A model generated the notes under the pieces. It had not been told where the DNA came from and did no database searches. It saw only the letters and a program-made list of their open reading frames with translations. A stretch of 64,000 bases of DNA. Origin: an uncultured Acetatifactor sp. (GTDB lineage: Bacteria > Bacillota > Clostridia > Lachnospirales > Lachnospiraceae). Made by a program: the position numbers and the translations under genes. Shown piece after piece: positions 1 through 64,000 of this stretch; position 1 is the stretch's first letter, and each line of letters starts with the position of its first letter. The DNA lies in contig CANPXL010000009.1 in NCBI GenBank assembly GCA_947586055.1, forward strand, positions 1 to 64,000. The letters run 5' to 3'.

Positions 1-129
1 TTACTGTCTGGTTTTCGTTCTCTGAAAATTTTTTTGGAATCTTCAGGGTTGCATTACTGTTTATTTGTCAAGGTGCCTCTTGCTGCCAAACCGCTCCTTG
101 TCAGGAGCTTTCATCGGAACAGCTTTATT

Positions 130-159
130 AGAATAGCACAGCTGTACTTCCCTTGTCAA
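130..159 (-). promoter_or_regulatory. Probable strong sigma-A promoter, possibly for an rRNA operon
   Basis: On the minus strand a TTGACA box is followed after 18 bases by TATTCT with a TG just upstream, inside a GTTGTTGACA context preceded by an A-rich tract. That arrangement is familiar from stable-RNA promoters of Clostridia. The 130 bases between it and the left edge hold no gene and look like a leader. The box matches are seen; the idea that an rRNA or other stable RNA operon lies just beyond the edge is inference. Confidence 0.5.
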
Positions 160-220
160 CAACTTTTTTTATTTTTTTCCATCTTTTTTCAAAGTCCCCG
201 CGCGTTCAGGGTTTGCAGCG

Positions 221-940
221 TTATAAAACCTGAATGGTGCCCGCTTTCGAGCCGTTTTTCAGACGTAAGACAATGGATGAAATGTTTTCCGCAGTCTCCC
301 CGTCCACTTCTATCAGCAGCACTGTGGAAACGCTTCCTCCCGCCGGAACCGTTCCGGAAAAGGTGGAAAGATCATCCGGCAGGCCTGTCAGAAGCGCCTT
401 TCGCGTAAGCTTTCCGTTTACGGTGATCCGGAACGCACAATCCGACTCCAGAAGATCCACGGCCTGCTCCGCATCCAGCGAATTGGCAAGGTCAAACTGA
501 ATCACAAGAAGCTTTTTCCCGGCTGCCGCCGTAATCACAAAGTCGCTTTCCCCCTCCGGATAAACGCCGCAGACCGTATGCCCGACACAGGATAAACTCA
601 TTCCCTCCGGCAGCCCAAGCAGTTCCTCCGCATCGGCCGAAGTATCCGTTTCGCCGTTTCCGATCACGGGAGTATCGTCCACGGGATCCATCCCTGTCTG
701 CTCCGGAGCCGGCTCCGGCGATTCCGGAGTCTCCGGCGCCGGGGTGCTTTCCATCATCGAAGTATAATCAACAAGGCGGCTCCTGTGATTCGCGTCGTAT
801 CTCATCAGGGTAAAAGCGGTAAACTCTCCCACCTGCGCCACCTGTTCGTCCGTAAGATTCGGTATTTTATTTTCTCCGCAGCCTGTCAGTCCAAGCAACA
901 GTGTTGCCGCTGCCAGCGCCGCTCCCGTTTTTCTGTTCAT
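221..940 (-). CDS. Secreted lipoprotein of unknown function
   Basis: This 239-residue protein starts with a lipoprotein signal peptide (MNRK, hydrophobic core, lipobox LTGC), so it should be anchored to the outer face of the membrane. A Pro/Glu/Thr-rich linker at about residues 60-90 leads to a C-terminal region of about 130 residues rich in beta strands (FVITAAAGKKLLVIQFDL, STVLLIEVDG), resembling an Ig-like or DUF4352-type fold, but I do not recognise a named family. The ATG at 940 is chosen because an AAGAGG ribosome site lies just upstream and the signal peptide begins there; a longer in-frame extension exists but lacks both. It follows a two-component pair on the same strand by 138 bases and may be under its control, which is inference. 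Confidence 0.75.
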   Translation of the reverse strand: MNRKTGAALAAATLLLGLTGCGENKIPNLTDEQVAQVGEFTAFTLMRYDANHRSRLVDYTSMMESTPAPETPESPEPAPEQTGMDPVDDTPVIGNGETDTSADAEELLGLPEGMSLSCVGHTVCGVYPEGESDFVITAAAGKKLLVIQFDLANSLDAEQAVDLLESDCAFRITVNGKLTRKALLTGLPDDLSTFSGTVPAGGSVSTVLLIEVDGETAENISSIVLRLKNGSKAGTIQVL

Positions 941-1078
941 ATTTCCTCTTTCCCGCCGTACGCGGCGTCCGTCCCTTTTATCATACAACAGATTTCCGCC
1001 GCAGGCAAGTGTGCGGGCGCATAAAACGTCGAAAAACACAGTCGCATAAAATATCGGAGAACATTTTCGCGCGCTTTC

Positions 1079-2554
1079 TCAGCATCCGCCTTCTTCCACC
1101 GTTTCCAGATCAAACCAGAACAGGACGCCGTTCTGATAATTTTCAACGCCGTACTGCCGGTTCATGGATTCCATGATCGCTTTCACAATAGACAGTCCCA
1201 CACCGCTTCCCCCGTACTCCCGCGTTCTGGCCTTATCCACCTTATAAAATTTTTCCCAAAGATGCGGCAGCGCGTCCTCCGGTATGGGGTCTCCCGTGTT
1301 GAAAACCCCTACCCGCACATTTCGCTCGCCCTTCTTCAGACTGATCACGATCTTTTTCTCACCCTTGCAATGGTTCACCGCGTTGGAAAAATAATTGGCG
1401 AAAACTTCTTCCGTCTTATATTCGTCCGCCCATACAAAGACAGGGTCGTAATTCTCCATGCAGACTCCGATCTCATTCTGTTTTGTCAGAATGGCCGCCG
1501 ACTGCAGATAGTTCCGGATCAGCGCCGTCACGTCAAACCGCTCCATGGTCACCGTGTCATTTCCGCATTCCAGCTGATTCAGCGTCAAAAGCTTCTGAAC
1601 CATTCCGTTCATCTTCGCCGCCTCGTCAATAATGACGTCGCAGTAAAAACTGCGGCTCTCAGGATCGTCATTGACAGCCTCCCGCAGGCCCTCCGCGTAT
1701 CCCTGTATCAGAGCAATGGGCGTTTTCAGTTCATGGGATACGTTGGCGAGAAACTCCTTTCGCATCTCGTCGATGGCGACCTTTTTTTCTATATCCTTAT
1801 GCAGCTCAACGTTTGCCGTTTTCAGTTCCGATATGGACTTTTCCAGAGAAGACGACAGTTTATTGATATTCTCCCCAAGAAGATCGATCTCGCTTTTCCC
1901 CTTCCCCGTATACTTTGCCTCAAAATTCAGGTGCACCATCTGCTCCGAAATACGCCTCAGCTCCAGAATCGGTCTTGTCATCCGCCGCGCCATGAACCAC
2001 ATGATGATCCCTCCCGCGACGGTGCCCAAAATCCCTACATAGGCGAAAAACCGGTTTGCGATCTTTGCGCTCTCGCGGATACTCTCCAGAGGCGTCCGCA
2101 TAATAAAGGAAATTCCCGTGCTCAGCCTTCCGTACATTTCAAGATATCTGTTATCACCGAGATTCAGCCGCTGCAGCACATAATCGTCCCCTTCCTCCAG
2201 CACATTCACCGTGCCGGAGTAAAAGCCGAGGATATAACCGATCAGCTGCGTTTCCAGTTCGCTGCCCCCGTTGAACGACAGGTATTTCGTCTGAGAATTG
2301 GAATCCATCACACAGACGACAATATTGAACCTTCTGCACAGATTGTCCAGCTCTTTTCCAAATTCTTCCGTGCTGTATGTCTCGCTGTTCGCCACCTGCC
2401 GTATGGTATCGTATGCCCTGTAGATGATCTTCGTTTTGCTCTTGTAATAATACTGCCCGAGAAACATGGTATTGATGAACCAGCACAACAGAATGGTCCC
2501 CGCCATCAATCCGATAAAGATCAACGAAAACCTGCGTCTGATCGAGTATTTCAC
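1079..2554 (-). CDS. Membrane sensor histidine kinase with HAMP domain
   Basis: A 491-residue class I histidine kinase. TM1 lies at about residues 12-32, an extracellular sensor region at about 35-165, TM2 at about 168-188, then a HAMP linker, a HisKA domain with the phosphoacceptor His274 in NVSHELKTP, and an HATPase domain with the N box (NAVNHC) and G box (GGSGVGLSIV). It should autophosphorylate and pass phosphate to the response regulator encoded just upstream. The start is GTG, and its first bases overlap the regulator's stop (GTGA), which implies translational coupling. The signal sensed is not visible from sequence. Confidence 0.9.
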   Translation of the reverse strand: MKYSIRRRFSLIFIGLMAGTILLCWFINTMFLGQYYYKSKTKIIYRAYDTIRQVANSETYSTEEFGKELDNLCRRFNIVVCVMDSNSQTKYLSFNGGSELETQLIGYILGFYSGTVNVLEEGDDYVLQRLNLGDNRYLEMYGRLSTGISFIMRTPLESIRESAKIANRFFAYVGILGTVAGGIIMWFMARRMTRPILELRRISEQMVHLNFEAKYTGKGKSEIDLLGENINKLSSSLEKSISELKTANVELHKDIEKKVAIDEMRKEFLANVSHELKTPIALIQGYAEGLREAVNDDPESRSFYCDVIIDEAAKMNGMVQKLLTLNQLECGNDTVTMERFDVTALIRNYLQSAAILTKQNEIGVCMENYDPVFVWADEYKTEEVFANYFSNAVNHCKGEKKIVISLKKGERNVRVGVFNTGDPIPEDALPHLWEKFYKVDKARTREYGGSGVGLSIVKAIMESMNRQYGVENYQNGVLFWFDLETVEEGGC

Positions 2555-3231
2555 TGCTCCGCCTCCAGCTTGTAGCCCATTCCCCAGATGGTCCTGATCA
2601 TATCACCCTTCTCTCCCAGCTTGCTCCGAAGCTTTTTCACGTGGGTGTCTATCGTGCGCGCATCGCCGAAATAATCATAATTCCAGACATTGTTCAGTAT
2701 CTTTTCTCTGGACAGCGCGATTCCCCTGTTTTCCATAAAATATACAAGCAGTTCAAATTCCTTATAGCTTAAATCCACCTGTCTGCCGTCAACCAGCACC
2801 TGATGCGCCTCTTTGTTTACCTCGATCCCGCCGCAGCTGATGATTTTATTTGCATCCAGCTGACTTGTCCTGCGCAGAATCGCCGCCACCCGCGCCACCA
2901 GCACCTTGGGGCTGAATGGCTTCATAATATATTCGTCCACTCCGAGTTCAAACCCCAGCAGTTCGTCTCTCTCGTCCGTTCTGGCGGTCAGCATGATGAT
3001 CGGGACTTTTGAGCCGGCGCGCACTTCCCTGCAGACCTGCCAGCCGTCCATCTTCGGCATCATCACGTCAAGGATAATGAGCGCGATATCCTTTTGCTGA
3101 TAAAAAATGTCCAGCGCCTCTTCCCCGTCTCCGGCCTCCAGCACGGTATAGTTGTCCTTTACCAGAAAATCCCGGACCAGTTTACGCATCCTGCTCTCGT
3201 CATCCACTACCAGTATTTTTAATCTGTCCAT
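2551..3231 (-). CDS. OmpR/PhoB-family response regulator
   Basis: A 226-residue DNA-binding response regulator. The receiver domain occupies about residues 1-120, with acidic pocket residues DD at 10-11, phosphoacceptor Asp55 (LIILDVMMPKMDG) and the conserved Lys in IMKPFSP. A winged-helix trans_reg_C domain follows (YKEFELLVYFMENRG, DTHVKKLRSKLG). An AAGGAG site lies nine bases before the ATG. It is the first gene of the pair, with the kinase gene overlapping its stop codon. Targets are unknown; the downstream lipoprotein gene is a reasonable candidate. Confidence 0.92.
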   Translation of the reverse strand: MDRLKILVVDDESRMRKLVRDFLVKDNYTVLEAGDGEEALDIFYQQKDIALIILDVMMPKMDGWQVCREVRAGSKVPIIMLTARTDERDELLGFELGVDEYIMKPFSPKVLVARVAAILRRTSQLDANKIISCGGIEVNKEAHQVLVDGRQVDLSYKEFELLVYFMENRGIALSREKILNNVWNYDYFGDARTIDTHVKKLRSKLGEKGDMIRTIWGMGYKLEAEQ

Positions 3232-3327
3232 GCCGCAAAACTCCTTCCCGTCAGATTCTTCAGAGTAACAGAAAAGCTCTTTTTTCCAGCATACAAAAAA
3301 ATTATGTCTATTCTGTGAAAAACTCCG

Positions 3328-3894
3328 TTATTCGTCCTGCAGGCCGTCGGGCTGCTCCATGGAAAGTTCCCTCTCCTTTTCCCTGACCGCTTTTTCCCGG
3401 GCCGTCAGTTCCTGATCCCATGCGGCATATCTGTCCTGCAGCGCCCGTTCATAATTAAAAATATTGGCCCGATCTCCGGTCAGAGAAAGAAGCATGATTG
3501 CACAGAGCGCCACGACCAGCATAACATTCAGGATCACCGATATCTGTAATCCCGTCTTCATTCTCTCGTTTCCGCTGCCCTGCCCTGCCTGCGCTTCTCT
3601 GTTTGGTCCGCCGTCCCCCGCTCCCCTGATATAAGTGTCATATAAGGGGATGGGCTGTATCTTTTCCTTCGCAATGTTCGGGCTCTTCAGCAGAAACTCC
3701 TGCAGTTTTTTCAGATACAGCAGCCCCACCGGCGTCTGAAAGATCTGTTTCCGGATCGCACTGTCGTAAACGTGAAGAATGCTTTCCGGCCTGGTATAAT
3801 CAATCCGCGCTTCCAAATACTCAATCTTCCTCTGTTCCGCCTGCGCAAGCCTGACATCCTTCTCTGTACAAAACGAAAAACCGCCTGTCTCCAT
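3328..3894 (-). CDS. Hypothetical single-pass membrane protein
   Basis: A 188-residue protein I do not recognise. It has a soluble N-terminal part of about 110 residues that begins METGGFSFC and is rich in charged residues, then one membrane helix at about residues 118-138 (ISVILNVMLVVALCAIMLL), then a C-terminal coiled-coil-like segment (RALQDRYAAWDQELTAREKA) with an acidic end. The arrangement resembles bacterial scaffolding or stress proteins with a cytoplasmic N-domain and a helical tail, but no function can be assigned. A tRNA/tmRNA terminator separates it from the RNA genes upstream, so it has its own promoter or is read alone. Confidence 0.65.
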   Translation of the reverse strand: METGGFSFCTEKDVRLAQAEQRKIEYLEARIDYTRPESILHVYDSAIRKQIFQTPVGLLYLKKLQEFLLKSPNIAKEKIQPIPLYDTYIRGAGDGGPNREAQAGQGSGNERMKTGLQISVILNVMLVVALCAIMLLSLTGDRANIFNYERALQDRYAAWDQELTAREKAVREKERELSMEQPDGLQDE

Positions 3895-3968
3895 CCAGAT
3901 CCTCCTTTTTTACCATGTAAAACCGTCCAACCCTGTTTTGCGCCGGATATCCGCGCCGTCCGTTTCAC

Positions 3969-4008
3969 AAAAAAGCTCCAACTCCTGTTTACAGGCGTTG
4001 GAGCTTTT
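3969..4008 (-). terminator. Intrinsic terminator of the tmRNA/tRNA-Val unit
   Basis: A 12-bp perfect stem (AAAAGCTCCAAC with GTTGGAGCTTTT) encloses an inner CCTG/CAGG stem. Read on the minus strand it ends in a run of Ts, directly after tRNA-Val. The A run on the other side could let it also work on the plus strand, although no plus-strand gene approaches it. Confidence 0.85.
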
Positions 4009-4073
4009 CATTTTGGAAGCCGCCGTTTGTCTGCTGTATTCCTCCCAGCAGCAAATATGGGCTTCCCCTTTCG

Positions 4074-4146
4074 TGGAGACGACAGGACTCGAACCTGCGA
4101 CCCTTTACACGTCAAGCAAATGCTCTCCCAGCTGAGCTACATCTCC
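4074..4146 (-). tRNA. tRNA-Val (GAC anticodon)
   Basis: A complete 73-base cloverleaf can be folded by eye: acceptor GGAGATG/CGTCTCC with a G-U pair, D arm GCTC/GAGC, anticodon stem TTTGC/GTAAA with loop TTGACGT (anticodon GAC, reading GUC and GUU), T arm GCAGG/CCTGT with loop TTCGAGT. The CCA end is not encoded. It lies seven bases after tmRNA on the same strand, so both are likely cut from one transcript. Confidence 0.93.
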
Positions 4147-4153
4147 GCACAAG

Positions 4154-4533
4154 TGGAGTAGACGGGAGTCGAACCCGTGTCCAAAAGCCCATTCCCTGTC
4201 CTTCTACTATCATAGTCCGTTTTTTTGACCGGCCTGACCCGGTCCGTTCCCTCACCCGACAGAAAAGGGACAATCTGTCAGGCCCGGTAGCTTCATGATA
4301 CGCCCGCGCGGGCAAAGCTTAACGCGCGTCGTTTCTCACAGAGTCGATGCCCGGTCTCCGAAGTGTGAGTGCTCCGGAGCGGACAAGCCGCCTTGGGCGG
4401 CGTCACTCGCAGCGGTTAGGCTGCAAGCGCGTACTGAGTATTATTATCAGCGTTTCGTTTATTGTGCCGTTTCACGCACGGCTGCGGATAGCTTCTCCAG
4501 CTGCAGGACCTCTGTCGAGACCTTTACTACCCC
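4154..4533 (-). ncRNA. ssrA: Transfer-messenger RNA (tmRNA)
   Basis: The ends form the tRNA-like acceptor GGGGTAG/CTACTCC, the 3' part carries the T-arm motif GGTTCGACTCCCGT, and the 5' part has the usual GGTCTCGACAG segment. The internal reading frame encodes a proteolysis tag ending ADNNTQYALAA before a TAA (4416-4418), closing with the ALAA recognised by ClpXP-type proteases. The exact resume codon is not certain. GC-rich hairpins after the tag represent the pseudoknots. It rescues stalled ribosomes with SmpB, whose gene lies about 2 kb upstream on the same strand. Confidence 0.95.
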
Positions 4534-4543
4534 GAGCAGTTAA

Positions 4544-4572
4544 AGTATATCGAAAAGAACCGCCACTGTCAA
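4544..4572 (-). promoter_or_regulatory. Sigma-A promoter of ssrA
   Basis: TTGACA and TATACT with an exact 17-base spacer lie immediately before the tmRNA 5' end, leaving a leader of only a few bases. The -35 box overlaps the stop codon of the upstream membrane-protein gene. Confidence 0.88.
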
Positions 4573-6350
4573 GTTTTTTCCGATAATACCACCGAATATA
4601 TCGAAAAAATTTCCTCGTTTCCCAGATATACCGCATCCTCTTTCTCAAGCGTGACCGAAATTCCCTTTTCCCGGTAATATTCGGAAAGCCACGTCTCTAA
4701 TGCCGGCAGCCTGTCGGACTCCGGGTTCTGTACCACCACAAAGGTGTTTTCCCGGTCAAGCAGGCCCTCTTCCATGGTTTCCATGGAAAATCTGTCCAGC
4801 TTCTTCCGATTCAGAGGGCTCCTGTACGCCCATCCACCCATGATGTCATAATTTTTCAGCGTTCCGTCTTCCCCGGAAAACATCTTTTCCGAGTAGGCGA
4901 CGGTAGAATACACATCCACAAAATAAAAGCAATCCGGATGCAGGCGTGTATAGGTCTCCAGCGCCTGAATATTCAGATTTAAAGTTTCCCTGTCCCGGTA
5001 TTCCCGGGATGTCCTTTCCAGACTGTCCGGGATCGCCGTCAGAGAAAGCAGAAGCAACGCCGCCAGAACCCCTGCCTTTCCGACAAAATGCTTCCTTTCA
5101 TCCGCCGTCTTTGCCCATTCCGTCAAAAGCAGGCCCAGAAGGATCATAAGTTCCGCAAGATACAGGGAATGCGTAATCCGTTCCGGCACTCTTCCCCGAT
5201 ACAGAATAAACATCCACAGCCCTGTCCTGACGACCGCCAGCAGGACAGGTTCCCACAAATACCGAAAACGTCTCAGCCAAAGCGCCGTGGCAAATACCAG
5301 AACATACAGGCATCCCACAAATAAATTCCACGGGTAATCTGTTTCGTGAAGCGACCGGTACCGGTAATTTTCAAAGGCATTCCGAACCGTTTCCGCGAAA
5401 TTCGTCTGCGCCTTTTTCTGTTCGGCGGCGTATGCCGCAACCTGTTCCAGACAGTCCGCGTCGATCTCTTCGTCCAGACCAAAATTATAGTTTTCCAAAA
5501 GCGTCTGCCGATTTTCGGTCATTCCGATGCTTTGATAAAACGCTTCGTTCTGTTCATAAGGCGGAACCGTCTGAAAATCATAAAGCTCTGTCCGGCTGTC
5601 ACAAAAGTCCCAAAACGCCTTCCATTCCGCCGACCCGTACCCAAGAGAATGGATTCCCTGACAAAGCATAAGCCCCGCAAGCAGAACGCCGAAAACTCCG
5701 AAATACTTTTTGAGATTTTTCCCGGAAAGCAGCGGCCCGCTCTCCTCCGCCCAGCGAAAAATTCCGGCCGTACACAGAAGCGGCAGCAGCAACAGCAGCA
5801 TTTTCTGCCGAAGCAGAAAAGAAATGACCGCCAGAAGGATCCCCGGAAAACAATGTTTCAGAAACTCTGAAGCCGAATCCGCCCCCCGGGCAGTCAGGAT
5901 ACAAAAAGCCGCCGTCGCGCCCAGCAGGGCGCTCGTCACTGTGTACTGCACAAACACAAGATCCCGCAGCAGTACGGCAGCCGCTAAAAGAATCTGTACT
6001 GTAAGCGCAATGACTTTTGTATATCTTTTCCGAAAAAATCCCAACGCCCTTTCCGCCGTCAGGAAAAAACAAAGGACATGGCAGCCGCAGAGAAAAACGC
6101 CGTACCACGGAACCGCACCGATCAGCCGATAGAGACAGCCCAGCAAAAAGCTTAAAGGAAACAGCATATAGATATTTCTTCCCTCCGGCTCACCCGTATA
6201 CGCGCCCGCAACAATATCCTTCATCAGGACATCATCGTTTAAATCATAATAGAAATCGAAGCAAAGACCGATCAGCAGAAAAAAGACCACCGTTCCCCCA
6301 ATCGCCCACAGCATATTTTCTTTCTCTTTCAGTCCCTGCCGAATCTTCAT
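4569..6350 (-). CDS. Large polytopic membrane protein, GT-C or polymerase-like
   Basis: A 593-residue integral membrane protein with about ten to twelve hydrophobic helices in its first 430 residues and a soluble extracellular C-terminal domain of about 150 residues. An early acidic motif on the outer side (FDFYYDLNDDVLMKD) resembles the catalytic-loop acidic pair of GT-C glycosyltransferases and of DUF6056-like proteins. A role in building a surface glycan is therefore plausible but unproven. The ATG at 6350 is preferred because AGGAGA sits six bases before it; upstream in-frame codons lack a ribosome site. The gene lies between smpB and ssrA. Confidence 0.7.
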   Translation of the reverse strand: MKIRQGLKEKENMLWAIGGTVVFFLLIGLCFDFYYDLNDDVLMKDIVAGAYTGEPEGRNIYMLFPLSFLLGCLYRLIGAVPWYGVFLCGCHVLCFFLTAERALGFFRKRYTKVIALTVQILLAAAVLLRDLVFVQYTVTSALLGATAAFCILTARGADSASEFLKHCFPGILLAVISFLLRQKMLLLLLPLLCTAGIFRWAEESGPLLSGKNLKKYFGVFGVLLAGLMLCQGIHSLGYGSAEWKAFWDFCDSRTELYDFQTVPPYEQNEAFYQSIGMTENRQTLLENYNFGLDEEIDADCLEQVAAYAAEQKKAQTNFAETVRNAFENYRYRSLHETDYPWNLFVGCLYVLVFATALWLRRFRYLWEPVLLAVVRTGLWMFILYRGRVPERITHSLYLAELMILLGLLLTEWAKTADERKHFVGKAGVLAALLLLSLTAIPDSLERTSREYRDRETLNLNIQALETYTRLHPDCFYFVDVYSTVAYSEKMFSGEDGTLKNYDIMGGWAYRSPLNRKKLDRFSMETMEEGLLDRENTFVVVQNPESDRLPALETWLSEYYREKGISVTLEKEDAVYLGNEEIFSIYSVVLSEKT

Positions 6351-6429
6351 GCCGTCTCCTTTTCCCGTGTGCTTCTTCTCTGCCTGCTTTTCCCATGGCA
6401 TATCCCTTCTGTAAACCCTCCGGCACACT

Positions 6430-6900
6430 TTACAGGTTCCTTACCTTAAACTCTCTCTCCGTCTCCCTGCGCATGTCTTTCCTTGCAATATCTTCCCGCT
6501 TGTCGTAAAGCTTTTTCCCTCTGGCAAGCCCTACTTCCACTTTAACCATCCCGTTTTTGAAATAGACCTGCAGGGGCACCAGCGTATAGCCCTTCTCCTT
6601 TATCTTCTCCTGCAGCTTCCGGATCTCGTACCGGTGCAGCAAAAGCTTTTTGATCCGCAGCGGATCCCTGTTGAAAAGATTTCCCTTTTCATAAGGGCTT
6701 ATATGCATGCCATAGACGAACGCTTCCCCGTTCTCGATCCGGATAAAGCTTTCCCTGATGTTGCACTTCCCCATGCGAAGAGATTTCACTTCCGTCCCGT
6801 GAAGCGCCACGCCCGCCTCATACGTCTCGTCTATAAAGTAATCGTGATACGCCCTTTTATTGTTGGCGATCAGCTTTTTTGTCTCTCTTTCCGGTGCCAT
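6430..6900 (-). CDS. smpB: SsrA-binding protein SmpB
   Basis: A 156-residue SmpB, the partner that delivers tmRNA to stalled ribosomes. The family landmarks are present: [11 protein letters not shown] near the start, [13 protein letters not shown], the central HISPYEKGN, and the basic C-terminal tail [18 protein letters not shown] that lies in the mRNA channel. The ATG at 6900 follows a GGAGG seven bases upstream; a start six codons earlier is less likely. It is separated from secG by a terminator. Confidence 0.96.
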
Positions 6901-6963
6901 GAACCCGCCTCCTCTCATTCGACGCCATGTCGGGCCGCCGTCAATTCCTCAGCCGATCCCTTC

Positions 6964-6996
6964 AAAAAAACACTCCTGTGCGGTCCACAGGAGTGT
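6964..6996 (-). terminator. Intrinsic terminator after secG
   Basis: A 12-bp stem AACACTCCTGTG/CACAGGAGTGTT with a short loop is followed by seven Ts on the minus strand. It separates secG from smpB. Confidence 0.88.
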
Positions 6997-7010
6997 TCTC
7001 AAAACGCATC

Positions 7011-7244
7011 TTAAAATACATTCAGATTGAGTACCGCCGCAATCACCATGAACAGCACCGCCAGAACCTTCGTGATCTTCACCAGCCGGCCTTCCATGGA
7101 TCGTCCCTTGTTTTTTCCCCAATAGGTTTCCGCCGCTCCGCTGATCGCGCCGAGTCCCGCGGATTTTCCCTCCTGCATCAGCACCAGAATCACAAGCGCC
7201 ACACATATCAATATAAAAATAACCGTGATAACCGTTCTCAGCAT
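7011..7244 (-). CDS. secG: Preprotein translocase subunit SecG
   Basis: A 77-residue protein with two membrane helices (VITVIFILICVALVILVLMQ and ITKVLAVLFMVIAAVLNL) joined by the conserved cytoplasmic loop EGKSAGLGAISG. It is the small accessory subunit of the SecYEG channel. It lies 104 bases after enolase and ends in a strong terminator. In many Firmicutes rnr (RNase R) follows secG; here it does not. Confidence 0.94.
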   Translation of the reverse strand: MLRTVITVIFILICVALVILVLMQEGKSAGLGAISGAAETYWGKNKGRSMEGRLVKITKVLAVLFMVIAAVLNLNVF

Positions 7245-7348
7245 TTTATCCTTACCTCCTGCCTGTCAAACAAAATACATCTTAACACAGACATCGGGAA
7301 AACGCAAGTCTTTTCTGTCGCGGCGAAAGAGACCGTCGTTGGACTCGA

Positions 7349-8698
<1,350 letters not shown>

Positions 8699-8744
8699 TC
8701 AAAAACAGTATTTCCCTTCCGGAGAAATTTATACGTGTTTATAC

Positions 8745-8768
8745 GCGCAAAACGCCGCCCTCCGGGCG
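8745..8768 (-). terminator. Possible weak terminator after the aldo/keto reductase gene
   Basis: A short CGCCC/GGGCG stem with a three-base loop overlaps the end of the reductase gene and is followed by GCG and four Ts on the minus strand. The stem is short and the T run is brief, so termination would be partial at best. Confidence 0.3.
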
Positions 8769-8769
8769 A

Positions 8770-9792
8770 TCAGTACGCCTTTCCCGCCAGTATCTCACAG
8801 TAATCCCTGTAATTCTTTTCCAGCAGCGCAGGCGTGTCCAGACCGTAAGGGCATTTCGACCTGCACTTCCCGCAGTGGAGACATTGTTCGATGCGCTTCA
8901 TCTTTTCCTGAACCGCTGGCGTCAGCTGCGCGGCGAAGGGCGACCGTCGGATCAGAAGGCTCATCCGGGCGCAGTTGTTGATCTCGATCCCCACGGGACA
9001 GGGCATACAGTACCCGCATCCCCTGCAGAAGTCCCCCTGCAGCTCTTCTCTGTCGCGCCGGATGACTTCCGCCAGTTCCTCCGTCATGACGGGCGGCTCC
9101 TGAATATAGGACAAAAACTCGTCCAGCTCGCTCTCCCTCTGTATGCCCCAGATGGGAAGCACATTGTCGTATCCGGCCAGAAACGCACAGGCGGCCGCAG
9201 AATTTGTGATCAGGCCGCCGGAGAGCGCTTTCATGGCGATAAAGCCCATACCGGCCTCCTTACATTTTTCCACCAGTTCCTCGTCCTTTTTTGTGGCGAG
9301 ATAACTGAACGGGAACTGCAGTGTCTCGTACAGCCCGCTCTCAATGGCTTCCTGCGCCACGCTGAGACGGTGGTTCGTGATGCCGATATGGCGGATCCTG
9401 CCTTTTTCCCTGGCCTCCAGCATGGCCTCATAAAGACCGGTCCCGTCCCCGGGTTTCGGGCAGAACGCCGGATTGTGGAACTGGTAGATATCAATATAGT
9501 CCGTTCGCAGATTGCGCAGGGACGTCTCCAGATCCCTGCGGAAATCTTCCGCATTCCCGGCGCCTGTCTTTGTGGCGATCACAATCTTATCCCGCATTCC
9601 CTCAAAAGCCAGACCCAGCTTTTCTTCACTGTCGGTATACCAGCGGGCGGTATCGTAAAAAGTGACGCCGCCGTCATACGCCTTGCGCAGCAGTCTCACC
9701 GCTTCCCCGGCGGAAATGCGCTGGATCGGCAGCGCGCCGAAGGCGTTCTTCTCCACGGTGATACCCGTCCTTCCAAGGGTTACTTTTGCCAT
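8770..9792 (-). CDS. Aldo/keto reductase with C-terminal 2[4Fe-4S] ferredoxin domain
   Basis: A 340-residue protein. Residues 1-240 are an aldo/keto reductase barrel with the family landmarks (GRTGITVEKNAFG, FYDTARWYTDSEEKLG, catalytic Tyr in ARWY, the segment YIDIYQFHNP). Residues 255-320 hold two ferredoxin cysteine clusters, CRGCGYCMPCP and CLHCGKCRSKCP, each expected to bind a 4Fe-4S centre. Such fusions are common in anaerobic Clostridia and couple substrate redox to ferredoxin-type electron flow; the substrate is not known. GGAGG lies before the ATG. It is followed by enolase about 100 bases downstream. Confidence 0.9.
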   Translation of the reverse strand: MAKVTLGRTGITVEKNAFGALPIQRISAGEAVRLLRKAYDGGVTFYDTARWYTDSEEKLGLAFEGMRDKIVIATKTGAGNAEDFRRDLETSLRNLRTDYIDIYQFHNPAFCPKPGDGTGLYEAMLEAREKGRIRHIGITNHRLSVAQEAIESGLYETLQFPFSYLATKKDEELVEKCKEAGMGFIAMKALSGGLITNSAAACAFLAGYDNVLPIWGIQRESELDEFLSYIQEPPVMTEELAEVIRRDREELQGDFCRGCGYCMPCPVGIEINNCARMSLLIRRSPFAAQLTPAVQEKMKRIEQCLHCGKCRSKCPYGLDTPALLEKNYRDYCEILAGKAY

Positions 9793-9819
9793 AAACCTTT
9801 CCCTCCTTTACACTTTGCC

Positions 9820-9965
9820 GCTTTCTTTGTTTTTATCTTCCCTGTTGCTGCCTTATCTGCCGTTGCTGCCTTCCCTGCTGTTGCCGCTTCCCTTCCGCTG
9901 TTGCCTTCCCCGCCGTTTTGCCTTCTTTTCCTGATCTTCCTCTGCCTTTCATGGCCTTTCACGGC
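9820..9965. repeat. Low-complexity, imperfect tandem repeats in the feoB-reductase gap
   Basis: The 207-base gap after feoB contains degenerate units of about 17-18 bases built on GTTGCTGCCTT, and near its left-reading end a roughly 10-base unit (TTTCATGGCC, TTTCACGGCT). On the minus strand a 60-codon Lys/Ala-rich frame runs through it, which I regard as a by-product of the repeat. I see no promoter or terminator here that I would defend. Confidence 0.5.
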
Positions 9966-9999
9966 TTTTCACGCTGTGTCCGTTCCAGGACGCGGCCGA

Positions 10000-12429
10000 T
10001 CAGACCGCCATGCCGAAAAGACCGCCCAAAAGCCGGACTGCCAGCGCGCAGCACCACGCCACGACGCATTGGATGAGCGCCACGGCCGCCGCCCATCTTC
10101 CACCCAGTTCTCTCTTGATGGAGGCCACCGCGGCCACACAGGGCGTATAAAGCAGGCAGAAGGTCAGAAGCGTCAAAGCCGACAAGGGTGTCAGAACCGT
10201 ATCGAGTCCGGCTCCGCCGAAGAGCACGGTAAGCGTAGACACCACGCTCTCCTTGGCCATAAATCCCGCGATCAGCGAGGTGGAGATCCTCCAATCCCCG
10301 AATCCCAGCGGCGCAAATACCGGAGCAATGGCGCCGGCTATCAAGGCGAGGATGCTGTCCTTTGAATCCGCCACCAGATTCAGGCGGGCGTCAAAATTCT
10401 GCAGGAACCAGATCACGATGGTCGCGGCGAAAATCACGGTAAACGCCCTCTGCAGAAAATCCCGGGCCTTCTCCCACAGAAGCCGGGCCACGTTCCCGAT
10501 ACCGGGCAGCCTGTAATTCGGCAGTTCCATCACAAAAGGCACCGCCTCTCCTTTAAACAGACTGTTCTTTAAGAGAAGCGCCATCAGAATCCCCATTGCG
10601 ATTCCGCCAAAATACAGTCCCACCATGACCAGACCGCCGTGCTTCGGGAAGAACGCCGCGGTGAAAAATCCATAGATGGGAAGCTTCGCCGTACAGCTCA
10701 TAAACGGGGTCAGAAGAATCGTCATCTTTCGGTCCCGCTCCGAAGGCAGGGTGCGGCTGGCCATCACGCCGGGCACCGTACAGCCGAATCCGACCAGCAT
10801 GGGGACGATACTGCGGCCGGACAGGCCGATCTTTCGCAGCAGCTTGTCCATCACAAAGGCCACCCTCGCCATATAACCCGTATCCTCCAAAAGCGACAGG
10901 AAGAAAAACAACGTCACGATCACGGGCAAAAAGCTCAGCACGCTTCCCACGCCGGCGAAGATACCGTCAACCACAAGGGAGCGGAGCGCCCGGTTCACGC
11001 CCCAGTCCGTAAGCGCCTCCGAGACAACCGCGGTCAGAGCGTCGATGCCGGTCTCCAGAAGTCCCTGCAGCCAGGCGCCGATCACGTTAAAGGTCAGCCA
11101 GAATACCAGCGCCATGATCCCCACAAAGACAGGGATGGCCGTATACTTCCCGGTGAGGACGGTGTCGATCTTCCGGCTCCGCTCCCGCTCTCTGCTCTCC
11201 CGGGGCTTTACCACGCAGGCTTCCACCAGTTTCCTGATAAAGGCAAACCGCATGTCCGCAATGGCCGCGGCCCTGTCCAGCCCCCGCTCTTCCTCCATCT
11301 GGGATATGATATGCTCCAGCATCTCCTGTTCGTTTTCGGACAGTTCCAGCGCCTTCAGCACCCTTTCGTCTCTCTCCACCAGTTTCGTGGCCGCAAAACG
11401 CACAGGGATTCCGGCGTCCACGGCATGATCCTGAATCAGATGCATAATCCCGTGAAGGCACCTGTGCACCGCCCCGCCGTTCTCGTTTTCCCCGCAGAAA
11501 TCCGTTCTGCCGGGCCGTTCCTGATACTTCGCCACATGAACGGCGTGGCCGATCAATTCGTGGATCCCCTCGTTTTTTGCGGCGGAGATCGGCACAACCG
11601 GGATTCCGAGCATGGCCTCCATCTCGTTGATGTCCACGGAACCGCCGTTTCCCCTGACTTCATCCATCATATTCAGAGCAAGCACCATGGGCACATCCAG
11701 CTCCATCAGCTGCATGGTAAGATAAAGGTTTCTCTCGATGTTGGTGGCGTCCACAATATTGATGATGCCGGTCGGTTTTTCATTCAGGATAAACTGTCTG
11801 GAAACGATCTCCTCGTTGGTATAGGGCGAGAGGGAATAAATCCCCGGAAGGTCCGTCACCATAGTCCCCTCGTTCCCCCGGATGGCGCCGCTCTTTCGGT
11901 CTACCGTCACGCCGGGGAAATTGCCCACATGCTGGTTTGCGCCGGTAAGCTGGTTAAACAGAGTCGTCTTTCCGCAGTTCTGGTTCCCTGCCAGGGCAAA
12001 TGTCAGGATCGTTCCCTCCGGAAGGGGATTTTCGTCCGCCTTCACATGATACCTTCCGCCCTCGCCCAGACCGGGATGCTCCCGCCTTCGTTTGGGCGCA
12101 GGCTTTTCGGCGAAATTTTCAGCGGATCTTTTCTTCGGATCGTCCTTCCCGCCCTCTTCCGGCAGGCTGGCGGCCCGCAGCTCCCCGCGCTTCTCGTCCT
12201 GTTTTTTTAGCTCTTCCACCTGGATCTTTTCCGCGTCCGCAAGGCGCAGCGTCAGTTCGTATCCATGGATGCGAAGCTCCATGGGATCGCCCATGGGCGC
12301 AAATTTTTCCAGCGTCACCACCGCTCCCGGTATCACGCCCATATCAAGGAAATGCTGCCGCAGGGCGCCTTCCCCTCCCACGACAGTGATCACTGCACTT
12401 TTTCCGATCTTCAGTTCTTTTAACGTCAT
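10000..12429 (-). CDS. feoB: Ferrous iron transporter, FeoA-FeoB fusion
   Basis: An 809-residue inner-membrane Fe(II) transporter. Residues 1-76 form a FeoA SH3-like domain (MTLKELKIG, HFLDMGVIPGAVV). A charged linker of about 60 residues follows, then the FeoB G domain with G1 GNQNCGKTTLFNQ near residue 147, G3 DLPGIYSL and G4 NMMDE, then the helical guanine-dissociation region and a C-terminal membrane domain with two gate repeats. The ATG at 12429 is used because FeoA homology starts there and a sigma-A promoter lies just upstream. FeoC is not present nearby. Anaerobes rely on Feo for iron because Fe(II) predominates. Confidence 0.95.
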   Translation of the reverse strand: MTLKELKIGKSAVITVVGGEGALRQHFLDMGVIPGAVVTLEKFAPMGDPMELRIHGYELTLRLADAEKIQVEELKKQDEKRGELRAASLPEEGGKDDPKKRSAENFAEKPAPKRRREHPGLGEGGRYHVKADENPLPEGTILTFALAGNQNCGKTTLFNQLTGANQHVGNFPGVTVDRKSGAIRGNEGTMVTDLPGIYSLSPYTNEEIVSRQFILNEKPTGIINIVDATNIERNLYLTMQLMELDVPMVLALNMMDEVRGNGGSVDINEMEAMLGIPVVPISAAKNEGIHELIGHAVHVAKYQERPGRTDFCGENENGGAVHRCLHGIMHLIQDHAVDAGIPVRFAATKLVERDERVLKALELSENEQEMLEHIISQMEEERGLDRAAAIADMRFAFIRKLVEACVVKPRESRERERSRKIDTVLTGKYTAIPVFVGIMALVFWLTFNVIGAWLQGLLETGIDALTAVVSEALTDWGVNRALRSLVVDGIFAGVGSVLSFLPVIVTLFFFLSLLEDTGYMARVAFVMDKLLRKIGLSGRSIVPMLVGFGCTVPGVMASRTLPSERDRKMTILLTPFMSCTAKLPIYGFFTAAFFPKHGGLVMVGLYFGGIAMGILMALLLKNSLFKGEAVPFVMELPNYRLPGIGNVARLLWEKARDFLQRAFTVIFAATIVIWFLQNFDARLNLVADSKDSILALIAGAIAPVFAPLGFGDWRISTSLIAGFMAKESVVSTLTVLFGGAGLDTVLTPLSALTLLTFCLLYTPCVAAVASIKRELGGRWAAAVALIQCVVAWCCALAVRLLGGLFGMAV

Positions 12430-12463
12430 ATCCTCATCGGTCCTTTTTTGTTTTTCTTTTTCC

Positions 12464-12492
12464 AGTATAGAAGTCCCGACGTGAAAAGTCAA
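12464..12492 (-). promoter_or_regulatory. Sigma-A promoter of feoB
   Basis: TTGACT and TATACT are spaced by exactly 17 bases, about 35 bases before the chosen feoB start. I see no clear Fur or MntR-like palindrome, so iron regulation cannot be shown from this stretch. Confidence 0.8.
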
Positions 12493-12551
12493 TCCGTGTC
12501 ATCCCGGAACGCTCTTTCCTGTTCAGAATGCGCCATTCGTAAGGGTGCGTC

Positions 12552-12580
12552 TTGAAAAAAGACGGCCGACGTGTTATATA
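12552..12580 (+). promoter_or_regulatory. Sigma-A promoter of the YczE-like gene
   Basis: TTGAAA and TATATA are separated by 17 bases, about 40 bases before the plus-strand ATG. It is divergent from the feoB promoter, and the two -35 boxes are about 60 bases apart. Confidence 0.7.
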
Positions 12581-12623
12581 TGTTTATAGCGAAACGGATT
12601 GACGAGACAGACAGGAGCGTATC

Positions 12624-13289
12624 ATGGAAAAAGAAAAGAAAAAATGGTTTGCACGGCCGCAGAAATTCAAGATGAGAATGGCAATGATGATCATTGGCGT
12701 CACCCTGCAGGGCTTCGGTCTCTCCCTGCTCAGGCAGCTGAACATGGGAACGGATCCCTGTTCGCTCCTGACACAGGGAGTGGAAGCTCATGTGCCCTTT
12801 AGCTTCGGCACCTGTCAGGTTTTATGCCATCTGGTCACATTTGCGTTTGTCCTTCGGTTTGACGTCAGCTATATCGGGTTCGGCACCGTGGGAAACATGC
12901 TGTGCCTCGGCTATATCTCGGATTTCTTTTCCTGGATCTGGCGCCTTGCGCTGCCGGAAGATTTCTTTTCCCGCACCGCCGTGGCGTGGGCGCTTCTGCT
13001 CCCCACGCTGGCAGTTTTCATCACAGGCGCCGCCACTTATATGTGCGCGGGACTCGGATCCTCCCCCTACGACGCCCTGCCCTTTATCATCTCCGGCCGC
13101 TTTCCAAAGATCCCCTTCAAAGCCATCCGCATGGCTTGGGATATCGCCTTTACCCTGGGAGGCATCCTTCTCGGGGCAAAGGCCGGCATTGTCACCCTGG
13201 CCGTGGCCTTTTTTCTGGGCCCGGTCATCAGCTTCGTCCAAAAAAAGCTGGAAATCCTGCTGCGGGAGAAGCCGGCCCGGGCCGCCTGA
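12624..13289 (+). CDS. YczE/YitT-like integral membrane protein
   Basis: A 221-residue membrane protein with about five helices. Features typical of the YczE/YyaS family (DUF6198-like) include LQGFGLSLLRQLNMGTDP near the N-terminus and GLGSSPYDALPF in the second half, two related Gly/Asp/Pro motifs suggesting an internal duplication. Its molecular function is unknown; some members are linked to secretion or resistance loci. AGGAG precedes the ATG by about seven bases. It converges on gpmI with a gap of only three bases and no terminator between. Confidence 0.8.
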   Translation: MEKEKKKWFARPQKFKMRMAMMIIGVTLQGFGLSLLRQLNMGTDPCSLLTQGVEAHVPFSFGTCQVLCHLVTFAFVLRFDVSYIGFGTVGNMLCLGYISDFFSWIWRLALPEDFFSRTAVAWALLLPTLAVFITGAATYMCAGLGSSPYDALPFIISGRFPKIPFKAIRMAWDIAFTLGGILLGAKAGIVTLAVAFFLGPVISFVQKKLEILLREKPARAA

Positions 13290-13292
13290 AGC

Positions 13293-14837
13293 TTACTTGC
13301 GGATCAGCAGAGATTTTCCGGTCATCTCCGCGGGCTGCTCCATACCCATGATCTGAATCAGCGTGGGGACAATGTCCGCCAGACAGCCGCCCTCCCGAAG
13401 CGTATAGGCTTCGTCATAATTTACCAGAAGGAACGGCACCTGATTGGTGGTGTGGGCGGTGAAAGGTTCTCCGGTCTCATAGTCCACCAGCTGCTCGGCG
13501 TTTCCATGGTCGGCGCAGATAAACATGACGCCGTTTACTTCCCTGATGGCGTCCACAGCCCTGCCGACACATTCGTCCACGGTCTCCACGGCCTTGACGG
13601 CAGCCTCAAGCACGCCGGTATGTCCCACCATATCCGGATTTGCAAAATTAATGATAATCACGTCGTATTTTCCGCTGCGGATGGCGCCGCAGAGTTTATC
13701 GCAGACCTCGTAAGCGCTCATCTGGGGCTTTAAGTCGTAGGTCGCCACATCCTTGGGTGAATTTACCAACACCCTGTCCTCTCCCGGGTTCGGCTCTTCC
13801 ACGCCGCCGTTGAAGAAGAACGTCACATGAGCGTACTTTTCCGTCTCCGCGATGCGCGCCTGCTTCAGATTGTTTGCCGCAAGATACTCTCCGAAGGTGT
13901 TCGTCACCGTGATCTTATGGAAAGCCACCAGCTTGTTGGGAATCGTAGGATCATAATCTGAGAAGCATACGTACGTAATGTTCTTTCTCGGCCCTCTGTC
14001 AAATCCCTTGAAATCATCGTCGCAGAACGCCCTTGTGATCTCTCTTGCCCGGTCGGGGCGGAAGTTAAAGAAGATAACGGAATCCCCGTCCTGTACCGTC
14101 GCAACAGGCTTCCCGTCCTCCAGCGCCAGCGTGGGCTTTACGAATTCGTCCGTCTCTCCCCTGTCGTAGGATTCCTGTATACCGCAGATCCCGCAGGCCG
14201 CAGTCAGCCCTTCCCCTTTGGTCATGGCGTCGTAGGCCAGCTTCACCCTGTCGTAATTGTTGTCCCTGTCCATGGCGTAATAACGTCCCATAACGGAAGC
14301 GATCTTCCCGACGCCGATCTTTTCCATCTCGTCTCTTAAGGCGACGGCGTAATCCTTGCCGCTTGCGGGCGGCGTGTCGCGTCCGTCCAGAAAACAGTGT
14401 ACATACACCTTCTCAAGGCCGTTTTTCTTCGCCAGCTCCAGCAGACCGTAGAGATGGGTGTTGTGGCTGTGGACGCCGCCGTCCGAGAGAAGCCCCATCA
14501 GGTGCAGCGCGCTGTTGTTCTTTTTACAGTTCTCCACTGCGGCAAGCAGGGCAGGGTTCTCAAAAAACGTGCCGTCCTGAATCTCCTTTGTGATTCTGGT
14601 CAGTTCCTGATAAACGATGCGTCCCGCGCCCATGTTCAGGTGTCCCACCTCGGAGTTTCCCATCTGGCCCTCCGGCAGGCCCACCGCCATGCCGCTGGCG
14701 TTTCCTCTCACAAAAGGATATTCCTTCATCAGTCTGTCCATGACGGGCGTCTTGGCCATGGCCACCGCATTGCCTTCCTTCTTTTCGTTCAGGCCGTAGC
14801 CGTCAAGGATCATCAATACAACCGGTCTCTTATTCAT
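13293..14837 (-). CDS. gpmI: 2,3-bisphosphoglycerate-independent phosphoglycerate mutase
   Basis: A 514-residue iPGM that interconverts 3- and 2-phosphoglycerate using two Mn ions. The N-terminus has the metal-binding Asp12 (MILDGYG), and the phosphorylated Ser62 lies in GQMGNSEVGHLNMGAGR. The transferase insert contains HCFLDGRDTPP and the C-terminal metal sites include NFANPDMVGHTG and CADHGNAEQ. Length matches the family. It has its own promoter and is divergent from the CDF gene. Enolase, the next enzyme in the pathway, lies nearby. Confidence 0.97.
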   Translation of the reverse strand: MNKRPVVLMILDGYGLNEKKEGNAVAMAKTPVMDRLMKEYPFVRGNASGMAVGLPEGQMGNSEVGHLNMGAGRIVYQELTRITKEIQDGTFFENPALLAAVENCKKNNSALHLMGLLSDGGVHSHNTHLYGLLELAKKNGLEKVYVHCFLDGRDTPPASGKDYAVALRDEMEKIGVGKIASVMGRYYAMDRDNNYDRVKLAYDAMTKGEGLTAACGICGIQESYDRGETDEFVKPTLALEDGKPVATVQDGDSVIFFNFRPDRAREITRAFCDDDFKGFDRGPRKNITYVCFSDYDPTIPNKLVAFHKITVTNTFGEYLAANNLKQARIAETEKYAHVTFFFNGGVEEPNPGEDRVLVNSPKDVATYDLKPQMSAYEVCDKLCGAIRSGKYDVIIINFANPDMVGHTGVLEAAVKAVETVDECVGRAVDAIREVNGVMFICADHGNAEQLVDYETGEPFTAHTTNQVPFLLVNYDEAYTLREGGCLADIVPTLIQIMGMEQPAEMTGKSLLIRK

Positions 14838-14927
14838 TTTCTCCGTTACCTCTCATTCCGCCGTCCGAAACGGCTCACTTACGTCCCTTTGGTCCGGCGC
14901 TTTGCCGCCCTCCCAAACTCCACAAGC

Positions 14928-14956
14928 ATTATACAATGAAACGCCACGGCGCGCAA
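14928..14956 (-). promoter_or_regulatory. Sigma-A promoter of gpmI
   Basis: TTGCGC and a perfect TATAAT with a 17-base spacer lie about 90 bases before the gpmI start, giving a moderately long leader. Confidence 0.75.
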
Positions 14957-14992
14957 GCGTCAAATCAGCAACAGTTCCGGCCCCGAAATCTC

Positions 14993-15021
14993 TTGCCAAT
15001 TTCCCCGAAGCGCACTAAAAT
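14993..15021 (+). promoter_or_regulatory. Sigma-A promoter of the CDF transporter gene
   Basis: TTGCCA and TAAAAT with a 17-base spacer lie about 35 bases before the plus-strand start. It is divergent from the gpmI promoter; the -35 boxes are about 36 bases apart. Confidence 0.75.
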
Positions 15022-15055
15022 AGTGTATAAATCACTCTGATCGAAGGAGTCCCTT

Positions 15056-16216
15056 ATGATAAAGCTTCTTGCGAGACTGTTCATCAAACATCACAATGAT
15101 ACGGCGGATCCCGACGTGCGCAGGGCCTACGGCACCCTGTGCGGCGCCGTGGGCATCGCGCTGAACCTGTTCCTGTCCCTGGGGAAATTCCTTGCCGGCG
15201 TGCTCAGCGGCTCCATCGCCGTCACCGCCGACGCCTTCAACAACCTTCTGGACGCCGCGTCCTCCCTTATCACTCTGGTCGGCTTCCGGCTGGCGGGCCA
15301 GAAGGCGGACCCGGATCATCCCTTCGGCCACGGCCGCATGGAATATATCTCCGGGTTTCTGGTATCCGTGCTTACCCTGCTCACCATGATCGAACTGGCC
15401 AAAAGCTCCTTTGCCAAGATCCTTTCCCCCCGGCAGGTACATATAACGCTTCCGGTGCTTATCTTTCTCCTGCTCTCCGTGGCGGTAAAGGGATACATGA
15501 GCCTGTATAACGCCCGGCTCGGAAAGAAGCTGAACGCCCCGGCCATGAAGGCCACGGCTGTGGATTCCCTCAGCGATATGCTGGCCACCGCCGTAGTTCT
15601 CTGCTCCGCCTTGATCGTGCGCTTTTTCGGCGTCCCCGTAGACGGATGGTGCGGCCTTATCGTATGCCTGTTCATCGGCTATGCGGGTCTCGACGCCGCG
15701 AAGGGCGCCCTCGGCCCCCTGCTGGGCCAGGCCCCCGACAGGGAATTTGTACAACAGGTATACGACATCACGCTTTCCCAGAAGGAAATCCTCGGCGTCC
15801 ACGATCTGATCGTACACAGCTACGGCCCGGACAGCACGCTGATCTCCCTCCACGCGGAAGTCCCTGCGGACGGCGATCTGATCACGCTGCACGAGGTCAT
15901 TGACCATACGGAACATCTGCTCCGCGACAAACTGCACTGTCACGCCGTGATCCACATGGATCCCGTCCGGGTGGGCGATGAGGAAACGGAACGGTTCAGG
16001 GCGCTTGTGCTGCGCTGCGCGAAAGAAATAGATTCCTCTCTCACCATACATGATTTCCGCATCGTCCCCTGTCAGGGCGGAAGACGCCTGTTCTTTGATC
16101 TGGCGGCGCCCTATGGATTTGCCATGAGCGACGCCAAACTGCGGGATGCGCTGACGCAGCGGCTGAATCGGGAGGATGCGTCTCTGATCCCGGAGATCGA
16201 AATCGACCGGGAGTAA
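15056..16216 (+). CDS. Cation diffusion facilitator (CDF) metal transporter
   Basis: A 386-residue CDF exporter of divalent metals (Zn, Mn, Fe or Co) in exchange for protons. Six helices fill about residues 30-215. The TM2 metal motif reads ADAFNNLLDAAS and the TM5 motif ATAVDSLSDM, with HPFGHGRMEY between; this N/D-type site is not the classic His-Asp zinc site, so specificity is open. A cytoplasmic domain of about 90 residues follows (HDLIVHSYGPDSTLISLHAE), and a C-terminal extension of about 80 residues is longer than in minimal CDFs. GGAG lies seven bases before the ATG. Confidence 0.92.
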   Translation: MIKLLARLFIKHHNDTADPDVRRAYGTLCGAVGIALNLFLSLGKFLAGVLSGSIAVTADAFNNLLDAASSLITLVGFRLAGQKADPDHPFGHGRMEYISGFLVSVLTLLTMIELAKSSFAKILSPRQVHITLPVLIFLLLSVAVKGYMSLYNARLGKKLNAPAMKATAVDSLSDMLATAVVLCSALIVRFFGVPVDGWCGLIVCLFIGYAGLDAAKGALGPLLGQAPDREFVQQVYDITLSQKEILGVHDLIVHSYGPDSTLISLHAEVPADGDLITLHEVIDHTEHLLRDKLHCHAVIHMDPVRVGDEETERFRALVLRCAKEIDSSLTIHDFRIVPCQGGRRLFFDLAAPYGFAMSDAKLRDALTQRLNREDASLIPEIEIDRE

Positions 16217-16248
16217 ATCAACCGGGAGTAAAAAATGCGAAGAAAAAT

Positions 16249-16418
16249 CATGCGGTTAAAAACACGCGATTAAAAATACATGATCAAAAATACATAATTG
16301 GAAATACATGATCGGAAATTCATGATCGGAAATACACGGTTGAAAATACATGATTAGAAATTCATGATTGGAAATTCATGATTGGAAATTCATAATCGAA
16401 AATTCACGATTGAGAATC
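16249..16418 (+). repeat. 14-bp minisatellite, about 12 units
   Basis: Downstream of the CDF gene an AT-rich array repeats a 14-base unit close to CATGATTGGAAATT. The ten units from 16279 onward keep an exact 14-base register with scattered substitutions; the first two are less regular (one is 16 bases). Just before the array the CDF stop region itself is duplicated with the same 14-base spacing (CCGGGAGTAAA twice). No spacers exist, so it is not a CRISPR. The rest of the 252-base gap up to the next gene shows no other feature. Confidence 0.9.
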
Positions 16419-16468
16419 AGGAAAAAACAGAAAACCAACGCGATCATTCATAAAATAAGGGAAATGCC

Positions 16469-16900
16469 ATGACGGACAAAAACGATACCCGCCTGACCTC
16501 CGCGGAGACCAGACGCCTGGAAGCCATAAAGAGACGTTACCGGGAGGAAGCCCGGAATATACTGGAAAAGCGGGTGGCATATTACCACCCGCTCACCGGC
16601 GGCCGCTATACCGCCGTCACCGTCAGGGACCAGAAAAGCCGCTGGGGAAGCTGTTCCTCCCGTGGCACTCTGTCCTTTAATTACCGTCTGATCTTTGCTC
16701 CGCCTGAAATTCTGGACTATGTTGTGGTACACGAGCTGTGCCACCTGACACACATGAACCACTCCAAAGATTTCTGGAACAAGGTTGGCTCCGTGATTCC
16801 GGATTACAAACTCCGCCGGAAGTGGCTGCGGGAACACGGGGAAGAGCTTTGCGCGGAAGCCCATCTTGAAAAGCTTGGGATTCCCCTGAAGCTCTCCTGA
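16469..16900 (+). CDS. YgjP-type (M48-related) zinc metallopeptidase
   Basis: A 143-residue protein of the YgjP/DUF45 family. It contains the conserved QKSRWGSCSSRGTLSFNYRL and the zinc motif VVHELCHLTHMNHSKDFW, where HELCH supplies two ligands and the downstream His and Asp complete the site. Members are WSS1/SprT-like small peptidases; substrates are largely unknown. The usual family length is 160-240, so this is a short member consisting almost only of the catalytic core. It converges on the solute-binding lipoprotein gene with an 18-base gap and no terminator. Confidence 0.9.
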   Translation: MTDKNDTRLTSAETRRLEAIKRRYREEARNILEKRVAYYHPLTGGRYTAVTVRDQKSRWGSCSSRGTLSFNYRLIFAPPEILDYVVVHELCHLTHMNHSKDFWNKVGSVIPDYKLRRKWLREHGEELCAEAHLEKLGIPLKLS

Positions 16901-16918
16901 TCCGATCCCTTCACGCCG

Positions 16919-19576
16919 TCAGCGGTTCTCGTCCACATAGACCTGGGCTCTTCTCTGAATGATATCCGCAACCTCGGAAGCACCCTTCTGGCCTGTGAAG
17001 AACGCGTCGATCTCTTCCTGGATGATATTGAAAACGTCGGTCGTATCACGATAGGGCTGATCCACGCTGCAGACATATTCCACCAGCTCATCCACCTGCT
17101 CCTGCGTCATGGGATCCAGCGGGATCTGCTCCCCGTTCATGTAGAAGTACTCGTCATACTCCTCCTTTTCCCCGTCTTCGTTGAGATAGTAGGGGCGTTC
17201 CGTAGCCTCCTGCACCATCTTGTCGAACATATCCTTCTGAACCGGGATCCAATAGTTGTCGTCTCCCTCCTGATACTCGTCGGTAAGATAATAACGGACA
17301 AACTCCCACGCGCCGTCCTGATACTTCGACCTGGCGGAAATACAATACGCCTCATTATACATGATGAACGCGCCCTTCCCGCTGCCGGAGGGGAACCCCA
17401 CATAGCTTAAATCTCCGCCGAAGTTTCCGTTCAGCGTGTAATTAAAGTCCCGAAGCCGGCTGATGCCGGTCTGGCATAGAACCGTCCTTCCCTCCCGGTA
17501 CTGGGACTCATAGTTCATCCAGTAGTCATCGTCGTACCTGTCCTCATACTCTTCGGGAAGGGTCTTTGCATACTCCATCAGATCGATAAATTCCTGAGAG
17601 TCAAAAGAACATTTTCCCGTATCCATGTCAATAAAATCATTGCTGCAGTAAGACATGGCGTAAGACATAAAATCACTTCGGATCACGTCCGCAAACATCT
17701 GGGTCCCTTCGGGGAGGCTTTCGGCCAGCTTCCTCATATCCTCCATGGTCCAGGAGGTCCGATCCCCCACGATGGATTTCTTTCCCACAACGGTGCTGAC
17801 CGTGAAATTAGGGATCACATAATACAGCTTCCCGTTCACGGAATAGGCGTCGAACACATTCTGCATAAATTCCTCTTTCGACAGTTCCTCATCCTTTTCA
17901 AGAAACGGATTGATATCCGCGATCCAGCCCTTTGCGATATAATTTTCGATGGGCAGGCTGTTCTGCGCCACCAGGATATCCGGCATCCCGCTGGAAACGA
18001 TGTCATTGTTCATCCTGGTCTGGCCGGCCTGATAGTCCTCATAAGTGTTGTATTCGCTGTAGTCCTTTATGGTGATCCTGTATTCCTCGCTGCCTCTGTT
18101 GAACTCGATCACACGCTGCTTGACGTCGCTGTTGATCCAGAGTCCCGCCAGAACAAGCACTTTCTTATCCGGGATTTCCTCCGGCGGAACATAGGTAAAG
18201 AGGCCGCACTTGATCTCGGCGTTGTCGTAATTTTCGTAAAATGTTCCGATAAAATGGGTTTCATCCAGTTCCACCACATCCCGGAGAGCGGTGATGTTCA
18301 GATCGGAATTGACGAAATCCATAAGCTTCTTTCCCTCTTCGTCACCGAACCGATAGGTGTAGACACCGTTGTTTGTGGTATAGATCAGATCGGTGTTCTT
18401 TCCCACACTCATGGTGTTGTAATTGTAAAGGACCGAACCCGGGACAGGCACGGATTCCCCAAGCGTATCCGTCTCAGGGTCGTACTCTGCGGCAAACTGC
18501 TTCGTCCAGTCGTCTACGTCGCTGTAAATCACAAGGAAGCGGCCGTTGTCCTTTGCCATCAGCATATAATTGCTTGACAGAATATCATAATTTTCGTCCG
18601 CAATCTTCTTTCGCTCTCCAAATTCGCCGTCCCCGGAGACGTGCTGGATAAACTCCTGCGATTCCCCGACCATGAAAATATTGATTCCACCGTCCGAAGC
18701 CGCCCCGATGGCCTGCACCCACATCCAGCTTTCCTGCTGATTGTCCAGATCCTCCATGGGCGTCTCCCAGCGGACGGCGCCGTCCAGATTCCAGCAGCAC
18801 AGGTAGTTTTTGGAGATGCTGGCGCCAGTATAATTGGAATAGTCATATCTTCTGAGACCGTAGATCGCGTCGCCTGAGGCCGCAAACGTACGGAGGGCGT
18901 TGTTTTCCCAGTAATCCTCTTCCACAGGCGTTGTGACCATGGGATCATTCACCGCGCCGTCTACATCCGCGGCCCCGCCGTCCCCTGTCTCGTCACCGGC
19001 GTCCCCGCCGTCTTCCGTTCCTTCCGCATCCGCTCCGTCCGTATCATCGGTTCCATCTGTATCCGTCCCTTCCGCATCATCCGTCACGTACGTATCCGTC
19101 CCATCCTCACCGTCTTCTTCGCCGGCGGACTCATCCTCAGCGGGCTCTTCCTCAGGCATCGAGGAACTTAAGAGATCCTGTACGTCGCCTCCTTCCGCTG
19201 CGCTCTGCGCCTGCATTCCCGCAAGCTCTTCCTCCGTGAGAACCGTCTTATTGACCGCAAGCTTTACGTTCTGTATGTCCGAACCGTCCTCTTTGTAGGA
19301 AATCAGACAATAATCGGTATAATACTGATCCCCGTAATGCTCCACGCTCATCAGGTCATAAATCCTGTCTCCCACGTGAAAGGAGGTCTCCAGATTGCTG
19401 TAATCACCCCCCAGATCCGGAATTGCGAACTCCTGGAACTGATACACGTATTTTTTCGCAAGCTCGTTGTTCTCCCTGTCGCTTCCGGAATCCTCGCCGC
19501 AGGCGGTAAGCCCTCCCACGGTCAGCGCCAGCGCCGTACCGACGCAGGCTGCCTTCTTCATCCACCTTTTTTTCAT
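16919..19576 (-). CDS. Large solute-binding lipoprotein with propeller-like N-terminal region
   Basis: An 885-residue lipoprotein (lipobox LTAC, Cys26). Residues 139-208 form a very acidic Asp/Gly/Thr linker. The region from about 209 to 465 has repeated short strands typical of a beta-propeller (DAIYGLRRYDYSN, NGVYTYRFGDEEG). From about 470 a family-1 extracellular solute-binding fold begins (KVLVLAGLWINSDVKQRVIE) and continues to the end. Sugar-binding proteins are normally about 420 residues, so half of this protein is extra. It is the last gene of a six-gene locus and is a paralogue of the first. GGAGG lies four bases before the ATG. The ligand is unknown. Confidence 0.85.
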   Translation of the reverse strand: MKKRWMKKAACVGTALALTVGGLTACGEDSGSDRENNELAKKYVYQFQEFAIPDLGGDYSNLETSFHVGDRIYDLMSVEHYGDQYYTDYCLISYKEDGSDIQNVKLAVNKTVLTEEELAGMQAQSAAEGGDVQDLLSSSMPEEEPAEDESAGEEDGEDGTDTYVTDDAEGTDTDGTDDTDGADAEGTEDGGDAGDETGDGGAADVDGAVNDPMVTTPVEEDYWENNALRTFAASGDAIYGLRRYDYSNYTGASISKNYLCCWNLDGAVRWETPMEDLDNQQESWMWVQAIGAASDGGINIFMVGESQEFIQHVSGDGEFGERKKIADENYDILSSNYMLMAKDNGRFLVIYSDVDDWTKQFAAEYDPETDTLGESVPVPGSVLYNYNTMSVGKNTDLIYTTNNGVYTYRFGDEEGKKLMDFVNSDLNITALRDVVELDETHFIGTFYENYDNAEIKCGLFTYVPPEEIPDKKVLVLAGLWINSDVKQRVIEFNRGSEEYRITIKDYSEYNTYEDYQAGQTRMNNDIVSSGMPDILVAQNSLPIENYIAKGWIADINPFLEKDEELSKEEFMQNVFDAYSVNGKLYYVIPNFTVSTVVGKKSIVGDRTSWTMEDMRKLAESLPEGTQMFADVIRSDFMSYAMSYCSNDFIDMDTGKCSFDSQEFIDLMEYAKTLPEEYEDRYDDDYWMNYESQYREGRTVLCQTGISRLRDFNYTLNGNFGGDLSYVGFPSGSGKGAFIMYNEAYCISARSKYQDGAWEFVRYYLTDEYQEGDDNYWIPVQKDMFDKMVQEATERPYYLNEDGEKEEYDEYFYMNGEQIPLDPMTQEQVDELVEYVCSVDQPYRDTTDVFNIIQEEIDAFFTGQKGASEVADIIQRRAQVYVDENR

Positions 19577-19599
19577 AATTCCTCCTGTCCGCGCTCTTT

Positions 19600-20787
19600 T
19601 CATTGATCCTCTCTTTTCCGGGATCCCTTTTTTCCTTTTTCCCCGCGCGCCTTTCTATTTTCCGTCCGATCCTTCTTTTCCAATCCGTGCGCCGTCCGCT
19701 CCGCTTTTGTCAGTTTCCGCTCCGCGCGGCCTTCCCGGCGTTTCGCATACCGCTTTTCGCCCAGCCGCTCCAGCCTGTCTTTCAGCTTCCGCAGCTTTTC
19801 CTTTACCGTCCACCCTTTATGGCGCCACCAGCTGATAAACAGTCCCAGCGCCACCGCCAGAGCAAACGTCAAAAACAAAAGTTCCAAAAAAGTCAGGAGT
19901 GTCAAAACATCTCCGTATCCTCTGGCAATGTTCTCCCAGTAGGGATAGATGATGGCCTTGCCGTTCATGGACCGGAGCCCGAACTGTCCCAGCAGCTTCA
20001 GTCTGGAGAGCAGGGAAAAGCGGGTGGTATTTTCCAGAATTTCCGTGGTGTTCGGATCGCTTCCGAAATTATCCCGCACGACGCTCTCCGCAAAGCCGGA
20101 CACGGGATCCGGCATGACGATCTCATAATGGTTGAGCCCGTTGTTCTGTCCAAGTTCCGACAGGGTCTTATAGGAGACAAAGATCAGCGTCCCATCCAGT
20201 CCCGCCGCCTCCGCAAACCTTCCCTCGGGCCGTTCTATCACCCCCGTCACAATATGCGGCACATTCCCGATATAAACCGTCATCCCGGCCACATTGTCCG
20301 AGCCGAAGAGCTGCCACGCCACATCCCTGTCGATCACACAGTAATCCTGCATCAGGTCGTTTCCGGAAAAATATCCCCCTGATACAAGTTTTACCGGATG
20401 AAACAGAAAAAAATCACCGCCGATGCCAATGGCCTTTGTACTGACTGTACTTCTGTCGTTTGAAATCATCACGGACCCGTCCGCGCTGTAGGCGTCCACC
20501 CAGAGCCGTGCCCCGGGATTTTCGGACTCCTGGACTACGGACGCCTCCGCCAGCTTGCTGTCTACGGAATGCTCAAAGGTCTCGATCTCTTCCTCCGATA
20601 TCTGGGAATCGACGGAGAAGAAACAGCTCACCTGAGCGACGCCTCCGTCCTTGCTCCACCGCGCTGCCATCTGCTGGTCGTCCAGGGAACCGCCGATATG
20701 GCGGATAATCAGAAGCAGGATCAGGAAGACGCCGAAGGATACGGCTCCGCTTATCGCCAATACACGTTTTTTCATCGTTTTCCTCAT
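19600..20787 (-). CDS. Reduced FtsX/MacB-like membrane protein with basic cytoplasmic tail
   Basis: A 395-residue protein. An N-terminal helix at about residues 9-28 is followed by an extracellular domain of about 260 residues with the look of a MacB periplasmic core (GGDFFLFHPVKLVSGGYF, CVIDRDVAWQLFGSDNVAG). A single second helix at about 297-322 leads to a tail of about 70 residues that is about half Lys and Arg. Canonical MacB/FtsX permeases have four helices and partner with an ATPase; here two are missing and no ATPase is encoded nearby. The start is uncertain between 20787 and 20775. It follows an HlyD-like adaptor gene, the usual partner of MacB. Confidence 0.75.
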   Translation of the reverse strand: MRKTMKKRVLAISGAVSFGVFLILLLIIRHIGGSLDDQQMAARWSKDGGVAQVSCFFSVDSQISEEEIETFEHSVDSKLAEASVVQESENPGARLWVDAYSADGSVMISNDRSTVSTKAIGIGGDFFLFHPVKLVSGGYFSGNDLMQDYCVIDRDVAWQLFGSDNVAGMTVYIGNVPHIVTGVIERPEGRFAEAAGLDGTLIFVSYKTLSELGQNNGLNHYEIVMPDPVSGFAESVVRDNFGSDPNTTEILENTTRFSLLSRLKLLGQFGLRSMNGKAIIYPYWENIARGYGDVLTLLTFLELLFLTFALAVALGLFISWWRHKGWTVKEKLRKLKDRLERLGEKRYAKRREGRAERKLTKAERTAHGLEKKDRTENRKARGEKGKKGSRKREDQ

Positions 20788-20798
20788 TTCCGCCCCGC

Positions 20799-22526
20799 TT
20801 AATTATCCGCCAGTCTCACCAGCTGGCCGGCTTCCACCGGCTGGGTGGAGGTGGTGATGACATACTCATATCCGTAAAGAGCGGCGCTGATCGCGGACTG
20901 GGTATCGTCGCTGGCAAGTATCTCCACATCCACGCGGCTTGCGCTGTAGCGGTTGCCAAGAGGCGTGGAGCGGGATTCCACAATCAGAATGAATTTCCCG
21001 TTGTTGTCCTCCCGGATCGCGCTGTTCGGCACGATCAGGTCAAAATTCGCACTCTGCTGGCCCACGGACAGGCTTAATGTCTGTCCCGCCATCACCGCTC
21101 CGCTCACATCGAACGTAAGCAGCTTGTTCTGGCCGGGGCTGTTGGGATCCGGCTTGACGCTTGCCAGCACAACATCCACGTCGTCGTACCGCCAGGAGTT
21201 CACCAGTTCCGCCCTGTCTCCGGGATTCACCTTTCTCGCCTGCTCGTTGGTGACGGAAAAGCTCAGCGTGTACCCTTTTCCTTCCGGCTGCATCACCACC
21301 AGCGGAGTATCCGGCGTGGTGGTATTTCCGGCCACAATATTTACGGCCGTGACCGTTCCGGCGATATCCGCGGTAACGGTGGTTCCTGTAGCTTCCGCCG
21401 TCAGTCTGTCCACCTCGGCCTGCGCTTCGTCCACAACCTTCTGGGCCGCGTCCACATCCCGCTGAGCCACGGCAATTCCCTTCTCAAAGCCGTCCAGATT
21501 TAATTTATTGGAAACCACGGAGAGCAGATCGTCCAGCTGCTTCTGAGCGGCCGCAAGGTCGTTTTCCACGCCGTGCTTTTCCACCTCCAGCGAAGCTCTT
21601 ATCGCCTCCAGGTTCGCCTTCGTCTGGCTGCCCTCCCGGCCCGCCTGATTTGCCACCGCATTGTTGTAATCCGCCTGCGCGCTGTTTTTTGCCGCCAGAG
21701 CATTGTCACGGTTTGTTTTTGCCGTGTTGTAAGCTTCCTGCGCTTTCTTTATCTTCTCGTCCGCCGCGGCAGACGCAGATGCGTTTCCGTTGGAAACCGC
21801 CGTTTCCTTCTCTTTTCTGGCGGCTTCCAGCGTTTTCCCGGCATTGATGAAAGCGTTGTCTGCGGCTGTGAAACTATTGTTGGCAGTCTCCAGCGCTTTC
21901 TGGGCTGCCGGCACCCTGTCCTGCGCCGCAGTGTCGAGACCGCCCTCCAGCGCAAGCTGTGCGTCCACATCCGCGATCTGTTTCTCCAGATCCGCGACTT
22001 TATCCTCCAGCGGGATCACCACATTCTGGGCGTCGGTGATCTGCTGCCTGTAAGCGTTTACGGATACGTTCCCGTTGGCAGCCTGAATGTCCTCCGCGCT
22101 GATCTCTCCCGTAAGGATCGCCGCATAATAAGCGTCTCTTGCGTCTCTGACGCCCTCCTGCGCCGTCACGACGCCTTCCTGCGCCGCCTCCAGATTTTTC
22201 TGGGCGGCCTTCAGCTCTTCGCTCTCCTTTTCCTCCAGATAGAGAAGAACATCCCCCTTCTGCACCTCGTCGCCCACCTTCACGGCAACGCTCTCAACCT
22301 TTCTGGACTCCTTAATCCCTACTTCATAGGGATCTCCGCTCTCTATCACCCCGGTGCCCCTTATCTTTGCCGTGATGGAACCGGATGTGACATACTGGGT
22401 CGCGACTTCCGGAAGCGAGTAGTTCATGATGGTGTTGGAGAAGAATGTCAGCACCAGCATCACCGAAAGAAAGATGATGGCCGCCGTCTTAATCCACTCC
22501 CGTTTTTTGTTGCCTTTCTCATTCAT
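20799..22526 (-). CDS. HlyD/MacA-like adaptor protein
   Basis: A 575-residue membrane-anchored adaptor. One helix at about residues 13-33 is followed by the first half of a biotinyl-lipoyl domain (VAVKVGDEVQKGDVLLYLEE), a long Ala/Glu/Lys-rich coiled coil from about 95 to 370, the second lipoyl half (ADIAGTVTAVNIVAGN) and beta-barrel segments to the C-terminus. In Gram-positive bacteria such proteins act with MacB-type exporters. The coiled coil is longer than in typical Firmicutes members. The gene starts 65 bases after a sugar-type permease gene and is followed by the FtsX-like gene. Confidence 0.85.
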   Translation of the reverse strand: MNEKGNKKREWIKTAAIIFLSVMLVLTFFSNTIMNYSLPEVATQYVTSGSITAKIRGTGVIESGDPYEVGIKESRKVESVAVKVGDEVQKGDVLLYLEEKESEELKAAQKNLEAAQEGVVTAQEGVRDARDAYYAAILTGEISAEDIQAANGNVSVNAYRQQITDAQNVVIPLEDKVADLEKQIADVDAQLALEGGLDTAAQDRVPAAQKALETANNSFTAADNAFINAGKTLEAARKEKETAVSNGNASASAAADEKIKKAQEAYNTAKTNRDNALAAKNSAQADYNNAVANQAGREGSQTKANLEAIRASLEVEKHGVENDLAAAQKQLDDLLSVVSNKLNLDGFEKGIAVAQRDVDAAQKVVDEAQAEVDRLTAEATGTTVTADIAGTVTAVNIVAGNTTTPDTPLVVMQPEGKGYTLSFSVTNEQARKVNPGDRAELVNSWRYDDVDVVLASVKPDPNSPGQNKLLTFDVSGAVMAGQTLSLSVGQQSANFDLIVPNSAIREDNNGKFILIVESRSTPLGNRYSASRVDVEILASDDTQSAISAALYGYEYVITTSTQPVEAGQLVRLADN

Positions 22527-22591
22527 TGTAGTCTCTCCTTACGATAGTTATATTTCTGTTTTGCCTGAATTTTCTTCACTTCGTAACGCCG

Positions 22592-23545
22592 CTATCCCTT
22601 GATGCCGCCCTGATAGGTAATGCCGTCCACCAGATATTCCTCCCCGTAGAGAAAGATCAGCAGACAGGGCACCATATAGATCGTTGCCACGGCAAAGGCA
22701 AGACCGATCTCCCCCGCGTTGATCTTGCTTAAGAACACGGACAGCGGATGGGTCTCCGCATCGGACAGAAGGATCAGGGGCTGCTCCACCATGTTCCAGT
22801 AATCGATGAATACCAGAATGGCCGCGGAACAGATCGCCCCCCTGCACAGCGGCAGACAGATCTTCCGATAGATCTGCCACTCTCCCGCTCCGTCGATCTG
22901 GGCCGCTTCCAGAACCGACGTGGGAATCCTGCGCATGAACTTTGTGAGCAGATAGACCGCAAAGGGCGAAAAGATACCGGGCAGCCAGATGGACCAGTAC
23001 GTGTCCAGTATGTTCATCCAGTCGCTCACAAGGTAGTTCGGCACAAGCGTCACCTGATAGGGCATCAGCATCAGGATAATGTAGGCGAAGAAAATGATCT
23101 GTCGGATCCTTCCCTGATACCTTGCGAACCCGTAGGAAGCCAGCGTCGCCGTGATAAGCTGAAATACCACGATAGGCCCCACAAGGATGACGGAATTCCA
23201 AAACTTCAGAAGATATTCCGGACTCTTAAAGAGAACCGTGATATACTGGCTGAAGGACACCATATCCGGTATAAATTTCAGGTTCACCTTCTCGGAGATA
23301 TACACCTTGCCGCCTGTGGCGTTGGTAGCGAACACGGAACCGTAGTTCGAGGATATTTCCGAGGACGCCATGAAGGAATTTGTAATCGTCAGCACAATTG
23401 GCATCAGAAACAGAATGGCAAAGGCGGCGGCGATCACAGTGGCAATTGCGATCTTTGCAACGCTCCATCTTTTTCTCCGTCTGGCGCTGTTCTGGATCTG
23501 TTTTCTCTCCCTGCTCTCCGGAACGGGCTTTTTTTCTCTTCTCAT
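22592..23545 (-). CDS. Sugar-type ABC transporter permease (MalG-like)
   Basis: A 317-residue inner-membrane permease with six helices and the ABC coupling motif EAAQIDGAGEWQIYRKICLP, which contacts the ATPase. It is the MalG/UgpE-type half of a heterodimeric carbohydrate importer. The ATG at 23545 overlaps the stop of the previous permease (ATGA) and has GGAGGG just before it. A basic N-terminal segment of about 30 residues precedes TM1. No ATPase gene is in the locus, so a shared MsmX-type ATPase encoded elsewhere is the likely partner, as is known for many Firmicutes sugar importers. Confidence 0.92.
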   Translation of the reverse strand: MRREKKPVPESRERKQIQNSARRRKRWSVAKIAIATVIAAAFAILFLMPIVLTITNSFMASSEISSNYGSVFATNATGGKVYISEKVNLKFIPDMVSFSQYITVLFKSPEYLLKFWNSVILVGPIVVFQLITATLASYGFARYQGRIRQIIFFAYIILMLMPYQVTLVPNYLVSDWMNILDTYWSIWLPGIFSPFAVYLLTKFMRRIPTSVLEAAQIDGAGEWQIYRKICLPLCRGAICSAAILVFIDYWNMVEQPLILLSDAETHPLSVFLSKINAGEIGLAFAVATIYMVPCLLIFLYGEEYLVDGITYQGGIKG

Positions 23546-24504
23546 CCCTCCACATCCTTTCCGAAGCGGTTTTCCGCCAGAAACAGCAGTCCGATGATCA
23601 CGATCATCACCAGACACATCAGCACCGCGGCCGCCGACAGGGCCTGATAGTCGATGGATTTGAATTTATTGTTCATAAAATGCTGCAGCATATAGATGGT
23701 ATCGTAGGGGTAATCGCCCGTGAGCAGATACACTTCCCGGAACACCTTAAAGGAATTGATCAGGGACATGATGGTCACGAACAAAAGGGTGGACGACAGA
23801 TAGCGTATTTTGATGTAAAAGAAGGTCTGCAGCGGCGTTGCGCTCTCCAGTCTCGCCACCTCGAGGATATCTTTGGGAATGCTGGCGAGAGCCGCCATGA
23901 ACAGGATCATGTTGTATCCCAGATTTTTCCAGAGGAAGAGGATCACCACCACGACCTGAGAGTACTCGGACTTCAGCCAGTCGATCTTATCTGCGCCGAA
24001 CACAGCCAGGAAATCATTCACCGCTCCGTTATAGTGGAACAGCACCTGCCAGATCAGCACGATGGAAGCGACGGGCACCATCATGGGGCTTAAGAAGAAA
24101 GTCCGGAACTGGCTGCGAAACGGCAGCTTCGCCTCCAAAACAATGGCGAGGATCAGGGACAGCACCACCGCCAGGGGCACCGCCACCGCGGAAAAGACCG
24201 CCGTGTTCTTTACCGCCCTCATAAAAGCCGCATTGTGTATAATGCTGTCATAATTTTCAAAAAATACGAAATTTCCGCTGATGGGATTATCCACCAGAGA
24301 ATAATAGATCACCACGAGAAACGGCAGGATGAAGAACAGAAGCACTCCCAGGAAGCTGGGGGCGATGAACGCCCCCGAGCTGATCCGGATCTTCCGGGCT
24401 CTTCTGGTCGTTTTCCCGTGTTGTTTTCTTTTCTGTCTGACCTGATTCTCTCCGGCCTGCATTCCCTGCAGTCTCTGCCGCCGCCTTTTCTGCATTGCGT
24501 TCAC
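23542..24504 (-). CDS. Sugar-type ABC transporter permease (MalF-like)
   Basis: A permease of about 320 residues of the MalF/UgpA type with six helices (GAFIAPSFLGVLLFFILPFL as TM1) and a coupling region containing ASIPKDILEVARLESATP. It forms the importer channel with the MalG-like partner, whose start overlaps its stop. The start is uncertain: AGGAG lies four bases before a GTG at 24504, while an ATG three codons later is further than usual from that site. The basic N-terminal tail of about 40 residues is longer than common. It begins shortly after the solute-binding lipoprotein gene. Confidence 0.9.
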   Translation of the reverse strand: MNAMQKRRRQRLQGMQAGENQVRQKRKQHGKTTRRARKIRISSGAFIAPSFLGVLLFFILPFLVVIYYSLVDNPISGNFVFFENYDSIIHNAAFMRAVKNTAVFSAVAVPLAVVLSLILAIVLEAKLPFRSQFRTFFLSPMMVPVASIVLIWQVLFHYNGAVNDFLAVFGADKIDWLKSEYSQVVVVILFLWKNLGYNMILFMAALASIPKDILEVARLESATPLQTFFYIKIRYLSSTLLFVTIMSLINSFKVFREVYLLTGDYPYDTIYMLQHFMNNKFKSIDYQALSAAAVLMCLVMIVIIGLLFLAENRFGKDVEG

Positions 24505-24526
24505 AGCTCTCCTCACCCCACACAGT

Positions 24527-26818
24527 TTATCTGTTTTCGTTCACATACACATTAATGCGGCTCTGGATGATATCCGCCACATCCTCCACGGACTTCTGCC
24601 CCTGGAAGAAAGCCTCCGCTTCCTCGTTGATGATGCTTAAGATTTTCGTATCCCCGCCGGAAACAGGCTTCGCGCCCTCCAGCAGATCTAAAATCATATC
24701 GATCTCTTCCCTGGTGGGGATCCGGTAATAATACTCCCAGTTGCCATAGCCGACGCCATGGCTTCCGCCCTCGGGAATGGGGTCGCCGTTCTCGTCCAGT
24801 ACCAGCTCCCCGTTGGCGTCCCTGATATATTCCACATTCAGTTCGTCTTCCACCATCTGTTCCAGTCTGCTGCGGTTGTTGGGAAAACCGAAATCAGAAT
24901 TTTCCCCTTCGCCGCTTAAGCTGCTTTCGATAAACGCCCACGCGCCGTCCTTCACCTTGGATTTTGACGCGATGGCGTAACAGCCGTTGGCGCTCAGGAC
25001 ACAGCCGTTGTTCCCGTCGGGATTAGGATATCCCACCGCCGTGATATCCTCCCCGAACATCGCGAGATACAGCTGCATTTCATCCAGCTCGTAAATGTAA
25101 GCTGCCGTCAGAAGAACCTTCCCGTCCTGAATCAGCTCCGGCTCGGAAGGAGCGTCCGCATCCCAGGTGATCTCATCCGCATCCGGGAAACGCGCCACAA
25201 ATTCGAGAAGTCTCTGAAACTCCTCCCCGTCAAAACTGCAGGAGCCGGAGTCCCAGTCTATAAAGCTGTCAATGTTGTACTGCAGGCAGGCCGTCAGCAT
25301 CGACTGTCTCGAGCTATTGTAAAGGAGATCCGCATCGGGGTTGGCGTCCGCAAGCGCCATCATCTCCTCCAGCGTCCAGCCGGGCGTATCTCCCACCTTG
25401 GATTTTGCGCCGATCACGGTCTGAAGGCCGACGGTATTGGGAATGGCTGTCAGAACGCCGTCCATGGTATACGCATCCAGCACCCCTTCGATCATATTGC
25501 TCCGGTCCAGCACCTCGCTGCTTTCCAGCATGGGCGAAAGATCCTCAAACACGCCCTTTGCGGCCAGAAGCTCCACGTTAAGGCCGTCCAGCACAATGAT
25601 ATCCGGACAGTTTCCGGAGGTGATGTCATTGTTGAGCCTTGAGATCGCGTCCTCATAGGACGTGTCGGACCAGGAATCGTCCGACATGTAATACCGGATC
25701 TGAACATGGTATGCGTCGCTGCTCTTGTTAAATTTCACGGCAGCATCCTGAAGATCTGCGTTGGAATAAATGGCCCCCAGCACGATCTGCTGCTTCCTGA
25801 CCACCTCGGACGTCTTTTTTCTGGTCAGCAGCACAAGCCCGCTGTCCCCGCTGTTCCAGTCCTCATAAATCGCGGCGACCCGCCCGTCGGAAAGGATCCC
25901 GATCTGGCGGACATAGTTGCCGTTTATGTCGCAGTCAAGCCAGTCAAAGAGCTTTTCCTTCTGCTCCGTCTCCGGGTCATACCGGTAGGCGGATACGGAA
26001 TCAAAAGCCAGAAAGCCCCCGTTTTCGTCCTGTGCGATCGTTCCCGCGCTGTTTCCGGAAGGATACCCCTTGTGCTCCCCGGTCAGGCTCTTTGTCTCAA
26101 AGTCTACCTGGGACAGCGCCGTGTCTCTTCCCTCGTCGCCGTAGCTGGTCACAACCAAATAAACCTTCCCGTCTTTTCCGGCGCCGAATCCGGCGGAATA
26201 GCTCTGCATGCCGGCAAGCTTCACCTCCCCGGCGTGATTTCCCTCCGCGTCAAACAAAAGCACCTGATCGTCCGTGCACAGATAGATCCTCCCCTCACCG
26301 TCCACAGCCATGCCGTTTACGTACGCGTATTCATCGGTGAACAGGGATGTGATATCCTGTCTGAAAACCTGATTTCCCCCAGCGTCATATTTAACCAGCG
26401 CATAGTCCGACCGGCTCGTCTGGGTCGCCTCGTCATAGTTCCATCGCGCCGCGACCGCACAGACACCGCCGTCCTCCGTCACGCACCACTGATTCAGGTT
26501 CTCCCCTTCCTCCAGCGCGAACTTAACTTCCGAGGCGCTGCCGTCCGTCGCGGACCACCGGTGAAGCGAGGTCGTCGCCTTTTCGCCCTCCCAGTCCGAA
26601 GTGTAATAATACAGGTCGTCACCCGCGAGCAGCGTCTCGTACCAGGAAATGTCCTCCGCGTTCTCCGGCTCCACAAACTCCGGTATGTATGTCCACTCCG
26701 GCAGCTTTTCCTCTTCCTTCCCCCCGTTCTTTCCGCAGGAGACAAGGCTTAAGGCAAGCGCCGCGCAGAGCGCGTACAGAGTCATACGCCGTCCCGGTCC
26801 GTTCCGAAAAAAACTCAT
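24527..26818 (-). CDS. Solute-binding lipoprotein with beta-propeller-like N-terminal region
   Basis: A 763-residue lipoprotein (lipobox LVSC, Cys28). Residues 40-335 contain recurring blades such as GMAVDGEGRIYLCTDDQ and GFGAGKDGKVYLVVTSYG, typical of NHL or PQQ-like propellers. From about 343 a sugar-type solute-binding fold follows (QQIVLGAIYSNADLQDAAVK) and runs to a C-terminus very similar to the last gene of the locus (EAFFQGQKSVEDVADIIQSR). It is the first gene of the six-gene unit and is preceded by an extended -10 promoter. The ATG at 26818 is chosen for the signal peptide; GGAAG lies nine bases before it. Confidence 0.87.
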   Translation of the reverse strand: MSFFRNGPGRRMTLYALCAALALSLVSCGKNGGKEEEKLPEWTYIPEFVEPENAEDISWYETLLAGDDLYYYTSDWEGEKATTSLHRWSATDGSASEVKFALEEGENLNQWCVTEDGGVCAVAARWNYDEATQTSRSDYALVKYDAGGNQVFRQDITSLFTDEYAYVNGMAVDGEGRIYLCTDDQVLLFDAEGNHAGEVKLAGMQSYSAGFGAGKDGKVYLVVTSYGDEGRDTALSQVDFETKSLTGEHKGYPSGNSAGTIAQDENGGFLAFDSVSAYRYDPETEQKEKLFDWLDCDINGNYVRQIGILSDGRVAAIYEDWNSGDSGLVLLTRKKTSEVVRKQQIVLGAIYSNADLQDAAVKFNKSSDAYHVQIRYYMSDDSWSDTSYEDAISRLNNDITSGNCPDIIVLDGLNVELLAAKGVFEDLSPMLESSEVLDRSNMIEGVLDAYTMDGVLTAIPNTVGLQTVIGAKSKVGDTPGWTLEEMMALADANPDADLLYNSSRQSMLTACLQYNIDSFIDWDSGSCSFDGEEFQRLLEFVARFPDADEITWDADAPSEPELIQDGKVLLTAAYIYELDEMQLYLAMFGEDITAVGYPNPDGNNGCVLSANGCYAIASKSKVKDGAWAFIESSLSGEGENSDFGFPNNRSRLEQMVEDELNVEYIRDANGELVLDENGDPIPEGGSHGVGYGNWEYYYRIPTREEIDMILDLLEGAKPVSGGDTKILSIINEEAEAFFQGQKSVEDVADIIQSRINVYVNENR

Positions 26819-26851
26819 GGCAAACAACTTCCTTCCTGTCCTTTTTCGTAC

Positions 26852-26862
26852 ATTATAGCATA
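26852..26862 (-). promoter_or_regulatory. Extended -10 promoter of the six-gene transport locus
   Basis: A perfect TATAAT preceded by ATATGC lies about 35 bases before the first lipoprotein gene. No good -35 box is found at 17 bases, so it probably depends on the extended -10 element or an activator. Confidence 0.6.
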
Positions 26863-26880
26863 TATTCCCGGGAACAGAAC

Positions 26881-27765
26881 TTAATTTTTTATGAATATTA
26901 ATCTTTTTCTGTTTTTTCCCTGATTTTTTCCTGATCTAATCCGTTTTTTACCTGATTTACCTGATTTTTCGATCCCGGTTCCGCTCCCGGCGGAAAGTTT
27001 TTTCAGTTCTCTGCTGCGCTTCCGAAAATTCCACAGGCCGCCCAGACGGTTATAGACCCAATAGGACCACATCAGAATACCGTTTCCCTTTCCGAAGCGT
27101 TCTCTGACCGTGTGCAGATAGCGGGTCCCGCCGCAGACGCAGGCCCCGCTTCCCTTTCGTTTCAGAAGGCCGATCAGTTCCGATTCGCAGGTCACTTCCT
27201 CCGAAAAATCCGTAAAGCCCAGACCGATACAGTCTTCCTTATGGGCGTCGCTTCCCCCGAAAGCGGGCAGCCCCAGCCGGTCCGCGATCTCCAGCGCGCG
27301 GCGGTTGCTCTCCGGGGGCTCGCAGGCGTTAAAGCCTTCCAGAAAATCAAATCTGTCCATGACCGACAGACAGTTTCTGTATCTTCCCGTGTTCAGTATG
27401 CCGAGATTTTTTCTCCCGCACGGATGCGCGGGCCCCAGGATCCCGCCGTGCCCGTGTACGATCTCGATCAGACGCCGCACCGACAGTCCCCGAAGCTCCA
27501 GTATGGGAAGCTTCACGCTTTCCGGCAGGATCACAAGGATATGTCCGGCGTCGGCGGTATCGTACTCGATCCCCTTTAAAACCACAAACGGTTTCGTCCC
27601 TTTACCTCCGGATCTTTCCCACGCCCGGTATCCGTCATAAGAATTATGGTCGCTGACCAGCATTCCGTCAAATCCCTTTTCCTTTAACGCCCGGACATAG
27701 TCCTCAACGGATACCTTTCCGTCCAGCGATCCCTCTCTGGTATGACAATGCATATCAAATTTCAT
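26881..27765 (-). CDS. PHP-domain metal-dependent phosphoesterase
   Basis: A 294-residue PHP (polymerase and histidinol phosphatase) protein. Metal ligands are visible in the four classic motifs: DMHCHTREGS, LVSDHNSYDG, GPAHPCG and GGSDAHKED. The family hydrolyses phosphoesters, including 3',5'-bisphosphates and nucleoside phosphates; the substrate here is unknown. The catalytic part ends near residue 250. The last 35 or so residues are Lys, Arg and Gly rich and derive from short AT-rich repeats in the DNA, so they are probably a low-complexity tail. The ATG at 27765 follows AAGGG and begins with the first metal-binding strand. Confidence 0.9.
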   Translation of the reverse strand: MKFDMHCHTREGSLDGKVSVEDYVRALKEKGFDGMLVSDHNSYDGYRAWERSGGKGTKPFVVLKGIEYDTADAGHILVILPESVKLPILELRGLSVRRLIEIVHGHGGILGPAHPCGRKNLGILNTGRYRNCLSVMDRFDFLEGFNACEPPESNRRALEIADRLGLPAFGGSDAHKEDCIGLGFTDFSEEVTCESELIGLLKRKGSGACVCGGTRYLHTVRERFGKGNGILMWSYWVYNRLGGLWNFRKRSRELKKLSAGSGTGIEKSGKSGKKRIRSGKNQGKNRKRLIFIKN

Positions 27766-27916
27766 AGTTACCCTTTTCGGACATTCATACATCCGTATTC
27801 TTACAGATCCGTCCGCGCCTTTTTTGCGGCGCCCCGATGTTGATGCCGGTTAAATGATACCGTAATCTGTTCTTCCCAGACGGCGGTGGAAATATACATG
27901 CGGCTTTTTTATCTTC

Positions 27917-27945
27917 TTTTCATCCGGCAGCGTTTTTGGTATAAT
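27917..27945 (+). promoter_or_regulatory. Probable promoter of the GT-C glycosyltransferase gene
   Basis: A perfect TATAAT is preceded at 17 bases by TTTTCA, about 80 bases before the preferred start. The -35 match is modest. Confidence 0.6.
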
Positions 27946-27958
27946 TCAGAGGAAACCA

Positions 27959-27991
27959 GGCAGCCCTTCGTCCGCAGGCCGAAGGGCTGCC
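27959..27991 (+). promoter_or_regulatory. Stable hairpin in the glycosyltransferase leader
   Basis: A 12-bp perfect stem (GGCAGCCCTTCG with its complement) with an eight-base loop begins about 14 bases after the -10 box and lies about 30 bases before the ribosome site. It has no T run, so it is not an ordinary terminator; it could stabilise the mRNA 5' end or act as part of an attenuator. Confidence 0.6.
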
Positions 27992-28023
27992 AGACAGGAT
28001 TCTGCATGATTCGGAGGTTTTTT

Positions 28024-31000
28024 ATGGCGCTCATACACGTTTCTGCCGCCGCCGGATGCATTTTGTTTGCGGTCTGCTTCCGGCATATCTATCCCGCCCT
28101 ACAGGAAAGCGGCGTTTCCCGCGGCCGGTCCGTCCCCGTCTGCCGTGCGGCGATCCTCTTTGCGGCGGCCGCGCTTCTTCGGCTGTGGGCCGCGGGACAT
28201 TTTACGGGATTCGGCACGGATACGGCCTGCTTTGCCGGCTGGGCCGACAGAATCTTTCAGGTGGGCCCGGGCGCCTTCTATTCTCCGGACGTGTTTACGG
28301 ATTATCCCCCGGGATACCTGTATCTTCTGTATCCCGTGGGAGCGCTGCGCAGCCTGCTGGGGATCGAATCCTTTTCCCCGGCTCATCTGATCCTCCTGAA
28401 GCTTCCCTCCATCCTCTGCGACCTTGGATGCGGCGCGCTGCTGTTTCGGGAGGCCGGGAAAAAGCTTTCCCCTTCCCGGGCGTTTTTTCTGTGCGCCGCA
28501 TACCTTTTTAATCCCGCAGTAATCCTGAATTCCTCCCTGTGGGGTCAGGTGGATTCCGTCCTTACCCTGCTGCTCGCCTGTCTGTGCGTCTTTCTTGTCC
28601 GGGGCCGTCTGGTTCCGGCCTACGCGGCGTTCCTCGGCGCGCTGCTGCTCAAGCCCCAGGCCCTGTTTCTGGCTCCGGTGCTTTTTGCGGCCATGCTGGA
28701 TCTTTTGATCTTTGAAAATTTTCCCCGGAAAAGCTTTTCCGACGCTCTTCTGGACCTGCTCAGGAGTCTTTCGTACTTTGCGCTGTTTCTGTGCTGCGCC
28801 GTTCTGCTGTGCGCGCCTTTCGGACTGGAGAACGTGTGGCGTCTGTATACCGACACCGTTTCCTCCTACCCCTACGCGGCGGTAAACGCCTGCAACTTCT
28901 GGGGGCTTGCCGGCCTGAACTGGATCAGTCAGGACAACACCTTCATGGGGCTTCCCTATTCCTTCTACGGATACGCCGCCCTGATCGGGGCGGTGGCGGC
29001 CGTCCTGATCTTAAGCCGCAAGCGTGTCGGGGACCGGGGCAAGTATCCTTTGCTGGCCGCTCTGCTCACCGTCATGATCTTTTTGTTCTCCGTCCGGATG
29101 CATGAGCGGTACCTGTATCCCGCCATGCTGCTTTTGCTGCTCTCGCAGATCTACAATCCCTCCCGGCGGCTGTTTTTCAGCTACGGCGCGTTTTCTCTTC
29201 TGCACTTTTACAACACCGCGGACGTGCTGTTCTTCTATGATCCGCAGAACTATGACCGACGCTCTCCCCTGATCATTCTGGTGTCCCTCGGCATGCTTGC
29301 GGCGGCATGTTTTCTCTGCGCGGCGGTGCACGGGCTTTACGCCGGAAGGGATCAGACGGCTCCGGTTTTTTTCACCAGACCTTCCTCCCCCGCGCCCAGA
29401 CCTTCCGCAGCGTCCCGTCCCCTTCGGGCCGCGGACCGGATCTGTCTTGTGGCCGTCACCGTCCTTTACGCCTTTTTCGCCCTCTGGGATCTGGGCGACC
29501 GCAAGGCCCCTTCCACCGCCTGCGAGATTTCGGCGCATCAGACCCTGACGTTTGATTTCGGCGGCAAAGTCCCCTCGCAGCTTTCCTATTATATCGCCCC
29601 CTGGCACGACCGCTCCTTTTCTCTCGAGGGCAGGATGCATGCGGACGACCCCTGGACCGGCCTTGGGGAAATCCTGCTGGAGAATGTCTTTACCTGGCAG
29701 AACATTTCCATTTCCTCCCGGACGCCCTTTCTGCAGCTGACGCTTCAGGATTCCCAGGCGTCCCTGCTGGAATTTGTCTTTACGGATGACGCCGGAACGG
29801 TCATAACGCCTGTCAACGCCTCGGATTACCCCGGCCTGTTCGACGAGCAGGATCTGTACCCGGCCCGCGCCACCTTCCGAAACGGCATGTATTTCGACGA
29901 GATCTACCATGCCCGCACTGCTTATGAATATCTTCACGGGCTGACTTCCTATGAAAACACACATCCGCCCCTGGGAAAGATCCTCATTGCCGCCGGCGTC
30001 TCGGTCTTCGGCATGAATCCTTTCGGCTGGCGGATCACAGGCGTCCTCTTCGGCATCGCCATGGTTCCCTTCGTCTTCCTTTTCGCCAGAAGGCTGACCC
30101 AGAGCACTGCCGCGGCCGCTCTGGCCGGCGTTCTGTTTGCATTTGATTTCATGCACCTTACGCAGACCAGAATCGCCACCATCGACGTCTACATCACCTT
30201 TTTCGTGATCCTGATGTACTACTTTATGTACCGCTACAGCGAACTCAGCTTTTATGACACGCCGCTGAAAAAGACATTCCTGCCCCTGAGCGCCTGCGGA
30301 ATCTGTATGGGGCTGGGCATCGCGTGTAAGTGGACCGGCGTCTACGCCGGCGCAGGGCTTGCCGTCATCTTCTTTGCCGTCCTGTACCGAAGGTACCGGG
30401 AATACCGTTACGCCGCCTCCGATCCGGAGGGAGAAAGCGCGGGCATTCCCCATCGCCGGATCCTGGAGCGCTTCCTGCCCTGTACGCGGAATACCATTCT
30501 CTTCTGCCTCTGTTTTTTCGTCGCGATTCCGGCGCTGATCTACTGCCTTTCCTATCTGCCGTTTCGCGACGGTTCGGACGACGGCCTGCTTCTGAGAATG
30601 TTCCATAACCAGACCGTCATGTTCCAATACCACAGCACGCTGAAAGCCACCCACCCCTATTCCTCCCCCTGGTACCAGTGGCCGATCATCGCCCGTCCCA
30701 TCTGGTACTTCTCCGGACAGCCCGGCGGAACTCTCCGGGAGGGAATCAGCGCCTTCGGAAATCCGCTGGTCTGGTGGGCGGGGATTCCTGCCTTTGCCTG
30801 TACGCTCCTGCGATGGCTGAGGAACAGGGACGGAAAGGCGGCCTTTCTCACCGTGGGGTATCTCGCCCAGTACCTTCCCTGGATGTTTGTGACGCGCGTC
30901 ACTTTCATCTACCACTATTTCCCCAGCGTGGCTTTCGTGGCGCTGATGATCGTCTACAACCTGTCATGTCTGCGGCGGGAGCGCGCTCTCCAACAGGAGA

Positions 31001-31215
31001 CGTCCCCTGAGACATTCCCTGAGACGTCCCCCGTCCGGGCCGTCTCCGCCCCCCGGTCCGACCGGCGTTTCCTTCTGTGGATGGCTCTTTACGGCGCCGC
31101 CGTATTCGGGCTCTTTCTCCTGTTCCACCCCGTTCTTACCGGACGGCCGGTGGAGGCGGATTTTGTGTCCCGATGGCTGCGATGGTTTGACTCGTGGGTG
31201 CTTACCGCACGCTGA
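28024..31215 (+). CDS. Double GT-C glycosyltransferase, C-terminal half PMT (GT39) family
   Basis: A 1063-residue multispanning protein made of two GT-C-like halves. The first, about residues 1-440, has an acidic first-loop motif (GFGTDTACFAGWADRIF) and YLFNPAVILNSSLWGQVDSV, typical of polyprenyl-phosphate mannosyl and glucosyl transferases. After a linker and a soluble beta-rich segment (about 490-620) comes a protein O-mannosyltransferase-type half with MYFDEIYHARTAYEYLHG, THPPLGK and the FDFMHLTQTRIATIDVY region. It should use lipid-linked sugars at the outer membrane face; the acceptor is not known. The start at 28024 has CGGAGG seven bases upstream; longer in-frame starts lie within the leader hairpin region. 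Confidence 0.85.
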   Translation: MALIHVSAAAGCILFAVCFRHIYPALQESGVSRGRSVPVCRAAILFAAAALLRLWAAGHFTGFGTDTACFAGWADRIFQVGPGAFYSPDVFTDYPPGYLYLLYPVGALRSLLGIESFSPAHLILLKLPSILCDLGCGALLFREAGKKLSPSRAFFLCAAYLFNPAVILNSSLWGQVDSVLTLLLACLCVFLVRGRLVPAYAAFLGALLLKPQALFLAPVLFAAMLDLLIFENFPRKSFSDALLDLLRSLSYFALFLCCAVLLCAPFGLENVWRLYTDTVSSYPYAAVNACNFWGLAGLNWISQDNTFMGLPYSFYGYAALIGAVAAVLILSRKRVGDRGKYPLLAALLTVMIFLFSVRMHERYLYPAMLLLLLSQIYNPSRRLFFSYGAFSLLHFYNTADVLFFYDPQNYDRRSPLIILVSLGMLAAACFLCAAVHGLYAGRDQTAPVFFTRPSSPAPRPSAASRPLRAADRICLVAVTVLYAFFALWDLGDRKAPSTACEISAHQTLTFDFGGKVPSQLSYYIAPWHDRSFSLEGRMHADDPWTGLGEILLENVFTWQNISISSRTPFLQLTLQDSQASLLEFVFTDDAGTVITPVNASDYPGLFDEQDLYPARATFRNGMYFDEIYHARTAYEYLHGLTSYENTHPPLGKILIAAGVSVFGMNPFGWRITGVLFGIAMVPFVFLFARRLTQSTAAAALAGVLFAFDFMHLTQTRIATIDVYITFFVILMYYFMYRYSELSFYDTPLKKTFLPLSACGICMGLGIACKWTGVYAGAGLAVIFFAVLYRRYREYRYAASDPEGESAGIPHRRILERFLPCTRNTILFCLCFFVAIPALIYCLSYLPFRDGSDDGLLLRMFHNQTVMFQYHSTLKATHPYSSPWYQWPIIARPIWYFSGQPGGTLREGISAFGNPLVWWAGIPAFACTLLRWLRNRDGKAAFLTVGYLAQYLPWMFVTRVTFIYHYFPSVAFVALMIVYNLSCLRRERALQQETSPETFPETSPVRAVSAPRSDRRFLLWMALYGAAVFGLFLLFHPVLTGRPVEADFVSRWLRWFDSWVLTAR

Positions 31216-31222
31216 ATGCGCA

Positions 31223-31276
31223 CAAAAAACCCCTGACAGCCGTACCGTATTCCGTATCCGGCTGTCAGGGGGTTTC
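31223..31276. terminator. Bidirectional terminator between convergent genes
   Basis: A 15-bp stem (AAACCCCTGACAGCC with GGCTGTCAGGGGGTTT) encloses an 18-base loop, with As on one side and Ts on the other. It lies just after the glycosyltransferase gene and within reach of the convergent response-regulator gene. Confidence 0.85.
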
Positions 31277-31282
31277 TATGAG

Positions 31283-31347
31283 ATTCCTGTCTTGAATTTC
31301 TATTTTGTATTTCTGTTTTGGATTTCTGTTTTGGATTCCTGTCTTGA
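31283..31347 (+). repeat. 13-bp tandem repeat, five units
   Basis: Five consecutive 13-base units (ATTCCTGTCTTGA, ATTTCTGTTTTGG and variants) in exact register lie between the bidirectional terminator and the end of the response-regulator gene. The unit is not a multiple of three and nothing is encoded. Confidence 0.85.
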
Positions 31348-31359
31348 ATTCCCGTTACG

Positions 31360-32223
31360 TCAGATCAGGTGATTCTTCATCTCCGTCAGCGCCTGCTGTA
31401 CCAGTTCTTCCGCAGCTCCGTCGTCAAATTCCTCCAGTCTTTCCTGCGCGGCGATGCAGGACTCCGCCACAACGGGCGGAATATCAAACCGCATCAGATC
31501 CTCCAGCTTCTGGGACGCTTCCTTGACTTTGAAATTCTCCAGATCGTTCAGCACATACAAAAGCCTTGCGTTCATCTCACCCGCGCTGATGGGGAATTTC
31601 GCGGTCGTCTCCGATCCCACGGTCCGCTCCAGCATCTTCAGCACTCTGCTGATCAGCCTGTCGGCCGTTTCAATATCGTTCGCGCGCAGCCTTGATTTTG
31701 CATTCTGCATGCGGCCGAAGATCTCTTCGTCGATCTTGTAGCTGAGGATCTCTTCCATTTTGATGATGGCGCCCCTGACGTTGTTGGCGCGAAGTTCTTC
31801 CTGCACCTGCCGGACAAATTCATACAGCTCCTTGTCCTCCACCGGGAGCACGCCGGCCTTTTTCAGCGCGCGGTCAATCCTCTCGTGCAGGTCCTGGCTG
31901 TCAAAGGGCTTTACCACATAATCCAGGATTCCCAGCTTGGAGCCCTCGATCACGGTTTCCTTATCCTTCTTGGAGGTAAGCATGATCACAGGGATTGTGG
32001 CCCCGTTTTCCATCGTCCGCATTTCCTTCAGTGTTTCTATGCCGTCCATCAGCGCCATCTGCACATCCAGAAGAACCAGATCCGGCTTTTCCTTATTCAG
32101 ATAACGGATGGCGCGCACGCCGGAATTGACGGTGACCACATCGTACTTATCCTTCAGTTCCTGCTCTATCGTAGCCAGATTGATAATGTTGTCATCCACC
32201 GCCAGTATCGTCATTCTGTCCAT
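31360..32223 (-). CDS. Receiver-domain protein with helical C-terminal region
   Basis: A 287-residue protein. Residues 1-125 are a CheY-like receiver with acids DD at 10-11, phosphoacceptor Asp53 (LVLLDVQMALMDG) and the conserved Lys in YVVKPFDSQD. The remaining 160 residues are predicted helical and charged, with no DNA-binding, EAL, GGDEF or HD motif that I can see, so the output is unknown; protein-protein signalling is likely. It starts directly after the stop of the hybrid kinase gene with no gap, using a GGAGG inside the kinase's last codons. The two are surely a functional pair. Confidence 0.88.
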   Translation of the reverse strand: MDRMTILAVDDNIINLATIEQELKDKYDVVTVNSGVRAIRYLNKEKPDLVLLDVQMALMDGIETLKEMRTMENGATIPVIMLTSKKDKETVIEGSKLGILDYVVKPFDSQDLHERIDRALKKAGVLPVEDKELYEFVRQVQEELRANNVRGAIIKMEEILSYKIDEEIFGRMQNAKSRLRANDIETADRLISRVLKMLERTVGSETTAKFPISAGEMNARLLYVLNDLENFKVKEASQKLEDLMRFDIPPVVAESCIAAQERLEEFDDGAAEELVQQALTEMKNHLI

Positions 32224-35097
32224 TTACTGTAATTCCTCCTTCTCCAGCCATTCGATCATCTCTCGCAGCAGTTTTTCCGCCATATCATCCTCATACATCT
32301 TAAGCTGTCCCTGTATTTCTCTGAGTTTCAGCAATTCATTCTGTCCCAGATCGTACTCCAGCAGGGTTTCCACCGTATGCGCGCATTCCTTGGATTTAAA
32401 CGCCTCCAGCTTCTCCAGCGCCGCCTTCACTTCCCGCAGCAGTCCGTCCCTGTCCAGAGTCATGCGTTCGCCGCTTCTGCCATCCTCTGCCGCCTGTCTC
32501 TGGTCCAGAAACTTCCGGATCTGTTCCACCTGTTTCGCATAGCAGGCCAGCAGCTCCGCCGAATGCATCTTGATGAAATCGACGTCTCCCCTGGTGGCCG
32601 CTTCCTCATGTTCTCTGGCCTGAGCGGAAAGCTCCATGGCGCCCACATTGGCGGAAGCGCTCTTTAATCCGTGTACCTCGATACCGTAATCCTTATAATT
32701 CTCCTGCTCCAGCAGCTTCTCCAGATAGCTGCCCTTGCGCGCGCCGTCCATGCAGTAGAGGTTAAGCAGGTCGATAAAATCCTTTGCGTCGCCCGAATGA
32801 TGTTTTTTTGCTTCCTCTATATCAATGCCGCTGATACGGATATCGTCAAATGTGATGTCAGGCTGGCTGTCGGAGACGGTCTGAGCTTCGGAAGGCTGCA
32901 TCTTCTTGTAAGCGTTGGGGATCCAGCGGGAAAGCACTTCATTCAAAGGCCTTCTGTCCAGCGGTTTCGGAATAAAATCCTGAAATCCGTTGTTCAGGAA
33001 TTTTTCCCTGACGCCTGCCATGGCGTTTGCGGTCAGCGCGATGATAACGGGCGACCGGCCGTTCATACCGCATTCCTCCCGTATGATCCTGGTCGCTTCG
33101 ATCCCGTCCATCTCCGGCATCATGTGATCCATAAAGATCATGTTGAACTTGTTCCTGCGCACCAGTTCGATCGCATCCGGCCCGCTTGCAGCCTCAAAGA
33201 GTTCAAACCCGTAATTTTTCAGGAAACCGATAGCGACTTTCCGGTTGATCAAGTTATCGTCCACCACGAGCACCTTGTAATTGTCTACCACAAAAGTGTC
33301 GAGACGCTCCGACTCCTTCTGGGGCACATCCGGAATCTCTTCCAGTGTGCGGCGGTCCACAATCTTCTGGGGCAGGGTAATAATGAACGTGCTTCCCTCC
33401 CCGTAGACGCTTTCCACTTCAATTCCGCCCTTCATCAGCTGCACCAGGCGTCTGGTGATGGAGAGTCCGAGTCCCGTTCCCTCCACGCCTCTGTTCCTGC
33501 CGGAGTCTACCTGTTTAAAGTCCTCGAAAATCTTCTCCAGATTCTCGGGTTTGATCCCCACGCCGGTGTCCTGAATGCGGAACACAATATTTTCCGTTTC
33601 CGGCTGGCTGCCGGGATGTCCGCCCACGTCAATCCTGACAAACCCTTCCTTCGTGAACTTTACCGCATTGTTCATGATGTTGATCAGGATCTGCTTGATT
33701 CTGCCGTCGTCGCCGTAATACATACAGGGAATGGATGTGTCGAACTCACAGATCAGCCGCAGGCCCCGCTGGGTCGCAGCGACCTTCATCATGTTCACGA
33801 CTTCTTCCACAACGCCCTTTATGTAATACTCCGTGGGAACCAGTTCCATCTTTCCGGATTCCACCTTGGACAGATCAAGGATGTCGTTTATAATGGTCAG
33901 CAGGTTCTGGGCGGCCGCCTTGATGTCGCAGGCGTATCCGTACACCTTTCGTCCGCGGCTCTCTTCCATGATGATATCGCTTAACCCCATCACGGCGTTC
34001 ATGGGCGTCCTGATCTCATGGGACATATTGGCGAGGAATTCGCTTTTTGTCAGGTTTGCCCGCTCCGCGTCTTCCCGCACCCGCTTGATCTCTTCAATAT
34101 AATTCCGGGTCTCCGTCACGTCGAAGACAATGACAATGTACCCCTGGTTTCTGCCGTTGGCCCCCACGATCTGACGCACATGGCTCTCGTAGTAGCGGTT
34201 GTTGAGGCAGAAATTCCTCTGGGTTTCTTCCTCCAGCATGGCTTCCGGGAAATCTTCCATGTTTTCGATGCTGTCGCCCACCGTCTGAAAACTCAGCTCC
34301 GTGAAAATCTCCGCGGCCGCGGGGTTAAAACTGACGATGCGCCTGTTTTCATCCAGCATGATGACGCCGTCGTCCATATTCCGCAGCACGGTGTCCGCAG
34401 CCTGCCGGCTGAAATCGTAATTCCGCCGGCTCCACACCGTGATGACCACAAGGGAGAGCGCTCCGCCCAGCACGGCCGGCGTAAAGTCAAATCGAAGGTA
34501 CAGTTTCCAAATATAGGCGAACAGCGCCAGAACGGGAAACAGAGAAATCAGGATCAGAAGCTTATACTTACGGCCCCGCATTCTGTTCGGGGCGCTGATG
34601 CCGGCATGGATCAGGGCATACAGAGACAGCGCGTACGGCAGCATATACGCCAGCAGGAAAAAAATAACGTAGCCGGGGCCGTAGGAAATGTTCAGATAGG
34701 AACGAACGCCCGGCTCGCTGACCAGCTCGATGTCGCGGAAAAAGAAGGTATGGTACTCGGAAGTAAAAATCACGCCCAGCATGAGCACATCCGCCACCAG
34801 AATGACGCGGATCAGCCTGTACGGTACCTTTTCATAACAGTAGTTGAACATGAACCAGCAATAGAATATGGGAATGAACGTAACTCCCAGATACTGCATC
34901 TTTGTCGCAACGATAGCCGCATCCAGCGAGACCGCCGTGATCTCAAGATAATATCCCACATTCAGCACAATGGAGCCCGTCATAAAAAGGCTCATCAGCT
35001 TCTGCTCCCGGGAACCGTCCCCGCTCAGCAGGATCCCCTGGGCAATAAAAGTAATCAAAATGACGACGACCTGTAAGCCTGTCAAAAAGGGATACAT
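32224..35097 (-). CDS. Hybrid sensor histidine kinase: 7TM-PAS-HisKA-HATPase-REC-HPt
   Basis: A 957-residue phosphorelay kinase. Residues 1-222 form a seven-helix membrane sensor of the kind found at the N-terminus of some hybrid kinases. A PAS domain follows (about 230-335), then HisKA with His360 in NMSHEIRTPMNAVMG, an HATPase (NAVKFTKEG, GTGLGLSITRRL), a receiver with MIFMDHMMPEMDG, and an HPt domain (GIEVHGLKSASANVGA). A helical region of about 60 residues ends the protein. Phosphate would pass His-Asp-His and then to the receiver protein encoded next. GGAGG precedes the ATG and a sigma-A promoter lies upstream. The signal is unknown. Confidence 0.92.
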   Translation of the reverse strand: MYPFLTGLQVVVILITFIAQGILLSGDGSREQKLMSLFMTGSIVLNVGYYLEITAVSLDAAIVATKMQYLGVTFIPIFYCWFMFNYCYEKVPYRLIRVILVADVLMLGVIFTSEYHTFFFRDIELVSEPGVRSYLNISYGPGYVIFFLLAYMLPYALSLYALIHAGISAPNRMRGRKYKLLILISLFPVLALFAYIWKLYLRFDFTPAVLGGALSLVVITVWSRRNYDFSRQAADTVLRNMDDGVIMLDENRRIVSFNPAAAEIFTELSFQTVGDSIENMEDFPEAMLEEETQRNFCLNNRYYESHVRQIVGANGRNQGYIVIVFDVTETRNYIEEIKRVREDAERANLTKSEFLANMSHEIRTPMNAVMGLSDIIMEESRGRKVYGYACDIKAAAQNLLTIINDILDLSKVESGKMELVPTEYYIKGVVEEVVNMMKVAATQRGLRLICEFDTSIPCMYYGDDGRIKQILINIMNNAVKFTKEGFVRIDVGGHPGSQPETENIVFRIQDTGVGIKPENLEKIFEDFKQVDSGRNRGVEGTGLGLSITRRLVQLMKGGIEVESVYGEGSTFIITLPQKIVDRRTLEEIPDVPQKESERLDTFVVDNYKVLVVDDNLINRKVAIGFLKNYGFELFEAASGPDAIELVRRNKFNMIFMDHMMPEMDGIEATRIIREECGMNGRSPVIIALTANAMAGVREKFLNNGFQDFIPKPLDRRPLNEVLSRWIPNAYKKMQPSEAQTVSDSQPDITFDDIRISGIDIEEAKKHHSGDAKDFIDLLNLYCMDGARKGSYLEKLLEQENYKDYGIEVHGLKSASANVGAMELSAQAREHEEAATRGDVDFIKMHSAELLACYAKQVEQIRKFLDQRQAAEDGRSGERMTLDRDGLLREVKAALEKLEAFKSKECAHTVETLLEYDLGQNELLKLREIQGQLKMYEDDMAEKLLREMIEWLEKEELQ

Positions 35098-35140
35098 ATT
35101 TCACCTCCGGCTCAGGAAAAAACAAAGTTTCCCTTGTAAT

Positions 35141-35169
35141 ATAGTAACAGTTTTACCGGCTTTTGTCTA
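35141..35169 (-). promoter_or_regulatory. Promoter of the hybrid kinase operon
   Basis: TAGACA and TACTAT are separated by 17 bases, about 45 bases before the kinase start. Both boxes match four or five of six consensus bases. Confidence 0.65.
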
Positions 35170-35194
35170 TAAAAACTTATCTCCTTTTCCCAAA

Positions 35195-35300
35195 TGCAAC
35201 AACTCAAACGACGCCGTTCGCAAAGCCGTTTGGCCGCGCCGTCCGACGCCGCTTCGCGCCTGCCCTGCGCGCAAAAGCGCTCCGGCGGCCGCCCAGACAG
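35195..35300 (-). repeat. Decayed copy of the dispersed GC-rich repeat family
   Basis: Read on the minus strand, this stretch contains GGCAGGCGCGAAGCG followed by an interrupted GGCTTTGCGAA and a GTTG end, matching the GC-rich half of the repeat elements near rpsB and between flgE and flbD. The block upstream resembling GGAGCGCCATTTTATGAGC is also recognisable in degraded form, but the palindrome is absent. It fills most of the 351-base gap between the kinase and tsf, together with the kinase promoter and the tsf terminator. Confidence 0.7.
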
Positions 35301-35304
35301 CAGC

Positions 35305-35336
35305 CAAAAAAAGGAGCCGTCCGTCAGGACAGCTCC
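35305..35336 (-). terminator. Intrinsic terminator of rpsB-tsf
   Basis: A stem GGAGCTGTCC/GGACGGCTCC (one G-U pair) with a four-base loop is followed by seven Ts on the minus strand, about 110 bases after tsf. Confidence 0.88.
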
Positions 35337-35448
35337 GGTAGCGAGTTTCTGAAATAAAATATCACGTTTGCGGTATCCGCCATACATCCGCCTTACAGTC
35401 GGCGCAGAAACGGCCGAACAGCCCTGCCGCCCCGGCCACGCGGGCAGA

Positions 35449-36387
35449 TCACGCGTTCATCTGAGCGGCAACTTCCGCCGCAAAGTCCTCCTGCTTCTTC
35501 TCCAGCCCTTCGCCGGTTTCAAAGCGGACAAATCTTCTGACCTGAAGGTCTGCGCCGTTGGCCTTCGCTACCTGCGCCAGATACTGTGCGACAGTCTGTT
35601 TTCCGTCCTCCGCCTTGACATATACCTGCTCCAGAAGGCAGACCTCCTTCAGCTCCTTGTTCAGGCGGCCCGCTACCGCGCCCTCGATCACCTTCTCCGG
35701 CTTTCCGGCCATCTTGGGATCCTGCGCGATCTGAGCGGCAATGATCTCCTTCTCATGCGCCTTAAACTCTTCGGGAACGTCGGATGTCGCAACATATTTG
35801 GGTGAAAGCGCGGCAACCTGCATTGCGATATTGGTAAGAGCCTCCTTCACGGCGTCATTTACCACGTTGGTCCTGGCGTCCACGATCACGCCGATGCGGC
35901 CGCCGCCATGCACGTAAGAAACAACGCAGCCATCCTCGGCCACAATTTTCTCAAATCTCCGGATGCTCAGCTTTTCGCCGATCACCGCGATCTTGTCAAC
36001 CAGCGCGTCTTTTACGGTCTTGGAGCCGTCCTCGATCCAGGGCTCCTGCTGGAAAGCATCCATATCTGCCGCGTCGGACTCCACCGCCTGTCTGGCAACC
36101 GCTTCCACAAACTGCTGAAACGTCTCGTTTTTCGCGACAAAATCCGTCTCGGAATTTACTTCCACCACCGCGGCCGTGCTGTCGCCCTTCACCGCGATAC
36201 GGCAGATTCCCTCCGCCGCGATCCTGCCTTCCTTCTTGACGGCTTTTGCCTGACCGTTCTTTCTCAGGACTTCCACCGCCTCTTCCATATTTCCGTTGGT
36301 CTCGTTCAGAGCCTTCTTACAATCCATCATGCCGGCGCCGGTCTGCTCACGCAGTTCCTTTACCATAGCTGCGGTAATCTCTGCCAT
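35449..36387 (-). CDS. tsf: Elongation factor Ts
   Basis: A 312-residue EF-Ts, the nucleotide exchange factor that recycles EF-Tu. The N-terminal UBA-like domain (VKELREQTGAGMMDCKKALN) and core motifs (EVNSETDFVAKNETFQ, YVHGGGRIGVIVD) are complete. GGAG lies seven bases before the ATG. It follows rpsB by 63 bases in the order found across bacteria. Confidence 0.97.
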   Translation of the reverse strand: MAEITAAMVKELREQTGAGMMDCKKALNETNGNMEEAVEVLRKNGQAKAVKKEGRIAAEGICRIAVKGDSTAAVVEVNSETDFVAKNETFQQFVEAVARQAVESDAADMDAFQQEPWIEDGSKTVKDALVDKIAVIGEKLSIRRFEKIVAEDGCVVSYVHGGGRIGVIVDARTNVVNDAVKEALTNIAMQVAALSPKYVATSDVPEEFKAHEKEIIAAQIAQDPKMAGKPEKVIEGAVAGRLNKELKEVCLLEQVYVKAEDGKQTVAQYLAQVAKANGADLQVRRFVRFETGEGLEKKQEDFAAEVAAQMNA

Positions 36388-36450
36388 TTTTCTTCTCCTT
36401 TCGCCGCGCCCGCGGCTTCTCTGTCATAATACGGCTGTAAGGACGGCGTC

Positions 36451-37215
36451 CTATACCTCTTCCTGTTCCGCCGCTTCCTCAATATCCTCGATCTCTCCGG
36501 ATTCGGTCTCCGCATCCTCCGTATATACGGCTTCGCCCTGATTGGCTTCAATCACAGCGTCCGCCATCTTGGCCACGATCAGTTTCACGGCCCTGATTGC
36601 GTCGTCGTTCCCCGGGATAATGTAATCCAGTTCCTCCGGATCACAGTTGGTATCTCCGATGCCGATCAGCGTAATGCCCAGCGCGTGCGCCTCCTGAACG
36701 CAGATCCTCTCCTTCTTGGGATCCACAACAAAAATGGCGTCGGGAACTCTGGTCATATTCTTGATGCCGCCAAGGTTCTTCTCCAGTTTTTCCTGCTCTT
36801 TTTTCAGCGCGATGACTTCCTTCTTGGGAAGCACGTCGAAGGTTCCGTCCTCCGCCATCTTTTCGATTGCGTGCAGTCTGGCAATCCGGGAACGGATCGT
36901 CTTAAAGTTTGTGAGCATGCCGCCCAGCCATCTCTCGTTCACATAGAACATCCCGCAGCGCTCAGCCTCGGTCTTTACGGCGTCCTGCGCCTGCTTTTTC
37001 GTACCCACGAACAAAATAATGCCGCCCTGCGCCGCGATCTCGGACACGGCCCTGTAGGCCTCGTCCACCTTCACCACCGATTTCTGCAGATCGATGATAT
37101 GGATCCCGTTTCTCTCGGTAAAGATGTAGGGAGCCATCTTGGGATTCCATCTTCTGGTCTGGTGTCCGAAATGCACACCCGCTTCCAGCAGCTGCTTCAT
37201 GGAAATAACGCTCAT
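36451..37215 (-). CDS. rpsB: 30S ribosomal protein S2
   Basis: A 254-residue S2 protein with signatures [20 protein letters not shown], the central [17 protein letters not shown] and the C-terminal [21 protein letters not shown]. The acidic C-terminal tail ([20 protein letters not shown]) is an extension often seen in Clostridia. The ATG at 37215 follows GGAGG; a longer in-frame extension upstream overlaps the promoter and is not real. The gene has its own sigma-A promoter although it follows the fla/che operon as in Bacillus subtilis. Confidence 0.97.
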
Positions 37216-37363
37216 TTTACTACCTCCGTTTGGTTTTTCTTCCGCATCTCCCCGGGGAGCGGACGCTCCTACCGAATCCGCGTCAGAATCCGGTCTTCTC
37301 CGCCGGCTACCTGTCCAAGGCACCACCGGCGAATGGGAGTGCGTGTTTTTTCGCAACATCCGC

Positions 37364-37392
37364 ATTATAACATACGGGAAATTCTCTGGCAA
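37364..37392 (-). promoter_or_regulatory. Sigma-A promoter of rpsB-tsf
   Basis: TTGCCA and a perfect TATAAT with a 17-base spacer and a TG three bases before the -10 box. The leader to rpsB is about 140 bases, long enough for the S2 autoregulatory structures known in other bacteria, though I cannot demonstrate one. The -35 box lies about 25 bases from the nearby repeat element. Confidence 0.88.
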
Positions 37393-37416
37393 GAGCTTTT
37401 TACAACTTTTCCCGGG

Positions 37417-37576
37417 CACAGTTCAGCCGGCAGCTGGACACAGCAAAAAATCGTGCTCGCACGAATTTTTTGCTGTATCCAGCTGCCGAGGGAGCGCCAT
37501 TTTATGAGCAAAGGCAGGCGCGCAGCGCCGGACAGCGCGCCAGCGCGGCTTTGCGAATGGCGCGGGCTGAACTGTG
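37417..37576 (+). repeat. Dispersed repeat element with terminal inverted repeats (copy beside rpsB)
   Basis: A 160-base element bounded by perfect 12-base inverted repeats (CACAGTTCAGCC and its complement). It contains a palindrome of about 59 bases (37429-37487) with arms of 28 and 29 bases and a CTCG loop, then a conserved GGGAGCGCCATTTTATGAGC and a GC-rich module ending GGCTTTGCGAATGGCGC. The same parts occur between flgE and flbD. A short plus-strand frame MSKGRRAAPDSAPARLCEWR starts after a GAGGGAG site. It looks like a MITE-type or REP-like element. It occupies the main part of the 400-base gap upstream of rpsB. Confidence 0.85.
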
Positions 37577-37615
37577 GCAAAGTCGGGTTTCAGTTCGACC
37601 GGCAGCGCCCCATTC

Positions 37616-38203
37616 CTACGTAATGATATATATGATGTCCTCCCAATCCGCCCCCAGAGGGATATCATAGGTCCCGGTGCGGATCGACTTGGAATATCCG
37701 TTGTCTACCAGATAGGCATCAAATTCCCGGGCATTTTCCACAAGTCCCGCCTCCTGCAGGCGGCGGCTTACCGTGTAGGAATTGTCGCCGCGGACAATGA
37801 CGATCCTGACGGTGCCGACATCCGACGGCTGCGCCGTCTCCGTCTCCGCGTCTTCCGGCGGCTGCGCTGTCTCCGTCCCCGCGTCTTCCGGCGTCCGCGG
37901 CGTCTCCGTCCCCGCGTCTTCAGACGGCTGCGGCGTCTCCGTTCCCGTCCCCGCAGGCGACGGCGAAGGAGAAGCGTCCAAGGCCGCAAAAGAGTCGGAA
38001 TCGCCGCCTCCCGACGACGTCCCCACATTGGACAGGCTCAGAGAACCCGGATCCACCATTCCCAGCTGCAGCGCCTTGGCGCGGACTTCCGCGTCTGTCA
38101 TCGGTTTCCCGGCGTCCATCGTCAGTCCCATGATCAGCGCCGTCAGGATCATGCCTAATCCGACGCCCCTGACAAAGCCCTTCAGATAATATCTACGCTT
38201 CAC
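37616..38203 (-). CDS. MltG-like protein with only the LysM-like N-terminal module
   Basis: A 195-residue membrane protein. After a basic start (VKRRYYLKG) comes one helix, then a linker with 12-residue repeats such as EDAGTETPRTPEDAGTETAQ, then a C-terminal module (VRIVIVRGDNSYTVSRRLQ, FDAYLVDNGYSKSIRTGTYD) that matches the LysM-like N-terminal part of MltG endolytic transglycosylases. The catalytic YceG domain with its Glu is absent, so it should bind glycan or partner proteins rather than cut. The GTG at 38203 is chosen because GGAGG lies six bases upstream. It follows the DUF6115 gene and precedes the rpsB repeat element. Confidence 0.75.
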   Translation of the reverse strand: MKRRYYLKGFVRGVGLGMILTALIMGLTMDAGKPMTDAEVRAKALQLGMVDPGSLSLSNVGTSSGGGDSDSFAALDASPSPSPAGTGTETPQPSEDAGTETPRTPEDAGTETAQPPEDAETETAQPSDVGTVRIVIVRGDNSYTVSRRLQEAGLVENAREFDAYLVDNGYSKSIRTGTYDIPLGADWEDIIYIIT

Positions 38204-38258
38204 ACAATTCCTCCAAAATCGTTTTCGCGCCTGCCGCTGTCTCTTCGGCAGACGCGTT

Positions 38259-39047
38259 CTATGACTGACCGTCAAAAAGACCGATCACAAGTTTTACCTC
38301 ACCGACGCCCAGTCCCAGCTCCCTTGCAATCTGAACGTCGTTCTTTCCCTCACCGTAGAGGGCAAGGATCCGCGCGTTGGAATTGGTCCGGCTCTCCTTC
38401 TCCCGCCGGTCCCCGCCGGTTTGGGAAGGCTCCGCGCCGGTCTCCCGTATCTCCCTCGCCATCTGTTCCTCCGCGGCCCGGACAAACGCGGCTTTTGGCG
38501 TCTGTTCCCCTGCGGCTGCGGGTTTCCGCTTCTGTTCCCCCGCGGCGGCTGCAGGCTTTTGGCTCTGTTCTTCCGCGGTTTCGGCGGTTTCGGACTTTGG
38601 ACGGGCGTCCGGCCCGGGCGTCAGCCTCTGAAAGCTGTTTACCGCCTCTTCCGCCTCCTTCACCGTGCGGTTGACCTCGGAAACCGTGTTCTTCAGGTTT
38701 GTGTGCTTGCTGTTCAGCATATCGTACAGAAACATCGTCTCTTCGTGGCTTTTGTGAATTTCAGCCAGCACCGTGTCGGAATATTCGTTGATCGCCATGA
38801 TCTTTTCATTGGAGAGACGCTCCAGAGACCGCTCCGTCTTTTCCATGGCGTAAGTTACCGCCTCTTCCACCACCTCGTCCACATGGCCTTTCACAGAGTC
38901 CATCTCCCGGCTCACCATGTCTCTGATCTCTTCTCTCGCCAGGGGAGCGGCCTCCGCGCGGTTCTTTCCCTCTCCCACCGGAATCAGGAAACTCAATATA
39001 AAAACGATCGCGCCCGCGATCAGCAGGATGATCTCGATCACATCCAT
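38259..39047 (-). CDS. DUF6115/SwrB-like single-pass protein near the end of the fla/che operon
   Basis: A 262-residue protein with an N-terminal membrane helix (VIEIILLIAGAIVFILSFL), a long helical region with coiled-coil character (about residues 45-140), an Ala/Lys/Glu-rich linker with repeats around residues 160-200, and a C-terminal helix-turn-helix-like segment ARILALYGEGKNDVQIAREL followed by GLGVGEVKLVIGLF. The layout and its position between the fliA region and rpsB match SwrB of Bacillus subtilis, which promotes flagellar basal-body maturation. Orthology is inference. The ATG at 39047 follows AGAGG. Confidence 0.72.
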   Translation of the reverse strand: MDVIEIILLIAGAIVFILSFLIPVGEGKNRAEAAPLAREEIRDMVSREMDSVKGHVDEVVEEAVTYAMEKTERSLERLSNEKIMAINEYSDTVLAEIHKSHEETMFLYDMLNSKHTNLKNTVSEVNRTVKEAEEAVNSFQRLTPGPDARPKSETAETAEEQSQKPAAAAGEQKRKPAAAGEQTPKAAFVRAAEEQMAREIRETGAEPSQTGGDRREKESRTNSNARILALYGEGKNDVQIARELGLGVGEVKLVIGLFDGQS

Positions 39048-39087
39048 TCGTCCTCTTTTCCGCCGCCCTTTCTGCGGCTGGTCCCGT

Positions 39088-39393
39088 TCAGATTTTGATG
39101 TCAAAGCCTCCGCGGTCCTTTACCACGACGCGGTCGGCCGTCTCCCGCTTCCTGCGCCTGCCGCCGTCGCCCTGATATTCGTTCCTGCCTTTTTCTTTCG
39201 CGTCCGGATTCTGCTGGTGCCATTCGGCGTTGTCGCTGTCGTGGACCTGTCTGACCTGCTGCTGCGTATGTTTCTGCACCTGCTGGCCGAAATTCGTCTG
39301 ATCCACAAATCCCTTGTTGTCCTCGTTGTGCTTTACCGTCGTATATTCCGGAGACCTTGAAACTGTCGTAAGCTCAATGGATGAAAATGCCAT
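39088..39393 (-). CDS. Small hydrophilic protein in the fla/che operon
   Basis: A 101-residue soluble protein that I do not recognise. It begins MAFSSIELTTVSRSPEYTTV, has a Gln/His-rich central part (QVQKHTQQQVRQVHDSD) and ends in a basic run followed by DRVVVKDRGGFDIKI. No signal peptide or membrane helix is present. GGAG stands ten bases before the ATG, and it lies 24 bases after fapA and 40 bases before the SwrB-like gene, so it is clearly part of the operon and may serve motility or its regulation. Confidence 0.72.
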   Translation of the reverse strand: MAFSSIELTTVSRSPEYTTVKHNEDNKGFVDQTNFGQQVQKHTQQQVRQVHDSDNAEWHQQNPDAKEKGRNEYQGDGGRRRKRETADRVVVKDRGGFDIKI

Positions 39394-39417
39394 CTTTCAC
39401 AGACTCCTTCCCGCCCG

Positions 39418-41007
39418 CTACATGGGTTTTAACGTAATCTCGCCTTTTTCCCTGACAAACTTGCAATACTGGAACTCGGACTGGATGGTCCTGGTCGCGT
39501 CGCCTATGATGATCGTGGTTCCCGGATGGATCTCATTGTTGATCACGACCTCCGCCAGCTTCTGAATCTCCATCATGGAGCGGAACCGGGCCATTCTCTC
39601 GTTCATCTGCTCCAGCTCGGCGCCCTTTTCCTCCACCAGCTTTGCCACACTCTTCATGTATTTCAGCTGGCTTTCATTGTACTGGAAGCCCTTTCCGATC
39701 TTTTCCTTAAAATTGTTCAGGATGACTTCCGCGTTCTTCACGGTCTTTGCCTGTTCTTCCACCGCTTTGGTCAGACGGCTGTACTGGGTCTTGATCAGCG
39801 GGTTCACGCCCACCTCCAATATGGTGGAAGCTCCCATGCCGGCGCCGATCGTCTTCGCCGTAATCTTGACGCCGGCCTGTACATACCCTCCGACGATAAC
39901 GCCCTTGCGGCCTTCCACGCGGACCTCTCCGCCCGCGGAAACCCGGCTGTGCAGGATCGCTTCCGCCTCCACATAGCCGCCCGCGACCACTCTGGTGTTT
40001 TCCAGGAATTTTACGATGACGTCGCCGCCGGCCTTCAGATATCCCTTCTGCATGCCGTTCATGCCCTTGGCGATGACGATGTTGCCCCCGGCGATCACCC
40101 TGGCCCCTTCCACGAGACCGTTGATGATCACATTGCCGCCGGCCTTCACCTCATAGTTTTCGGCCACATTCCCTTCCACCAGGACGCTTCCCTCATAATC
40201 GATATTGCCGGTGGAAATATCCACGTCCTTTATTTCATAGACGTCGTTCACAAACACCTTGTCGTCCACCAGAGAGACATGCCCGTCCACCTGGGTGGTG
40301 ATGACAAGCTTATCCTCCGACAGTTCGATGTTTCTTCCGAATTTCAGTACCGCCTTGCGCACTTCCCTGGGCCGGATGGGCTGCCCGTAGACATCATGTC
40401 CCTCGATCCCCGGCTGCTCCGGTATGATCCGCGCCAGGACGTCGCCCTTTCTGCACTGGTTGATCGTGGTCATGTGGAAATAGTCTACGCTGCCGTCCTC
40501 CCGCATCGTAGGCCTTCTGTGCATATCCGTATTAAAACAGTACTCGATGACGGCGTCCTTTCCCTGGATAGGGCTCTGTCCCCTGGCCACGATCAGATCC
40601 TGACAGTATTTCCCCTGTGAATTGAAATGGCTCTGCAGAATTTCCGTCTGGATCCCGAAGCAGATTCCCTTCATCCTCAGATCCCTCAGAAAATCATCCA
40701 TCACCAGCCTGTTTCCCGTGCTGGAAGGCGGAAAGAACCGAACCAGCGCGGTCATATTGTCTTCATCGACATTCAGGTCATAAGATTCCGGGTAAGCGGG
40801 ACAGGCCCCGCTGCCAAGATGGCAGAGGCCGTCGCTTTCCTCCATAAGCTGCATTTCTATCCGTTTTCTGTCGTAAACGATCCCAAGACCGTCCAGATAC
40901 CCAAACAGTTCTCCCGGATGGATTTCTTCGCCGCCGTCTCTGGGCTGAAAAATCTGAAGCCCATATCCGCCGGGATCGTCCGCCAGACGAAAATAACCGT
41001 TCTGCAT
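39418..41007 (-). CDS. FapA (DUF342) family polymer-forming protein
   Basis: A 529-residue DUF342 protein. A mixed N-terminal domain of about 190 residues precedes a right-handed beta-helix of short Gly/Val repeats (AENYEVKAGGNVIINGLVEG, VVAGGYVEAEA, VRVEGRKGVIVGGYVQAG). A coiled-coil of about 100 residues and a final small domain follow. Members were named for flagellar assembly in Vibrio, and DUF342 genes are frequent in clostridial fla/che operons, but the role is not established. It lies directly after the motility sigma factor gene. Confidence 0.88.
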   Translation of the reverse strand: MQNGYFRLADDPGGYGLQIFQPRDGGEEIHPGELFGYLDGLGIVYDRKRIEMQLMEESDGLCHLGSGACPAYPESYDLNVDEDNMTALVRFFPPSSTGNRLVMDDFLRDLRMKGICFGIQTEILQSHFNSQGKYCQDLIVARGQSPIQGKDAVIEYCFNTDMHRRPTMREDGSVDYFHMTTINQCRKGDVLARIIPEQPGIEGHDVYGQPIRPREVRKAVLKFGRNIELSEDKLVITTQVDGHVSLVDDKVFVNDVYEIKDVDISTGNIDYEGSVLVEGNVAENYEVKAGGNVIINGLVEGARVIAGGNIVIAKGMNGMQKGYLKAGGDVIVKFLENTRVVAGGYVEAEAILHSRVSAGGEVRVEGRKGVIVGGYVQAGVKITAKTIGAGMGASTILEVGVNPLIKTQYSRLTKAVEEQAKTVKNAEVILNNFKEKIGKGFQYNESQLKYMKSVAKLVEEKGAELEQMNERMARFRSMMEIQKLAEVVINNEIHPGTTIIIGDATRTIQSEFQYCKFVREKGEITLKPM

Positions 41008-41035
41008 AGTATTATCCCCGTCACGCTAAAATCAA

Positions 41036-41809
41036 TCAGTTGTCCAAAAGAATTCCCATGTAACCGCCCATTTTTGCCTTCATTTTCTGCAGCGCTCTCG
41101 TATGCAGCTGTGAAACCCGGGACTCCGACACCTCAAGAATATTGCTGATCTCCTTCAGGGTCAGTTCCTCGTAATAATACAGCGTAATCACCTTCTGCTC
41201 TTTTTCCGTCAGCAGCTTCAAAGCTTCCCCCAGGACTCTGGTAAGCTCTTCCTTCTCCACCCGTTCCTCCGGCGTCTCAAAGGAAGAGGCGGTATTGCGG
41301 CTGTAATCCCCCGGCACGTCGCTGCCCTGTTCCATGTACTCGTTGAGAGACACCAGTCCCGTAATCTTCATCTGGGACTGCCAGTCAAGGTACTCTTCGT
41401 CCGTGATGCCAAGCCCTTTCGCGATTTCCTCGTCCGTAGCGCTTCTGCCGGTATTCTGCTCCACTTCCCGCATCACGTTCTCGATCCGCTTCTGCTTCTG
41501 ACGGATCGTGCGCGGGATCCAGTCCATTCTCCGGATCTGATCCAGTATGGCGCCCCGGATACGGAGACTGGCATAAGTTTCAAACTTGACCTCCTTCATG
41601 CAGTCAAACTTGTCAATGGCGTCTATCAGGCCAAAGATGCCGTAGCTCACCATATCCTCGTACTCCACATTGTATCCCAGATACATGCTGAGCCTTCCGG
41701 CGACAACCTTCACAAGAGGAGCGTACTCCAGAATGATCGTCTCTCTGGCCTTCGGTGATCTTGTCTTTGCATATTCCTCAAGCAGTTTTTTTCTGCCTGC
41801 CTCATCCAT
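41036..41809 (-). CDS. fliA: Motility RNA polymerase sigma factor FliA/SigD
   Basis: A 257-residue sigma-28 family factor. Region 2 includes EYEDMVSYGIFGLIDAIDKFD and FETYASLRIRGAILDQIRRMDW, region 3 follows, and region 4 ends with EELTLKEISNILEVSESRVSQ. It directs transcription of late flagellar, motor and chemotaxis genes. GGAG lies eight bases before the ATG. Its place near the end of the fla/che operon matches sigD of Bacillus subtilis, where distance from the promoter helps determine its level. Confidence 0.95.
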   Translation of the reverse strand: MDEAGRKKLLEEYAKTRSPKARETIILEYAPLVKVVAGRLSMYLGYNVEYEDMVSYGIFGLIDAIDKFDCMKEVKFETYASLRIRGAILDQIRRMDWIPRTIRQKQKRIENVMREVEQNTGRSATDEEIAKGLGITDEEYLDWQSQMKITGLVSLNEYMEQGSDVPGDYSRNTASSFETPEERVEKEELTRVLGEALKLLTEKEQKVITLYYYEELTLKEISNILEVSESRVSQLHTRALQKMKAKMGGYMGILLDN

Positions 41810-41855
41810 GGACCCTGCTCCTTTCCTGCCATTTTATGTCCCGGCCGAAGCGCGG

Positions 41856-42149
41856 TCAGGTTTCGTTCTGCCCGGAGGCTTCCTCTTCCTGTGCCGGATT
41901 TCGGCCGTCCTCCGCTTCTTCGTTCTCTTTTTCGATAACGTCTCCCTCTTCCAGACGACGCTTTTCGTTCTGCCCTTCAAAATAATCCAGCGTCCATTTC
42001 AGCACACTGCCCAGCAGAAAAAAGATCAGCATTACCGCGAAAAGCGACACCAGTTTCTCCAGCAGAGTATATTTTCTGATAAAGGTAATGATGCAGGTCA
42101 CGGCTCCGGATGTCAGCATCAGGAGCAGCGGCAGATACTTTCTTTTCAT
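41856..42149 (-). CDS. Small membrane protein between cheD and fliA
   Basis: A 97-residue protein with two hydrophobic segments (YLPLLLMLTSGAVTCIITFI and LVSLFAVMLIFFLLGSVL) and a strongly acidic C-terminal half (EEGDVIEKENEEAEDGRNPA). No family is recognised. GAGGAAAT precedes the ATG, and the spacing to both neighbours is under 50 bases, so it is translated with the operon. Confidence 0.72.
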   Translation of the reverse strand: MKRKYLPLLLMLTSGAVTCIITFIRKYTLLEKLVSLFAVMLIFFLLGSVLKWTLDYFEGQNEKRRLEEGDVIEKENEEAEDGRNPAQEEEASGQNET

Positions 42150-42176
42150 ATTTCCTCGTTTCCGTCCGCGGCGGCA

Positions 42177-42668
42177 TCAGATGACCGTCTCCGATTTTCC
42201 CACCGCACGAATATGGAACTCGCCCGTCTCCGGATAGAACACCACCGTTCTTCCGTAGTTTGCGCCCGTATCTTCAGCCAGAATAGGAATTTTCAGTTCT
42301 TTCAGCTTTGCCTTGGTCGCCTCCACATTTCGCTGTCCCACCTGTCCCATGGTGGACATTCCCCCCTGAAAGGAGAACATGGTGGCTCCCCCCGCGATCT
42401 TTGCGACCATACGGCTGCGCTTTGCGCCAAGTTTTTCCATCTGCAGGACCAGTTCCACGATCCCCGTATCGGCAAATTTTGCTACGTTTAGATTTCCGTT
42501 CCTGATGGCGGTGCTGTCGGGAAGCATGACATGCGCCAACCCCCCGACCTTTGTCATCGGATCCCGTATCGCGACGCCCACACAGGACCCAAGTCCCAGG
42601 GTCGTTATCCCATTCGGACTTACGCAGGTCTTGAGGTCCGCCATTCCCACCTTGATGATTTCACTCAT
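42177..42668 (-). CDS. cheD: Chemoreceptor glutamine deamidase CheD
   Basis: A 163-residue CheD. The catalytic Cys sits in LGLGSCVGVAIRD and the His in GGLAHVMLP, with a conserved Thr/Gly motif later. It deamidates receptor glutamines and binds CheC, whose phosphatase activity it stimulates. cheC lies immediately upstream, as in Bacillus and Thermotoga. Confidence 0.95.
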   Translation of the reverse strand: MSEIIKVGMADLKTCVSPNGITTLGLGSCVGVAIRDPMTKVGGLAHVMLPDSTAIRNGNLNVAKFADTGIVELVLQMEKLGAKRSRMVAKIAGGATMFSFQGGMSTMGQVGQRNVEATKAKLKELKIPILAEDTGANYGRTVVFYPETGEFHIRAVGKSETVI

Positions 42669-42728
42669 GAGTCAATACCATATCCTTCACACCTGAATTC
42701 TGTATGTCCGCACCCGCGTCACTCTGTC

Positions 42729-43352
42729 TCAGACAACGGGCAGCCCCAGCGATGTCAGGATCTTGGCATAGGATTCCAGATCAGGTATCAGAATAAAATA
42801 CCCGTCCAGCTCCACTTCATCGTAAAACTGCGACTGGATCAGCAGGATTTTGTCGCCGAAAATACCGAACTGAATTGCGGGAACGCTTAAGATCGCTCCC
42901 GCCATATCCACAGTCAGCGCCGGCGGCGTCGGGATGATCTTCAGATTGGTCATCGTGGACAGGGAGTTTAAGTACGCTCCCGTAATGATATTGCCCACTT
43001 CCTTCATGGCGGAGAGACCCATCTCTTCAAATTCCGTGCCTTCCGGCAGCATTCCCATGGTAATCTTGCGGATCAGATGTCTCGCGCTCTCCTCTTCCAC
43101 CAGGAACATCATGCTTCCTGTGATGTCCCCTTCCACGCCAAGGAAAACGCCCACCATGATCTGTTCCTCGCCGCCCATCATGTCCCCCACATCGGAAAAG
43201 GGCAGCAGCCTGACCTGAGGGACCTTCATATCCACTTTGCACTGGAGCATCTGGGACAGAGCCGTCATGGCGTTCCCCGCTCCGATGTTTCCTAATTCCT
43301 TAAGGACGTCATAATAATTTTCGGTAACCTGTTCAAGCGTCATCTCTCCCAT
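42729..43352 (-). CDS. cheC: CheY-P phosphatase CheC
   Basis: A 207-residue CheC with both active-site helices intact: DVLKELGNIGAGNAMTAL and SAMKEVGNIITGAYLNSL, each carrying the E-x-x-N pair that attacks the CheY acyl phosphate. GGAG is nine bases before the ATG. It works with CheD and with FliY, which is encoded in the same operon. Confidence 0.95.
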   Translation of the reverse strand: MGEMTLEQVTENYYDVLKELGNIGAGNAMTALSQMLQCKVDMKVPQVRLLPFSDVGDMMGGEEQIMVGVFLGVEGDITGSMMFLVEEESARHLIRKITMGMLPEGTEFEEMGLSAMKEVGNIITGAYLNSLSTMTNLKIIPTPPALTVDMAGAILSVPAIQFGIFGDKILLIQSQFYDEVELDGYFILIPDLESYAKILTSLGLPVV

Positions 43353-43384
43353 GAGAAATGTCTCCTTTCAGAAATTGTCTTTGC

Positions 43385-43870
43385 CTATCCCTCAAGGCTG
43401 ATCGCGTTCAGATCCACCAGGGAGATCAGTTCGCCGTTGTGCTTTCCCACCGCATTGATGAGACTCGCCTTGCCCTCTTTATTGTTTTCCGCGATCTTCT
43501 CGATATCGTCCACGTTGAGGCTGACGACTTCCTTCACCTCATCCACGATAAAGCCCACATTTCCCTCCTGCTCCAGATTCAGGACGAGAATCCTTGTGGA
43601 TTTCGTGATCTCATCCGCTTCGAGATTCATTCTCAGGCGCATGCTGAGCACAGGGATCACGACGCCCCGGAGGTTGATCACGCCCTTCAGGTAGGCGGGC
43701 ATCTTGGGAACGCGGGTCACATGCTGCATTCTGGTGATCGTCTCAATATTTCTGATATCAATTCCGTACTGCTCTTCCCCCAGCCTGATCACGATGTACT
43801 GCATGGTCTCCGAGGAACGCTTATTCTCATCGTCGGGAACCTGACTGCCGAATTTTGTACTCAACTCCAT
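43385..43870 (-). CDS. cheW: Chemotaxis coupling protein CheW
   Basis: A 161-residue CheW that links receptors to CheA. The SH3-like double barrel is recognisable by VIRLGEEQYGIDIRNIETI, LKGVINLRGVVIPVLSMRLR and NVGFIVDEVKEVVS. An N-terminal extension of about 20 polar residues is present. GGGAG is seven bases before the ATG at 43870; a start two codons earlier is too close to it. Confidence 0.94.
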   Translation of the reverse strand: MELSTKFGSQVPDDENKRSSETMQYIVIRLGEEQYGIDIRNIETITRMQHVTRVPKMPAYLKGVINLRGVVIPVLSMRLRMNLEADEITKSTRILVLNLEQEGNVGFIVDEVKEVVSLNVDDIEKIAENNKEGKASLINAVGKHNGELISLVDLNAISLEG

Positions 43871-43886
43871 ATCCATACTCCCTTCT

Positions 43887-45995
43887 TTAGATCAGTGCGT
43901 TCGCATCCAGGATCAGAGCGATCTCGCCGTCGCCCAGAATGGTAGCGCCGCTGATGAACTTGCACTGTTTCACATATTTTCCAAGGGACTTGATAACGAT
44001 CTCCTGCTGGCCGATGAGCTCGTCGATCACCAGACCCGCCGTCTTATCGCCCTTCTTCACGATCACAACGATCAGGTTCTCGTCCTCGGAGCGCTTGCTT
44101 TCCACGTCGAGCACCTGATTCAGGCGGATCAGGGGAATGACGTTGCCGCGCAGGTGGATCACTTCCTTGTTCTGCACCAGCTTGATCTCACTGGGCGGGA
44201 TATCCTCCAGCGTCTGGATGGAGCCCAGGGAGATGGCATACTTTTCGTCTCCCACAACCACCATCAGAGCCTGAATGATCGCAAGCGTCAGAGGAAGGCG
44301 GATCGTCCACGTACTTCCCTCTCCCAGCTTGGATTTCACCTCCACCTCGCCGCTCAGCGACTCGATCTTCGACTTCACGACGTCAAGGCCAACGCCGCGT
44401 CCCGACACATCCGTCACTTTCTTTGCGGTGGAGAAGCTGGGCAGGAACAGAAGATCGATGATATCCTTATCCGTCATGTTCGCCGCCTGCTCCGGAGTGA
44501 TGGTTCCTCTTTCAATGGCCTTCTCCCGGACAGCCTCCACATCTATGCCGTTGCCGTCGTCGCGGACTTCTATCACCACGTTGTTGCCGTCCTGATAAGC
44601 GTCCAGGAAGATGGAGCCCACAGCCGGCTTGCCGCGCTGCGCCCTGACCTCCGCCGACTCAAGGCCATGGTCCGCGGAATTGCGCAGCAGATGCATCAGG
44701 GGATCGCCGATCTCGTCCACCACGGTGCGGTCCAGCTCGGTCTCTTCACCTGTCATGTACAGTTCCATCTTCTTATCCAGCTTTTTGGAAAGGTCCCGAA
44801 TCATTCTCGGGAACTTGTTCACCACGCTCTCGATGGGCACCATGCGGACCTTCATCACGGACTCGTGAAGGTTTGTGGTGACGCTCTCCAGATACTCGAT
44901 CTGTTCGTTAAAGCTGCTGTTGCTGCCGCCCGTCTGTTCCTGGCTGGAAGCGGACACCAGAGAGTTTTTCGCAATGATCAGCTCGCTGACCAGATTCATC
45001 AGCGCATCCAGTTTTTCAATATCCACGCGGACCGTGCGGTTCACCACCGGCTTGGAAACGGCCGGCTTTCTGCCGTCCGGCTTCGCCGCCTGCACGGGAA
45101 CTGCGGGCGCCGGAGCCGCCTTCTCCGTTTCGGGTGCGCTCTGCTCCGCCGGCTTTTCCGTCTTGATGGATTCCGGAGCCTCTTCCGTCTCCGCGCTCGT
45201 ATTGTTCTCCAGTACCAGCGGCGCGCCCGTCGCCTTCTCGATCTCGGAGACGCTTTCCGCCGCATGCAGCACCGTCTCAAGTTCTGCGTCGGAGAGGACG
45301 ATCAGAGTGAAATCCCTGTCGAACTTTTCGTCTTCCACATCCTGCGCGCTGGGATCCGACACGATGATCTCGCCGACTTCCTCCACGGCCTTAAATACCA
45401 GAAACGCCCTCGCCGCCTTCAGGATACAGCTTTCCTGCACCATCACGTTAACGCCGTAAACCTTCTTCCCCTGGTTGCGGGCCTCCTGGATCACGGCGAT
45501 CTGGGAACTGTCAAGGCGGATGGAATCCCATTTATTGCCGCCGGACGGAGCGGGCTGGGAAGCGGCTTCCTCCGTCTTCGCGGGCGCCTGCTCCTGGCTC
45601 TGGGACGCGGCCCCGCCGTTCAGGATGTCGTTCAGCTGCCGGATCAGCGCCTCGTTGTCGTTCGTCCCCTCGTCCGCGGACGCCTGAATGTTTTCGGTAT
45701 ACTCCTCCAACGCGTCCAGACACTGGAAAAGGACGTCTATCATCTCGGGCATTACCCTGATCGTACCGTTGCGCACCTCGGAAAAAACGTTTTCCATGTC
45801 ATGGGTCAGATTTTGCATCCTCTTATAACCCATTGTGCCCGCCATTCCTTTCAGCGAGTGTGCGGCACGGAAGATCTCGTTAATCGTATCCGCGTTTTCA
45901 GGATCGGATTCCAGTTCCAGAATCCTCGTGTTCAGATTTTGCAGATGCTCCTTGGTCTCGTCAAGGAAGATCTCAAGATATTGACTTACGTCCAT
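43887..45995 (-). CDS. cheA: Chemotaxis histidine kinase CheA
   Basis: A 702-residue CheA with five domains: HPt P1 with phosphorylated His46 (IFRAAHSLKGMAGTMGY), a P2 CheY/CheB-binding domain near residues 165-260, a Glu/Ala/Pro linker, dimerisation helices starting VRVDIEKLDALMNLVSELI, an ATPase domain (LLRNSADHGLES, GRGVGLDVV) and a CheW-like P5. It phosphorylates CheY and CheB in response to receptor state. The ATG at 45995 is chosen because the HPt domain begins MDVSQYLEIFLDE there. cheW follows with a short gap. Confidence 0.95.
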   Translation of the reverse strand: MDVSQYLEIFLDETKEHLQNLNTRILELESDPENADTINEIFRAAHSLKGMAGTMGYKRMQNLTHDMENVFSEVRNGTIRVMPEMIDVLFQCLDALEEYTENIQASADEGTNDNEALIRQLNDILNGGAASQSQEQAPAKTEEAASQPAPSGGNKWDSIRLDSSQIAVIQEARNQGKKVYGVNVMVQESCILKAARAFLVFKAVEEVGEIIVSDPSAQDVEDEKFDRDFTLIVLSDAELETVLHAAESVSEIEKATGAPLVLENNTSAETEEAPESIKTEKPAEQSAPETEKAAPAPAVPVQAAKPDGRKPAVSKPVVNRTVRVDIEKLDALMNLVSELIIAKNSLVSASSQEQTGGSNSSFNEQIEYLESVTTNLHESVMKVRMVPIESVVNKFPRMIRDLSKKLDKKMELYMTGEETELDRTVVDEIGDPLMHLLRNSADHGLESAEVRAQRGKPAVGSIFLDAYQDGNNVVIEVRDDGNGIDVEAVREKAIERGTITPEQAANMTDKDIIDLLFLPSFSTAKKVTDVSGRGVGLDVVKSKIESLSGEVEVKSKLGEGSTWTIRLPLTLAIIQALMVVVGDEKYAISLGSIQTLEDIPPSEIKLVQNKEVIHLRGNVIPLIRLNQVLDVESKRSEDENLIVVIVKKGDKTAGLVIDELIGQQEIVIKSLGKYVKQCKFISGATILGDGEIALILDANALI

Positions 45996-46030
45996 ACTTA
46001 TACCCATCCCTTTCTTCTTTCTTGCAGACG

Positions 46031-47110
46031 TTACGCCTTTACCCCTACGTTCAGAGCAATCTCCTGGGCAAGCTGGTCCAGCGGCACGACCTGATCGGAG
46101 AATCCGGCGTTGACCACATTCTTCGGCATGCCGTATACCACACAGGTCTCCTGATTCTGCGCGATCACATGGACTTTCTTTTTCTCCCTGAGATTTCTGA
46201 TGCCCTCTGTGCCGTCGGCTCCCATCCCCGTCATCACAACGCAGACGACCTCGTCGAAACGGCTGTCGGCGAGAGATTCATACATATAGTTTGCACAGGG
46301 CTTCACTCCTTCCCTGCTGGGCTCGTCCGAGTAGTGGATCGTGTACCTGCATCCGTTTGTCTTTACGTTCAGATGCATCCCGCCCATGGACACATACACC
46401 GTTCCCTTCTGCAGCTCGTCGCCCTCCTGGGCCTCCTTCACGTTCAGCTGGCTCAGTTCGTTCAGACGCTCCGCCAGCGACGCGGTAAACCCCTTCGGCA
46501 TGTGCTGCACCAGCAGCACCGGCGCGTCCAGATCCGCCGGCAGCATGGGGATCACCGCCTGCAGGGCCTTGGGCCCGCCCGTGGAACTGGCGATGGCTAC
46601 GATCTTGTTTCCGGCGCTTCTTCCTGCGGATCTTTTCGCCAGCGCAGCCGCACGTTCCACCGCCTGCCGGCTCTCCTGAATACGGCTCAGGGGCGAAAAG
46701 TTCACCGGCCGGCTGCACGCCACCGCGTCCAGCGTGCGGAGGAACCTCTCCTTAAAGTCCTCCACTCTGCAGTCCACGGCGCTGTCAGGCTTATGTATGA
46801 AATCCAGAGCTCCCAGATCCAACGCGTCGAGAGTGGTCTTTGCGCCTTCCCTGGTATCCGTGCTGGCCATCATCACCTTTGCGGATATCCGGTACCTGCG
46901 CAGTCTTTCGAGAAGCTGCAGACCGTTCATCTTCGGCATGTTCACATCCAGAACAACCGCGTCGTACCGGTTCCTGCTCAGCAGGTCGAAAGCTTCCAGA
47001 CCGTTCGTCGCTCTGTCGGCAACCTGAAATCTCTCATCACTTTCGATTATATCACACAGAACTCTTCTCATGAGTGCAGAGTCATCAACAAGCAAAATTT
47101 TTTTCACCAT
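46031..47110 (-). CDS. cheB: Protein-glutamate methylesterase CheB
   Basis: A 359-residue CheB. The receiver domain has acids DD at 9-10 and Asp55 (AVVLDVNMPKMNG). The C-terminal esterase has the catalytic Ser in IASSTGGPKAL, His in LLVQHMPKGF and Asp in MTGMGADGTEG. It removes methyl groups from receptors during adaptation. Its ATG shares one base with the stop of the preceding PilZ gene (TGATG), so the two are translationally coupled. Confidence 0.95.
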   Translation of the reverse strand: MVKKILLVDDSALMRRVLCDIIESDERFQVADRATNGLEAFDLLSRNRYDAVVLDVNMPKMNGLQLLERLRRYRISAKVMMASTDTREGAKTTLDALDLGALDFIHKPDSAVDCRVEDFKERFLRTLDAVACSRPVNFSPLSRIQESRQAVERAAALAKRSAGRSAGNKIVAIASSTGGPKALQAVIPMLPADLDAPVLLVQHMPKGFTASLAERLNELSQLNVKEAQEGDELQKGTVYVSMGGMHLNVKTNGCRYTIHYSDEPSREGVKPCANYMYESLADSRFDEVVCVVMTGMGADGTEGIRNLREKKKVHVIAQNQETCVVYGMPKNVVNAGFSDQVVPLDQLAQEIALNVGVKA

Positions 47111-47838
47111 CAGTCTAAAAATTCCTTTCTCCTGTTTTTTCTCTCCTCCTGAAAGATGTACTTTATGATTTCTTCCCGTACCTTTCTGTTCATGTCATGA
47201 TACTGGACCCTGTGTTCAAACGTACCCTTCCGGTTTTCAAGTTCCCGGACGCTGAGCACCTTCCCAATAATCTCGTACATCTTCATCTCACCGTCGATCT
47301 GCAACTCATAATTGATATAAAGCATGCTTTCCGGCTCGTACTTCTGGCTGGAGATAAACCGCAGCCCTCCGCCGCTGATGTCCACGATCACGCTCTGTTT
47401 CAGGGGCAGCCCCGGCGTCAGCGTGTAGGGCAGGTTCTTTTCCACCGCCTGAAGTTCTTCCTCCTGAAGGCTCCTGGCGCACATCTGCAATGCGCAGCTG
47501 AACCGGTAATATTCCCGTCTCTGGTACTTTCTCAGATTGCTGACCAGCTCTACCTGCAGCAGATAGACATTGTTGCTCTTATAGCGGTCCGTAACCCGCA
47601 CCAGACACTGATATAAGCTGTTTTCCTGATAGATGACAAGATCAAATTCGCTGTCCACCGGAAGCAGGATCAGCTTTGTCTGCTCCATGGGCATCAAAAT
47701 CTCCATGGTATCTTCCGAAAGGATGTCGTAAACCTTGCTGTTGTAAACCTTCTTCCCGTTTTCATCGCCGTCCGCAGCCGTGCGCTCGATCGGCTGTATC
47801 TCAATTTTGCTGCCTATGGAAATAAATTTTGATAACAT
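47110..47838 (-). CDS. YcgR-like PilZ-domain c-di-GMP receptor
   Basis: A 242-residue protein with an N-terminal YcgR-like beta domain (about residues 1-95) and a PilZ domain (about 100-230). The c-di-GMP motifs are present: arginines in RKYQRREYYRFSC and VDISGGGLRF. In related bacteria (YcgR, DgrA/MotI) such proteins slow the motor when c-di-GMP is high. Location between flhG and cheB fits a role in motility control. Confidence 0.9.
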   Translation of the reverse strand: MLSKFISIGSKIEIQPIERTAADGDENGKKVYNSKVYDILSEDTMEILMPMEQTKLILLPVDSEFDLVIYQENSLYQCLVRVTDRYKSNNVYLLQVELVSNLRKYQRREYYRFSCALQMCARSLQEEELQAVEKNLPYTLTPGLPLKQSVIVDISGGGLRFISSQKYEPESMLYINYELQIDGEMKMYEIIGKVLSVRELENRKGTFEHRVQYHDMNRKVREEIIKYIFQEERKNRRKEFLD

Positions 47839-47856
47839 GGGTATTCCTCGCTGTTC

Positions 47857-48729
47857 TTATTTTCTTCCCGAAATAATGTAGGAAAAGAAGGCCGCCATTC
47901 CCCGTCTCGGCTGTCGCTCCGTCTCTTCTCTCCCCATAAGCCTGTTTGCGATGCGCTCATAGGCCGCCGTGGACTTCGCCCCGGGATTTTCCAGAGAGAC
48001 CGGGACCTGCTGCATCACGGCTCTGGCAAGCTGGGGATCCTCCGGAACGCTCCCAAGATAGATCATGGGAATCCTGAGATACCGTTCCACCACCGCGTTC
48101 AGCTTGTGGTAAAGGACCTGGCCCTCTTCCTCCCTGTGCACCCGGTTGGCGATCATCTTAACCTTCGACGCCTCTTCGTCAAATCTGGGATGTCGATACA
48201 GCGCCTTTAAAAGAGAATAGGAATCCGTGATGGACGTGGGTTCCGGCGTGGTGACCAGCAGGATCTCTCCGCTTGCCACAAGGAACTCCAGCACCGCGTC
48301 GGAAATTCCGGCGCCCGTATCCACGATAATGATGTCCGCTATGGCGTCCAGCTGTACCAGATTCTGTATAATATATTTCAGATATTCCCGTTTTAGATTC
48401 GCCATCCCCGCGATTCCGCTTCCGCCGGAGATAAACCCCACCTCCATGGGCCCCCAGGTGATGATCTCCCGGATATTCTTGCCCTGATAGATCAGATCGT
48501 AGAGATTGTGCTTCGGCACCGTGCCGAACATGATCTCGATATTGGCAAGTCCGAAATCCGCGTCCAGTATGATGACGCGGCTTCCCATTTTCCGAAACTG
48601 TATCGCCAGATTGATGGAAGTGTTGGATTTTCCCACGCCGCCCTTGCCGCTGGTGACCGTGATGACACGGGCCAGAGGTCTCGCCTGCTCACTTGCTTTT
48701 AAGATCCGTAATTGTTCCGCCTGATCCAT
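47857..48729 (-). CDS. flhG: MinD-like ATPase FlhG
   Basis: A 290-residue ParA/MinD-family ATPase with deviant Walker A TSGKGGVGKSNTSINLA, switch regions VIILDADFGLANIEIM and DIIIVDTGAGISD, and a C-terminal segment suited to membrane binding. Its N-terminal LRILKASEQ resembles the DQAxxLR motif that stimulates FlhF GTPase. It helps set flagellar number and place with FlhF. AAGGAGG precedes the ATG. Confidence 0.93.
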   Translation of the reverse strand: MDQAEQLRILKASEQARPLARVITVTSGKGGVGKSNTSINLAIQFRKMGSRVIILDADFGLANIEIMFGTVPKHNLYDLIYQGKNIREIITWGPMEVGFISGGSGIAGMANLKREYLKYIIQNLVQLDAIADIIIVDTGAGISDAVLEFLVASGEILLVTTPEPTSITDSYSLLKALYRHPRFDEEASKVKMIANRVHREEEGQVLYHKLNAVVERYLRIPMIYLGSVPEDPQLARAVMQQVPVSLENPGAKSTAAYERIANRLMGREETERQPRRGMAAFFSYIISGRK

Positions 48730-48743
48730 GCCTTACCTCCTTG

Positions 48744-49994
48744 TCAGTGTCTGGTACTCAACAGCTGTTTCACTGTCTTCTGTGGATTAAAGAGTTCGAT
48801 GTCATCAGGGACGTTCTGACCGTAAGTCACAAACGCAATGGGCGTATCCATATACAGCTTTACATTCATCAGATTTCCGAACGCCCCCGTCTCGTCCAGT
48901 TTTGTGAAGATCAGCTGGTAATCCGTAAACTCCCGGTAGCTGGATGCGATCCTCAGAAGATCCCGGTATTTCGTGGCTGCGGACAGCACCAGGAACACCT
49001 GATATTCCGCATTGCGCGCCACAGCCTGGATCATCTGTTTCATATCGTCCAGCTTCTCCGTGTTCTGATGGGAATGGCCGGCCGTGTCCACAAAAATATA
49101 GTCGAATCCGCTCAGATCCGCTATCGCTTCACTCGCTTCCTCCCCGGAATAGACCACCCGGAAAGGCACCTCCAGAATGTTGGCGTAAGTACGCAGCTGC
49201 TCCGCGGCCGCGATCCGGTAGGTATCCGCCGTCAGCAGAGCAACCTTTTTCTTCTCGTCCACCGCAAATCTGCTTGCGATCTTTGCGATGGTCGTCGTCT
49301 TTCCCACTCCCGTAGGCCCCATGAACAAAACGACTCTCGGTCCCTTTTCCGCAGGCAGGATCCCTCTTGCCTTTCCGAATTTCAGGATCATTTTCTGGTA
49401 GATGTTTGCGAGAATAAAATCTATGGGCACATCCGGCTTTTCCGGCTTATCGGCCTCGTCGAGGATCTGGTTGACATACTTTTCATCCACCTCGTTCTCC
49501 AGCATGGTATTGTACAGAAGCCGTATGAACTTTTCCTGTTCGGAAGGCTCCTGTACGGCAGCCCCGGCCGGCTCCTCTCCCGGCTCAGACTCTTCTCTCC
49601 GCTCGGTCAGCTCGTTCTTTGCGCTTTCCTCCTGCTGAAGCCTGTTCACCAGAAGCGTCTGCAGGCTGTCCAGTTTCTTTTCGATATTCCGGGAGCTTTC
49701 CGTCATCAGGCTGTTCGCGTTGCGGACCGCGCCCGTCTCCGCATCCGCCCGGGCCCCGGATTCCGGCAGCGCCGTCTCCTGTTTCGGCGGCAGGGTCCTC
49801 CTTACCGCCTTAAGGCTCTCCTTTTCCTCCTCCAGAGCCACGGTCACCTCAGTCTGTCTGGCGCCGAAAAATCCCGCGAGGCCTTTCTTCTTCACCGTTC
49901 TGACATTCATGGTCACAACGCCGTTTCCCAATTCCTTCTTTGCCGCCTCCAGCGCCTCTTCTTCCGTTTTCCCAACAAATTTTTTAATGATCAT
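48744..49994 (-). CDS. flhF: Signal-recognition-particle-type GTPase FlhF
   Basis: A 416-residue FlhF. An N-terminal B domain is followed by a Glu/Ala-rich helical linker and an NG domain with P-loop MGPTGVGKTTTIAKIASRFA, DTAGHSHQN and TKLDETGAFG. It determines where the flagellum is built. The ATG overlaps the stop of flhA (TAATG). FlhG follows 14 bases later. Confidence 0.94.
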   Translation of the reverse strand: MIIKKFVGKTEEEALEAAKKELGNGVVTMNVRTVKKKGLAGFFGARQTEVTVALEEEKESLKAVRRTLPPKQETALPESGARADAETGAVRNANSLMTESSRNIEKKLDSLQTLLVNRLQQEESAKNELTERREESEPGEEPAGAAVQEPSEQEKFIRLLYNTMLENEVDEKYVNQILDEADKPEKPDVPIDFILANIYQKMILKFGKARGILPAEKGPRVVLFMGPTGVGKTTTIAKIASRFAVDEKKKVALLTADTYRIAAAEQLRTYANILEVPFRVVYSGEEASEAIADLSGFDYIFVDTAGHSHQNTEKLDDMKQMIQAVARNAEYQVFLVLSAATKYRDLLRIASSYREFTDYQLIFTKLDETGAFGNLMNVKLYMDTPIAFVTYGQNVPDDIELFNPQKTVKQLLSTRH

Positions 49995-52042
49995 TATGCC
50001 GTCACCATCCCAACTGACTGTAACTCAACATTCGATTCCACTTCGTTATAAGAGATCACGATCAGGTCCTTATAATATTCCTCCGTGAGACGCCGGAAAT
50101 AGATCCTCACGATGGGGGAAGTGATGATAATGGGACTCTTCCCCAGATTTTCCAGCTTCTGGATCTCCCTGCCCACGGAATCGATAATGGCCTTGGAACG
50201 GCCGGGATCCAGGTTGAGGAACGCGCCGCTCTCCGTCTGTTTCACGCTTGCCATGATCTCCTGCTCGATCTTCGGATCCAGCGTCACCACATTCGTGGTC
50301 TCATGGGGCGGGAAAAACTTGGTGGAGATAGCGCGTTTTAAACTCTGGCGCACATACTCCGTAAGGATATCCGGATCTCTGGTGGTAGGCGCGTAATCCG
50401 CCAGCGTCTCCATGATGGTCAGCAGATCCCGAATGGAGATTCCCTCTTTCAGCAGATTCTGCAGAACCTTCTGGATCTCGCCGATCCCAAGGACCTTCGG
50501 AACCAGTTCCTCCACCAGCGAAGGGTTGGTCTCCTTCAGATTGTTGACCAGATTCTGGACATCCTGCCGGGTCAGCAGTTCGGAAATATACTGTCTTATG
50601 ATCTCCGTCAGGTGCGTCGCGATCACGGAAGGGGGATCCACCACCGTATACCCCAGACTCTCCGCGCGCTCTCTCTGGCTCTCTGTGATCCAGATCGCAG
50701 GCAGGTGGAAAGAAGGCTCAAAGGTGGGAATACCCGTGATCTCTTCTTCCACATAGCCGGGGTTCATCGCCATATAATGATCGAACAGGATCTCTCCCTC
50801 GCTGACCTGTATGCCCTTAATCATGATCACATACTGGTTGGGGTTTAACTGGATGTTATCGCGCAGACGGATGATGGGAACCACGGTGCCGAGCTCCAGC
50901 GCGATCTGTCTTCGGATCATGACCACACGATCCAGCAGGTCGCCGCCCTGATTGACGTCCGCCAGAGGAATGATGCCGTAACCGAAATCCAGCTCGATGG
51001 GATCCACCTGCAGAAGGCTGTTCACATTCTCAGGCTGCCGGATCTCGTCCGCCGCCGCTTCCTCCGTGTCCACCTGGGTCTCGATCTGGGCAGTCTCCAA
51101 ATTGCCCGCGATCATTCTGCCGCCCACTACGAACAGCATACCCATACCCAGAAACAGAATGGTGTTCAGTTCCGTCATAACGCCGAGGAACGCCAGCGTC
51201 GCGCCCACCAGGTACATGACCTTCGGCACGCCGAACATCTGCTTGATGATCGCAGGTCCGAAATCCGCCTGCTTGCTGCCTTTCGTCACCAGAATACCTG
51301 TGGACAGGGAGATCAGCAGGGAAGGGATCTGGCTCACCAGACCGTCGCCGATGGTGAGGATTCCATAATTCTCCAGCGCGCCCGAGGCGTCCATCCCCAT
51401 CCGCAGGATTCCCATGGCGAGCCCGCCCACCAGGTTCACCGCCGTCAGCAGAAGTCCGGCGACGGCGTCCCCCTTTACATACTTTACGGCACCGTCCATA
51501 GAACCGAAGAAGCTGGACTCCAGCTGGATCTTTTCCCGCCTGTTCTTCGCTTCCTTGTCGTCGATGACGCCGGTGTTCAGATCCGCGTCGATGGCCATCT
51601 GCTTACCGGGCATTGCATCCAGGGTAAACCTTGCCGTCACCTCAGCCACACGCTCGGAACCTTTGTTGATCACGAGAAACTGGATCATGATCAGAATAAT
51701 AAAGATGATGGCGCCCACAATCAGATCGCCGCCGCCGACGAACTGTCCGAATGTTCTGACCACGTTTCCGGAGGTTCCCGTGGTCAGGATCAGTCTGGTG
51801 GAAGAAACGTTCATGGCAAGCCGGAATATGGTGGTAAACAGAAGGATCGTTGGGAAATAGGAAAGATCCAGCACTTCCTGGGTAAACATGCACACAAAAA
51901 GGATGGTAAAGGACACGGCGATGTTCAGCGCCATGAACACATCCAGAAGCACGGCAGGAAGCGGCACGATCAGCATGATAAACGCCGTCAGGATATAAAT
52001 CGCCACAAGAGCATCCGCTTTCTGAAGCCTCGCAAAATTCAT
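49994..52042 (-). CDS. flhA: Flagellar export gate protein FlhA
   Basis: A 682-residue FlhA with about eight N-terminal helices, the conserved FHIPEP-region loop with RFTLDAMPGKQMAIDADLN, and a cytoplasmic domain of about 330 residues that forms the nonameric ring receiving export substrates. Length is normal. GGAGG lies before the ATG. Unlike most junctions in this operon, the space to flhB is 214 bases and carries strong hairpins. Confidence 0.96.
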   Translation of the reverse strand: MNFARLQKADALVAIYILTAFIMLIVPLPAVLLDVFMALNIAVSFTILFVCMFTQEVLDLSYFPTILLFTTIFRLAMNVSSTRLILTTGTSGNVVRTFGQFVGGGDLIVGAIIFIILIMIQFLVINKGSERVAEVTARFTLDAMPGKQMAIDADLNTGVIDDKEAKNRREKIQLESSFFGSMDGAVKYVKGDAVAGLLLTAVNLVGGLAMGILRMGMDASGALENYGILTIGDGLVSQIPSLLISLSTGILVTKGSKQADFGPAIIKQMFGVPKVMYLVGATLAFLGVMTELNTILFLGMGMLFVVGGRMIAGNLETAQIETQVDTEEAAADEIRQPENVNSLLQVDPIELDFGYGIIPLADVNQGGDLLDRVVMIRRQIALELGTVVPIIRLRDNIQLNPNQYVIMIKGIQVSEGEILFDHYMAMNPGYVEEEITGIPTFEPSFHLPAIWITESQRERAESLGYTVVDPPSVIATHLTEIIRQYISELLTRQDVQNLVNNLKETNPSLVEELVPKVLGIGEIQKVLQNLLKEGISIRDLLTIMETLADYAPTTRDPDILTEYVRQSLKRAISTKFFPPHETTNVVTLDPKIEQEIMASVKQTESGAFLNLDPGRSKAIIDSVGREIQKLENLGKSPIIITSPIVRIYFRRLTEEYYKDLIVISYNEVESNVELQSVGMVTA

Positions 52043-52102
52043 GCGCCTTTCCTCCTTTCCCCTTTCACCAAATCCGCAGCCCTCTTAACTGAATCTTATT
52101 GA

Positions 52103-52178
52103 ATCCCGAGCTGCCCCAACCTTCCGAAGAAGCGCGGCCCTTTCCATCCCGAGCTGCCCCAACCTTCCGAAGAAGCGC
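52103..52178 (-). repeat. 33-bp direct repeat between flhB and flhA
   Basis: Two identical 33-base copies (ATCCCGAGCTGCCCCAACCT as the first 20 bases) occur with a 43-base period. The second runs into a perfect 12-bp hairpin, so the end of each copy supplies one hairpin arm. Confidence 0.88.
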
Positions 52179-52196
52179 ATGACAATGCGCTTCTTC
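52169..52196 (-). promoter_or_regulatory. 12-bp hairpin between flhB and flhA
   Basis: GAAGAAGCGCAT and its perfect complement enclose a GACA loop. There is no T run. It lies directly beside a larger hairpin. Confidence 0.8.
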
Positions 52197-52199
52197 ACA

Positions 52200-52255
52200 G
52201 GTATGATAGTTGTTCTTGGCCTGTGTCCTCCACAGGCCTAGAACAACTTCATACC
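52200..52255 (-). promoter_or_regulatory. Long 25-bp hairpin directly after the flhB stop codon
   Basis: Two arms of about 25 bases (ending GGCCTGTG and starting CACAGGCC) around a five-base TCCTC loop pair with one mismatch and one bulged base. It begins one base after the flhB stop on the minus strand. With no T tract it is unlikely to be a simple terminator; RNA processing, mRNA stabilisation or a recombination trace are possible. Confidence 0.8.
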
Positions 52256-52256
52256 T

Positions 52257-53366
52257 TCATACTTTTCCCTGCAGATGATACACAAACGCCAGCACTTCCG
52301 CCACCGCCTGATACAGTTCCGGCGGGACGGCCTGCCCAACGTCCACGTTCGCGTAAAGCATTCTTGCCAGCGGCTTGTTTTCTACAATCTCAATCTGATT
52401 TTCTCTCGCCACATCCTTAATCTTCTGGGCAAGATACCCTTCTCCCTTTGCCAGCACAAGCGGCGCGTCCGCCACCTGCGGATCATATTTGACCGCCACC
52501 GCATAATGGGTGGGGTTTGTGATGACTACGTCCGCCTGCGGAAGGTCCTGCATCATACGCCGCCGGGACGCTTCCCGCATCTTCTGGCGGATCTGGCTCT
52601 TAATCTGCGGATCGCCTTCCTGCTGTTTGTATTCCTCTTTGACCTCCTGCTTCGTCATCTTCATGTCATTGCTGAACTTCACGCGCTGATAGATAAAATC
52701 AGCCAGCGCAATGATCATGTAGATCGCGGATATCCTGATCCCGAGATCGATGACAACTTCCGACACGATCTGAAGCCCCTGCATCAGAGAAATATCATAC
52801 AGGTTCAGGAGGATCACCCATTTGTCATGCAGATACTGATAACAGACATATCCGATCAGAGCGATCTTGGCAATGGACTTGATCAGTTCCACCAGGGCGT
52901 TCACGGAAAAAATCTTCTTCACCCCGCTGATGGGATTCAGCTTGCTGAATTTCGGCATCAGCGGTTTCAGGGTCGGTTTCCACTTCACCTGAACCACATC
53001 GCTGAGAAACGCCACCGCAAATCCCACCAGCAGCACAGGCGCAATGATCAAAAGCAGCTGAGTCAGCATCCTGCGAAACACAAGCGCCGTGTCCGTCTGG
53101 GGCATTGTCCCCTGAAAGAACGTGACCAGCTGCGGGATCCTGTCATAGAAATCCGGAAAAATCTCCATCAACTGGGTTCCCATCGTCCCGATCCAGAATC
53201 TTAAGATCAGGAACAGCGCAAGAAGCCCCAGCCCGTTTGCAATCTCGCGGCTTTTTGCCACCTGGCCTTCCTTGCGGGCATCTTCCAGTTTCTTCTGGGT
53301 GGCGGGCTCCGTCTTTTCTCCGCCCTGTCCTTCTTTTGCGAAAAACTGCAGATTATAACGGATCAT
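52257..53366 (-). CDS. flhB: Flagellar export switch protein FlhB
   Basis: A 369-residue FlhB with four helices and a cytoplasmic domain containing the autocleavage motif VVITNPTHYAVAVKYD (cut between Asn and Pro). It switches export from rod/hook to filament substrates. Its ATG overlaps the stop of fliR (ATGA), with GGAGGG upstream. Confidence 0.96.
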   Translation of the reverse strand: MIRYNLQFFAKEGQGGEKTEPATQKKLEDARKEGQVAKSREIANGLGLLALFLILRFWIGTMGTQLMEIFPDFYDRIPQLVTFFQGTMPQTDTALVFRRMLTQLLLIIAPVLLVGFAVAFLSDVVQVKWKPTLKPLMPKFSKLNPISGVKKIFSVNALVELIKSIAKIALIGYVCYQYLHDKWVILLNLYDISLMQGLQIVSEVVIDLGIRISAIYMIIALADFIYQRVKFSNDMKMTKQEVKEEYKQQEGDPQIKSQIRQKMREASRRRMMQDLPQADVVITNPTHYAVAVKYDPQVADAPLVLAKGEGYLAQKIKDVARENQIEIVENKPLARMLYANVDVGQAVPPELYQAVAEVLAFVYHLQGKV

Positions 53367-54145
53367 CTCATTCCCTCCACAAAGGCAACGATGATCTCCC
53401 GCATTTCGCCGAAGATCATATCCGCCGCGCCCGGCAGCATGCCCGCCGTAAAAAAGATAACCGACAGTCCCACCAGAACCTTCAGCTGCATGCCCACCGC
53501 AAACATATTCATCTGGGGCGCTACCTTCGCAAGAATCCCAAGCACCGCGTTCAGCAGAAGCATCACGCAGAAAATAGGAAGCACTATGCGGAAACCGATC
53601 ACAACGTAATCCGCCAGAAACCGGATCATGGTGTTGACCAGAGAATCCCCGTGAAACACGGCGCCGTTTATCGGGATCAGCACAAAGCTGTCCGCCAGCG
53701 CCCCGAACAGATACCGATACATGCCGGTAGCGATCAGCATCAGCATCAGCACATACTGATACAGCACGCCCGTGATGCTGGACGTGTCCCTGGTCGTGGG
53801 GTCCATCAGCGTCGCCATGGAAAGCCCCGTCTCCATATCCGCCACAGACCCCGCAAAGCTCACGATAGAAGAACAGATCGTGGCCCCAAACCCCAGCAGA
53901 AGCCCCGCAGCCGCCTCCTTTATGATAATGACCGCGTATTCGAGAACGGTGTCATACTCCACAGCGGGCGCCGGCGTCAGCGTCTGATAGAGCAGCACGG
54001 AGGCAAAGAAGCTGAGCGCGATCTTTACGTTGTTGGGCGTATTCTGCATACTGAAAAAAGGCGCGATGAACACAAAACACGACACCCTTGTCAGTATCAG
54101 CAGAAAATATTCCAGATCATATATGGAAAACGAATAATGAATCAT
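53363..54145 (-). CDS. fliR: Flagellar export protein FliR
   Basis: A 260-residue FliR with about six helices, starting with LEYFLLILTRVSCFVFIAPFF. It forms part of the FliPQR export gate. The gene is tightly packed between fliQ and flhB. Confidence 0.94.
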   Translation of the reverse strand: MIHYSFSIYDLEYFLLILTRVSCFVFIAPFFSMQNTPNNVKIALSFFASVLLYQTLTPAPAVEYDTVLEYAVIIIKEAAAGLLLGFGATICSSIVSFAGSVADMETGLSMATLMDPTTRDTSSITGVLYQYVLMLMLIATGMYRYLFGALADSFVLIPINGAVFHGDSLVNTMIRFLADYVVIGFRIVLPIFCVMLLLNAVLGILAKVAPQMNMFAVGMQLKVLVGLSVIFFTAGMLPGAADMIFGEMREIIVAFVEGMR

Positions 54146-54166
54146 ACGCGGCCCGCTCCGTCCCGT

Positions 54167-54439
54167 CTACCGGTGAACATAAAGGCTGAAACTGGACCAC
54201 AGCTGCGTCAGATATTCCACCATGGAATTCATCATCCACGGCCCGAAGATCACAAGCGCCATAAAAACACAGATAATCTTCGGCACAAAAGTCAGCGTCT
54301 GTTCCTGAATGGACGTGACCGTCTGAAAAATACTAATCAGCAAACCGATCACAAGCGACACCAGCAGCACAGGCAGCGACACCTTGATGATAAGAAACAG
54401 CGCATCCCTTGCCATATCGGATACCGCATCTACCGTCAT
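54167..54439 (-). CDS. fliQ: Flagellar export protein FliQ
   Basis: A 90-residue two-helix protein with the family motif PVLLVSLVIGLLISIFQTVT and SIQEQTLTFVPK. It is the lateral component of the FliPQR gate. GGAGG precedes the ATG. Confidence 0.94.
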   Translation of the reverse strand: MTVDAVSDMARDALFLIIKVSLPVLLVSLVIGLLISIFQTVTSIQEQTLTFVPKIICVFMALVIFGPWMMNSMVEYLTQLWSSFSLYVHR

Positions 54440-54477
54440 CGGACAGACCTCCTTTCTTCACTGTAACTCTTCTCACG

Positions 54478-55332
54478 TCAGTAGAATGTCTTTACCAGAT
54501 TGCCGATCACAAGGGACCAGCCGTCCGCCAGTACAAACAGCAAAATCTTAAACGGCATGGAAACCGTTGTAGGCGGCAGCATCATCATGCCCATGCTCAT
54601 CAGCGTGGACGCGACCACCATGTCTATGACGATAAAGGGAATATATATCATAAAGCCGATCCAGAAGGCCTGCCGCAGCTCGCTGATCATAAAGCTGGGA
54701 ATCAGCACGGACATGGGAATGCTGTCAAGATTCCCGTCCCATGCGTCCCCCGCTATGTCCATGAACAGTTCCACGTCCTTGGCCTGGGTCTGGGGATACA
54801 TGAACTCCCGCAGCGGCTGGATCCCGCGCTCAAGCGCTTCCTCCTGCTCTATCACACCGTTTTCAAAGGGCTGTACCGCCTCCGTGTTGATCCGTTCTAT
54901 GGTAGGCTCCATGATGAAGAACGTCAATATGAGCGCCAGCCCGATCAGGATCTGGTTCGGCGGCGCCGTCTGCGTGTTCAGCGCGGCCCTTGTAAAATGA
55001 AGCACTATGATGATCCTGGTAAAGGAAGTCATCATAATGATCAGAATCGGCGCGATGGCGATCATCGTCAGCGTCAGCAGAATCCGCAGCGCCCCGTTCA
55101 GATCGCCGTTTCCCTCATTCATCGTGAGGGTAAAGATATTTCCCACGTTGGGTCTGTTCAGTTCCTCCGGCGTGTCGGCCGCGCCGGGCGGAGTCAGGAC
55201 AGTGGATGTCTGCGAGTCCCCGGTGTCCAGACCGGCGGCAGATACCGGCAGCGAGTCCTGAATACACAATATGCCCACCGTGACCAGCAGGCATATTATC
55301 ACTCTTATTCGCTTAAGCTTATTGTTCATCAT
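54478..55332 (-). CDS. fliP: Flagellar export protein FliP
   Basis: A 284-residue FliP. A signal sequence is followed by an extracellular segment, then helices with FTRIIIVLHFTRAALNTQ, PNQILIGLALILTFFIMEP and PFIVIDMVVASTLMSMGMMM. The N-terminus overlaps the end of fliO by about 14 bases. The start is either of two adjacent ATGs. Confidence 0.95.
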   Translation of the reverse strand: MMNNKLKRIRVIICLLVTVGILCIQDSLPVSAAGLDTGDSQTSTVLTPPGAADTPEELNRPNVGNIFTLTMNEGNGDLNGALRILLTLTMIAIAPILIIMMTSFTRIIIVLHFTRAALNTQTAPPNQILIGLALILTFFIMEPTIERINTEAVQPFENGVIEQEEALERGIQPLREFMYPQTQAKDVELFMDIAGDAWDGNLDSIPMSVLIPSFMISELRQAFWIGFMIYIPFIVIDMVVASTLMSMGMMMLPPTTVSMPFKILLFVLADGWSLVIGNLVKTFY

Positions 55333-55714
55333 CTTCCCGGCTTTCCTTCGGTTCTTCCTCACTGCAGGACTGCCTGCCCACAGCCTTATCCAGAAGCTCC
55401 CTGAACCGGAAATTCCGGACAGGGTCCCCGGTCTTTAACTGATCCTCAGGCACCTGGCCGAGCAGAGTCACCGTATCCCTGCATACTGCAATCACAAAGT
55501 AAGTCCCGCCCACCCGCAGGATCTGAACATACTTGTTGTTTGAAATGCGGCAGGTCTCTATCGTCTGGATATTGGCGCCCGCATTCTGCTGTTTCTGGTA
55601 ATTGGCGATCCATTTTGTAACCGCCGCCGTGACCCCGAGAACCAGCACAAACAAAAGCAGCACGGTGATCAACTGCGCATAGCTTCCTGTATTTCCGGTC
55701 AGCAGAAGACGCAT
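55319..55714 (-). CDS. fliO: Flagellar biosynthesis protein FliO
   Basis: A 131-residue FliO with one N-terminal helix (LITVLLLFVLVLGVTAAVT) and a cytoplasmic part containing QTIETCRISNNKYVQILRVG and a strand-rich FliO fold. It is a chaperone for FliP assembly. Its ATG shares one base with the cheY stop. Confidence 0.88.
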   Translation of the reverse strand: MRLLLTGNTGSYAQLITVLLLFVLVLGVTAAVTKWIANYQKQQNAGANIQTIETCRISNNKYVQILRVGGTYFVIAVCRDTVTLLGQVPEDQLKTGDPVRNFRFRELLDKAVGRQSCSEEEPKESREDDEQ

Positions 55715-56076
55715 CAGCCTACGACCTTCTTCACAGCCTCCAGGACACGTTCCGCCTGGAAGGGCTTCACGATAAAGTCCTTCGCGCCGGCCTGAATGGA
55801 TTCAATCACCATGGCCTGCTGCCCCATCGCGGAGCACATGATCACCTTTGCGCCGGAGTCGGCCTTTCTGATCTCCTTCAGCGCCTGAATTCCGTCCATC
55901 TCCGGCATGGTAATATCCATCAGCACAAGATCGGGGGTCACTTCCTTGTACTTTTCCACGGCTTTCATACCGTTTTCGGCCTCTCCTGCAACATTGTAGC
56001 CGTTCTTTGTGAGGATGTCCTTTATCATCATCCGCATGAACGCCGCATCATCACATATCAAGATATTTTTTGCCAT
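55714..56076 (-). CDS. cheY: Chemotaxis response regulator CheY
   Basis: A 120-residue single-domain receiver with DD at 9-10, phosphoacceptor Asp54 (LVLMDITMPEMDG), Thr/Ser in IMCSAMGQ and Lys in FIVKPF. Placement between fliY and fliO is the same as in Bacillus subtilis. It binds the FliM/FliY switch when phosphorylated by CheA. Confidence 0.95.
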   Translation of the reverse strand: MAKNILICDDAAFMRMMIKDILTKNGYNVAGEAENGMKAVEKYKEVTPDLVLMDITMPEMDGIQALKEIRKADSGAKVIMCSAMGQQAMVIESIQAGAKDFIVKPFQAERVLEAVKKVVG

Positions 56077-56089
56077 TTTATTCGTCCTC

Positions 56090-57424
56090 CTACTTAATGA
56101 TTTCAGTTACTCTTATGCTGAAGCATTCTTCTATGACAACCACTTCGCCTTTTGCCACAAACTTACCGTTTACCAGGACATCTATTGGTTCACCGGCAAT
56201 ACGGTCAAGTTCAATGATCGTACCGGGGGCGAAGTTTAGGATTTCGGAGATAGACTTGGTAGCTCTTCCCAATTCCACCGTGACCTCCAGCGGCACATCC
56301 ATGATCAGGCCGATATTCTCCTGACCCTGAATTCCTCTGCCGTCTCCCGAAAAGTTCTGGAACTGGGCAGGCTGAACATTTACGTTCTGGGACTGCTGAA
56401 CCATTCCCGGTCCCGGCTGCGGCATCATGCCCATCTGCATACCGGCCATGGGGTTCATTCCCATTCCCATCTGCGGCATCATACCCATCTGCATGCCGGC
56501 CATGGAGTTCATCCCCGGCTGCATACCGCCCATGGGATTCATTCCCATCCCCATCTGCATGCCGCCCATGGGGTTCATTCCCATTCCCATCTGCATGCCG
56601 CTCATATCCGGCTGGGCTGCGGCAGGTTCCGGCTGCGGCGCAGGTTCCGGCGCCGCTGCGGCCGTCGCGTCGCTCTGTCCTCCCAACCCCTGATTATCAA
56701 GGAAGGTGGACACCAAGTTCCTTGCGAATTCCACCGGATACAGCTGCATGATCGTACTGTCAACAAGATCGTCGATCTGCATCCGGAAAGACACCTTCAC
56801 GAACACACCGCCCAGAAAGGGAGCAATTTCACCGCCGCTTTTGAATTTTGCCAGATCCAGCAGCGAAGCATCTGGTGGGCTGATGTCGATGGTTTTCTTC
56901 AGCATGGTGGAGAGAGAGGTGGCCGCAGATCCCATCATCTGGTTCATGGCCTCCGAGATCGCGCTCAGATGAAGTTCCCCCAGCTCTCCTTCCGTATTTG
57001 TACCGTCGCCGCCCATCATCAGGTCGGTGATGACCTTTACGTCATGTTCCTTTAACACCAGTATATTGGTTCCGTCCAGTCCCAGCGTATATTTGATCTG
57101 AATGAACACGCAGGGCTTTTCGTATTCCGTCAGCAGCGTATTCCAGCTTGCGATCTCAACCACCGGAGTTGTGATGTTGACCTTCCTGTTGACAAGGGAG
57201 TACAGCGTCGTAGCCGAAGACCCCATGCTGATATTTGCCACCTCGCCGATGGCGTCCTTCTCAATATCCGTGAGAATTTCCGCCACATTCACATCATCCA
57301 GCGGATCATGTTCCGACGTGCCGGCCGTCTCTTCCGAAGCGGAACCGCTGTCCAGATCATCAGAGAGATCCATGCCGTTTAAAAGGGCGTTTATCTCGTC
57401 CTGTGACAGCATACCTCCATCCAT
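56090..57424 (-). CDS. fliY: Flagellar switch protein FliY with Met-rich repeats
   Basis: A 444-residue FliY. An N-terminal FliM-like peptide (MLSQDEINALLNGMD) binds CheY, followed by a CheC-type phosphatase domain with both E-x-x-N motifs (EVANISMGSSATT and EAMNQMMGSAATS), then a C-terminal FliN (SpoA) domain (DVPLEVTVELGRATKSI). Between them about 70 residues consist of a 10-12-residue repeat such as GMQMGMGMNPMG, unusually rich in Met. FliY forms the C-ring with FliM and removes phosphate from CheY-P. Confidence 0.94.
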   Translation of the reverse strand: MDGGMLSQDEINALLNGMDLSDDLDSGSASEETAGTSEHDPLDDVNVAEILTDIEKDAIGEVANISMGSSATTLYSLVNRKVNITTPVVEIASWNTLLTEYEKPCVFIQIKYTLGLDGTNILVLKEHDVKVITDLMMGGDGTNTEGELGELHLSAISEAMNQMMGSAATSLSTMLKKTIDISPPDASLLDLAKFKSGGEIAPFLGGVFVKVSFRMQIDDLVDSTIMQLYPVEFARNLVSTFLDNQGLGGQSDATAAAAPEPAPQPEPAAAQPDMSGMQMGMGMNPMGGMQMGMGMNPMGGMQPGMNSMAGMQMGMMPQMGMGMNPMAGMQMGMMPQPGPGMVQQSQNVNVQPAQFQNFSGDGRGIQGQENIGLIMDVPLEVTVELGRATKSISEILNFAPGTIIELDRIAGEPIDVLVNGKFVAKGEVVVIEECFSIRVTEIIK

Positions 57425-57427
57425 TCT

Positions 57428-58408
57428 CTAGTCCTCCTCTCTGATAACCGAAGTGATCCGAACCGCATAGGAATCTTTTTCGGCACCGGGCAGCGCGGTA
57501 AATTTTTTAATGTTGCCTACATACACATTCATGTCTTCGTCCACCTTGGAATCCAGACGGATGTAATCTCCCACCTGCAGATTGATAAAATCGTTGACAG
57601 AGATCGTGCTCCTGCCCAGCACCGCACGGATTGGGATATCCACTTTCCGGATCAAGGATTCTATGTACATCTCATAGTTTTCATCATGATTTTCCTGCAT
57701 GGTGGAAAACCAGAATCTCGTATTCAGCTTATCCATGACGTCTTCCAGCGTAATGAACGGAAGACATATATTCATCAGCCCTTCCACGTCGCCGATCTTC
57801 ATGTTCAGGGTGACAATGGCGATCATATCGTTGGGCGCGATCACCTGCGCAAACTGAGGATTTGTTTCAAGCCGCTGCATCACCGGCGATATTTCGATCA
57901 CATTCTTCCATGGATCCCGCAGCAGCTGGGTAAACATGATCAGGATCTTCTGTATGATCGTCAGCTCGATCTCGGAAAATTCTCTGCTTTTTTCCAGCGG
58001 GAGGCCGCTTCCTCCCAGCATTCTGTCCAAAATGGCATATCCCAGATTGGTGGCCAGATCCATCAGGATCGAGCCGTTCAGCGGCGCAAAATTTATAATT
58101 CCCAGAATGACCGGATTTGCCAGCGCATTCGTAAATTCACTGAAGGTGACCGTCTCCGAGCTCGCCACGGTGACCTGCACATTCTTCCTCAGATATACGG
58201 GAAGGTTCGTCGCCACCAGACGGCTGTAATGCTCGAAGATCATTTCCAGAGTCCTCAGCTGTTCCTTGGAGAACTTTGTAGGGCGGTTAAAGTCATAATT
58301 CTTGACCTGCTTCTCTTCGCTTTCCTGCATCTGGTCCGCGTCCAGCTCGCCGGTGGACAGCGCCGCCAGCAGGTTATCTATTTCGTTTTGGGACAGAACC
58401 TCACCCAC
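57428..58408 (-). CDS. fliM: Flagellar motor switch protein FliM
   Basis: A 326-residue FliM. The CheY-binding peptide LSQNEIDNLLAAL is at the N-terminus, the middle domain contains INFAPLNGSILMDLATNLGY and IGDVEGLMNICLPF, and a C-terminal SpoA domain follows. A GTG at 58408 is chosen as start since GGAGG lies nine bases upstream and homology starts there; an upstream in-frame start has no support. Confidence 0.95.
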   Translation of the reverse strand: MGEVLSQNEIDNLLAALSTGELDADQMQESEEKQVKNYDFNRPTKFSKEQLRTLEMIFEHYSRLVATNLPVYLRKNVQVTVASSETVTFSEFTNALANPVILGIINFAPLNGSILMDLATNLGYAILDRMLGGSGLPLEKSREFSEIELTIIQKILIMFTQLLRDPWKNVIEISPVMQRLETNPQFAQVIAPNDMIAIVTLNMKIGDVEGLMNICLPFITLEDVMDKLNTRFWFSTMQENHDENYEMYIESLIRKVDIPIRAVLGRSTISVNDFINLQVGDYIRLDSKVDEDMNVYVGNIKKFTALPGAEKDSYAVRITSVIREED

Positions 58409-58462
58409 GAAAGCCCACCTCCTTTGTCCCACACCCAATCCACGGCCGACCGGCCCGTCCGA

Positions 58463-58993
58463 TTACTGGTAGATCACATCGCTGATGGACACCCTGTAAA
58501 TGAAATTCGACTGGAACAGATCCTGAAGCGCGACAAGGATCTCCTCCTTGATCTGATCAAAGTTTTCACGGCACTCCTGTTCCGTATATTCCTGTACCAC
58601 GGAAGCCACCGTGTCCTTGATCTGAATCTCAAGTCCCGCAAGCGTCTCCGGCTGGCCCAGCTTTTCGTAATCCTTATGCTCCGTATCCATGGCGAGCGAC
58701 ATATAGAAAAGGATCATGCCGTCTTTTTCCGTCCCGTCGGGCCCCACCGAAGGCTTTAACTGAATCATCAGCCGGTCCGCCAGAGAATAGGTCGCCGTCT
58801 GGGACAGCGGCACGCCGTTTGAAGCCTCGCCGTCCGGGTCGTAATACTCCAGATTCATCACGGCCGCAATACTGGAGACCAGTTCGCCCGTCTTGCTGTT
58901 GGTACCGATCACGCTGACCATCATAACGGCCGTGAGCGCGATATTCACGATCAATAGAGCCAGAATCAATATACTCAGTAGATTTTTCTTCAT
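58463..58993 (-). CDS. fliL: Flagellar basal-body protein FliL
   Basis: A 176-residue FliL with one N-terminal helix (LLSILILALLIVNIALTAVM) and an extracellular domain of about 140 residues related to stomatin folds (MILFYMSLAMDTEHKDYEK, with the C-terminal SNFIYRVSISDVIY). It surrounds and stabilises stator units. Located between motB and fliM. The ATG at 58993 is inferred from the helix; the ribosome site is weak. Confidence 0.9.
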   Translation of the reverse strand: MKKNLLSILILALLIVNIALTAVMMVSVIGTNSKTGELVSSIAAVMNLEYYDPDGEASNGVPLSQTATYSLADRLMIQLKPSVGPDGTEKDGMILFYMSLAMDTEHKDYEKLGQPETLAGLEIQIKDTVASVVQEYTEQECRENFDQIKEEILVALQDLFQSNFIYRVSISDVIYQ

Positions 58994-59048
58994 ATTCCGC
59001 AGTTGCACCTTTCTGTAAACTGTCTGCCGTCAGGGATTGCCGGCGCCG

Positions 59049-59885
59049 TCATGACGGATTGTAAATCCTGATCTCCACTCTTCTGTTGCTGCGCCTGCCT
59101 TCGTCCGTGTCGTTGCCCGCCACGGGATGACGGTCTCCCATCCCTGCATGCTGCAGCTGCGCAGGGTCGAGGTTCGTGTGATCCACAAGATAATAAAATA
59201 CCGAAAGCGCTCTCGCGCTGCTGAGTTCCTCGTTGTCGGCATACTTCGCGTTGTGCATGGGGACGTTGTCCGTATGCCCTTCGATCTCAATCGTCCCCTC
59301 TCCGTACTTTTCCAGAATCACGCCGATCCGGTCCAGAACCTGTTCCGCGTTTTTCTTAAGCTCGGCGCTGCCCGAATCAAACAGCAGCGCGCCGTTCATG
59401 GTCAGTTTTATATACTGGGCGGTAAAACTCACATCCACTTCATCGCCGATGCCGCTGTCCGCCACGGCCTCTTCCACCTCTTCCGCCGTCTCCTCATTTT
59501 CCTGAAGCTGAAGGGCGTCCATGGCCTGCTGCAGCTGTTCCGCCGTTACATTTTCCGGAAACTTTTCAAATTCTTCCAGACTTTCACCGTTCTCAGAGCT
59601 GTCCGCCGTTTTTCCGGTGCTGTTGATATATTCGTCAAGCTCGTTGAGCTGGCTGACGCCGTTGCTGACAAGGACACCGTCCCCTATCGCCGTGGAACCT
59701 GCGGGAAAAATGTTGAACGTCGCATTGTTCATGGCCGCCACAAATTCCGCAAGTTTCTGCTCATCCATGTTGGACATGGCGAATAACATGACAAAGAAGC
59801 AGAGCAGCAGATTCATCAGGTCGCTGAACGTAGTCTGCCATTCCGGCGCGCCTTTCTTCGGTTCCTCCGCCTTGCGCTTTGCCAT
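59049..59885 (-). CDS. motB: Flagellar stator protein MotB
   Basis: A 278-residue MotB. One helix carries the proton- or sodium-binding Asp in FSDLMNLLLCFFVMLFAMS. A long plug and linker lead to an OmpA-type peptidoglycan-binding domain (FDSGSAELKKNAEQVLDRIG, IEIEGHTDNVPMH). Its ATG shares a base with the motA stop (TAATG). Confidence 0.95.
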   Translation of the reverse strand: MAKRKAEEPKKGAPEWQTTFSDLMNLLLCFFVMLFAMSNMDEQKLAEFVAAMNNATFNIFPAGSTAIGDGVLVSNGVSQLNELDEYINSTGKTADSSENGESLEEFEKFPENVTAEQLQQAMDALQLQENEETAEEVEEAVADSGIGDEVDVSFTAQYIKLTMNGALLFDSGSAELKKNAEQVLDRIGVILEKYGEGTIEIEGHTDNVPMHNAKYADNEELSSARALSVFYYLVDHTNLDPAQLQHAGMGDRHPVAGNDTDEGRRSNRRVEIRIYNPS

Positions 59886-60679
59886 TACTCTTCACCTCCC
59901 GCTTCGCCGCCGGCATTCTCTCTGTCCTTGGGAGCCAGGAAGGATTTCAGTTTTTCCTCAATTACTCTCGGGTTCTCGCCTGCCTGAATGGAAAGAAGGC
60001 CTTCGATCATGACTTCCTTCATCATCATTTCTCCCTCGTTGTCGGCCTTCAGCTTCGCGGCCACGGGAGAACAGATCCAGTTTGCGAGTATGGAGCCGTA
60101 CAGGGTCGTGATCAGAGCCACCGCCATGGCAGGGCCCAGCGCCGCCACATCTCCCATGTTATACAGCATATGTACCAGTCCGATCAGGGTGCCGATCATA
60201 CCCCAGGCGGGGCCCATGGCTCCCAGCGTATCCCAGAAACCGATCCGGGTCTTATGTCTTCCCTCGATGCTGACAAGCTCCGTCTCCATGATCGCCCGGA
60301 CCAGATCCGGATCCGTTCCGTCCACGATCAGCAGGATTCCCTTCTTCAGAAACGGCTCTTCCATGTCGGCCGCCGCTTCCTCCAGAGACAAAAGTCCTTC
60401 CTTTCGGGCGACGTTGGACAGATCTATGATCTTCTGAATCATCTCGGAAGTATTTAACGCAGGCGCCTTGAAGATCAGCGTAAAGCTTTTCAGTCCCCCG
60501 ATAAAATCCGGCATGCTGACGGAAGTCATAGTCGCAAAAACAGCGCCACCGAAGGTGATGATCGCCGAGGGAAGATTCAGATATTCCGGTACAATGTTCG
60601 CAAGACCCGCGCTGCTGATCAGACCGTAAACCATCATGACCAGGCACAGCAAAAAACCAGCCAAAGATGCTATATCCAC
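59885..60679 (-). CDS. motA: Flagellar stator protein MotA
   Basis: A 264-residue MotA with four helices and a cytoplasmic loop containing the charged residues that contact FliG. Motifs include LNLPSAIITFGGAVFATMTS and a TM3-TM4 stretch GMIGTLIGLVHMLYNMG. The GTG at 60679 is chosen because AGGTGA precedes it and the family begins with DIASLAG-type residues. In Bacillus subtilis motAB are outside the fla/che operon; here they are inside. Confidence 0.93.
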   Translation of the reverse strand: MDIASLAGFLLCLVMMVYGLISSAGLANIVPEYLNLPSAIITFGGAVFATMTSVSMPDFIGGLKSFTLIFKAPALNTSEMIQKIIDLSNVARKEGLLSLEEAAADMEEPFLKKGILLIVDGTDPDLVRAIMETELVSIEGRHKTRIGFWDTLGAMGPAWGMIGTLIGLVHMLYNMGDVAALGPAMAVALITTLYGSILANWICSPVAAKLKADNEGEMMMKEVMIEGLLSIQAGENPRVIEEKLKSFLAPKDRENAGGEAGGEE

Positions 60680-60710
60680 AATAATCACCTGACATTCTGC
60701 ATGATTAAAA

Positions 60711-60896
60711 CTATTCCGCAAAAATATCCTTTCGATACAATTTTACAAGATTTTTTATCTCTTGTCTACTTTCTTTTACAATTATTTTTTTCCCTGTGGT
60801 AAGCGTTATCACCGTATCCGGCGTCTCTTCCACGACCTCGAACAAATGGGGGTTCACCAGAATCTTCACCCCGTTGAGTTTCGTCACTTCGATCAT
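60711..60896 (-). CDS. flbD: FlbD/SwrD family protein
   Basis: A 61-residue FlbD protein (MIEVTKLNGVKILVNPHLFE, ITLTTGKKIIVKES). The Bacillus homologue SwrD raises motor power by stabilising stators. That fits its place directly before motA. GGAG lies about ten bases before the ATG. Confidence 0.93.
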   Translation of the reverse strand: MIEVTKLNGVKILVNPHLFEVVEETPDTVITLTTGKKIIVKESRQEIKNLVKLYRKDIFAE

Positions 60897-60932
60897 AGGG
60901 CCGCCTCTCCTTCATACAGGCAGAATCAATTT

Positions 60933-60957
60933 AGGGGAACGGAAAATCCGTTCCCCT
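60933..60957 (-). promoter_or_regulatory. 11-bp hairpin upstream of flbD
   Basis: AGGGGAACGGA and its perfect complement around a three-base loop. There is no T run on either strand. It lies about 36 bases before flbD and may be an mRNA processing or stabilising structure. Confidence 0.6.
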
Positions 60958-61017
60958 ATTGTTGTACCATATATACGGCTTCATTGCAAGTTAAAACTGC
61001 AATTTGGCATAATTCAC

Positions 61018-61492
61018 CACAGTTCAGCCGGCAGCCGGATGCATTGAAAAATCATGCTCGCATGAATTTTTCGATGCATCCGACTGCCGAGGGAGCGCCA
61101 TTTCATGAGCAAAGGCAGGCGCGAAGCGCCGAACAGCGCGGCAGCGCGGCTTTGCGAATGGCGCGCGCTGAACTGGTCCGTTCCATGGCAAAGGCAGGCG
61201 CGAAGCGCCGAATCGCGCGTTGGCGCGGCTTTGCGAATGGCGCGCGCCGAAACTGGTCCGTTCCATGGCAAAGGCAGGCGCGAAGCGCCGAACAGCGCGG
61301 CAGCGCGGCTTTGCGAATGGCGCGCGCTGAACTGGTCCGTTCCATGGCAAAGGCAGGCGCGAAGCGCCGAATCGCGCGTTGGCGCGGCTTTGCGAATGGC
61401 GCGCGCCGAAACTGGTCCGTTCCATGGCAAAGGCAGGCGCGAAGCGCCGAATCGCGCGTTGGCGCGGCTGCGTCCGGCGCGCGCCGAAACTG
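61018..61492 (+). repeat. Expanded copy of the dispersed repeat element between flgE and flbD
   Basis: This fills most of the 629-base gap. It begins with the same CACAGTTCAGCC end as the rpsB copy, then the palindrome (61030-61088), then the conserved GGGAGCGCCATTTCATGAGC. Where the rpsB copy has one GC-rich module, here there are five in tandem. The first GCTGAACTG after module one corresponds to the right end of a single-unit element, so the array grew beyond that end. Several long frames are open across it because the repeat lacks stops; I do not call them genes. Confidence 0.88.
61111..61492 (+). repeat. Five tandem 79/80-bp modules in A-B-A-B-B order
   Basis: Each module starts AAAGGCAGGCGCGAAGCGCC. 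Type A (79 bases, starts at 61111 and 61270) continues GAACAGCGCGGCAGCGCGG; type B (80 bases, starts at 61190, 61349 and 61429) continues GAATCGCGCGTTGGCGCGG. The A-B dimer of 159 bases is duplicated almost perfectly; the last B is truncated and altered (GGCTGCGTCCGGCGC in place of the usual GGCTTTGCGAATGGCGC). Confidence 0.92.
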
Positions 61493-61525
61493 TTGCGATT
61501 CCCCAAAAGCCGCCCATGTCGAAAA

Positions 61526-63319
61526 TTAACGCTTCAGATTCGTCAGTTCCTCCAGCAGCGTGTCGGAGACCGTAATGATACGGCTGTTTGCCTGGAAGCC
61601 GCGCTGCGTGGTGATCATCTCGGTAAACTCCGTGGACAGGTCCACGTTGCTCATCTCCAGCTGGCCGGTGGACATGTAGCCGCCGTTTGCGGTGATATCC
61701 ACGCCGATCCCGTTAAATTCGCCGGAGTTCATGGTGGCGGAATAAAGATTGTCGCCCTGCTTTTCAAGGCCGGACGCGTTCGCAAAGGCCGCCGTGGCGA
61801 TCTGGCCGAGAAGCTTCGTCATCCCGTTGTCGTAGCTTGCGTAGATCATGCCGTTCTGCTGGACAGAGACGCCGATCATATCGCCCAGAGGACGTCCCGC
61901 GCCGATTCCCTTTGCGCTGCCGTCGCTGCCGCTGGTACCGCTGGTCGCGCCCACCGTGGAGGTTCCCTTGTTGTTGAGGGAGCTCAGATCGCCGAAGTCG
62001 ATGTTGATATCCGAGAAATACCCGCCCAGCTGGGACAGTCCCAGCGTTGTGCTGGTGACGGTCTGCTGACCGTTGATTCCCGAGAACAGACCGGTATTGG
62101 GGTCAAAGGTGATGGACACGCCGGTGAAATTGCGTCCCACGGTGTCGAACTGGCCGGTGGTAGGGAGGGTATAGTCCCCACCGTAAGCGGGCGCGCCGGG
62201 ACTCCTGGACAGATTTGCCAGCATCTGGCTCACGGAAAGACGTGTAGCCACCGTGGGATCGTCCGCGGCAGTAGGCGCGTCGCAAAGCAGATTCAGGAAC
62301 TCGTCGGTAGAGCCCTGATAGCCGTAAGCGGCGGCGATGGCGTCAAGCTGTTCCTGAACCGTGGCTGTCTTTTCCACCGGTTTTCCTTCGATGTCCGTGT
62401 AGCCGAGATTGTTGTCCTCGCTGAAATTCCGGTCGTTCAGGGCGCCGGCGGAGTACATTTTGCTCAGGTCCGCCATCACTTCATTCGTGGCGGCATTGAT
62501 CAGTTTTCCGTTGTCCCATTTGTATGTCTTATCGTCAAAATGCACGGAACCCGCCTTCGTCTGGGTACTCGCCGCGCCGAACAGCACGCCGTCCCCAAGG
62601 TCGATCGCCTCGCCGTCCTCGTCCAGGATCTTTTCCAGCTCCAGGCTGTACACATCGGGATCGTCGGACTGGCGGAACACAAATCTCGCCGTATACTCAT
62701 ACCCTCTGGCGTCAAAGAAGTTCAGATTGACCACCCTGCCGTTTATGCTGGTCACGTCCGTATCGAACTTGTCGATGATGCCGTCCATATACGCTTCCGA
62801 GGTCGCCTCGGGCGGATAGGTCATGTTTGCGGTGCTCATGATCCGCAGCGCCGTGACGGTGTCCTTGCGGATCTCCCCCGTCTCGGGATCCACCTGCCAT
62901 CCCATCACGTTGTAGCCGGTGCTGGTCATGGCAAGGTTGCCCGCGCCGTCAACGTAGAAGGAGCCGTCTCTCGTAAAGAAATTCTCCATGCCGTTGTTCA
63001 CGACAAAGAAATTCTCACCGTTGATCATGATATCGAAAGGATTTCCGGTGGACTGCGTCGAGCCCTGGCCGGTGATGTTAATGTTGATGGCGCCGGATTT
63101 CACGCCCAGACCGATCTGCCTTGCGTTGACGCCGCCGGTTCCCGTGGTGGCGTTGGGGCCGCTGGCTCTCTGGGTCGTCTGGCTCATCAGTTCGTTAAAC
63201 ACGATGGAACTGGCCTTGAATGCGGCCGTGTTCACGTTCGCGATGTTGTTACCAATTACGTCCATCTTGATCTGGTGGGTCTTCAGTCCTGCCACGCCAG
63301 AATAAAGTGATCTCATCAT
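61526..63319 (-). CDS. flgE: Flagellar hook protein FlgE
   Basis: A 597-residue hook protein. The N-terminal rod-like motif MRSLYSGVAGLKTHQIKMDV and NNIANVNTAAFKAS, and the C-terminal ETEFTEMITTQRGFQANSRI are typical. The central part (about 100-450) is longer than in Salmonella FlgE (403 residues) and forms the variable outer domains. GGAGG lies about ten bases before the first of two adjacent ATGs. Confidence 0.95.
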   Translation of the reverse strand: MMRSLYSGVAGLKTHQIKMDVIGNNIANVNTAAFKASSIVFNELMSQTTQRASGPNATTGTGGVNARQIGLGVKSGAININITGQGSTQSTGNPFDIMINGENFFVVNNGMENFFTRDGSFYVDGAGNLAMTSTGYNVMGWQVDPETGEIRKDTVTALRIMSTANMTYPPEATSEAYMDGIIDKFDTDVTSINGRVVNLNFFDARGYEYTARFVFRQSDDPDVYSLELEKILDEDGEAIDLGDGVLFGAASTQTKAGSVHFDDKTYKWDNGKLINAATNEVMADLSKMYSAGALNDRNFSEDNNLGYTDIEGKPVEKTATVQEQLDAIAAAYGYQGSTDEFLNLLCDAPTAADDPTVATRLSVSQMLANLSRSPGAPAYGGDYTLPTTGQFDTVGRNFTGVSITFDPNTGLFSGINGQQTVTSTTLGLSQLGGYFSDINIDFGDLSSLNNKGTSTVGATSGTSGSDGSAKGIGAGRPLGDMIGVSVQQNGMIYASYDNGMTKLLGQIATAAFANASGLEKQGDNLYSATMNSGEFNGIGVDITANGGYMSTGQLEMSNVDLSTEFTEMITTQRGFQANSRIITVSDTLLEELTNLKR

Positions 63320-63397
63320 AATTCCTGTCCCTCCTTGTGGAGCGGAGCGTGTCTCTTTCCGTCATTCGAGAGACCATAACCTCCCTGTCAGGTCCGG

Positions 63398-63796
63398 CTA
63401 TACGATAACCGCTCCGTTGATATTGGTAAATACATTTTCGGTTGTTTCCGTACTGTCCATTGCCGTGACTACCATATTGTTCGGCACATTTACGATAAAC
63501 GCCAGCTGATCCACAATCACGAGAGAATCCCTGATGCCTTTCTGTTCCGCCTTTCTCGCCCCGTCGTTCAGTCTCTCAAGCTGCCCCTGGCTCAGTTCGA
63601 TCCTCCGGTCGTTCAGCCGCCCCAGAGCGTGCTTGGAAAATCTCAGGTTTTCCGTATTTTTGGCGCTTTTCTGTTCCAGAATCTGCCGGAAGGATAATCC
63701 CTCCAACGTTTTTTGGGATTCCGCCTTCCCTGCGTCTCCCAGATATCGGTTCGTCAGCTGTTCAATGGAAAGGTATCCGCTTTTCTGAACCTCCAT
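63398..63796 (-). CDS. Conserved flagellar operon protein (TIGR02530-like)
   Basis: A 132-residue soluble protein with the family pattern SFRQILEQK, FSKHALGRLNDRRIELSQGQ and SLVIVDQLAFIVNVPNNMVV. Such proteins occur between flgD and flgE in Firmicutes flagellar operons; the function is not established. It lies 15 bases after the upstream gene. Confidence 0.88.
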   Translation of the reverse strand: MEVQKSGYLSIEQLTNRYLGDAGKAESQKTLEGLSFRQILEQKSAKNTENLRFSKHALGRLNDRRIELSQGQLERLNDGARKAEQKGIRDSLVIVDQLAFIVNVPNNMVVTAMDSTETTENVFTNINGAVIV

Positions 63797-63811
63797 TTTC
63801 CCAAAGCCTCC

Positions 63812-64000
63812 TTATGCTTCCCCGGCGTCCTCCGTGCCGCCTTCCGCTTCGTTCCCTGCCTCGCTGTCTGTATCCGCGCCGCCGCTTTCTTCCACATCCC
63901 CGCTTTCGTCCACGGTATCGTCCTTCGGCAGTTCGTTTCCTTCCTCGTCAAGTCCCGCTTTTCTGCGGACCTCGGTGAGCTTATCCACGTACTGTTTGTA
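63812..64000 (-). CDS. C-terminal fragment of a flagellar protein, probably FlgD
   Basis: The window cuts this gene; only the last 62 residues are present. They begin YKQYVDKLTEVRRKAG and continue into a highly acidic Asp/Glu/Gly tail. Position directly upstream of the flagellar operon protein and flgE suggests hook-cap protein FlgD, whose clostridial forms often carry acidic tails. The recognisable FlgD domain itself lies outside the window, so this is inference from gene order. Confidence 0.6.
   Translation of the reverse strand, partial: YKQYVDKLTEVRRKAGLDEEGNELPKDDTVDESGDVEESGGADTDSEAGNEAEGGTEDAGEA

Follow-up and report, generated by a model that had tools for sequence, protein, structure and literature searches.

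A non-autonomous miniature transposon with a three-armed fold lies upstream of rpsB at positions 37417–37576 (+ strand) of the window, the whole 64,000-nucleotide stretch of DNA analysed here; it measures about 164 bp when the outermost two bases at either end are counted, and it encodes no gene. The marks of a MITE are found in its family, an element of gut bacteria that is short, has inverted ends, many copies and 8-bp duplications of constant length, and is missing from the corresponding site of a relative. The reading preferred here, at a probability of about three in four, is that of a miniature transposon with IS66-type ends served in trans, with a selected + strand fold, and a divergent sister of the Clostridiales-1 RNA. 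In the mechanism proposed, an IS66-related (ISBst12-like) transposase would cut the ends and insert the element in trans into intergenic DNA, the + strand would act as a folded RNA (or, less likely, as folded single-stranded DNA), and the terminal stem would be merely the DNA binding site of the transposase. As a working guess, the RNA might act within or on transcripts around the insertion and make insertions tolerable. The element offers a case in which selection on a folded strand (inner hairpin) can be distinguished from selection on DNA ends (terminal stem) within one small unit, and it provides a partner enzyme that can be tested.

Structure, copies and genomic context

The 12-base perfect inverted ends described by an earlier sequence-only reading were confirmed: the left repeat, CACAGTTCAGCC at 37417–37428 (+ strand), which is also the terminal stem P1, is answered by GGCTGAACTGTG at 37565–37576, the family forms being GTAACAGTTCAGCC and GGCTGAACTGTTAC, with the outermost bases of the left one degenerate in this copy. 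Two arms lie between them, one a long hairpin and the other carrying two small hairpins. The long hairpin, P2 (37428–37488, + strand), has a CTCG loop at 37456–37459 and one bulged A; its pairing is kept while its sequence drifts. This is the palindrome beside rpsB noted by the same reading, which is present and spans 61 bases instead of about 59, and which gives its own reverse-strand BLAST match at 90%. Beyond the palindrome the element also includes arm P3 (37494–37563, + strand), which has an outer stem (37494–37499/37558–37563), an inner stem (37508–37513/37549–37554) and two small hairpins at 37517–37529 and 37535–37546 that are indicated by the predicted fold and by covariation. A conserved ATGAG at 37504–37508, invariant in the 32 aligned rows, stands opposite GCGAAT at 37553–37558 in an internal loop that possibly contains tandem G-A pairs. 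As RNA, the window copy has a predicted folding energy of −100.7 kcal/mol; shuffles average −61.2 (z = −10.7), and none of 200 does as well. The tip of P2 (37451–37464) resembles a terminator on both strands, with a 5-pair stem and then a T run; two terminator-like structures were found against a mean of 0.7 (sd 1.0) in shuffles, a number indistinguishable from chance.

The element starts 25 bases upstream of the −35-like hexamer of a site resembling the rpsB promoter (37364–37392, − strand; TTGCCA, 17 nt, TATAAT), a match to consensus only. The rpsB coding region is placed at 36451–37215 (− strand) within an open frame of 36451–37419, its start codon being chosen by eye and its name taken from the look of the protein and from the earlier reading. 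The sequence that adjoins the element on the right (37577–37612) looks like a further left end (CAGTTCGACCGGCAG); it is absent from the related genome G035 and is perhaps what remains of a second insertion. Two further repeats were seen in the window: four 33-nt units at 37816–37947 inside the rpsB-adjacent gene, encoding a Thr/Glu/Pro-rich stretch of its product, and two identical 33-nt copies at 52103–52178 (ATCCCGAGCTGCCCC...), 43 bases apart from start to start.

The sequence-only reading had asked for all copies to be collected and had named the finding of no others as the case against it; the source genome (2.8 Mb) gives 67 BLAST matches, a number that includes fragments, array units and the match of the palindrome to its own reverse strand, and holds 32 nearly full-length copies. 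Their ends are sharp, with an AACAGTT start in 20 of the 32 and a GAACTGTT end in 16, and the two bases that come next are frequently GT or GC at the left end and AC or GC at the right end. By plain DNA search, matches occur in 16 of 61 genomes (the source genome included), all of the same genus, and in none of 24 genomes from other families.

A second full copy at 61018–61177 (+ strand) is 89% identical to the one at rpsB. Exactly five stem pairs differ by compensatory changes between the two (TA→CG, AT→GC, GC→TA, AT→GC and GC→AT), with Watson-Crick pairing kept, just as first reported. Two more pairs have changed on one side only, with pairing lost or weakened (CG→CA and CG→TG), one mismatch has turned into a pair (CA→TA), and two outer terminal pairs are broken. 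The right arm and right end of this second copy continue into a tandem array with a period of 80 and 4.9 copies (61104–61492, + strand). The same portion is tandemly multiplied in several copies: right-arm motifs without the hairpin loop follow downstream in 8 of the 31 window-genome copies with enough flank and in 14 of 100 in the named set. One array on contig C17 ends in AACTGTTAC and then ATCATATG, with ATGATATG as its left flank (by eye), so the units appear to have multiplied within the element. Shortened forms also occur in the source genome, including an 87-bp derivative with an exact duplication, ATAAATAT, which may have been shortened after insertion. Two 38-bp derivatives consist of little beyond the two inverted ends (G000:C2:137298–137335, L069; G000:C12:42497–42534, L075).

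Genomic context was counted for 109 named copies and 27 of the 32 in the window genome; a crude frame caller places only one of each set within a long frame, the others lying between genes. Divergent upstream frames prevail (63 vs 34), and between genes of the same direction the antisense orientation is the commoner one, by 30 to 16 at named loci (P = 0.05) and by 38 to 20 when the window genome is added (P = 0.025). Within the window copy itself no promoter of the sigma-70 type was found; this and the antisense excess are awkward for a + strand transcript made by read-through.

Covariation and probable selection on one folded strand

In an alignment of 32 sequences, 22 from the source genome and 10 from relatives, 95.4% of cells pair, 34 of the 58 pairs show changes in both partners, and each of the five covariation measures is higher than in any of 500 shuffles. 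Cells changed on both sides number 147 against a shuffled mean of 37.6, and the earlier claim that pairing was kept while sequence drifted therefore holds. Sliding the structure by 1–3 columns lowers the pairing to 30–41% of cells, a control that favours the true position somewhat, since the structure was partly derived from the same sequences. Independent divergence of the two arms, the other case that had been raised against the claim, is seen in part: many window-genome copies differ by one-sided changes, yet over the whole set paired changes remain far above shuffles.

Wobble pairs give the fold a direction. When the palindrome was read from the loop outward on the + strand without an alignment, G-T pairs outnumbered A-C pairs by 102 to 29, with 44 copies leaning to G-T and 6 to A-C; this count dropped copies without the loop motif or with more than 15% other mismatches, keeping 60 of the 109 named copies and 24 of the 32 in the window genome. 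A model alignment of 90 copies gives 137 G-T against 35 A-C in the palindrome, parity in the terminal stem (30 vs 33) and 18 vs 27 in the other helices together. The difference between the palindrome and all other helices has a Fisher P of 3e-9, likewise with one copy per locus (82 of 90), such P values being overstated because the copies are related. Had the palindrome been maintained purely as duplex DNA, or by repair blind to strand, the two mismatches would be expected at equal frequency. The excess in the palindrome together with the parity in the terminal stem argues for selection on one folded strand, which is probably RNA. The sequence-only reading had offered selection or repair acting on folded DNA or RNA, and of these options selection is favoured by the G-T excess, which leaves RNA and single-stranded DNA unseparated.

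The signal differs among sets of copies. Window-genome palindromes are at parity, with 23 G-T and 19 A-C in 24 of the 32 copies and 22 vs 19 in a second count, and all helices in that genome give a weak 43 to 30. The 37 best-scoring named copies, of which 31 were usable, give 54 to 10, a difference from the window genome with P = 0.0008 in a post hoc comparison. No present selection is therefore visible on the window-genome copies, and since no transposase was found in that genome they look like decaying ones.

Paired changes may also arise without selection, if, at replication, template switching from arm to arm or hairpin repair overwrites one arm from its partner and so changes both sides of a pair at once. 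Palindromes that differ at only one or two positions fit such mutational upkeep, with 71 double against 18 single changes in 65 sequence pairs; however, only about three pair positions lie behind this excess, and at three or four differing positions single changes prevail by 95 to 54. A strand-blind process would treat G-T and A-C alike, but G-T prevails by 102 to 29 in the palindrome, and by 44 to 10 within the inner helices of classic Clostridiales-1 elements. The small hairpins of few pairs covary too. We consider this origin of the paired changes unlikely.

The folded form that matters could instead be single-stranded DNA or a cruciform extruded during transposition, with the hairpin read by the transposase or by host proteins. 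The ends do form a base-paired stem, the antisense orientation is the commoner one between same-direction genes, and G-T pairs stabilise folded DNA as well, more than A-C pairs do. Against this stand the absence of the fold from all 19 IS66-like partner loci and the sharing of a related fold by elements with different ends. In addition, the loop of the element, CTYG closed by G-C, is a stable tetraloop in RNA. A DNA fold of this kind is a minority possibility, and selection on a + strand RNA remains the preferred reading of the wobble bias.

Target duplications, empty sites and a candidate transposase

Target duplications of 8 bp with 7–8 of 8 positions matching flank 19 of the 109 listed copies, which are named and mostly Lachnospiraceae records, against a mean of 0.4 and a maximum of 3 in 1000 permutations. 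Carriers among the named records include the cultured species Eubacterium ramulus (L136, L162 and L182). In the window genome, 6 of 32 copies match at 7 or more of 8 positions, and the mean match of 3.69 exceeds the permutation maximum of 3.13; with a shift of one base inward the mean is slightly higher (3.78) and near-perfect repeats are fewer (4 vs 6). Most copies are without a duplication, 83 of the 109 falling below 6 of 8, and none is recognisable at the window copy itself (2 of 8 match), where it was lost or was never clear. The test used 109 of at least 176 model hits, leaving out hits truncated where a sequence ends, matches of the palindrome on its reverse strand, short hits and hits below about 69.5 bits, as well as a 115-nt, 105-bit hit (L200:5624), L107 (with the coordinates and score of L224, shifted) and two loci of the other type, L109 and L111. 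The 109 rows are partly dependent, at least two pairs (L191/L221 and L153/L170) looking like one insertion in sister records. The model searches covered at least 118 listed loci, 4 viral loci and 26 loci from an RF01699 search; among the matches listed, none of the chance hits in other phyla (L118, L121, L133, L143, L166 and L173) matches the model, nor do any of the viral contigs, which gave 4 hits of one pattern.

At rpsB, genome G035 has the same neighbours and is 89% identical there, with the element absent; the comparison is not exact to the base, as about 35 bases more follow the element on its right in the window genome. Genomes G013, G016 and G008 are also without it in the 480 bases read there by eye; in G033 a copy is present upstream of rpsB. 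A second candidate empty site, C17:52520 against G035, matched in pieces on two contigs and was hence unusable.

Searches of the window genome gave no IS66-type transposase. Relatives carry a divergent IS66-type group, 14 of 138 genomes of the genus matching the L258 protein at E 1e-15 or better. The element at L258/L267 (genome G017) has two genes and ends in GTTACAGTTCAG and GTTACTGTTCAG, also given as GTTACAGTTCAGTGA and GTTACTGTTCAGACC, with the duplication CCGATTTT on both sides, and its 535-aa protein matches PF03050 at E 3e-19. Protein P0001 scores 69.8 bits with PF03050, above the cut-off of 23.1, and thus has the IS66 DDE transposase domain; the NCBIfam IS66 equivalog gives 166 bits, below its cut-off of 180, for which reason the label IS66-related is used. 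A 106-aa frame beside the transposase (L258, 3043–3363, − strand), with no Pfam or NCBIfam match, possibly encodes a companion protein of the transposon.

Other members of the group share these properties in part. Two copies in G006, whose protein is 26% identical, have GTAACTATTCAG ends and perfect duplications, ATTTTTAT and AAAAAAAC, and another end type, GTTACTTTTCATGGGG with the duplication TTTGGCAA, occurs at L263 (114–2416), where both the 16-bp ends and the duplication are perfect, and at L270. Within the group, 8-bp duplications on both sides are confined to these four sequences (CCGATTTT, TTTGGCAA, ATTTTTAT and AAAAAAAC), the other loci having none. GTTAC[A/T]GTTCAG ends and a perfect duplication occur together in L267 only, to which the GTAACTATTCAG ends add two copies. 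L268 and L283 have both ends of the GTTAC[A/T]GTTCA type with no matching duplication, and L272, L274/L281 and L278 have one such end each. In a scan of the 30 PF03050 loci L237–L266 for ends that start with GT[A/T]A and lie 1.2–2.95 kb apart, some of these loci being short, a ACAGTTCA-type end was found only in L258, and L263 showed its other ends.

IS66-related transposons that make 8-bp duplications in relatives have ends matching GTWACAGTTCA of the window element, and an enzyme of this kind probably moves it, to judge from sequence. The partnership is built on the ends and the duplication length, since the element's own genome has no such transposase and its fold occurs in 0 of 19 partner loci. 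The interior does not look like a deleted insertion sequence, and the ends were borrowed or are shared. The sequence-only reading had proposed looking for a partner transposase, and a DDE-type enzyme with like ends does occur in relatives, with none in the window's own genome.

Two other accounts have very little to recommend them. An element of the REP/RAYT or IS200/IS605 kind, mobilised by a Y1 transposase, would likewise be palindromic, intergenic and present in many copies, but terminal inverted repeats and 8-bp target duplications fit a DDE enzyme, and Y1 elements are not known to duplicate their target on insertion; such an origin is most improbable. A fixed, non-mobile host regulatory RNA or upstream element of rpsB, suggested by the start 25 bases from the promoter-like site and by the G033 copy, is refuted as a general account by the absences in G035 and (by eye) in G013, G016 and G008, by the copies at many other places and by the target duplications.

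Kinship with Clostridiales-1 RNA and comparison with known systems

Clostridiales-1 (RF01699) is tabulated as a probable RNA from Clostridiales and the human gut that is probably not cis-regulatory (PMC2864571). At the curated thresholds of Rfam the window element is unmatched. In e-value mode RF01699 matches 6 of 8 copies tested, which comprised the two of the window and copies from relatives, over its full length (1–166 of 166) with 31.5–42.8 bits, the window copy giving 42.8 bits (E 9e-7), two others 39.2 and 35.5 bits and three more 31.5–31.6; the 61018 copy (L011) and L063 are unmatched. As the window copy is under the gathering score of 48, the element is filed as a sister subfamily of Clostridiales-1 and not as a member. 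In the reciprocal direction, the window-type model R1 finds 4 of the 21 loci L086–L106 (L090, L093, L100 and L101) at E 5e-6 to 4e-3. Both types share a CTYG-loop hairpin with a bulged A followed by an ATGAG...CGAAT arm, a motif present in 30/32, 96/109, 34/37 and 16/19 copies of four sets. They differ in an extra hairpin before the closing stem, which takes about 33 model positions in RF01699 and is represented by 1–2 bases in the window type, and in their ends and duplications, which are GTWACAGTTCA and 8 bp in the window type and TGATGCC and 5–6 bp in classic Clostridiales-1.

RF01699 gives three matches in the window genome with stricter filters. At E 0.01 it has matches in 48 of 101 genomes of the genus (24 over the cut-off), two or more of them in 35 of these genomes, and at E 1e-6 in 45 of 295 genomes of the order, from six families (41 over the cut-off); 14 control genomes gave none. 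Classic copies in G006 and G112 have TGATGCC...GACATCA ends. From 40 copies fetched in four genomes, both ends were recognised in 15, and exact 5–6-bp duplications flank 13 of these, against a permutation mean of 1.6 and a maximum of 6. Among 26 distinct classic sequences the inner helices hold 44 G-U and 10 A-C and the terminal stem 2 and 4. A loop-anchored count of classic elements kept 6 of 37 copies (G-T 4, A-C 5) and was uninformative, so that the alignment-based count is used instead. A search in G006 for a partner of the TGATG-type elements by end pattern with two mismatches gave more than half as many hits in the control, and nothing is concluded from it.

A third end type, CACCTGT, surrounds a related fold in the RF01699 match regions L109 1501–1689 and L111 1501–1693, which match the window-type model at E 2.5e-10 and 4.5e-11, respectively. 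L111 ends in CACCTGTGCGG...CCGCACAGGTG with a direct repeat of 8 of 10, and L109 has a direct repeat of about 10 bp, GAACTTTTTC, twice (both by eye).

With related folds between differing ends and duplication lengths, the fold looks constant and the transposon ends exchangeable, and a single fold seems to be carried by two or more transposition systems. Clostridiales-1 and its sisters may then be a passenger RNA, that is, one selected fold that spreads on the ends of unrelated transposons and is moved by different enzymes, with IS66-type ends and 8 bp, TGATG ends and 5–6 bp, and perhaps CACCTGT ends and about 10 bp. This wider reading is tentative, and we hold it with less than even confidence. 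If true, it would make the element a mobile RNA gene and not a dead transposon remnant. An RNA family known since 2010 bears, with its relatives, marks of transposition; mobility would explain the patchy and often multi-copy spread of Clostridiales-1, and neighbouring genes would tell little about its function. In open-licence literature, no report of an RNA of the Clostridiales-1 type moving was found.

By description the window element can be likened to the small mobile sequences of enterobacteria that go by the names RU and ERIC. Sequences of this type are likewise short, intergenic, non-autonomous and MITE-like (PMC2229807, PMC2759123). The bcr1–bcr18 repeats of Bacillus cereus resemble the window element in being intergenic and, in some cases, MITE-like; a conserved structure is reported for bcr10 and bcr18, and transcription for 84 of 165 bcr copies in one strain and 62 of 155 in another (PMC3446304). 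Compared with the IS66/ISBst12 group, the window element differs in being without a transposase and in its fold, which is absent from the 19 insertion sequence loci tested. ISDge4, of the ISBst12 group, is given GTGACTACTCAGCA and GTAACTGCTCAGCA ends and an 8-bp repeat (PMC12898284), and two Paracoccus IS66 elements are tabulated with the value 8, taken here as the duplication length (PMC3281130). The GTAACTGCTCAGCA (and GTGACTACTCAGCA) ends of ISDge4 resemble the family end GTAACAGTTCAGCC, and 8-bp duplications are common to ISDge4 and the window element.
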